DNA of 27,390 nucleotides from a virus. Made by a program: the position numbers and the translations under genes. Positions 1 to 27,390 of this stretch are shown piece after piece. The DNA is taken from positions 1 to 27,390 of the IMG/VR virus record IMGVR_UViG_3300035670_001051; one strand, 5' to 3'. The notes under the pieces were generated by a model that saw nothing but the letters and a program-made list of their open reading frames with translations, made no database searches and had not been told where the DNA came from. Every line of letters starts with the position of its first letter. The stretch's first letter is position 1.

Positions 1-34
1 GTTTTGTACGTCCTGCCCAAAGATTTTGCACCCC

Positions 35-334
35 CTACGGCTCGGCATTCCGTTCCTTCGCTGACTTACTGGCATGGCAGGAATTGCACAAGGGTTGCAA
101 GTTATCGGCCGCCCAGAACTCACCACCTAAGCGCACGGGTTTAATGTGGTCCACCATCTGAGCCAGTGTAACCAAACCAACGGCATCGCATGCAGCGCAC
201 AGGGGAGAGGATTGCAACACCAAAGCGCGGACGTTGCGCCATTGGGTTGTATTATATCGCGGCTCGATGTATGAACCTTTGACGTATTGGCGTGGCCTCT
301 TGCCTCCTTGTTTTGGTTTATTTATTGTTGGCAT
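35..334 (-). CDS. HNH endonuclease (packaging-associated)
   Basis: This 99-aa protein is a probable metal-dependent DNA nuclease of the HNH family. Two CxxC pairs (C46/C49 and C83/C86) frame the D62-H63 pair and N78, which fits an HNH zinc-ribbon fold. The open frame extends upstream to 454, but I chose the ATG at 332-334. The protein then starts MPTINKPKQGG, followed by a basic segment, and overlaps the upstream gene by only 13 bp. HNH proteins beside the small terminase are needed for cos cleavage in HK97-like phages. If the window closes into a circle, the next gene on this strand is the small terminase, which supports that role. Family call is firm; the packaging role is inferred. Confidence 0.85.
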   Translation of the reverse strand: MPTINKPKQGGKRPRQYVKGSYIEPRYNTTQWRNVRALVLQSSPLCAACDAVGLVTLAQMVDHIKPVRLGGEFWAADNLQPLCNSCHASKSAKERNAEP

Positions 335-657
335 TGCAGTAGTAGTTTGAAGTCGTCCAATGAACGGACTAGGTGGTAAGCGAATCCACAATCCTGCACA
401 CGCTGAGCAAATGCTTTCTGCTCGTCTGATTGTATCCCTGTGGCTGTCTTGCATTCAACGAACAGCAGGCGACCAAAGTAAATAACGATTAAATCCGACG
501 CCCCAGGTGTCAACCCTGTCGCCTTCATGAGCATGGCTGTCCGCTTATCTCTGAGCCCCCCGTTTGGTATACTAAAGATTAAACAATCCTTATATTTTAT
601 TTGGAAATTGTTTTTGTAATGTAGAAAAATTTGTTGTTGTATTTTATCTTCTGTCAT
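322..657 (-). CDS. VRR-NUC domain nuclease
   Basis: This 111-aa protein matches the VRR-NUC branch of the PD-(D/E)xK nucleases. Visible motifs are PNGG at about 31-34, PGASDL at 51-56 (catalytic Asp) and a VECKT segment near 67-71 (the ExK), then a conserved QSDEQ stretch. VRR-NUC proteins act on branched or junction DNA. Many phages carry a stand-alone copy next to replicative helicases, as here, downstream of the primase-helicase. It is probably a replication or recombination intermediate resolvase. A promoter-like element and two tandem 11-bp repeats lie just upstream. The gene overlaps the HNH gene by 13 bp. Confidence 0.88.
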   Translation of the reverse strand: MTEDKIQQQIFLHYKNNFQIKYKDCLIFSIPNGGLRDKRTAMLMKATGLTPGASDLIVIYFGRLLFVECKTATGIQSDEQKAFAQRVQDCGFAYHLVRSLDDFKLLLQCQQ

Positions 658-665
658 ATTATTAG

Positions 666-673
666 CAAATATA
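666..673 (-). promoter_or_regulatory. TAnnTTTG promoter -7 element before VRR-NUC gene
   Basis: The minus strand reads TATATTTG, an exact match to the Bacteroidota -7 consensus TAnnTTTG, followed by 8 nt and the ATG of the VRR-NUC gene. No good -33 TTG is present at 17-23 nt. Instead two tandem copies of GGTGGTCAGAG (685-706) occupy the -15 to -40 region, which suggests activator binding or overlap with another DNA function. Confidence 0.5.
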
Positions 674-684
674 TCAAATTAGGC

Positions 685-926
685 GGTGGTCAGAGGGTGG
701 TCAGAGAAAAAAAGCTCTCTGACCACCTCTTAGGGCTTGCTATCACTGGGCTTAAGGCAAAAGGTGGTCAGGTGGTCAGAGAAAACTGAAGACTTTCCCA
801 GAACAGAAAAACACAAAAGGGAAAAATTGAAAATATATTTTTCTAGGGAAGTTATGTTTTTTGCGTGCCTCTCTGACCACCTTTGAGGTAAACCCTTACA
901 AACATTGGGCTGAGAGGTGGTCAGAG
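685..926. repeat. Cluster of 11-bp GGTGGTCAGAG repeats; candidate origin or activator region
   Basis: Six exact copies of GGTGGTCAGAG lie in the 284-bp gap between the primase-helicase and VRR-NUC genes. Four are direct (685-695, 696-706, 771-781, 916-926) and two inverted (717-727, 871-881). A partial copy GGTGGTCA (763-770) abuts the third direct copy. Copies 696-706 and 717-727 form a perfect 11-bp hairpin around an A-rich loop. The stretch 782-865 is strongly AT-rich. The arrangement resembles iterons beside an unwinding element. A 71-codon open frame (730-945, minus) covers part of the gap, but the repeats fall in different frames of it, so the conservation appears to be at the DNA level. 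Confidence 0.85.
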
Positions 927-941
927 AAAATGCGTTTTTTG

Positions 942-3104
942 TCATCTGCTTACTTTTACAACCGAATAGCAGCGCATAGTTGAGCCGTTCACCTTCCTTT
1001 TGACTTGTTCAAAGCCCAAATTTTTCATTTCCATCCCCAACTTTCGCGTGTCAAAAATGCGCTGCTGGCTGTTCGTTTCAAGATATATTTTTAACTCTGT
1101 GTTTGTTAAATAATCGCAATAATCCCCATATTGAGGCACACGAAAATATTGGTTTATTAATTCCGCTTCAAAATTAATAGCGTTAAATTCGGTGCTATTT
1201 TCTGCAAGTTGTAGTATATCTTCACTGCTTAGGTGCCAGTTGAAACCTGCCTGATAGAGGTCGTAAAAAGCCATAAACAAAGCAGATTTGTCTATTGAAT
1301 TGTAGCGAGCGTGGTCGATGCTCAGGACGTTAATAGGCAGTATTCGGCGGTTGCCTGTTGGATCACTGATGAGCCCCAAATCGTTTGTCGTACCTGCCAA
1401 TACTGCCAGCCGCTTCAAATCTCGGTGAGTGCGCCCATAAGGTAAGCGAATTGAAAAACTGGCTTTACTAGTCAACTCCTTAAATCGTTTGGCCTCCAGT
1501 TTGGATTTGCCCCCAAATTCATCGTCCATAATTATTAGCTTTTTGGTGAGCAAAATATCGTCATCCTTACCGCCGTCCAGTTTGCTCTCTGCGTAGTAGT
1601 TTGCCAATGGCTTGGGGAGTAGCCGCCGAAAGAACTCAGTTTTACCCGTATTTTGGCGCTCGCCTGCTAGGACAAGCACTAAAGGGGACGTATGGCCGTA
1701 AACACTGGCAATCATTCCAACGCCCCAATGTGTTAAGTATTTGGCAACGTGCGGCGTTGTTGTTTCGATGCAGGCCGCCAGTTCGTCGATGAGGGATTGG
1801 TTGCGCTGGATAGATTGATTTGCGTTAATAAAATCCTCAAATGGGTTATAATATCGTGTCAATTCCGAATAAATAACCCTGCAAAAAAATTCAAAACTTA
1901 TCTTATTGTCTGTCAATTCGGAGAAACGCAGATACATCGTATTTAGAGCCATATCGTCCAAAATCTTGGGGCGATTGTTGAAAAGTACAGAACGGTCCTC
2001 AATATCGGCCGTAATCGTGTTGTAGTGCAGCTGGTGATTGTTTTGCAGATACAACTGGCACAGCGCGACAGGCGTCTGCCCTGTGAGCTGCAGCGATACA
2101 TTGGCCTCAAATACTGCGGCAGCGGTCTCGCTAGCTTTCTCGACGTCCATTCCACTCAATCGCGCAATCTCAACAACCGACTCCTGAGCACGGCCTTGCT
2201 TTTTGGCCATCTTGGCAATATTCTCCAATTTCACGGCCTGCTGGCTTTTCAACTCAACACCTGCCTGCTTGGCGTAATAGTAAAAAGTGCCTATACCGAT
2301 TTTGCTCTGGCCTGTATCGCGGAGGCAATAATTGTACTGCCTATCTGCTTTGATATGGTCGTATTTGCTATTTTGCCCAGCTATGGCGTGGAAATAATCC
2401 CTACCCCGCTCTCCAAACTCTGAGGCCAGCGCAAAGCCAATATCTAGGTAGTTTTTGTACGCCCCCTCTGTCAAGTCATACCCGCCCCGACAAATCCTAT
2501 CAATGAGCTCGTCAAACTCGTTGCCAGTTAGCACTGTGTGCACTTGCTTGGGCTTGGTTTCCTTTTTTGGGTACTCCTTGAAGGTCTTAGATGCCTCGTT
2601 GGTGTATAGCAACGGATCATACGACAGAAAACGCAACCGGCTCACATTCTTACAACTCTGGTCTATCAGTTGCCCATAATTGCGGAAATAGTACTGCTTT
2701 AGCCCGTTAAACGCATCCAAATGCCGCTCTGGCTCAATCTTAACTAAGGCGGCCAATCCATTGCCAGAAACGGACAGCAGGGCCGAAAAAGTATAAGGAT
2801 CTTTGGCCAATTCAGATTTTAGCCGCTCCACATCCTCCACAGCGTCAAAGTCGATGCAAATAAGTCCTGAGTGCTGGATGAGGTTTGCATTGCTCACATT
2901 ATCCCGAAACACCCCCGATATCGTGACCGCTGGAATCCGCTGCTTTGCCTCGGCCTGCTCGTCCTTACTCAGTGCCTTGGTATTTCTGTACGCCTCAATC
3001 AGTGCCAAATGTTGCCCTGAGCGGACAAGTGCGAAATAATCCGCTATTGTAATGGTGTGGTGCTTTGCCGACTGTCTTATATTAGGCAGATAGGTTATTT
3101 GCAT
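942..3104 (-). CDS. Primase-helicase, BT4734-like N-terminus plus VirE-type P-loop helicase
   Basis: A 720-aa protein that probably primes and unwinds DNA for phage replication. The first ~180 residues match the BT4734-like primase/VirE N-terminal domain, with the acidic motif ICIDFDAVED, the SVSGNGLAALVKIE segment and KNVSRLRFLSYDP. A middle part (about 195-285) looks like a PriCT-type helical domain. The C-terminal half is a VirE/D5-like NTPase with Walker A GERQNTGKT near 479-487 and Walker B IIMDDE near 525. This fusion is characteristic of Bacteroidota mobile elements and phages. The start overlaps the upstream 58-aa gene by 10 bp. Its stop overlaps the ATG of a doubtful small frame. Confidence 0.92.
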   Translation of the reverse strand: MQITYLPNIRQSAKHHTITIADYFALVRSGQHLALIEAYRNTKALSKDEQAEAKQRIPAVTISGVFRDNVSNANLIQHSGLICIDFDAVEDVERLKSELAKDPYTFSALLSVSGNGLAALVKIEPERHLDAFNGLKQYYFRNYGQLIDQSCKNVSRLRFLSYDPLLYTNEASKTFKEYPKKETKPKQVHTVLTGNEFDELIDRICRGGYDLTEGAYKNYLDIGFALASEFGERGRDYFHAIAGQNSKYDHIKADRQYNYCLRDTGQSKIGIGTFYYYAKQAGVELKSQQAVKLENIAKMAKKQGRAQESVVEIARLSGMDVEKASETAAAVFEANVSLQLTGQTPVALCQLYLQNNHQLHYNTITADIEDRSVLFNNRPKILDDMALNTMYLRFSELTDNKISFEFFCRVIYSELTRYYNPFEDFINANQSIQRNQSLIDELAACIETTTPHVAKYLTHWGVGMIASVYGHTSPLVLVLAGERQNTGKTEFFRRLLPKPLANYYAESKLDGGKDDDILLTKKLIIMDDEFGGKSKLEAKRFKELTSKASFSIRLPYGRTHRDLKRLAVLAGTTNDLGLISDPTGNRRILPINVLSIDHARYNSIDKSALFMAFYDLYQAGFNWHLSSEDILQLAENSTEFNAINFEAELINQYFRVPQYGDYCDYLTNTELKIYLETNSQQRIFDTRKLGMEMKNLGFEQVKRKVNGSTMRCYSVVKVSR

Positions 3105-3271
3105 ATCGTAATTTTAAGCAGGTGCTCAGTCAACGTGCAGAGTAGTTGCCCGTTCAGTTTAGCGTCGCGAATATAGTCGCCATTTTCATCGTGCAGATGG
3201 ATGGCTTTAATCAGTATGCCGTTGGGCGTAACTTCAACGTGCGCAATGCGTGCGTGTGTTGGTTTGCTCAT
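3095..3271 (-). CDS. Small conserved-looking protein, 58 aa
   Basis: This gene starts ATG at 3271 (MSKPTHARIAHVEVTPNG) and ends TAA at 3095. Its start overlaps the stop of the 73-aa gene as ATGA, and its end overlaps the primase-helicase start by 10 bp. That tight packing on both sides is the best evidence it is real. The protein alternates short strands (VEVTPNGILIKAIHLHDENGDY) and looks like a small beta-sheet protein. No signal peptide, membrane segment or known motif is visible. Translational coupling to the primase-helicase suggests a replication accessory role, but I do not recognise the family. Confidence 0.7.
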   Translation of the reverse strand: MSKPTHARIAHVEVTPNGILIKAIHLHDENGDYIRDAKLNGQLLCTLTEHLLKITICK

Positions 3272-3489
3272 AACAACTTTTCATTACCCTCACCTAACTT
3301 GATAAAACCACTGTCCTTATTTGAGCCAGTTGCCTTAATAAAATCTATCTCAATCTTTGCCGAATTGATAATTACCTGCCCCACGTCGGCCATTGCCTTG
3401 GCGGTTTGTATGTCAATATCACCATCCTTTAAGCGCTCAAGCGCCTCAAATAAGTGATCTCTCAAATCATTAATTTTGTTGCGTGCCAT
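3268..3489 (-). CDS. Hypothetical helical protein, 73 aa
   Basis: A 73-aa, mostly helical, highly charged protein starting MARNKINDLRDHLFEALERL. Its regular LRDHLFEALERLKDGDIDIQ pattern suggests two amphipathic helices, and there is no membrane segment or metal-binding motif. It overlaps the HNH gene upstream by 20 bp and the 58-aa gene downstream by ATGA. I recall similar short proteins in replication modules of Bacteroidota phages, but no function is known to me. A DNA-binding or adaptor role is possible and unproven. Confidence 0.75.
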   Translation of the reverse strand: MARNKINDLRDHLFEALERLKDGDIDIQTAKAMADVGQVIINSAKIEIDFIKATGSNKDSGFIKLGEGNEKLL

Positions 3490-4075
3490 TTTTTTCTAAT
3501 TGGTTAATTTTTCGTGTGATACTTCTTTTAATACTTAATACTTCCCTCAGTTCCTGGGGTAGATTTTTGATGTTGTTGCGCCTCATATGCTCGTGGCGGT
3601 CGATGAGCTCAAGATTGTCCAGCGTGATGTTGGCCTTGTTTTTGTCTTTAAACACGACAAACAACCCATTGGGTACTGGGCCGTTAGCGGATTCCCAAAG
3701 CAATACGTGCACAAACTTAAAACCTTGCTCTGTCTTTTCAACCAGGTAACCATCGCGCAAACTACGGTAACCTATCGGCTTGGTGTTATGCGGTGCTTGC
3801 CCCTTTTTAAATTGGGTTTCAATTCCGCCAATCATAACGCCTTTTGTGCCTTTGTTCCAGCTTGTCATCCCTTTGCGGAATTGTGTGCGTGGGTAGCCTT
3901 TGTAATTTTGTCGGTAGTAATCCATCAAAAACTCCTGGTCTTTTTTCAGTCCCAAATGTTGCGCCTTATCATAAATTTGGCGGTTGGTTTTGTTTAATTT
4001 CTCGCCGATCTCCCTGGTAATCATTTTAGGGTACAAAATCCGCAGCTGCTCGATTTCTTCTTCTGTCCACCTCAT
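3470..4075 (-). CDS. HNH endonuclease with N-terminal HTH, homing-type
   Basis: A 201-aa protein. Residues 1-45 (MRWTEEEIEQLRILYP, then REIGEKLNKTNRQIYDKAQ) form a Myb/HTH-like DNA-binding segment. The middle carries short basic repeats of the form FRKG/FKKG-Q (66-97). The C-terminal part is an HNH_3-type nuclease core: VHVLLWE around H123, then N149 in KANITLDNLELIDRHEH with H161. This order matches phage free-standing HNH endonucleases, which often spread as homing elements. It sits inside the replication operon, overlaps the next gene, and shows no sign of breaking its neighbours, so it may instead be a resident gene. The nuclease call is strong; homing is inferred. Confidence 0.87.
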   Translation of the reverse strand: MRWTEEEIEQLRILYPKMITREIGEKLNKTNRQIYDKAQHLGLKKDQEFLMDYYRQNYKGYPRTQFRKGMTSWNKGTKGVMIGGIETQFKKGQAPHNTKPIGYRSLRDGYLVEKTEQGFKFVHVLLWESANGPVPNGLFVVFKDKNKANITLDNLELIDRHEHMRRNNIKNLPQELREVLSIKRSITRKINQLEKNGTQQN

Positions 4076-4266
4076 TCCTTAATCGCATATGTCACTTCAA
4101 TACCAAACGCCTTATGCCCTAGCGTTGTTTCTTTAAAAGCCTTTTTCATAACCTTCACCCACTCAGTGTTTGGGATGGAGATACCTTTGATAAATTCCTG
4201 TATCTCGGTTGAATTAAAGGTTTTGTCTGTGTGTTCGATTTCGACTGTTATTATAAAGGTTTTCAT
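4072..4266 (-). CDS. Hypothetical protein, 64 aa
   Basis: A 64-aa protein starting MKTFIITVEIEHTDKTF, with a beta-strand opening followed by a helical middle (KVMKKAFKETT). It is coupled by ATGA overlaps to the helicase gene upstream and the HNH gene downstream, so it is part of the same operon. No motif, signal peptide or membrane segment is visible. It could be a small helicase partner given its position, but nothing in the sequence shows this. Confidence 0.72.
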   Translation of the reverse strand: MKTFIITVEIEHTDKTFNSTEIQEFIKGISIPNTEWVKVMKKAFKETTLGHKAFGIEVTYAIKE

Positions 4267-5654
4267 AATTTAACGATAAAATTTTTAACTGCGCCACCCT
4301 CGGCGAATTCTCTCTCTCTGCGGTTGGTATAGCCCTCGGTGTACCCCTTAGACCTCCAGAATCTTTTTAACTCTGTGTAGTTTGCATAATACAGCACCCG
4401 CTCAATAAATGCCTGCTTGTAGTTCTTTCGGCTTTTAAGTTCCCATAAATCTGCTGGCGTTTTTGCAATCTCAAAGAGATAGCGGCCGTTGAGTTTTTCG
4501 TATGCCATCAATTCCAAACTACCGCGCTCGGCTTTCTTTTCCGTTGCAAATACCTCACCGCAAAACTCGCAGAAACGAGCGGAGGCGTAGAGCACAGCAC
4601 CGCAACACGGGCAATCCTTTACAGGTGCCACGCCTTGGCCTTTCTTTTGCTCCATCCCAGCGAATGCCTTGCCCCAATCCCTTGCCTCCTGCCAAAATCC
4701 TAAGCGGTGCACATTCTCTCCAAAGTCGAGGATTGTAAACTCTTTTTTACTCGCCGTCGGCCGTGATCCGCGCCCAACCATTTGCAGCCATAGCGCTACG
4801 GATTTGGTGGCTCTGTTCACAACTACAACCTCAATATCTGGGCAGTCGAAACCAGTGGTAGCAATTCCGCAGTTTACGAGGATTCCATATTTGCTGGCGA
4901 CAAATTCCTCTATTAGGTCAGCCCTTTCTATTGCGCTTTGTTTTGAGTGAACGCAATAAACCCTACCCTCTCCCAACTCCTGCGCAAATGATTTGGCGGT
5001 GTTTATACTGGCCTCAATATTCACACAAAAAACAATCGCCTTCTTATCCTTCCACCTTTTGCAAAATTCCTGCACAACGCCCTCATAAACCTTGGGACGA
5101 TTAAAAGCATCGTCTAGCCCCTGCGCTGTAAACTCGCCCATTCTGCTAGCAATCTTTGACGTGTCCACTGGGTGCATTGCGTAGGTAATCGGGTTGCACA
5201 AATAACCCTGTGCAATCAATTCGCCAATGCCTACCGAGTTAATCAGTTTGCCATAGCTTTGCGCCATCGGTGGCTTACTTACTGGCGTTGCAGTTGCTCC
5301 AATTACAAAGCCATCAAAGCCCTCCAAAATTTTGCGAAAATTTCCGATGTGCGCCTCATCAATAACAAGCAAATCGTAACTGCCTAGCACTACCACGCCC
5401 CGCTTAATTTGATTGTTAAGCGTCTCTACCATCAAGATATCGCAGCGGTTTAGTTTGCCTGCTTGGCTGAGCAATTCCCTGCGATGGGTAACGATGGCCA
5501 CCCTGCGCCCCTTCTCCAGTACACGGCGCACTATCTCAGAAAAAACAACCGTCTTACCTGCTCCAGTTGGCAGGCACAACACAACCCTTTTACTGTCCTT
5601 AAACGCCGCCCGAATCTCATCGACTGCGCTCTCTTGGTATGGCCTTAATTGCAT
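4263..5654 (-). CDS. SF2 DEAD/DEAH-box DNA helicase with C-terminal zinc ribbon
   Basis: A 463-aa superfamily 2 helicase, ATP-dependent. Motif I is LPTGAGKT (29-36), motif II is DEAH (99-102), motif III is GATATP (119-124) and motif VI is QMVGRGSRP (291-299), with the Q-motif-like LRPYQ at the N-terminus. A cysteine cluster DCPCCG (about 347-352) with RFCEFCG (361-366) forms a probable zinc ribbon after the helicase core. The family resembles phage UvsW/RadD-like helicases, which remodel forks and recombination intermediates. It lies between the DnaA-like protein and the HNH gene, overlapping the former by 10 bp. Helicase identity is secure; the exact substrate is unknown. Confidence 0.93.
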   Translation of the reverse strand: MQLRPYQESAVDEIRAAFKDSKRVVLCLPTGAGKTVVFSEIVRRVLEKGRRVAIVTHRRELLSQAGKLNRCDILMVETLNNQIKRGVVVLGSYDLLVIDEAHIGNFRKILEGFDGFVIGATATPVSKPPMAQSYGKLINSVGIGELIAQGYLCNPITYAMHPVDTSKIASRMGEFTAQGLDDAFNRPKVYEGVVQEFCKRWKDKKAIVFCVNIEASINTAKSFAQELGEGRVYCVHSKQSAIERADLIEEFVASKYGILVNCGIATTGFDCPDIEVVVVNRATKSVALWLQMVGRGSRPTASKKEFTILDFGENVHRLGFWQEARDWGKAFAGMEQKKGQGVAPVKDCPCCGAVLYASARFCEFCGEVFATEKKAERGSLELMAYEKLNGRYLFEIAKTPADLWELKSRKNYKQAFIERVLYYANYTELKRFWRSKGYTEGYTNRREREFAEGGAVKNFIVKL

Positions 5655-6088
5655 AACCCCAACAGCTCCTTTACTGTGTTGTAAATTCTGCGATAGTCCT
5701 TGTTATACTCCAAGTAGTCGCGGCTGACGTTGTAACTATTGATAGCGGTCGAGTGATCACGCCCCAACCTGCGGCCGATTTCAGAATACCTGAGCCCGTA
5801 GTGTTGGCGTAGAATGTAAACCAACAAATGACGCGCGTCTTTTATATCTCCCTCTCTGCTAGTGGATAAAATCTGCGCAGGGGTGACATCGCACGTCAGA
5901 CAAACCGACTGCATCACCTTGGCGAAATCGTCCATCTTACTGGTAAACTTAATCTGCGGATTGAGTAGCTCATTTTTTAGGCGTGCAATAGTTTTCTCAT
6001 ACTTTGCCGTCATTGAATAAAAGCGCATCTGCAAATCCTTATACTCCCTTTTCGCTCTGCTGTATTGTTGTAAATAATCCGTAGCCAT
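5645..6088 (-). CDS. DnaA domain-IV-like DNA-binding protein
   Basis: A 147-aa protein. The N-terminal ~45 residues are a charged coiled coil. From about residue 60 it matches the DnaA C-terminal DNA-binding domain: a DVTPAQILSTSREGDIKDARHLL stretch, then the signature YSEIGRRLGRDHSTAINS (about 101-118). The AAA+ ATPase of DnaA is absent, so this is a stand-alone domain IV with a coiled-coil handle. Such proteins occur in phages, where they may recognise the phage origin or compete with host DnaA. No perfect TTATCCACA DnaA box was noticed in this window, so its target may be different, for example the 11-bp repeats at 685-926 (inference). Confidence 0.85.
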   Translation of the reverse strand: MATDYLQQYSRAKREYKDLQMRFYSMTAKYEKTIARLKNELLNPQIKFTSKMDDFAKVMQSVCLTCDVTPAQILSTSREGDIKDARHLLVYILRQHYGLRYSEIGRRLGRDHSTAINSYNVSRDYLEYNKDYRRIYNTVKELLGLCN

Positions 6089-6233
6089 CCTGTCTTAATT
6101 TTGAGTATCTTACTAGTTCGTACTTTTCGGCGTCCTTTATATAGGCCCTTAACTTATCCCTTTCTGCGATGTCTGTGATAATTATACATACATCATAAAT
6201 GTGCTTACTTATTGTCTGCTCTTTTTGTTCCAT
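6039..6233 (-). CDS. Hypothetical protein, 64 aa
   Basis: The open frame continues to 6311, but the best start is the ATG at 6231-6233, giving a 64-aa protein MEQKEQTISKHIYDVCIIIT. It overlaps the HTH gene upstream by 25 bp and the DnaA-like gene downstream by 50 bp, an unusually long overlap. The protein is charged, mixed alpha/beta, with one short hydrophobic strand (VCIIITDI) too short to span a membrane. No family is recognised. The long overlap lowers confidence. Confidence 0.55.
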   Translation of the reverse strand: MEQKEQTISKHIYDVCIIITDIAERDKLRAYIKDAEKYELVRYSKLRQDGYGLFTTIQQSEKGV

Positions 6234-6403
6234 AGATTTAGCGTTTGCTTTCCTTTTCGTTCCTGTTGTATCAAAGTGTCGTATAAATACCGCGCGTTGC
6301 TGGGGCTGCAATCCATCCGCTCGGCAACCTCTGCAAATGTGAGCCCCAAATCTTCGCGCAATACGGCAACGGCGTAGGCCTTTACCAGTGTTTTACTGTA
6401 CAT
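6209..6403 (-). CDS. Small helix-turn-helix protein, 64 aa
   Basis: A 64-aa protein MYSKTLVKAYAVAVLREDLG followed by a clear helix-turn-helix, LTFAEVAERMDCSPSNARYLYDT (about 20-43), and a basic tail. The pattern of AEVAERM, a turn, then SPSNARYLY is typical of sigma-like or MarR/LuxR-like HTH units. It probably binds DNA as a small regulator or replication accessory factor. It overlaps the upstream coiled-coil gene by 11 bp and sits just before the DnaA-like gene in the leftward operon. Confidence 0.7.
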   Translation of the reverse strand: MYSKTLVKAYAVAVLREDLGLTFAEVAERMDCSPSNARYLYDTLIQQERKGKQTLNLWNKKSRQ

Positions 6404-6731
6404 TGTTTGCCTTGCGTTTAGCCCTCCAGTTTGCTTTCCTAATCCTGCCCGCTTCTCGGCGTCTAGCGTTGGCCTCTGTCAATGTAAACAACTGATCTAG
6501 CGCAGCCCTCAAATCACGCTCAGCAGAAGTGCCTCGGCCTTCCCACGTTTTAGCTTTGTCCTTTTCTGACTTAACTTCCGCCTGTGAATCCCAAAGCAGC
6601 TGCTCTGTTTTACCTAGTCGGTACTGCGTGCGGTTTAACTCCTTTGCCAAACCTCTTACCTGTGCCCTTGAGGCATTCAATGCCAGCCCCAACGCAACGG
6701 CTGAGGTAGTGGCTATAATTGCTACTATCAT
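6393..6731 (-). CDS. Membrane-anchored coiled-coil protein, 112 aa
   Basis: The frame is open to 6812, but the ATG at 6729-6731 forms an ATGA overlap with the stop of the preceding small membrane gene, so I place the start there (MIVAIIATTSAVALGLALNA). Residues 1-20 are one hydrophobic helix, followed by a long charged coiled coil (QVRGLAKELNRTQYRLGKTEQLL and onward) and a very basic C-terminus (RKANWRAKRKANN). Topology is a single N-terminal anchor. No family recognised. It is the third membrane protein in a row at the head of the leftward operon. Confidence 0.68.
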   Translation of the reverse strand: MIVAIIATTSAVALGLALNASRAQVRGLAKELNRTQYRLGKTEQLLWDSQAEVKSEKDKAKTWEGRGTSAERDLRAALDQLFTLTEANARRREAGRIRKANWRAKRKANNVQ

Positions 6732-6907
6732 TTTTCTACTGCTGAAACGTAATTCAATACATACAAACCCGCTACGCACAAGATAAAGGCAAAGCGCGCA
6801 TCTTCTGGCCACGTTGCAGGGTTAAATTGCCACGATGCAAATACAAAGCCCGCATAGGTTAACCCCAACGCCCAAAGGCCTGCAATAAGGTGTTGCTTGG
6901 TGCTCAT
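6728..6907 (-). CDS. Small two-helix membrane protein, 59 aa
   Basis: The gene starts ATG at 6907 (MSTKQHLIAGLWALGLTYAG) and ends TGA at 6728. Both ends overlap their neighbours as ATGA, which is strong evidence that the frame is used. Two hydrophobic helices are visible, about residues 8-26 and 38-55, separated by a short loop NPATWPEDAR. The fold is a small integral inner-membrane hairpin. Its function is unknown. Lysis proteins usually cluster with the late genes, so an early membrane role such as superinfection exclusion is possible but only inferred. Confidence 0.72.
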   Translation of the reverse strand: MSTKQHLIAGLWALGLTYAGFVFASWQFNPATWPEDARFAFILCVAGLYVLNYVSAVEK

Positions 6908-7116
6908 AACTTAGCCCTCCCCTTATACATACGTCGTTGGTAAAGCATCTGAGTAAACTCGTCAAACTCTGGGCGATACTCGTCGCGCTCGAATTTGTAG
7001 GGGGTTGCCTCAGGCGTTTCGTCGTTGGTTTTGCGTAAAGCTTTTTTCACGCAGTGGCTGCCGTACATTACCGCAATGGTAACAGGCGTGGCGATTAATA
7101 GGTAGATAATATCCAT
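6904..7116 (-). CDS. Small single-pass membrane protein, 70 aa
   Basis: I place the start at the ATG at 7114-7116 (MDIIYLLIATPVTIAVMYGS), not at the longer frame to 7167, because a promoter-like element lies at 7138-7167 and would otherwise be inside the gene. Residues 2-20 form one membrane helix, followed by a basic patch (KKALRKT) and an acidic/aromatic cytoplasmic tail (FERDEYRPEFDEFTQMLYQRR). It is the first gene of the leftward operon. No family is recognised. Confidence 0.68.
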   Translation of the reverse strand: MDIIYLLIATPVTIAVMYGSHCVKKALRKTNDETPEATPYKFERDEYRPEFDEFTQMLYQRRMYKGRAKL

Positions 7117-7137
7117 AGTGTGGTACTTATGTGGATG

Positions 7138-7167
7138 CAAATATAAAGGTGTTTTCCACAAAACCAA
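7138..7167 (-). promoter_or_regulatory. Bacteroidota-type promoter for leftward early/replication operon
   Basis: On the minus strand a TTG (7167-7165) is followed after 19 nt by TATATTTG (7145-7138). This fits the -33 TTG / -7 TAnnTTTG consensus with normal spacing. The ATG of the first gene lies 21 nt further on, leaving a short leader. It follows immediately after the terminator at 7178-7209, as expected for a new transcription unit. It is the best complete promoter in the window. Confidence 0.65.
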
Positions 7168-7177
7168 ATAAATTTAC

Positions 7178-7209
7178 AAAAAAAATGCCCCGAGCCGAAA
7201 CCCGAGGCA
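7178..7209 (-). terminator. Intrinsic terminator after the tRNA-like RNA
   Basis: On the minus strand a 24-nt hairpin (7209-7186) begins TGCC and ends GGCA, with up to ten pairs including three G-U pairs and a TTCG loop, followed by eight T residues (7185-7178). This is a textbook rho-independent terminator. A second small hairpin, GTTAG/CTAAC with a 7-nt loop (7210-7226), stands directly before it. It would end the transcript carrying the HTH regulator and tRNA-like element. Confidence 0.82.
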
Positions 7210-7252
7210 GTTAGCACCACACTAACGGCGCAAATATAGGGATTAAAATTTG

Positions 7253-7382
7253 TAGTCAGGACAGGATTCGAACCTGTATGTCAACCTCTACGACAGAGCT
7301 GTTCTTATTAACCGTGGCCAGCGGGTTTATTACAGTTGTAGTTGACTATCTATGTAGCGTCTACCAATTCCGCCACCTGACT
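7253..7382 (-). tRNA. tRNA-like RNA with class II (Leu-like) ends and an oversized central domain
   Basis: The minus strand shows a 7-bp acceptor stem AGTCAGG/CCTGACT, a discriminator A, a D arm GCG-GAATTGGTAGA-CGC as in bacterial tRNA-Leu, and a perfect T arm ACAGG-TTCGAAT-CCTGT. CCA is not encoded. Between the D and T arms lie 79 nt, far more than the anticodon and variable arms of a normal tRNA. I could not fold a standard 5-bp anticodon arm there. Visible pairings are GTCAAC with GTTGAC, or alternatively a variable arm TGTC/GACA, and an inner hairpin AACC/GGTT. It begins 10 bp after the HTH gene and ends 43 bp before a terminator, so it is probably co-transcribed with the regulator. It could be an intron-containing tRNA, a degenerate tRNA, or a tRNA-mimic RNA. 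Confidence 0.75.
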
Positions 7383-7392
7383 ATTTGTATAC

Positions 7393-7569
7393 TCAAAGTT
7401 CTGCGAGTTTATCCTGCAATTTCCTCAACGTTTCTAAGCTCTTCGGCTCCTTTCTGCTCCAGTGAGTTAAGACGCACCGATTCACGCCTGCAAGTGCGCA
7501 AAGTTTTGTTAGGGTTACGCCCTTTTGGATTGCCTTAATTTTTAAATCAGTTACTATATTTTTCTCCAT
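7393..7569 (-). CDS. Cro/CI-type HTH regulator, 58 aa
   Basis: The ATG at 7567-7569 gives a 58-aa protein MEKNIVTDLKIKAIQKGVTL; the frame extends further to 7623, but that would run through the divergent promoter region. An HTH_3-like fold is visible: helix KIKAIQKG, then LTKLCALAGVNRCVLTHW as the helix-turn-helix, then a C-terminal helix TLRKLQDKLAEL. There is no dimerisation or peptidase domain, so it is Cro-sized. It is divergent from the RecE-like gene with 42 bp between start codons, the classic position for a regulator controlling both directions. It is followed by the tRNA-like RNA and a terminator. Confidence 0.83.
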   Translation of the reverse strand: MEKNIVTDLKIKAIQKGVTLTKLCALAGVNRCVLTHWSRKEPKSLETLRKLQDKLAEL

Positions 7570-7608
7570 TTGCAACAAATTTACAAAAAAAGCGATAAAT
7601 TTGCAAAT
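7568..7608. promoter_or_regulatory. Divergent promoter/operator region between HTH regulator and RecE-like gene
   Basis: Rightward: TTG at 7570-7572, 23-nt spacer, TAAATTTG at 7596-7603, then ATG at 7612. Leftward: TTTG, 20-nt spacer, TAAATTTG at 7583-7576, then ATG at 7569. Both match TTG / TAnnTTTG and leave almost no leader. Overlapping them are ATTTG-CAA-CAAAT (7568-7580) and the perfect palindrome ATTTGCAAAT (7599-7608), whose shared ATTTGCAA cores start 31 bp apart, about three helical turns. These are candidate operators for the HTH protein. Confidence 0.62.
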
Positions 7609-7611
7609 GTT

Positions 7612-8376
7612 ATGACGTACCACACTGACACCAGCCGCATCTCAAAAAGCGGCTTAGACCTAATTAATCGAGCGCCTGCACTTTACTATGAGCGCTATCT
7701 TAACCCCAACGCTGAACCGCAAAAAGAAACCGCCGCACTGATCATTGGCTCGGCTGTTCACTGTGCAGTTTTAGAGCCGTCTGAATTTGGCAAGCGCTAT
7801 GCAATCGCCCCCAAGGTAGACAAGCGCACCAAGGACGGCAAGGCAGCCTATGAGGCATTTGTAGCGGACGCAGGCGAGCGCATTGTAATTGATGCCGACA
7901 CCGCAACACTGGCCGAGCGCATAATGCTGGCAGTAAAGCGCTACAAACCGGCTGCCTACCTGTTAAAAGAGGGCATCGCAGAGCAGCCAATCTTTTGGAC
8001 GGATTCACAAACCGAGGTAGATTGTAAAGCCAAGCCCGACTGGATTACCGATGGCGGCATTATTGTAGACCTTAAAACAACAGAGGACGCTAGCCCAATA
8101 GGATTTGCGCGCTCAGTTAAGAAGTACCGCTACGACGTGCAGGCAGCGTTTTATTCTGACGGCTACGAGCAAAGCACTGGCAAGACCTGTAACGGCTTTA
8201 TGTTTATCGCAGTCGAAAAAGCACCGCCCTATTTGGTAGCTGTTTACTTTGTAGGTAGCGAGGATTTAAACAACGCCCGCCAGCGCTATCGCGAAAACTT
8301 GCTGGCTTACAAGCAATGCAAACAAACAGGCATTTGGAACGGGTATAGTGAAATCGTAACAAAAGTAAATCTATGA
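7612..8376 (+). CDS. RecE-like exonuclease (PD-(D/E)xK, exonuclease VIII family)
   Basis: A 254-aa nuclease expected to degrade double-stranded DNA ends and feed single strands to the RecT-like annealing protein two genes downstream. I start at the ATG at 7612 (MTYHTDTSRISKSGLDLINR), since a longer frame from a TTG at 7570 would cover the promoter. Motifs are YHTDTSRISKSGLDLINRAP at the N-terminus, GSAVHCAVLEP (helix with conserved His), the catalytic PDWITDGGIIVDLKTT (Asp then D-x-K) and YDVQAAFYSDGY (Gln motif). This is the RecE C-terminal nuclease core without the long N-terminal extension of E. coli RecE. It is the first gene of the rightward operon. Confidence 0.9.
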   Translation: MTYHTDTSRISKSGLDLINRAPALYYERYLNPNAEPQKETAALIIGSAVHCAVLEPSEFGKRYAIAPKVDKRTKDGKAAYEAFVADAGERIVIDADTATLAERIMLAVKRYKPAAYLLKEGIAEQPIFWTDSQTEVDCKAKPDWITDGGIIVDLKTTEDASPIGFARSVKKYRYDVQAAFYSDGYEQSTGKTCNGFMFIAVEKAPPYLVAVYFVGSEDLNNARQRYRENLLAYKQCKQTGIWNGYSEIVTKVNL

Positions 8377-8546
8377 GCCCACAGGAAAAAGCAAAGGAAC
8401 TAGTCGAGAAGTTTAGCCTTGTCGGCCTGCAACAAAGAAACGAGGGCCTCGCCTGCGCACTAATTTGCGTCGATGAAATTATAGAAAACTACGACACTTT
8501 CCTAGCTTACTGGCAGGAAGTTAAAAAAGAAATTGAGAATTTATGA
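8373..8546 (+). CDS. Small conserved-looking phage protein, 57 aa
   Basis: The ATG at 8373 overlaps the RecE stop as ATGA, and the stop at 8546 overlaps the next ATG in the same way. The protein starts MSPQEKAKELVEKFSLVGLQ and continues to ALICVDEIIENY and a terminal YWQEVKKEIENL. I recall proteins with this same AKELVEKF, CALICVDEII and YWxEVKxEIE pattern as common small ORFs in Bacteroidota phages, of unknown function. It is helical and probably cytoplasmic. Position between RecE and RecT suggests a recombination partner, which is inference. Confidence 0.82.
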   Translation: MSPQEKAKELVEKFSLVGLQQRNEGLACALICVDEIIENYDTFLAYWQEVKKEIENL

Positions 8547-8830
8547 GCACGATAATTAAATTAAATCCTGTTTTAAGCATCGAAGAAATTGATTCAAGAG
8601 AGTACGAAGGTTTTTGCGATAGTAGGTGTTACGAATTAAATGAAATGCTTTATTGGCCTATTTATATCAATGTTTCTAGAATTAAGTATTTTGAATTAGA
8701 AAGCCACGCAACAGAACCAAATACATTGATATGGGTAGATTACCAAGATGAGCCGATAGAAGTGTACGAAAGCCCAGAAAAAATAATAGAATTGATAAAC
8801 CTATGACATTAAAAGAGAATTTATGAGCAC
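8535..8830 (+). repeat. 16-bp direct repeat flanking the 87-aa gene
   Basis: GAGAATTTATGAGCAC occurs at 8535-8550 and again at 8815-8830, each time spanning the start codon of a gene (the 87-aa protein and the RecT-like protein). The unit between them is 280 bp and visibly more AT-rich than its neighbours. Removing one unit would join the 57-aa gene directly to the RecT-like gene with an ATGA overlap. Confidence 0.8.
8543..8806 (+). CDS. Hypothetical acidic protein, 87 aa, probable recent insertion
   Basis: An 87-aa protein MSTIIKLNPVLSIEEIDSRE, acidic and rich in aromatic residues, with a mix of strands and helices (EYEGFCDSRCYELNEMLYWP; IYINVSRIKYFEL). No membrane segment, signal or known motif. 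Codon choice is much more A/T-rich than in the RecE-like and RecT-like genes on either side, and the gene is bracketed by a 16-bp direct repeat at its own start and at the next gene's start. This suggests acquisition or duplication-mediated insertion. I do not recognise a family. Confidence 0.72.
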   Translation: MSTIIKLNPVLSIEEIDSREYEGFCDSRCYELNEMLYWPIYINVSRIKYFELESHATEPNTLIWVDYQDEPIEVYESPEKIIELINL

Positions 8831-9419
8831 AGAAATAACAGAAACAAACCCAGCGCCACTATCTAGCTTTGAACTAGCACAACGCCAAGCAAAAGCCTTG
8901 AGCGCCTCAGACCTAGTACCGCAGCAATACAAAGGCAACGTAGCCAATACTTTGGTGGCCTTGGAAATTGCAAACCGCATCGGCGCTAGCCCCTTAATGG
9001 TTATGCAAAACCTCCACATCATTCACGGGCGGCCTAGCTGGTCTAGTACTTTTGTAATCGCTGCAATTAACGGCTGCGGAAAGTTTACCGCCCTGCGCTT
9101 TGTTGGTGATCTCGAGAAAGGGATTAAGGCCGTTGCAACCGAAAAGGCTACAGGCGAAACCGTTGAAGGCCCAGTCGTTACGATGGCAATGGCCAACGCT
9201 GAAGGGTGGGTGAGCAAAGCAGGCAGCAAATGGAAAACAATGCCCGAGCTAATGATGCGCTATCGTGCAGCGGCTTTTTTTGGACGCCTGTACGCCCCAG
9301 AAATTACAATGGGTATGCACAGCGTTGAGGAGGTTGTAGATATTCAACACGAGGAGCCCGCAGGGGTTGCAGCGCTAAACGCTAAGCTAACTACCCCAAC
9401 GCCTGCACTAAATCCTTAG
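8823..9419 (+). CDS. RecT-like single-strand annealing protein
   Basis: A 198-aa protein matching the RecT family of phage recombinases, which coat single-stranded DNA and anneal it to a complement. The conserved core is visible: LVPQQYKGNVANTLVALEIA, NRIGASPLMVMQNLHIIHGR, then PSWSSTFVIAAINGCGKF, and MPELMMRYRAAAFFGRLYAP. It is shorter than E. coli RecT (about 269 aa). With the RecE-like nuclease upstream it forms a complete two-component recombination system. Its stop lies 28 bp inside the 3' end of the opposing lysis-enzyme gene. A strong terminator follows within that gene. Confidence 0.9.
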   Translation: MSTEITETNPAPLSSFELAQRQAKALSASDLVPQQYKGNVANTLVALEIANRIGASPLMVMQNLHIIHGRPSWSSTFVIAAINGCGKFTALRFVGDLEKGIKAVATEKATGETVEGPVVTMAMANAEGWVSKAGSKWKTMPELMMRYRAAAFFGRLYAPEITMGMHSVEEVVDIQHEEPAGVAALNAKLTTPTPALNP

Positions 9420-9954
9420 ATTCAATAAGCGTATAAGTAAAGCGGTTGCCGTGAATGGTGGCCGCTTTTTTTGCTAATGCCATAAACTCGTTGAAATCTG
9501 CAACGCGCTTAAACACTTGGCAGCCGTGGCTCCAGTCGTCCACCCGTACCGAATCAACACCGGCCTTATGGATATTGATTCCAAACACGCCTGTTTCGGT
9601 CTTATCTTCCTGATAAATCCCATCCTTGGTGAAGTCGCGATACACAGTTACAGGGGCGCATTGTTTTAGCGCCTCATATTTGCCCTGATGCAATCCGATG
9701 GCGTGTGAACCACGATACTGGTTTGGCACCAAGCGAGCAGTGCCGCCGCCGTTGTCGGTTGTAGCAGCCCACTCTTTTACTACCCAACTATCGCCCACTT
9801 TGTAAGCACACACAAGCTTATCGTCAAAAGCGTTGGTCACTTTCTTGCCAGTGGCAGAGTTGCGAATCCCAATGATGTTAAGGTTGTACTCTCCATTCTC
9901 AAAGAAGGCATATTTTTTAGCGGCCATTGTAGCGCGCAGAATGTGAATGTTCAT
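9391..9954 (-). CDS. L,D-transpeptidase-fold enzyme, candidate endolysin
   Basis: A 187-aa protein with a YkuD-like active-site pattern: INIHKAG with H129, then DDWSHGCQVF with S142-H143-G144-C145, where the cysteine is the expected nucleophile. The YRG/GLHQGKYEAL segment in the middle also matches a group of proteins I recall from Bacteroidota phages starting with an M-x-[LI]-HILRA sequence. YkuD enzymes act on the peptide cross-bridges of peptidoglycan. With no muramidase or amidase elsewhere, this is the best endolysin candidate. No signal peptide is seen. It is the last gene of the late leftward operon and overlaps the RecT gene tail-to-tail by 29 bp. Confidence 0.8.
   Translation of the reverse strand: MNIHILRATMAAKKYAFFENGEYNLNIIGIRNSATGKKVTNAFDDKLVCAYKVGDSWVVKEWAATTDNGGGTARLVPNQYRGSHAIGLHQGKYEALKQCAPVTVYRDFTKDGIYQEDKTETGVFGINIHKAGVDSVRVDDWSHGCQVFKRVADFNEFMALAKKAATIHGNRFTYTLIESKDLVQALG
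9441..9472 (+). terminator. Intrinsic terminator of the recET-like operon, inside the opposing gene
   Basis: On the plus strand AGCGGTTGCC pairs with GGTGGCCGCT around a 6-nt loop (GTGAAT), giving a 10-bp stem with three G-U pairs, followed directly by seven T residues (9466-9472). It lies 22 bp after the RecT stop and is embedded in the coding sequence of the convergent lysis gene (codons near its C-terminus). Confidence 0.8.
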
Positions 9955-10256
9955 AATATCAAAGTTAATAAAAAGACGGCTGCAATGGTGTAGGTTGTAC
10001 GACGCAACCGGTTATATCGTTTGTCGCGTTTCCGCAACTCATCCAGTAGCTTGGCCTGTATTTTATCCTGCTGAGCAATTACCTCCGCATCAATCTTTAA
10101 CTGCTCTCTGCACAGTGCCAGATTCTCGCGAGCCTCAGCCCCCTTAATCAGATAGTAATTATTTGCCGAGAGAGTCGAGCTGTCGGTGCATTGCGATAAG
10201 GCGCAATGTGGTGCTGCAAGAAGTATCACCAGCGAGAGCAATATAGAGCGTGTCAT
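9951..10256 (-). CDS. Spanin-like envelope protein with signal peptide and C-terminal membrane helix
   Basis: A 101-aa protein beginning with a signal-like MTRSILLSLVILLAAPHCAL, followed by a charged, coiled-coil-like middle (ENLALCREQLKIDAEVIAQQ) and a C-terminal hydrophobic helix YTIAAVFLLTLIL. An exported N-terminus, periplasmic coiled coil and C-terminal anchor is the topology of a unimolecular spanin. Two cysteines (C18 and C23) follow the signal, but neither sits in a canonical lipobox, so lipidation is uncertain. It overlaps the upstream gene by 98 bp in a different frame, as Rz/Rz1 pairs do, and the lysis enzyme by ATGA. Confidence 0.7.
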   Translation of the reverse strand: MTRSILLSLVILLAAPHCALSQCTDSSTLSANNYYLIKGAEARENLALCREQLKIDAEVIAQQDKIQAKLLDELRKRDKRYNRLRRTTYTIAAVFLLTLIL

Positions 10257-10461
10257 ATTTTTGATTAATTACTAGTTGAGTGTCGTGGATGGCTTTGTAC
10301 TTTAGGCGAATTTGGTAGAGCGTGTCTAAATCTTTTTCAACTACTCGAATAGCAGGGCCGTGCACTACCCGCTCGGTTTTAGGTACGGCAAACTCGACGT
10401 ACATCATACCGCCCACAAAGAGCAGCACAAAAAGCAGAACGGTCAAACTGCCTTTACTCAT
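10159..10461 (-). CDS. Inner-membrane spanin-like protein
   Basis: A 100-aa protein with one N-terminal membrane helix (SLTVLLFVLLFVGGMMYVEF) and a periplasmic-looking, charged tail (KDLDTLYQIRLKYKAIHDTQ). N-terminal anchor plus extended tail is the i-spanin arrangement. Its 3' third overlaps the next gene out of frame, the arrangement expected for embedded spanin genes. Sequence similarity alone would not identify it, so the call rests on topology, overlap and its position between a holin-like protein and the lysis enzyme. The alternative is a generic small membrane protein. Confidence 0.65.
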   Translation of the reverse strand: MSKGSLTVLLFVLLFVGGMMYVEFAVPKTERVVHGPAIRVVEKDLDTLYQIRLKYKAIHDTQLVINQKYDTLYIALAGDTSCSTTLRLIAMHRQLDSLGK

Positions 10462-10684
10462 CTTTTGGCTTGCCGCTAAACTTATCTACTGAGGTAAAGC
10501 CGAGCGTTAAAATGGTTACCCACTCAACAGCTGCAACTAGTTCCGCACTGGGTGCAATCTCCTGCGGGCTCATTGAGTTGTGCGCCATCGTTCCGAACAA
10601 AACAAACGCCCCGATAATTCCTACAAATCGCTTGCTAGATAGTTGGCCGTTGTCGCCTTTAAAAATTTCTAATAGTTTTTTCAT
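10454..10684 (-). CDS. Holin-like protein, two membrane helices
   Basis: A 76-aa protein MKKLLEIFKGDNGQLSSKRF with helices at about 21-38 (VGIIGAFVLFGTMAHNSM) and 48-65 (LVAAVEWVTILTLGFTSV) and a charged tail DKFSGKPKDE. Size and two-helix topology fit a class II holin. The phrases SSKRFVG and LGFTSVDKF recur in a family of small phage membrane proteins I recall from Bacteroidota phages, usually found near lysis genes. It lies directly upstream of the spanin-like pair and overlaps the next gene by 8 bp. Holin function is inferred from topology and position. Confidence 0.75.
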   Translation of the reverse strand: MKKLLEIFKGDNGQLSSKRFVGIIGAFVLFGTMAHNSMSPQEIAPSAELVAAVEWVTILTLGFTSVDKFSGKPKDE

Positions 10685-10797
10685 CGCCCTTGTCCTCTAT
10701 ATTTTTTGAGTGGTTTGTTATTCTTTGAATGTACGCCCTTGTTTTTACGCTTGGGCTTTGGTTGCCACGAACCAACTGCTTTTGTCGCCTTTGCCAT
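10681..10797 (-). CDS. Very small basic protein, 38 aa
   Basis: The frame starts ATG at 10797, overlapping the previous stop as TAATG, and ends TGA at 10681, overlapping the holin-like start as ATGA. Both junctions are tight. The protein is extremely basic (MAKATKAVGSWQPKPKRKNK, then GVHSKNNKPLKKY) and ends in YRGQGR. I recall the same KGVH...SK...KKYRGQGR pattern as a recurrent tiny ORF in Bacteroidota phages. It may bind nucleic acid or membranes; no function is known to me. Confidence 0.78.
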   Translation of the reverse strand: MAKATKAVGSWQPKPKRKNKGVHSKNNKPLKKYRGQGR

Positions 10798-11219
10798 TAC
10801 TTATAAATATACAATCTAAACCAGTTAAAATCTTCAGTACCTCCATTCTTTTGGTACTCAAGGAAAGCGTCAAAGATTGGCCCTGCATTCTTACCCTCGT
10901 CCACAACCATAGCCGTATCAATTCCTGCAGTGATCATCTTGGCAACAAACACCTCCTGCACCTTTTCCAGTGCCTCAACCTTAACCTCTGCCTCAACAAC
11001 CGCCTCAACTAGCTTGGCCTTTTCTTCTGCCTTTTCTTCTACCAACGCCTCGCTAACTTGCTTAGCTGCGTGAGTGGCTTGGCCTACCGCTTGGGTATTC
11101 TGTTGAATCTTTTTCAATAGCGCATCCATCTCGTTCACTGGCTCGGGCTTAACTGCCCAAGATTCGGTGAACAAATAACCGAGAGCAAACAGGGCGGTGA
11201 AAATGTATAGCAGTCGCAT
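10797..11219 (-). CDS. Exported or membrane-anchored coiled-coil protein, 140 aa
   Basis: A 140-aa protein with an N-terminal hydrophobic segment (LLYIFTALFALGYLFTESWA) ending in a possible signal cleavage at SWA-VKP. The middle is a long alanine/valine/glutamate/lysine coiled coil (HAAKQVSEALVEEKAEEKAK and onward), and the C-terminus is globular and aromatic (AFLEYQKNGGTEDFNWFRLYIYK). It stands at the head of the lysis module between the virion and holin-like genes. A structural periplasmic or virion-associated role is possible. No known family is recognised. Confidence 0.72.
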   Translation of the reverse strand: MRLLYIFTALFALGYLFTESWAVKPEPVNEMDALLKKIQQNTQAVGQATHAAKQVSEALVEEKAEEKAKLVEAVVEAEVKVEALEKVQEVFVAKMITAGIDTAMVVDEGKNAGPIFDAFLEYQKNGGTEDFNWFRLYIYK

Positions 11220-11223
11220 AGTG

Positions 11224-11511
11224 TTAAAGTTTTTTCATCGAGTTAATGATGCGTAGTTCCGTGATAGCTGCGCTCAGTGCACTGTCTGCCGTCTTTAATG
11301 CTCTGTACGCTTGCTTTTGCTCTGCTCTAAGTACTGCCATCTCTTTACGGCATTCATCAATCTGCGTTTGATTGTTCGCACGCAAGTCCATGTACAAGTA
11401 GCTAACAGCCAATAGCATACAAAAAGCCACGGCAGCAACAGGGTTTTTGCGGAATTGGTCAAACGAAACAGGAAGCGGATTCGCATTTGGGGTTTTCTTT
11501 GGTGCGGTCAT
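11224..11511 (-). CDS. Single-pass membrane protein with coiled coil, 95 aa
   Basis: A 95-aa protein with a short N-terminal cytoplasmic part, one membrane helix at about 25-42 (AAVAFCMLLAVSYLYMDL) and a coiled-coil tail (ECRKEMAVLRAEQKQAYRAL). It overlaps the 113-aa gene by one base (TAATG) and is followed 4 bp later by another membrane-anchored coiled-coil gene. The pair resembles the small membrane proteins that precede holins in many phages. No family assignment. Confidence 0.7.
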   Translation of the reverse strand: MTAPKKTPNANPLPVSFDQFRKNPVAAVAFCMLLAVSYLYMDLRANNQTQIDECRKEMAVLRAEQKQAYRALKTADSALSAAITELRIINSMKKL

Positions 11512-11852
11512 TATTCAGGGATATTGCAGTAAGGTGATTCGGGGTTAAATTCACAGAAACGGGCGGTGTACATTTCCTCACACCCACTAAAAGTATGCAC
11601 CCCAATCGGATTTGGGAACACCTCTTTTGTTGCAAAGGATTCCAACGGCTCATCGTTCCAAAGGATATCTACCGCATACAACGGGGATAGGTCGGTGCAG
11701 TTACCTTCTTCATCGGTGGCAAGGCAGATTTGCCCAATTTCGTGTACTGCACAATTTTGGTAAACTACCGAACCCTCTTGCGTTGTGCTGATTTGGGCTT
11801 GGTATGTTAGCCATTCGGCTAGGTTTAGGAATGAGTATTTTGCGAAGGTCAT
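11511..11852 (-). CDS. Cysteine-containing tail-associated hypothetical protein, 113 aa
   Basis: A 113-aa acidic protein with six or more cysteines (NCAVHEIGQICLA, GNCTDLSP, SGCEEMY, RFCEFNPESPYC). Several sit in the C-terminal third and could form disulfides outside the cell or bind metal. Position right after the fibre gene, with ATGA overlap, suggests a fibre partner, chaperone or tail accessory protein. No membrane segment or signal is visible. I recall similar proteins following fibre genes in Bacteroidota phages but know no function. Confidence 0.7.
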   Translation of the reverse strand: MTFAKYSFLNLAEWLTYQAQISTTQEGSVVYQNCAVHEIGQICLATDEEGNCTDLSPLYAVDILWNDEPLESFATKEVFPNPIGVHTFSGCEEMYTARFCEFNPESPYCNIPE

Positions 11853-13744
11853 AAGGTCGTAATGTCTTGACAGAATTGGTCAGTTTGTGGGGTGGTGAAT
11901 AAGCCCATTGCTTGTATGAATAGGGGAACTACTGAACCTTTTGCATCTAATGTTTCCATTAGTGTAGTTACAAATGCTGTTCCGCTAACTTGCTTCGTAC
12001 CATTAACAAAAACATCCGCAGTTGAGCCGTTCCACTTGATGGCTATTTTTACGGTGTCGGTTATTAATGTGTAAAGACCTGTCAAAGTTCCCGCTTGTTT
12101 TTTATATATTATCATACGACTACCACCGCCTACTGGTCTAATGACTAATCCGTTGTTTGCATCTTCGTATAAAAACAATGACTCAGTCGTTCCGTCTCGT
12201 AAATAACTGATGTTATTCCTCAACTCCACAAACCAAGTACCCCCACTTGATGTTATCAAACCATTGGTGTAGATGTTATTGCGACTGAATGAATCCGCAA
12301 TACGGGTGGCTGATGCCGAACCCGTGGTTAAAATTGGTGTAGTTACATACGCACCTAACTCCATTTGTGGTTGTGCGATGCGGATGGTGAAATTATAACT
12401 TAGCGTTGGTGTTACATAGAAATCCAATATCGGTTGAACATATGCAGTCAATGATTGGTTAACAGTTTGTGATGTTGCAAATCTTGTCAAAGTTGAACTC
12501 AAAGTAATTCCTTGCGTCAATAAACCCAAAGAACCACCAACGCTATTTCTTTGAATTAATCCGATAGCCGCTGCATCATATGCCCCACTAATTGTTTTGG
12601 CGTAAACACTTGGTGTCCAAGTTTGCCCGTTTGATGCAACAATTTGTGCCGTGCCTTCAAAAATAACTCTAACAACCGAACCCGCTGCAGTTCCGCTGAA
12701 TTTGTAATCAATATAATTAACTCCTTTTTCAGTTCCTAATGATGTAATTTCATAAGTCAAACCAGCCGTTCCTAATGCTCCCCAGTTTGTTGGGTTAGTT
12801 CCCGAAACGCCCGTACTCGCCCCAACCATTGTGCTATTCCGAATACTATTCGTCCTCTGCGGTTCAAGCAACAACGCAGGACAACTGCCGTACATATAGG
12901 ATAGACGGGGGACATTCAACCTATCGGTTGTGGGGAAATAGGTTTGGGCTGAACTGCCTTCTACTAATTGTGCGCCCCAAATTGCAAAACTTGAAGTTCC
13001 ATTTCCCGTATATGTTTCTGATGTGCTTGAAGTTCCATCACACATACAAAGAAATAAAAAAGTTGATGTTGATGTTGATGTACCACTTGCCGTTAACCTA
13101 TACCATCCATCACCAACATTTGTAATTGTACCACTTCCTGAAATTGTATTTGCAACTGTGTTTGTAGTCATATTGTAATAAATACGCTGACCACTATCAA
13201 CATTGATAATTGCAAAATCTCTTGTTCCAGTTAATCGTTTTATGTATACACTTGCGGTATAACTCGCACCACTTGAAATTGTTGCACTTTGCCTTACTCG
13301 GTGTTGCGTTGAAACACCCGTTCCCTCAACCATAGTATCAGCAGTAAGTGTTCCGTTTGGTGCATTTGTTGTATTTGTAGTTATAGTACTATCTTGCTTC
13401 AACCAAGTCGCATTGCTAAAATCTTCGCTATACTGCAACAAATTCCACGGAACTCGTTGAATCAACCCATCGGCATTAGTACGCCAAGCATCACTTGCTC
13501 TCGTCCAAGTTAAATCCCCGTTTCCGTTTGTGGGGATTTCGGCATATGCTTTGCCCCCTTTGTATCCGCTTGGGATGATGAGTAAAGATGCTGACTGCAA
13601 CAACGAACTCACCGCATTGACGCAGTTACCCGCTTCCGTGATACCACCATCGGCAACAACTCGACTCTGATAAGCAGAGAAAATGCCTTGGGCATAATTG
13701 GAACGGTTTATCCCAACGCCCAACCCTATGCCCATTCTGCGCAT
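11849..13744 (-). CDS. Tail fibre / receptor-binding protein with lectin-like modules
   Basis: A 631-aa protein. About residues 95-270 carry a module of the phage head-spike-fibre type: NLLQYSEDFSNATWLKQDST, then ADTMVEGTG and a beta-sandwich ending GAQLVEGSSAQTYFPT. A second, similar beta-rich part follows (about 300-480), then ATRIADSFSRNNIYT and a C-terminal LamG/concanavalin-like sandwich (IAIKWNGSTADVFVNGT). Such repeated carbohydrate-binding sandwiches are typical of receptor-binding proteins. A short TTGATG hexamer run (about 13060-13080) encodes alternating Ser/Thr. The gene is more AT-rich by eye than upstream tail genes, consistent with a variable, horizontally exchanged gene. Confidence 0.83.
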   Translation of the reverse strand: MRRMGIGLGVGINRSNYAQGIFSAYQSRVVADGGITEAGNCVNAVSSLLQSASLLIIPSGYKGGKAYAEIPTNGNGDLTWTRASDAWRTNADGLIQRVPWNLLQYSEDFSNATWLKQDSTITTNTTNAPNGTLTADTMVEGTGVSTQHRVRQSATISSGASYTASVYIKRLTGTRDFAIINVDSGQRIYYNMTTNTVANTISGSGTITNVGDGWYRLTASGTSTSTSTFLFLCMCDGTSSTSETYTGNGTSSFAIWGAQLVEGSSAQTYFPTTDRLNVPRLSYMYGSCPALLLEPQRTNSIRNSTMVGASTGVSGTNPTNWGALGTAGLTYEITSLGTEKGVNYIDYKFSGTAAGSVVRVIFEGTAQIVASNGQTWTPSVYAKTISGAYDAAAIGLIQRNSVGGSLGLLTQGITLSSTLTRFATSQTVNQSLTAYVQPILDFYVTPTLSYNFTIRIAQPQMELGAYVTTPILTTGSASATRIADSFSRNNIYTNGLITSSGGTWFVELRNNISYLRDGTTESLFLYEDANNGLVIRPVGGGSRMIIYKKQAGTLTGLYTLITDTVKIAIKWNGSTADVFVNGTKQVSGTAFVTTLMETLDAKGSVVPLFIQAMGLFTTPQTDQFCQDITTL

Positions 13745-14022
13745 TAGTAACCTATTACGCTGCCCGAACTTGTAACGAAACCAGTAATCTTGTTACCCTT
13801 GCCAGCGGGCAAAAATGCGCCCTGTTTAAAAGTAACGCCCGACATACCGCGTGCGCTTAGCACATTGGTTGCCGTGCCGTTTTCCGCCGTAACGGTGAAC
13901 GATGTGAATACTGTATCTTCTTGGGGAATAACTGCGTCGTAACTTACTGAGGTAACTGTTGCCGCCCCGTGTCTTACAAATCCTTGTGAACCCGCAATGA
14001 TGTCTGCGCTTGCTTGTGCCAT
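13744..14022 (-). CDS. Small beta-rich virion-like protein, 92 aa
   Basis: A 92-aa protein MAQASADIIAGSQGFVRHGA, glycine- and threonine-rich, with predicted strands throughout (ATVTSVSYDAVIPQED; FTSFTVTAENGT). No signal or membrane helix. It sits between the tail-tip and fibre genes and overlaps the fibre start by one base. A small tail or fibre-attachment component is likely from position and composition. Family not recognised. Confidence 0.72.
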   Translation of the reverse strand: MAQASADIIAGSQGFVRHGAATVTSVSYDAVIPQEDTVFTSFTVTAENGTATNVLSARGMSGVTFKQGAFLPAGKGNKITGFVTSSGSVIGY

Positions 14023-14067
14023 AGTACCCGCAATTTACAAACCCAAACGCGGGCAGACGTTAACAAA

Positions 14068-16452
14068 TTAAATAACCCACCACTGGACGCCGTCACATAT
14101 AATTTGAGCCGCTTGGTAGAGTTGGTTTAGTACTAGCGTCGTACTGCCATCAATATCCGCACCGCCTCCAGTAATGACCACAGTGTGATTTGTAGATAGT
14201 TTTTTAAAGTAGTATTTTTTCCCCTTGCTCAGCGTTGGATCAGGTAAATCGACGTTTACTGTACCACCACTAGAATCGCACAGGATAAGCTCGTAGCCGT
14301 TTGTAATAGTATGACTCCCTGCGGTGTAGGTGACTGGACTGTTGTGCTCTTGTATGTGCCAATCAATTAAGCCAGTGCTATCGGTGTACTGCAGCATTAC
14401 CTCCCAGCGTGTATTTAGCGTGGGCTGACTAGTCGGCGCACCGTCTGCATCGTTTACCAGGTATTCCAAAACTTGCTCAGGCACAAAGTCAACAGCGCCG
14501 TTTAGCTCAGCGACTGCCTCCATTGTGTAGTTAACTTTGTCGTCGTTTTTTGACGGATCAATTTTGTACCCCTCGCCTGTCGATGTAAGCCCCGAATAAG
14601 TTGGGGCAAGATATAACCACTCGCCATCCCACTGCTCAGAACGTGCAGAGAATTTACAACCATTTAACACCCATGCGCCGCCGTCAAAGTATAGGGTTTT
14701 GATTGCAGTCAGTGTGCCGCTATCTACCCAAGTGCCGCGAATCACTTGCAGAAAATCTTTATAGCAACCGCCAACAGCTGTGCCAATCATTTCGGTAAGT
14801 GTGCCATGGGTTACGGAATCCCAACCGCCGTACCAATCGGCAGCAATAACGTCAGCCGTTCCGTTGTAAGCGAATAAGGTACCGACGCCATAAATGTTAT
14901 CCGTCACATAGTGGGCAATGTCCAAATTAATCTCTGTGCTATTGAGCGCCGATGTCGTGCTAGGGCTGAACACCTCTTCGATATCAAAAACAAAATCGGG
15001 GTTTTGGTATGGCGAGGCGTCAGCTAGAGCCAACTGCACAGATCCCCAGAATGGTTTCAATGTGCTTGCCGTAGTTTGCCATCCGCTTAATTTAGTGTAA
15101 GTTCTAACAACGCCGGCTACATATTGAATGTCCACATAGAGGCGGTCGTAACCTGTTGGCGCAGTCGTGCACTGGTGCTCAATCATGTAACTATTCCAGG
15201 TAGTTTTTTGCCCACGTGTATCAATGTTAACCTCAAATGCATTGCTGGTGTTTGACCAGTAGCCGTCATTCTGCAAATAGGAAATGGTACCACTGGAATC
15301 GCGCAGATAAACCCTGTATTGTATAATTGTTTTATTCTCAGTTTGACCGCTTGGATAGGAACGGGTGAACTTAACCAACACCTTAATGCGCATCGGCACA
15401 TCGTCGGGCGTGGTGCCTGTCGGAATGTTTAAGAACTCAGCTGCAAATAAGGTATCAGATTGATTCTGGAAAGTTCTGTACTTACTGCCTGCCAGCATGC
15501 GGCTAGTGTTTACCCTTACCAACTTTGCAGCGGGCTGATAGTATAGCGACGGCTTGGCTGCCCATTGCGGGCGTGGGCTTGCAAGTGTTTGCCTGTGCGT
15601 ATAGCTGCCAGTAGTTTGATATTGTAATGTGTAAGAGTAGCGGCGATAGGCAAGCGTGGTATTGAAGTACCCGTTAACTGGGACCATCCAATAGCCTGCC
15701 ATCTCATGAATGAACCGCACCTGCAAGGCGGCGCAAATCTGCTCCATCGCCTCGGCGCAGGTCATCATATTACTATCGGCGTAATAGGCCGCATCCACGT
15801 CGACCGCTCTCACGTCCTTCATGGGATCAAACGATTTCACAAACGCGTTGAGGTTGGCCTTCAATAAATCAATTCCTTTGCGGCTTGCCTCTGCGTTGTA
15901 GATCAGTGCGGCATCATAGAAATAATTTGTGTTAATCCCCAAAACTACCCAGTACTCGCTTAGCTCAATCTGTTCCAAACACTTGCGGAATAGGTAGGCT
16001 AAAGTTATACGGCCATCGGTAAACCAAAGGTCAGAAACCCGAAACCCTTTTAACAATTCTAGCCCGTCAACGGCTGCCAGTGATATCTGTGTTTTGGCTT
16101 GGATGGCCTCGCGCAGTCGTGTCATTTGGTCGGCAACAACTCGCCCAATCCAAATAGGCACATCCTCACGATACACAATCATCGCCCAGTTATTCTCTGC
16201 CTCTGTGCTTATGCTTAGGAAATCTGCGAGCACAGTGTTATTTGGCATTACCCATTCGGTAGTACAACGTGATGGGCGCAGGAATGATTCATAGGTTGCG
16301 CTCCCTTCCCCTGCCCTTTCAATCTCAAAGCCATTGCCTGCAAGTTGCAACTCTGTGCCTGAGGTGGTGCTACCACTTGGCGCATCCCATAACTCAACCC
16401 TGTAATCTATATCTTGCACGCTCTTAAAAGAGCCGTAGTAAATCCTTGCCAT
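14068..16452 (-). CDS. Tail tip / tail-associated protein, 794 aa
   Basis: A 794-aa protein immediately after the tape measure, beginning MARIYYGSFKSVQDIDYRVE. The N-terminal ~100 residues look like a distal-tail/baseplate-hub beta domain (YRVELWD; GNGFEIERAGEGSATYESFL), followed by mixed domains and a C-terminal beta module (HTITNGYELILCDSSGGTVN; VDLPDPTLSKGKKYYFKKLS). Position, size and composition fit the tail-tip complex that connects tube and fibre. Only this gene stands between tape measure and fibre, so several tip functions may be fused. A 45-bp gap with a weak CCCGC/GCGGG hairpin separates it from the next gene. Exact homology is not resolved. Confidence 0.75.
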   Translation of the reverse strand: MARIYYGSFKSVQDIDYRVELWDAPSGSTTSGTELQLAGNGFEIERAGEGSATYESFLRPSRCTTEWVMPNNTVLADFLSISTEAENNWAMIVYREDVPIWIGRVVADQMTRLREAIQAKTQISLAAVDGLELLKGFRVSDLWFTDGRITLAYLFRKCLEQIELSEYWVVLGINTNYFYDAALIYNAEASRKGIDLLKANLNAFVKSFDPMKDVRAVDVDAAYYADSNMMTCAEAMEQICAALQVRFIHEMAGYWMVPVNGYFNTTLAYRRYSYTLQYQTTGSYTHRQTLASPRPQWAAKPSLYYQPAAKLVRVNTSRMLAGSKYRTFQNQSDTLFAAEFLNIPTGTTPDDVPMRIKVLVKFTRSYPSGQTENKTIIQYRVYLRDSSGTISYLQNDGYWSNTSNAFEVNIDTRGQKTTWNSYMIEHQCTTAPTGYDRLYVDIQYVAGVVRTYTKLSGWQTTASTLKPFWGSVQLALADASPYQNPDFVFDIEEVFSPSTTSALNSTEINLDIAHYVTDNIYGVGTLFAYNGTADVIAADWYGGWDSVTHGTLTEMIGTAVGGCYKDFLQVIRGTWVDSGTLTAIKTLYFDGGAWVLNGCKFSARSEQWDGEWLYLAPTYSGLTSTGEGYKIDPSKNDDKVNYTMEAVAELNGAVDFVPEQVLEYLVNDADGAPTSQPTLNTRWEVMLQYTDSTGLIDWHIQEHNSPVTYTAGSHTITNGYELILCDSSGGTVNVDLPDPTLSKGKKYYFKKLSTNHTVVITGGGADIDGSTTLVLNQLYQAAQIICDGVQWWVI

Positions 16453-18326
16453 TATCCGCGTTTGCTATCTGTGTTATATCGGTTTAGTACTATCGCCAAA
16501 TCCCTGCCGCTTATGGTTGTGCTCGCCACAAATCCGCTCTGGTTGTCGGTCTTAATTAGGTTGCGCAACTTGTCAAGCGGTGCGATAACTTCTGGGTTGG
16601 TTGAGGCCCCTGGGTACTCCCCCATCAAACCCAACGTCGGCCCGCTAACAATACCACCCTCAGCAAACGCCGTAGGCTGTGGCCCTTTGTTCAGCATGTT
16701 TGTAATTACAACCGAGCCCGCAATCAAAGCAACACCCGCAGCAGCCGCAGCTATCGGGTTTTTGATTAGCAACTCCTTAAACGCTTTCGATGCCGTCGCC
16801 GTTGCAATCAATGCCTGCCCGAATGATTTCATAAAGCCAGCCACCGCAGTTAGCAAGCGCTTGCCGAATGTTTCAAAGGTATCTATTTGGCCTGTAAGCA
16901 AATCACCTAGCATCGTGCCAAAATCCTGCAGGCCTTGGGCGGTCAAACTATTAAACGCCTGATTGATTCCCTCCATAGATTTTGCAAAACGCTCTTCATA
17001 CTCTTCTTGCTTTGCGATTTGGTTTTGCATCGCATAGTCGATTTGAGTAAAAGTGTGCTCAAGTTTCTGCGGGGTTTTAATATCAATGGGGGCAACGTCA
17101 ACGGGCTTAATGCCTTGGCGTGTGCCACTGGCTGCCGTTTGAACCTCTGTCGCTTTTAATTCGTTTGCGGTTTTCTCTGCCTCTGCTAATAGTGCCGCTT
17201 GGTTTGCTTTAAAATTCTTTAAATTGACTGCACGCTGACGGGCAATCATATCGTTTTTTTCAATCTCTAAAGCAACGACCTTGCCCTGATATTCTTGGTT
17301 TATTTCATAGCGTAGATCTGCCTCAAGTTGCGTATACTTTCTAGAAATCTCGGCTATCTTTTTAGCGTCGCCATCCGCAAGGTACATTTCCTCACGTCGC
17401 TGCGCTGACAATCTATCTAGCGCCTCTTTGCCATACTGCACGTATATGGCCTTCTGCTTTTCTAAACTCGCCTTTTTTATATTGTAGATTTCCTGCTCGC
17501 TCTTACCCTCTGCCTTTGCTTTGCTTACAGCCAACTCAAGGGCTCGCTCTTCTGCTTTAATTCTGCGCTGGCCTAATGTAAGCCCACGCTCTTGCTGTTG
17601 CTCAAGTAGTGCCAATCGTTCCTTTGCCTCATCGATTGCCGCAGCGCTCTTCTGAAACAAAGTAATCACCAAGCCAATAGCAACCACCACAGCACCTGCA
17701 CCCGTAGCAATCAAAGCCACAGAGTAGGCACGGGCTGCTAGCGTAGCCTGCCCCATTACAAACGCCTGCACTTCAGTAGCCGCCGACAAAATCCCCTGAG
17801 CTACTGCGCTCTCCTGTTGTAACGCTGCCTGTATTGCAGTCACACCATTAACCAAAGCAATAGCCCCCTGCAATTTTACCATCACTTTCTGGAGATCTTC
17901 GCTTTGCAATCCAGTCATGGCAAGCGCCCCCTCTACTGCCCCAAACGCACCCGCTACCGCATTAACCCCACCGAGCACCGCATCTAAACGCCGCGTATCG
18001 CTGGCAAAGTATGACACCTCAGCCCGAGCGTCTCCAATGCTATCCTTGATTCTACCCGCCTGCTTAATGATGTCGTTGGCGGCTTGCGCAAACTCTGGCC
18101 CCAAAGCCCTTGCCTCCATCGCTAAGTTGGTCAACTGTCTGACAGTTCCCGCCGTTGGGTTTTTGGTGGCAATGTTGCTGAGCTTGTCCTGTATGTCCTT
18201 TGCGCTTTTAGCAACGTCGGCACTCATTTGGTTGCCGCTCTTTTGGATTACTGCTATCGCATCGTCGAAACCTTTTTTCAGTTTCTCAATGTCTGCGCCA
18301 ATTACTATGTTTAACGACCTTGCCAT
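16452..18326 (-). CDS. Tape measure protein
   Basis: A 624-aa protein whose length should set tail length (roughly 90-100 nm at ~0.15 nm per residue, as inference). The N-terminal third is helical and Ala-rich. A hydrophobic segment lies around 200-225 (YSVALIATGAGAVVVAIGLV), then a long coiled coil (LALLEQQQERGLTLGQRRIK onward), a second hydrophobic patch near 540-563, and the AEGGIVSGPTLGLMGEYPGA...EVIAPLDKL motif common near tape measure C-termini. No peptidoglycan hydrolase domain is seen. TAATG overlaps join it to genes on both sides. Confidence 0.9.
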   Translation of the reverse strand: MARSLNIVIGADIEKLKKGFDDAIAVIQKSGNQMSADVAKSAKDIQDKLSNIATKNPTAGTVRQLTNLAMEARALGPEFAQAANDIIKQAGRIKDSIGDARAEVSYFASDTRRLDAVLGGVNAVAGAFGAVEGALAMTGLQSEDLQKVMVKLQGAIALVNGVTAIQAALQQESAVAQGILSAATEVQAFVMGQATLAARAYSVALIATGAGAVVVAIGLVITLFQKSAAAIDEAKERLALLEQQQERGLTLGQRRIKAEERALELAVSKAKAEGKSEQEIYNIKKASLEKQKAIYVQYGKEALDRLSAQRREEMYLADGDAKKIAEISRKYTQLEADLRYEINQEYQGKVVALEIEKNDMIARQRAVNLKNFKANQAALLAEAEKTANELKATEVQTAASGTRQGIKPVDVAPIDIKTPQKLEHTFTQIDYAMQNQIAKQEEYEERFAKSMEGINQAFNSLTAQGLQDFGTMLGDLLTGQIDTFETFGKRLLTAVAGFMKSFGQALIATATASKAFKELLIKNPIAAAAAGVALIAGSVVITNMLNKGPQPTAFAEGGIVSGPTLGLMGEYPGASTNPEVIAPLDKLRNLIKTDNQSGFVASTTISGRDLAIVLNRYNTDSKRG

Positions 18327-18733
18327 TATCTGATATAGTTAATAATGAAGTCCTGTGATACCTGATAAATGCCAGAGAATCCCGCCTCGTCGTCTGTAAG
18401 TTGCAACTCACTATCAAACTCAATGGCTTGGCAACTGACGCCGTTAAACGTCCCCGGCAATGTGGCCGCCTCAAACGCCGCCCTAACTTGCTCAGCGACC
18501 GCCGTAGCGCTTGCGAAGGTTGTGCCAAAGCTATTAACCTGCACACGTGCAAAGTCGGTACGTGAGTGGCTTGTGTTTGTCGGGCTTGCCACAACACTAA
18601 CAAGGTTGTAACTGATTGCAGGGAATGCGCTTTCTTGTGGAATGCGCAAAGGGTTTAAGCGTGTACTAACCAAGGATGTGAGGCCCGCGTAGTTGCTTAA
18701 AATGTTATATACTATTTTTATAGGGGCGCTCAT
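18326..18733 (-). CDS. DUF3168-like tail terminator / completion protein
   Basis: A 135-aa protein matching the DUF3168 pattern: IVYNILSNYAGLTSLVSTRL followed by NPLRIPQESAFPAISYNLVS and TDFARVQVNSFGTTFASATA. This family caps the tail tube at its head-proximal end. It overlaps the chaperone extension by ATGA and the tape measure by TAATG. Its place between the chaperones and the tape measure is unusual; in HK97-like phages it normally lies before the tail tube gene, just after the gp10-like gene. Confidence 0.78.
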   Translation of the reverse strand: MSAPIKIVYNILSNYAGLTSLVSTRLNPLRIPQESAFPAISYNLVSVVASPTNTSHSRTDFARVQVNSFGTTFASATAVAEQVRAAFEAATLPGTFNGVSCQAIEFDSELQLTDDEAGFSGIYQVSQDFIINYIR

Positions 18734-19397
18734 GCTTTGGCGTCGGGTGTTAATTTATCAAAGACATGCGAATATAACTTAACGGCGTCCTCAATACTAA
18801 TATAGTCGGACTCCTCCCATGGAAATGTTAACAGCCTTTTCGGCTCGATTGGCTTTTTTAAGTGGGGCGCCATACTGGTAGCAACTGCCCAGCGGGTAAT
18901 TTCCCATTGGTTTTTATACTGCTGTTGCTGCGCCTCCCTCATGCCGTCAAGTTTCAGCCGCCAAAATCGTGGCGTGCATTTCCAAAACTCGGACTCACTT
19001 AACCCCATTTCGCCGTAACTGATGCGCTCAATCTTGCCCCAAGTTAGCGGTGCGCCGTCGCCCTTGGCTTTTACTTTCCCTCTGGCTCGTCGCTGGAAAA
19101 GAAGTCAGTAACCGCCTTTGTAAACCCATCCAATGCAGGGCTCAACTCTGAGAATCGTGTAACTGCGCTGCCTAACTTTTGCACTGTTGCAAATGGTGTT
19201 TTACCTCCATCCGCCTCATACCCCTCAAGGATTCCGTAGAATGCGCAAGCTAGTGCGAAGTCCATAGATTTGGCAAGGTCTTTTTGCATGCTCAAATCTG
19301 CAAAGTTTTCCATACCTGCCAACTGCATTACGTTGCGAAGGCTGTTCATGTTAAATAAAAGGGGGTGCTGAACACCCCCAATGATAATGTGGCTCAT
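18730..19397 (-). CDS. Tail assembly chaperone G-T fusion made by -1 frameshift
   Basis: A -1 shift at GGGAAAG (19080-19074) joins the 108-aa G-like product to an extension of 114 residues, giving about 222 aa. The extension begins VKAKGDGAPLTWGKIERISY, running through the region before the first in-frame ATG (19006-19008), then continues GEMGLSESEFWKCTPRFW. That last stretch is the conserved SPEEFWxxTPRE-like motif of T-domain chaperones. No independent start before the T-domain is needed if frameshifting occurs. In lambda, G and G-T chaperone the tape measure and recruit tube protein. Starting the second frame at 19008 would cut off part of the conserved region. Confidence 0.88.
19039..19080 (-). 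promoter_or_regulatory. Programmed -1 ribosomal frameshift site (GGGAAAG plus downstream stem)
   Basis: GGGAAAG is the same heptamer used by phage lambda between G and T. It is positioned as G-GGA-AAG in the G frame, immediately before the TAA stop (19073-19071). A possible stimulatory stem CCAAG/CTTGG (19067-19063 with 19043-19039) starts 6 nt downstream. The -1 frame is open on both sides. Confidence 0.88.
19071..19397 (-). CDS. Tail assembly chaperone G-like protein
   Basis: A 108-aa protein starting at the ATG at 19397 (MSHIIIGGVQHPLLFNMNSL); a longer frame would use TTG at 19415 inside a promoter-like stretch. The pattern NMNSLRNVMQLAG, then DLAKSMDFALACAFYGILEG matches short tail assembly chaperones. 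It is located after the tail tube gene and before the tape measure, as expected. It ends EPEGK-stop at the slippery site, so a minority of ribosomes should read on into the T-like frame. Confidence 0.86.
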   Translation of the reverse strand: MSHIIIGGVQHPLLFNMNSLRNVMQLAGMENFADLSMQKDLAKSMDFALACAFYGILEGYEADGGKTPFATVQKLGSAVTRFSELSPALDGFTKAVTDFFSSDEPEGK

Positions 19398-19401
19398 GCC
19401 A

Positions 19402-19409
19402 CAAATATA
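19402..19409 (-). promoter_or_regulatory. TAnnTTTG element upstream of the G-like gene
   Basis: TATATTTG on the minus strand lies in the short gap after the tail tube gene, only 4 nt before the ATG of the G-like gene. No -33 TTG is present at a normal distance, so this may be a weak promoter or a chance match. If active, the message would be essentially leaderless. Confidence 0.35.
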
Positions 19410-19421
19410 AGACAAAAAAAA

Positions 19422-19862
19422 TTAAGGAGATACAGTGCCAACAGTCAAAGCGCCAGTGCCCTGCAAAGTTCCTGTAAAGGTTGCTTTATCGTTGTTGGGT
19501 GCGCTTAATGACAAGCTGCTAAAGTAAGCAGAGCCAGTGAATTTTTCGTCGCCGCTTACGTTGGTAGTCATTACAACGGTCAAAGAAGTACCTGCTAACA
19601 AATCGCTCAAAAGGTCTTTGAATGATTGGCCGCTTGTGCTTACGCTTGCGTCTTGCTCGAAGATACCTTCGACGTTCATCGTGTAGCCATATTCGCCAGC
19701 GATAAACTCTTTAGCGCCTGCGCTATCTTTGTTAGTAACGTCGATCATATCTTTAGAAATGTCGATTGAGTGAGAGGTCGCGTTTGCGATTTTAGTCAAT
19801 GTGCCGCTGACATCCTTGTAGATGCTAATGAGCGTGCCGTTTACTGGTCCAGTAGTTGCCAT
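19422..19862 (-). CDS. Major tail tube protein (TP901-1-like)
   Basis: A 146-aa, beta-rich, cysteine-free protein starting MATTGPVNGTLISIYKDVSG. The layout (TKIANATSHSIDISKDMIDV, then TNKDSAGAKEF, and a C-terminal NNDKATFTGTLQGTGALTVG) matches the TP901-1-type phage major tail protein family, in which the ATSHSID and TNKDSxG segments are conserved. It polymerises into the non-contractile tail tube. It is followed by the frameshifted chaperones. Codon use looks adapted, as in highly expressed virion genes. Confidence 0.88.
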   Translation of the reverse strand: MATTGPVNGTLISIYKDVSGTLTKIANATSHSIDISKDMIDVTNKDSAGAKEFIAGEYGYTMNVEGIFEQDASVSTSGQSFKDLLSDLLAGTSLTVVMTTNVSGDEKFTGSAYFSSLSLSAPNNDKATFTGTLQGTGALTVGTVSP

Positions 19863-19864
19863 GG

Positions 19865-20311
19865 TTATTTGTATATTAAATTATTTTTCTTTGCTAGGTC
19901 GGCAATGATTGAATCAACGCCTTTAAGTATTTCCTCAGTTACCGCATTTGCATTTTGGTCCAACGCTGGGCGCATGAATGGGCGAGGTGTCAAACTGCCT
20001 GTGTAGCGTCCATTGGATTGAATACGTGGCGCGGTTCCATATTCCACCATCACGCCGAGATAACTGTTATAGTATTCTTTTCTTAAGCCAATTAGCGCCT
20101 TGTCTAGGTTTGTGCTATCCTTTGCCGTGATGAATCCAATCGAATCGCGTAAATCACCTGTATCGACAGGGGCCAAACTTTTGGCGGTGTTAATAATGCG
20201 CTGACTGCTTTTTCTAATCACCTTCTGCAACTTGGGCGTTTTAACGTTTGCGCCCATAGCCTCCAAGGCTTTCAGGACCTCGGCCATCCCAGTTACATTT
20301 TTGTCGGCCAT
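19865..20311 (-). CDS. HK97 gp10-like tail/head-tail completion protein
   Basis: A 148-aa protein with the HK97 gp10-like pattern: MADKNVTGMAEVLKALEAMG, then KLQKVIRKSSQRIINTAKSL, APVDTGDLRDSI and MVEYGTAPR...PRPFMRPALD. The APVDTGxLRxSI and F-M-R-PALD motifs are hallmarks of this family. It acts at the head-tail interface. One-base overlap with the head closure gene upstream; 2-bp gap to the tail tube gene. Confidence 0.9.
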   Translation of the reverse strand: MADKNVTGMAEVLKALEAMGANVKTPKLQKVIRKSSQRIINTAKSLAPVDTGDLRDSIGFITAKDSTNLDKALIGLRKEYYNSYLGVMVEYGTAPRIQSNGRYTGSLTPRPFMRPALDQNANAVTEEILKGVDSIIADLAKKNNLIYK

Positions 20312-20631
20312 TATTGCGTTAATTCGGTTTGTAGTTTCAAATATAGATTACGCTGCAGGTTGGCTATGTTAACAATGTTATGGGCGCCTATGTCGTCAAC
20401 CACCCTATGCTTAACGCCTACCGCTGAATTAAAGCGGATAGTATAAAACACAATCTGCTTATGCTCGCGGCGGTCTGCATTCACGTTTTCGCTGCCTGCC
20501 TCCTGCTCAACACGCTGCGCCCAAGCGGTAGCGTATTCAGTCCACGTTTGCAGTTTCTCCCCTGTGTTGGTGTCTATCGTTTCGGTGTAGCTTTGCAAGC
20601 TTACCAGTACGTCCATTACGCCCGCATTCAT
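20311..20631 (-). CDS. Head closure / head-tail joining protein
   Basis: A 106-aa protein MNAGVMDVLVSLQSYTETID with the family signatures TWTEYATAWAQRVEQEAGSE and IVFYTIRFNSAVGVKHRVV. These match the SPP1 gp16 / phage head-tail joining family, a small beta-barrel that seals the portal after packaging. One-base overlaps join it to the genes on both sides. Confidence 0.88.
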   Translation of the reverse strand: MNAGVMDVLVSLQSYTETIDTNTGEKLQTWTEYATAWAQRVEQEAGSENVNADRREHKQIVFYTIRFNSAVGVKHRVVDDIGAHNIVNIANLQRNLYLKLQTELTQ

Positions 20632-21290
20632 TAGATCATGATTTGGATTTTGTACGGATCTAGCAGATAGTGAAAGCCGAAACTCATTTCGCTTTGAATC
20701 GTTCCTGTAACAATGGCCTGCCTATTATCATAATACTGAGCAACCAACAACAGCGCAGCGTGCTTAATCGTTGCGGGCAGGATGGTATCAGGATCTACCG
20801 ACGTGGTACCAACAGGATTGAAACCCTCGGAGATTTCAACGATGTACTTAATTGAGTCATCGGTTATGCTTGTCGGCGTGTTTTCAAAAAAGATATTTCG
20901 CGAATAACTGCCCATTGGATCAGGCGACGCCAACCAATCGGCAGAATCAAAAGCAACAACCGCCTGCGAGTCGTTCACATAGCTCACCGAGTTAATAGCT
21001 AAACAGCGCGTGTTTAAGCGCAGATAATTTCCCGATGGTACATTCAGACCGTTCACAGGATTAACAAGCGCTGGCTGCCCTACAAATGAGTCGTAGCCAT
21101 ATTTTGCCGTCGCTTTCCTAATTGAGTACCCCAAATAATTACTGCAAGCATCCAAAGCCATAGCGATAAGGCCCGAAATATATGTATCATCTGAGGAACT
21201 TGTAACCCTCAAATGCGTTTTTGCATCTGCCAAACTGAGGTAATCAGTGGCGGCATTTGCGAAGGCGGTGTATCTACGGCTGACAAACAT
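20631..21290 (-). CDS. Head-tail connector (gp6-like adaptor)
   Basis: A 219-aa protein beginning MFVSRRYTAFANAATDYLSL, followed by ADAKTHLRVTSSSDDTYISG and LIAMALDACSNYLGYSI. The SLADAKTHLRV...DDTYISxLIxxALDxxxxYLG pattern is diagnostic of gp6/phiE125 gp8-type adaptor proteins. A long beta-rich insertion in the middle and a C-terminal AALLLVAQYYDNRQA helix fit the same family. It attaches below the portal ring. Confidence 0.88.
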   Translation of the reverse strand: MFVSRRYTAFANAATDYLSLADAKTHLRVTSSSDDTYISGLIAMALDACSNYLGYSIRKATAKYGYDSFVGQPALVNPVNGLNVPSGNYLRLNTRCLAINSVSYVNDSQAVVAFDSADWLASPDPMGSYSRNIFFENTPTSITDDSIKYIVEISEGFNPVGTTSVDPDTILPATIKHAALLLVAQYYDNRQAIVTGTIQSEMSFGFHYLLDPYKIQIMI

Positions 21291-21291
21291 T

Positions 21292-21489
21292 TTATTCTGC
21301 GTCTATTTCGGTTTCAGGGTTTACTGGCTTTGCCTTCTTTGGCTTGCTTGGGGTAAGCGCTGGAATCTCAACAGCAACGCCTGCCTCAATTAAGAGCATG
21401 GCCTGCTTGGTTTCCATAATCACTTCTTCGCCCGCGTTGTAACTTAGGTTAAATTGTCCTGTTGGGTTTGCAACAAACTTAATCTTCAT
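21292..21489 (-). CDS. Small head-region protein, 65 aa
   Basis: A 65-aa protein MKIKFVANPTGQFNLSYNAG with a short SH3-like strand pattern (EEVIMETKQAMLLIEAGVAV) and a basic/proline tail (PSKPKKAKPVNPETE). It lies between capsid and connector, where many phages encode a small protein with this same layout. One bp separates it from the connector. Function unknown; a capsid accessory role is possible. Confidence 0.75.
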   Translation of the reverse strand: MKIKFVANPTGQFNLSYNAGEEVIMETKQAMLLIEAGVAVEIPALTPSKPKKAKPVNPETEIDAE

Positions 21490-21495
21490 ATTGGC

Positions 21496-21550
21496 CCAGG
21501 GGCGATGCAGTCAAGATCACCCCTGGCACTCGGTCTTTAATGACTCCGAG
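21496..21550 (-). other. Two hairpins in the gap after the capsid gene
   Basis: The 72-bp gap between the capsid gene and the 65-aa gene holds CCAGGGG/CCCCTGG (21496-21502 with 21520-21526, 17-nt loop) and CTCGG/CCGAG (21529-21533 with 21546-21550). There is no T-tract on the minus strand, so they are not intrinsic terminators. They could stabilise or process the capsid message. GCAGTCAAG is also repeated at 21507-21515 and 21550-21558. Confidence 0.5.
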
Positions 21551-21561
21551 CAGTCAAGTTA

Positions 21562-22878
21562 TTAGGCCACGATGTCCTTACATACTGCGAAGGCAGTAGG
21601 CTGCAACAAGTTTACATCCATGTAAGAGTTAAGGATAACGTTGGTCAAACCAGCAGTAGCGCCGCTAAATGGATCTACGACTAATTCCATGCCGCCGCCC
21701 CATGAAGCCAAAGCGAGCTTGGAGAAATCACCAAAGATCATAGCAGACAAAGTGCTAGAAGTTCCTTTGCTCAAGTTGCTAGGTACCAAAGTAGAAGTGG
21801 CTACATTGTAACCGTTCAACTCAGCGCCACCGCTTGCCCAAATAAAGTTTCCTTCAACACCAGAAGCTTGGCGTGGGATAGTTTGCAAAGCAGCTTTTAC
21901 TTTAGGGTTAGTCAAGTAAGCAACACCTTCGCCGTTGGCGTTTTCTACAGCCTTCATCAAGTTAACAACATCAGCCCATACTGGAGCGATACCGTTAGCG
22001 TTGGTAGAGTTGCTAGATGCGCCACCTGCATAAGTAACGTTTACGTTGCTGTTTGCAATGATACCAGTAGGCTCGTTAGATCCACCGCCTTTGATAGCAG
22101 CAGTTTCCAAAGATTGAGCCATAGCATTTAACAACCAGTTACGCACGTAGGCGTCGATTGAGTTGCTAGATTGCAACATTAACTGATTTGATACCTGAAT
22201 GTAAGCGGCCAAACGCTTAGGGCTAAAAGTGATTTTAGAGAAGGCAGGGCTCTTTTCAGTAGCAGAACCGTTCTCAGTATTCCAACCAGCTGAAGGCACA
22301 GTACTAGCGGTAGGCATGTCAAGGTTACCAACCAAGCCAGACAACTGCTGCACGCCCAAACCGCGCAATACGGTGCGAGGCAACAATACATCGATAATTG
22401 AACCAACTGAGGTCTGCACGTTAACACCACCCTCAGAACCAGAAGTACCACCAGTGGCAGTCATGTCACGCTTGAATACTTCAGAAGGAATCTTTACAGA
22501 GTGAGCGCTTACGCTTACACCAGAACGCTGGAACTCTTCAGCGCCAATTTGAGAAAACTCACCTTCAACACCTTCGCGGCGTCCAGTAGTTGCCAAATTG
22601 ATTGCACGCTTAAAGCTGTACTCTCTAGCCATTTCTGACTTTTCTTTCTCCTCGCTGCGGCTAGCAACGTGGCCAGCGGCTTGAGCTGCCAAGTTCTGCA
22701 ACTTTTCCAAGGTTTCAACTTCAGCTTTAATGGCGCCCAAACGAGCCTCGATTTCAGCCAAACGGTTGGTTTCAGATTCTGCCATTGAGCGGGCTTCCTT
22801 CTCGATGGTGTTTTGCAAGGTAGACAACTCGCCGAGCAAGCGTCCACGCTCTTCTTTCAATGCTTTGATTTTATTCAT
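21562..22878 (-). CDS. Major capsid protein, HK97 fold
   Basis: A 438-aa protein. The first ~85 residues are a charged coiled coil (LKEERGRLLGELSTLQNTIE and EIEARLGAIKAEVETLEKLQ), the delta domain that acts as internal scaffold and is removed by the protease. The rest is an HK97-type capsid: SIIDVLLPRTVLRGLGVQQL, FSPKRLAAYIQVSNQLMLQS, then AIKGGGSNEPTGI and a C-terminal DVNLLQPTAFAVCKDI. It follows the protease gene with a 17-bp gap. Codon use is very regular, typical of a highly expressed gene. Confidence 0.95.
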   Translation of the reverse strand: MNKIKALKEERGRLLGELSTLQNTIEKEARSMAESETNRLAEIEARLGAIKAEVETLEKLQNLAAQAAGHVASRSEEKEKSEMAREYSFKRAINLATTGRREGVEGEFSQIGAEEFQRSGVSVSAHSVKIPSEVFKRDMTATGGTSGSEGGVNVQTSVGSIIDVLLPRTVLRGLGVQQLSGLVGNLDMPTASTVPSAGWNTENGSATEKSPAFSKITFSPKRLAAYIQVSNQLMLQSSNSIDAYVRNWLLNAMAQSLETAAIKGGGSNEPTGIIANSNVNVTYAGGASSNSTNANGIAPVWADVVNLMKAVENANGEGVAYLTNPKVKAALQTIPRQASGVEGNFIWASGGAELNGYNVATSTLVPSNLSKGTSSTLSAMIFGDFSKLALASWGGGMELVVDPFSGATAGLTNVILNSYMDVNLLQPTAFAVCKDIVA

Positions 22879-22895
22879 GATTTTGGTTTTTTGTT

Positions 22896-23507
22896 TTAAT
22901 AATTGTTGTATCTAGCCAGTGCCAACTTAATTACATCGGCAGCGGCTTGGCTTCTTTTTGCCTCTTCAATCTCGCGCTCCTGATCTCTCAAGGCCACAAC
23001 GCTGCGGGCGTCTGCCTCGGTGTCAGCGTATGCGGGGTAAGTTACTGGGCTAACATCGTACAAATCTTCGATGACTGTAATTGTGCGCTTGCCCATTGAT
23101 CCGTATTTTTCTGACTCGCTCCATATTTGCTCTTTGATAGTAAAAGCAAAACTGCTCTGTGTGATATCGCCGCGCATGATTGAACGCACAACGCTCATAT
23201 GCGTTGGGTTTTCATAATCAGGAACCCATGTGTACTCAAGATTGCCGTCAGCATTTACAAACACTTTGCAGGTGTCTGCCTTAGTGCGCCCTAGAATCAA
23301 TTCGGCCTCATGGTTAAATAGGCAGCGGATATCATACTCTTTGCTTAAAGCGTAGTCAAACGCCCCGGGAAGTATTACCTCTTCAAAATATCCTAGATCA
23401 GTGGCAGAGTTTACCACGGCAGCAATGCCGCCTATCTCCTTTGGCATGCCTTCGCCGTCTGCTCTAGTGTGGACGGTGCCCGTAAATGTGCGCCTTTCTT
23501 GTTTCAT
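22896..23507 (-). CDS. HK97-type prohead protease
   Basis: A 203-aa serine protease of the HK97 prohead family (peptidase U35/S78). Motifs: EEVILPGAF (46-50 region), FNHE with catalytic H66, ITQSSFAF with the catalytic serine at 118 or 119, and VSPVTYPAY. It cleaves the capsid delta domain during maturation. Its start overlaps the portal stop by one base. The C-terminal tail is helical and charged and may interact with the capsid. Confidence 0.94.
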   Translation of the reverse strand: MKQERRTFTGTVHTRADGEGMPKEIGGIAAVVNSATDLGYFEEVILPGAFDYALSKEYDIRCLFNHEAELILGRTKADTCKVFVNADGNLEYTWVPDYENPTHMSVVRSIMRGDITQSSFAFTIKEQIWSESEKYGSMGKRTITVIEDLYDVSPVTYPAYADTEADARSVVALRDQEREIEEAKRSQAAADVIKLALARYNNY

Positions 23508-24781
23508 TAGATTACTTCTGTGTTATTAGTTCCCTCTGGGTTGTTGTTTTTGTCTGCGGTGCTCATTAGTTGTGCAATCTTAGCATCCATGTAGGCGTCA
23601 ATTTTAGACGACGGCATTAAATTGGATTCGATTAAATACTCATCGCCACCATCAAAGCCGTTTGCATCTTCAAACATGCGCGCCTCATTTCTAGAAAGCC
23701 AACCGCCGCGGATGCCCTTGTTGTAATAATCTGCTCGCTCGTTGGCGCTGGCTCTCAACAGCGAATTAAAGTTAAATTTAAAGTAATAAGTTAACTTATC
23801 ATTTTCTGTTAACAGCTTGCGGGCCATTTCCTGCTCGATGTTAATGGCATAGGATGCCAATGTGCGTGCGTAAAAATCTTGGTACTCCTGCTCGACGCTG
23901 GATTTGATACCTTCCTTTGCGCCAATCATTGAGGCTGGTACCCCAAAAATGCGGGCGATTTCCTCAGCCGAAAACTTGCGGGTTTCCAAGTACTGCGCCT
24001 CCTCAGGGCTAAGGCTCAACTTTTCCATCTTGATGCCATTCGGCAGCACTGTGCTACGGCTTGCCCCGTCTATTACATCGTCTAGCGATTTCTTTAATGG
24101 CACTGCCTGCTCTGGTTTAATCTGCGCGTCCGATGTTAACAAGAATTTCAACACCCCATTTTTATAGACGCCTGCGCTCTGGCTAATTGCTGCCAAATCA
24201 ATGCCCAAGGTTTCGGCGTGCACCACAATAGGCGACAAACCTACAAGCGGATCATCACCACACAAGCCCTTAAAGTGCAACATATCTGCAGCAGGAATCA
24301 TGCCGGGGAATCCCTTGCGGTTTACTTTGTAGAATAGTTGGCCGTCCTGCATGATTGGCTGGACGTAATCAGGTGCAATCGGGTGCAACTCAATTCCCAA
24401 ATATCTGCTATCACGATTGATAAAAGCGTAGGCGTTGCCTTTGAGCGCCAAGTGGCTCACCATGTATTTGGTGAAGTCGTATTTTGTTTGGTATGCGTTT
24501 GGCTCGTTAACCAAGGCAGTAGCGTAATGTACTACAACCTGCTCGCGATTCTGGCCATCGTCTTTATACAACTTTAAAGATAGCCCTGCAATACCGTCCG
24601 CAATAACTCGGACGCACGCATGCACTGACGCAATAGATAAAGCCGTGCGGTCGTTAACGGCCTGCCCGCTTTTTGTTTGATATCCGAAAACATTCTGTAA
24701 AGTATTGATGAGCCAATCAGTTGGCTGCGCTAAACCGCTGCGCTTTTCCGTTCTTTTTGGCTGCCAAAATTTTAGATTCAT
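23507..24781 (-). CDS. Portal protein, HK97 family
   Basis: A 424-aa protein starting at the ATG at 24781 (MNLKFWQPKRTEKRSGLAQP); the frame opens three codons earlier at a TTG. Portal signatures include SIASVHACVRVIADGIAGLS, NAYAFINRD, the LETRKFSAEEIARIFGVPAS stretch and SSVEQEYQDFYARTLASYAI. It forms the dodecameric ring through which DNA enters the head and to which the connector binds. It is next to the protease, as in HK97. Confidence 0.95.
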   Translation of the reverse strand: MNLKFWQPKRTEKRSGLAQPTDWLINTLQNVFGYQTKSGQAVNDRTALSIASVHACVRVIADGIAGLSLKLYKDDGQNREQVVVHYATALVNEPNAYQTKYDFTKYMVSHLALKGNAYAFINRDSRYLGIELHPIAPDYVQPIMQDGQLFYKVNRKGFPGMIPAADMLHFKGLCGDDPLVGLSPIVVHAETLGIDLAAISQSAGVYKNGVLKFLLTSDAQIKPEQAVPLKKSLDDVIDGASRSTVLPNGIKMEKLSLSPEEAQYLETRKFSAEEIARIFGVPASMIGAKEGIKSSVEQEYQDFYARTLASYAINIEQEMARKLLTENDKLTYYFKFNFNSLLRASANERADYYNKGIRGGWLSRNEARMFEDANGFDGGDEYLIESNLMPSSKIDAYMDAKIAQLMSTADKNNNPEGTNNTEVI

Positions 24782-24826
24782 CGCCCGCAAATTACAACTA
24801 CCACAAATTACTCACGTTAACAAATG

Positions 24827-25012
24827 TCATTTATTCCGCCCCTGTGCCAACCACCTGCTGAGCGCTGCCCTGAACACGTCATAATTTTTGTAACGCCTTA
24901 CGCCAAATCTACCGAGGTACTTATCCTCGGTTGCATTGTAGGCATCCTCATAGGTCCGATATTTCGGGAGGTTGTTGTAATATTCTTGCATGTAGTCGTC
25001 TAGGAATTTCAT
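24827..25012 (-). CDS. Small protein between terminase and portal, 61 aa
   Basis: A 61-aa protein MKFLDDYMQEYYNNLPKYRT, followed by YEDAYNATEDKYLGRFGVRR and YKNYDVFRAALSRW. The YEDAYxxxEDxYxxRxGxRxYKNYxxFRxA pattern resembles a small protein I recall at this same place in Bacteroidota phages. It is coupled to the large terminase by ATGA and followed by a 45-bp gap. Function unknown; proximity suggests packaging or head assembly. Confidence 0.78.
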   Translation of the reverse strand: MKFLDDYMQEYYNNLPKYRTYEDAYNATEDKYLGRFGVRRYKNYDVFRAALSRWLAQGRNK

Positions 25013-26634
25013 AAGCTAACAAACCAAAAATCTGACTCCTTTTCTTTTGCGGCATCCTGCATGCAAGTGCCCAACGCCATAACTATCGAAACAGGCCCGT
25101 CGACCTTATCCCCGCTTTTGGCCTTGTCAATTTTAATATTTCCCGCAGGATCAGTGCGCAGCATAATGTTGGACATCATCCAACGGGTAACAGGATTCCC
25201 AGCGTGGCGCAGTTTCTTATCTTTTACCAAGCGCTCCAGTTCTTTAGTCGGCGCCGACATACTGACAAACCCCTGCCCAAAAGGAAACATTTGCAGCCCT
25301 TCATTTTGCAACTCAATAACCAACTGGCTAGAATTGAATCGGTCGAATGCGATATCCCTAATGTCGTACTGCTGAGCCAACGCAATAACCCGCGCCTTAA
25401 TAAACGAGTAGTCGGTTACGTTGCCATCGGTAAGCTCAATAAAACCATCCGCTGCCCATTGGCGAATCGAGGCGCCTGCTGCATCCTTACGTTTGTACGC
25501 CGTTTCCACTGGTAGCCAGTACCATGAGCGGATAGCATTGTATGCGGGGAAGTATAACGAGAAAGCGCAAAAGTCCCCCGTGCTTGCCAAATCCAAACCG
25601 CCATAGCACAACTCTCCCTCTAGCTCGTCCATCCCATCGCATGCTCTCCAGTCACTGTCTGAAATCCAAGTCATTGCCGTATCAGTCCAAACGTTGAGCA
25701 GTTTGGTTTTGAACTCAACCTCCTTGTGCACAAACTCTTTGGCCTCGGTCAATCCCTGCTCCAACTGCCTAGGGTTTACTGATATCCCCCAGTTTGGATT
25801 TGCCTTTGCCCATACTGCGGGATCAGTCCAATCGTCGCCCTCGTCTAGCGTGTAGATTACCGAGAATAGCGCATCGTCCTTTATGGCTCCACTCAACACA
25901 CCTGCGCAGTACTGCCTGTGTTTGTAGCATGGTGCCTCACGATTAAAGCCCGCCGTTGTAATGGTGAACAGCAACGGCTGCCGACGTGCCCCCATCGAGT
26001 TGCGAATAACATTATATAATTCATCATTGGGGTGCGCGTGGTATTCATCAATGCAACAGAAGTGCGCATTGAGTCCGTCCTGCTTGCCTGGATTCCATTC
26101 GAGCGGTTTGTAAATACTCTGCCCGTAAAGGATCCGCCGATTGTTAACAGAGTTGTTGACAGTCAACGCCTCGCTCAGCCAAGGCAGATTTTGGCAAACT
26201 CGCACCGACTCCCCGAACACCATCATGGCTTGGTCAAGTTTAGTAGCCGCGCTGTAAACCTGCGCCGCTGGCTCGTCGTCCGCGATTAGGCCGTAAAGCA
26301 TTAGGGCGCTAGAGAAAGTCGACTTTCCATTTTTCCGTGGGACCTCAACATAGGCCCGCGTGAAACGGCGACTACCATCCTCATTGAGAAACCCGAACAG
26401 ATTCCAAACAATGAATGCCTGCCATGGTTCCAACTCAAACGCCCTGCCAGCATATTCGCCCGTCGAATGCTCGAGCTGCTCTATAAACTCAATGGCATGC
26501 TGAGCGTAGGTTTCCGAAAACCCCCAACCCGCTGCACGATCTGCCACGTAACGAGCGACGGCATTGCGCACGTGTTCACAAACTGGCACTGCGCCAGATT
26601 GGACGTCGTCTATATATCTTTCGACCTTATGCAC
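25009..26634 (-). CDS. terL: Terminase large subunit
   Basis: A 541-aa packaging ATPase-nuclease of the Terminase_1 type. Walker A is VPRKNGKS (98-105), Walker B CCIDEYHAH (193-201, with the catalytic Glu in DEYH), a motif III TITTAGF (about 224-230), and the nuclease part starts at YGGLDLAST (D348), with a later IAFDRFNSSQL aspartate. I start at GTG 26634; an in-frame stop lies three codons upstream, and the 25-bp overlap with the preceding gene is acceptable. It packages DNA through the portal. Confidence 0.94.
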   Translation of the reverse strand: MHKVERYIDDVQSGAVPVCEHVRNAVARYVADRAAGWGFSETYAQHAIEFIEQLEHSTGEYAGRAFELEPWQAFIVWNLFGFLNEDGSRRFTRAYVEVPRKNGKSTFSSALMLYGLIADDEPAAQVYSAATKLDQAMMVFGESVRVCQNLPWLSEALTVNNSVNNRRILYGQSIYKPLEWNPGKQDGLNAHFCCIDEYHAHPNDELYNVIRNSMGARRQPLLFTITTAGFNREAPCYKHRQYCAGVLSGAIKDDALFSVIYTLDEGDDWTDPAVWAKANPNWGISVNPRQLEQGLTEAKEFVHKEVEFKTKLLNVWTDTAMTWISDSDWRACDGMDELEGELCYGGLDLASTGDFCAFSLYFPAYNAIRSWYWLPVETAYKRKDAAGASIRQWAADGFIELTDGNVTDYSFIKARVIALAQQYDIRDIAFDRFNSSQLVIELQNEGLQMFPFGQGFVSMSAPTKELERLVKDKKLRHAGNPVTRWMMSNIMLRTDPAGNIKIDKAKSGDKVDGPVSIVMALGTCMQDAAKEKESDFWFVSL

Positions 26635-26861
26635 TGACTTTCAAAAATAGCCAAGGCCTCTTGTGCGAGTTTGAGATTGCGGTAAATAAATGCCTCGTCC
26701 CATAAACCGAATTTCCCACAGGGACGGAATCCGCTGCCGTGGTCCATCGTGATAATGAACGCCTGCCCTTGTGGCTCAATTCTGTATTGCCTTCCCTTGT
26801 ACTCAACGTGGGCGGTTTCAAATGCTGCCTTGTGCACAGCTTTGCTAACTGTCTTTTTCAT
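26610..26861 (-). CDS. Hypothetical protein, 83 aa
   Basis: An 83-aa basic N-terminal protein MKKTVSKAVHKAAFETAHVE with a central beta segment (YKGRQYRIEPQGQAFIITMD) and a C-terminal helix AQEALAIFESQC. It sits between small and large terminase genes, starting 1 bp after the former and overlapping the latter by 25 bp. No known motif. Its position suggests a packaging accessory protein, which is inference. Confidence 0.68.
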   Translation of the reverse strand: MKKTVSKAVHKAAFETAHVEYKGRQYRIEPQGQAFIITMDHGSGFRPCGKFGLWDEAFIYRNLKLAQEALAIFESQCIRSKDI

Positions 26862-26862
26862 G

Positions 26863-27333
26863 TTATGCTGTTTTTGGTTTTTTCAATAGTTCCAATTTAC
26901 TAGCGGGCGCAACTTTGCCCGTTTCAATCTTGCCCCGAGCTGATGGCGTGATACCAAACAACTGCCCCATCTGCGTGGCTTGCTTTAATGCCTTGCTGCG
27001 CACATCGTACCAAGGAGAAACAACACGCTCGCCAAATCTGTTAACAACAACCTCGCCCTCCTTGTTGTTTATCTCGCAAGCTTTCTTATACAAACCCAAC
27101 TCATTGCAGTAACCAGCAACAAGCCCAAGGTCTGCGCCTGCCAGTAGGTTGTTATTTTTCAACTCTTTGCAGGTAATATCCCAGTACTCAAAGCCCAAAG
27201 CGTTTAAGTGAGCGGGTGGTTGTGGAACTCCAACACTCAGCTCGACCAACATAGGTTGCTCAAGGTTTCGGTCTGCGCGAAAAGTTCCCTCCAATTTTTT
27301 AATTTCGGTTGGTTTACGTGGCCTTCCTTTCAT
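26863..27333 (-). CDS. terS: Terminase small subunit, P27 family
   Basis: A 156-aa protein with the P27-family signature: MKGRPRKPTEIKKLEGTFRA, PPAHLNALGFEYWDITCKEL, then NNLLAGADLGLVAGYCNELG and a basic C-terminal tail. Members bind the packaging start site and bring the large subunit to DNA. The start is the ATG at 27331-27333, just after a TATATTTG element. It is the first gene of the late operon at this end of the window. Confidence 0.92.
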   Translation of the reverse strand: MKGRPRKPTEIKKLEGTFRADRNLEQPMLVELSVGVPQPPAHLNALGFEYWDITCKELKNNNLLAGADLGLVAGYCNELGLYKKACEINNKEGEVVVNRFGERVVSPWYDVRSKALKQATQMGQLFGITPSARGKIETGKVAPASKLELLKKPKTA

Positions 27334-27338
27334 TTTTA

Positions 27339-27365
27339 CAAATATACGTGAAAATTTGCAAATTT
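27339..27365 (-). promoter_or_regulatory. Late promoter-like element with ATTTGCAAAT palindrome before terS
   Basis: On the minus strand TATATTTG (27346-27339) lies 5 nt before the terS ATG. Twelve nt upstream is the perfect 14-bp palindrome AAATTTGCAAATTT (27352-27365), in place of a -33 TTG at normal spacing. Its 10-bp core ATTTGCAAAT is identical to the palindrome in the divergent control region at 7599-7608, so it may be a regulator-binding site controlling late genes. Confidence 0.55.
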
Positions 27366-27390
27366 ATTTTCGCCCATGTGTGAAGAAAAG

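Follow-up and report, generated by a model that had tools for sequence, protein, structure and literature searches.

A predicted lambda-type programmed -1 frameshift in the tail assembly chaperone genes of a virus with an apparent Bacteroidota host

Two overlapping open reading frames (ORFs), G and T, lie between the tail tube and tape measure genes of the virus analysed here. Are they translated as two separate proteins, or does a frameshift join them into a G-T tail assembly chaperone, as in phage lambda? The window, i.e. the whole stretch of DNA under analysis, is a virus record of IMG/VR, 27,390 bases long. Its structural module is of the HK97 type and is situated on the minus strand, with the genes in the order terminase, portal, capsid, connectors, tail tube, G, T, tail completion and tape measure; T and the tape measure gene are separated by a tail completion-like gene. 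The features used in the argument are as follows.

19422..19862, minus strand: gene preceding G, encoding the tail tube (major tail) protein; matches to PF06199 (Phage_tail_2), E 1.6e-16, and to phrog_1407, major tail protein.
19071..19397, minus strand: G-like tail assembly chaperone ORF of 108 aa, with ATG at 19397 and stop codon TAA at 19071-19073; homologous family members match Phage_TAC_12 and phrog_183.
19074..19080, minus strand: slippery heptamer GGGAAAG, immediately before the G stop, in register, with conservation as described below.
19063..19067, minus strand: 5' arm (CCAAG) of a stem that may be stimulatory, with 6 nt between it and the heptamer.
19053-19056 with 19046-19049, minus strand: inner 4-bp helix of the stem.
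19039..19043, minus strand: 3' arm (CTTGG) of the same stem, pairing with 19063-19067.
18730..19077, minus strand: T domain, read in the -1 frame; 115 codons counted from the AAA of the slip site, with the stop at 18730-18732; assigned from a Phage_TAC_6 match below the cut-off, aligned homologues and a helical model.
18326..18733, minus strand: tail completion or tail terminator-like gene, following T and preceding the tape measure gene; PF11367, E 1.9e-11, and phrog_347, tail terminator.
16452..18326, minus strand: probable tape measure protein gene, 624 aa, assigned from position and length; its PHROG matches are weak, and the gene after T is annotated as tape measure in both Cellulophaga phage phi39:1 and Bacillus phage Silence.

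Because all of the T relatives that came from species genomes (13 of 13) were located in contigs labelled as members of Bacteroidota, the window virus appears to be a tailed virus of a Bacteroidota host.

The initial annotation placed GGGAAAG in frame as G-GGA-AAG one codon before the stop of the G-like ORF and proposed a lambda-type -1 frameshift leading to a fused G-T chaperone of 222 aa. Both the register and the length were borne out. The G ORF ends with GAG GGA AAG TAA, so the heptamer is read as G_GGA_AAG_TAA, with the stop codon directly after it. In the -1 frame the open stretch is 124 codons long, 115 of them after the slip point, and translation from the ATG at 19397 with a -1 slip yields 108 + 114 = 222 aa. 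The heptamer as such was not rare in the window (2 occurrences vs 3.7 expected), therefore the evidence rests on its register, position and conservation. Inspection by eye of the sequence before the slip site revealed no recognisable Shine-Dalgarno-like stimulator.

We consider it very probable, judging from the sequence, that the G/T pair encodes a tail chaperone produced by lambda-type programmed -1 ribosomal frameshifting; the sequence-level predictions of this reading (register, conservation and homology) all held. Most ribosomes would stop at the TAA and release the 108-aa G chaperone, while a minority would make a tandem -1 slip on G_GGA_AAG (to GGG AAA) and continue in the -1 frame to make the 222-aa G-T protein, with the slip rate setting the ratio of G to G-T. 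Together, G and G-T would form a coat on the tape measure protein, with the T domain recruiting tail-tube subunits. At the window locus the slippage itself, its rate and the role in assembly are expected by analogy with lambda. There, both gpG and gpGT attach to the tape measure, the recruitment of tail tube subunits falls to T, and a ratio of about 30:1 is important (PMC5009743). In the GeneTack experiments, 6-7% was measured for two HK97-like chaperone genes (PMC3711429).

Relatives of the locus were gathered by scans of IMG/VR and of species genomes. Slip-site conservation in related phages had been proposed as a check of the frameshift. We found GGGAAAG in register in 100 of 100 distinct close loci, a count of related sequences and not of independent events, and in the distant ones its only replacements were other slippery runs. 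In a subset of 85 loci, the third positions of G-frame codons varied in all 15 codons before the heptamer; from the heptamer onward the ten bases GGGAAAGTAA (positions 0 to +9) were invariant; and beyond these ten bases the variation fell mainly at third positions of T-frame codons. This switch of third-position variation from the G frame to the T frame indicates that the selected frame changes at the heptamer. We also observed that the synonymous variation in the first nine degenerate T-frame codons was 0, compared to a mean of 0.19 elsewhere in T, a value matched by none of 20,000 permutations. One relative (L117) has a T-frame stop codon directly 5' of GGG, so the T frame must be entered there at the heptamer or later.

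The alternative that survives best, although we still find it highly improbable, is that reinitiation or coupling after the G stop allows T to be made independently, from the ATG at 19008 or elsewhere, and that the heptamer is incidental. The window does have this in-frame ATG, the sole candidate, at T residue 24, with a 92-aa ORF starting from it, and the G and T genes of phi39:1 were deposited as two hypothetical proteins, the kind of splitting that the initial annotation had anticipated for such pairs. On the other hand, an ATG at this codon was limited to 5 of the 100 close loci; within the first 45 T codons, 95 of the 100 lacked any in-frame ATG, and 28 of the 100 lacked ATG, GTG and TTG alike. 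The codons from the heptamer to the ATG at 19008 show selection in the T frame. Furthermore, the residues before this ATG had been suggested to be a part of the domain that a start at 19008 would truncate, and two observations agree with that. The Phage_TAC_6 match begins upstream of the ATG, and the AlphaFold2 model of T has a helix at residues 13-23, wholly upstream of Met24, within which the homologue alignment places the conserved W13-G22 block (W13, G22 and their neighbours). A separate start of T was rejected given the rarity of the ATG among relatives and the loss of the first predicted T helix that it would entail.

Slippery sites also occur at the junctions of more distant relatives. 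An in-register XXXYYYZ site was present in the overlap in 49 of 49 diverged family representatives, compared to 4.5 expected from dinucleotide shuffles; this set includes phi39:1 (as L327); its A-run agrees with the pattern, but its T is shifted by +1 or -2 relative to G. For 67 distinct loci at intermediate distance, the in-register site closest upstream of the G stop was GGGAAAG in 47, AAAAAAG in 11, AAAAAAA in 4 and AAAGGGG in 1, the rest being three loci without a G ORF, where the contig was cut short, and phi39:1, which has no site in the -1 register. A Polaribacter contig had GGGAAAG at the junction. Relatives without the heptamer that keep both genes with independent starts had been named as evidence that would speak against the frameshift; in every family with a G-T frame break we found a slippery run at the junction.

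We assign a negligible probability to the possibility that the frames are joined by slippage of RNA polymerase rather than of the ribosome. Transcriptional slippage requires longer homopolymer runs, and the homopolymers in GGGAAAG do not exceed three bases; for this reason the mechanism was rejected for the window site. Most relatives carry the same heptamer. A longer run, GAAAAAAAAA (A9), is found at the G-T junction of most relatives that are Bacteroidales prophages (L157, L160-L167), where it could serve either ribosomal or transcript slippage.

It is just as hard to credit a sequencing or assembly error, or a decayed gene, as the source of the frame break in what would truly be a single ORF: a one-frame fusion does exist in L155, but the same break recurs throughout the 100 distinct close loci, which come from many metagenomes, and dozens of diverged families have it too; moreover, a -1 break is annotated in the record of phage Silence. 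The L155 locus (5692-6324, a Prevotellaceae contig) has G and T in one continuous frame, with A7 where its relatives have A9; its state is due either to a fusion that is natural and constitutive, to reverse slippage or to an assembly error.

With respect to the identity of the two proteins, the window T matched Phage_TAC_6 (PF09550) with E 0.0013-0.0014 and 19.5 bits, which is under the Pfam cut-off of 23.4 bits. In the set of T sequences, 18 of 48 members matched this family at E <= 0.1, the best of them with 7.4e-6. The window G taken alone matched no Pfam family at E<=1; in the set of G sequences, Phage_TAC_12 (PF12363) was matched by 9 of 45, with the best value 4.9e-5, and the G family also matched phrog_2115 (tail protein) and phrog_183 (tail chaperone). 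The structural model of G (pLDDT 85) was similar to many predicted viral tail assembly chaperones. The models of G and T both matched the same viral protein of 247 aa, A0A0K1LMC7, which we infer to be the joined Silence product since the lengths are equal, and the T model matched a Paenibacillus phage tail assembly protein as well. For the G model, neither a fold search of the PDB nor a second-look alignment produced a significant match, and sequence-profile searches of the PDB gave none for G or T; this speaks neither for nor against a known fold.

A 5-bp stem starting 6 nt downstream of the heptamer had also been reported, and it is indeed present (CCAAG/CTTGG). The outer stem is invariant in close relatives. 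Changes in the inner helix are one-sided, with pairing retained in all 12 distinct sequence forms and no compensatory changes among them. The stability of the stem was no greater than that of shuffled sequence (z 0.71). There was no excess of structure downstream of 55 junctions, with a mean z of -0.43 compared to -0.64 in control stretches, and a stimulatory hairpin as a general feature was rejected on this basis.

The window locus shares with lambda gpG/gpGT the pair of ORFs immediately following the tail tube gene, overlapping in the -1 frame, a G_GGA_AAG-type tandem slip site close to the end of G, the T domain without its own start and, by expectation, an excess of G over G-T. It differs from lambda in having a tail completion-like gene between T and the tape measure gene and in its apparent Bacteroidota host; also, no sequence similarity of the window proteins to lambda G and T was shown, Phage_tail_T being matched by one of the 48 T relatives with E 0.047. 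Bacillus phage Silence (CPT_Silence16/17, KT001912) is a distant homologue with a homologous T domain (tblastn E 3e-3); its -1 slip site C_CCA_AAG_TAG lies directly on the G stop, and the product is deposited as a joined tape measure chaperone. In contrast to the window, Silence has the heptamer CCCAAAG, a strong hairpin after the slip site (z -5.7) and a Bacillus host.

Cellulophaga phage phi39:1, a Bacteroidota phage, has a homologous T gene and a gene in the G position before the tape measure gene (gp19/gp20). Its junction (L151, 3940-4022) is different: an A8 run joins G and T, and T lies +1 or -2 relative to G, compared to -1 in other relatives. This relation could result from -2 slippage, transcript slippage or a sequencing error. 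The entries of gp19 and gp20 have no note of virion MS/MS detection, while most of their neighbours have one, which fits chaperones that are absent from virions.

Several elements were observed around the start of G. A terminator-like hairpin, GGGGGTG-TTCAG-CACCCCC followed by TTTTATTT, lies at 19361-19379 (minus strand), inside the G ORF and about 18 nt after its ATG. Close relatives retain the stem with the loop altered to CTAGT, and in at least one other family (L321) a GC-rich hairpin is located between the tail tube gene and G instead. The terminator-like hairpin in G may attenuate transcription after the tail tube gene. A second hairpin, TTATATTTGTGGC-ATGA-GCCACA at 19386-19409 (minus strand), has the G start codon in its loop. 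Its pairing is retained in relatives by other bases (TGTGC..GCACA, TGTGGT..ACCACA), and these changes look like covariation. The same interval contains, directly before G, a TAnnTTTG motif that resembles the Bacteroidota -7 promoter element. More TAnnTTTG motifs occur shortly before gene starts in the window, at 27346, 7583, 7145 and 673 (minus strand), and are likely Bacteroidota-type promoters. A rather speculative idea, which we think is more probably wrong than right, is that in this freshwater clade the slip site, the start-codon hairpin, the terminator-like hairpin and a clade-specific stem after the slip site make up a larger conserved RNA control region that, along with slippage, sets the tail tube : G : G-T ratio in hosts that barely use Shine-Dalgarno pairing.

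The G-T frameshift device is already well known, and the window locus is very probably another case of it. We found no published G-T frameshift in Bacteroidota phages in the open literature, which does not by itself show that none has been described. With the loci collected here, the G-T frameshift family gains many phage and prophage loci, most of them unannotated; the hosts that could be identified include Bacteroidota. The frameshift device is retained across them even as the slip site itself switches among GGGAAAG, AAAAAAG, A-runs and CCCAAAG. The G and T ORFs of such loci should be joined in annotation. Ribosomes of Bacteroidota mostly ignore Shine-Dalgarno sequences (PMC8710568), and these bacteria would be a useful system for asking what tunes slippage in such hosts.
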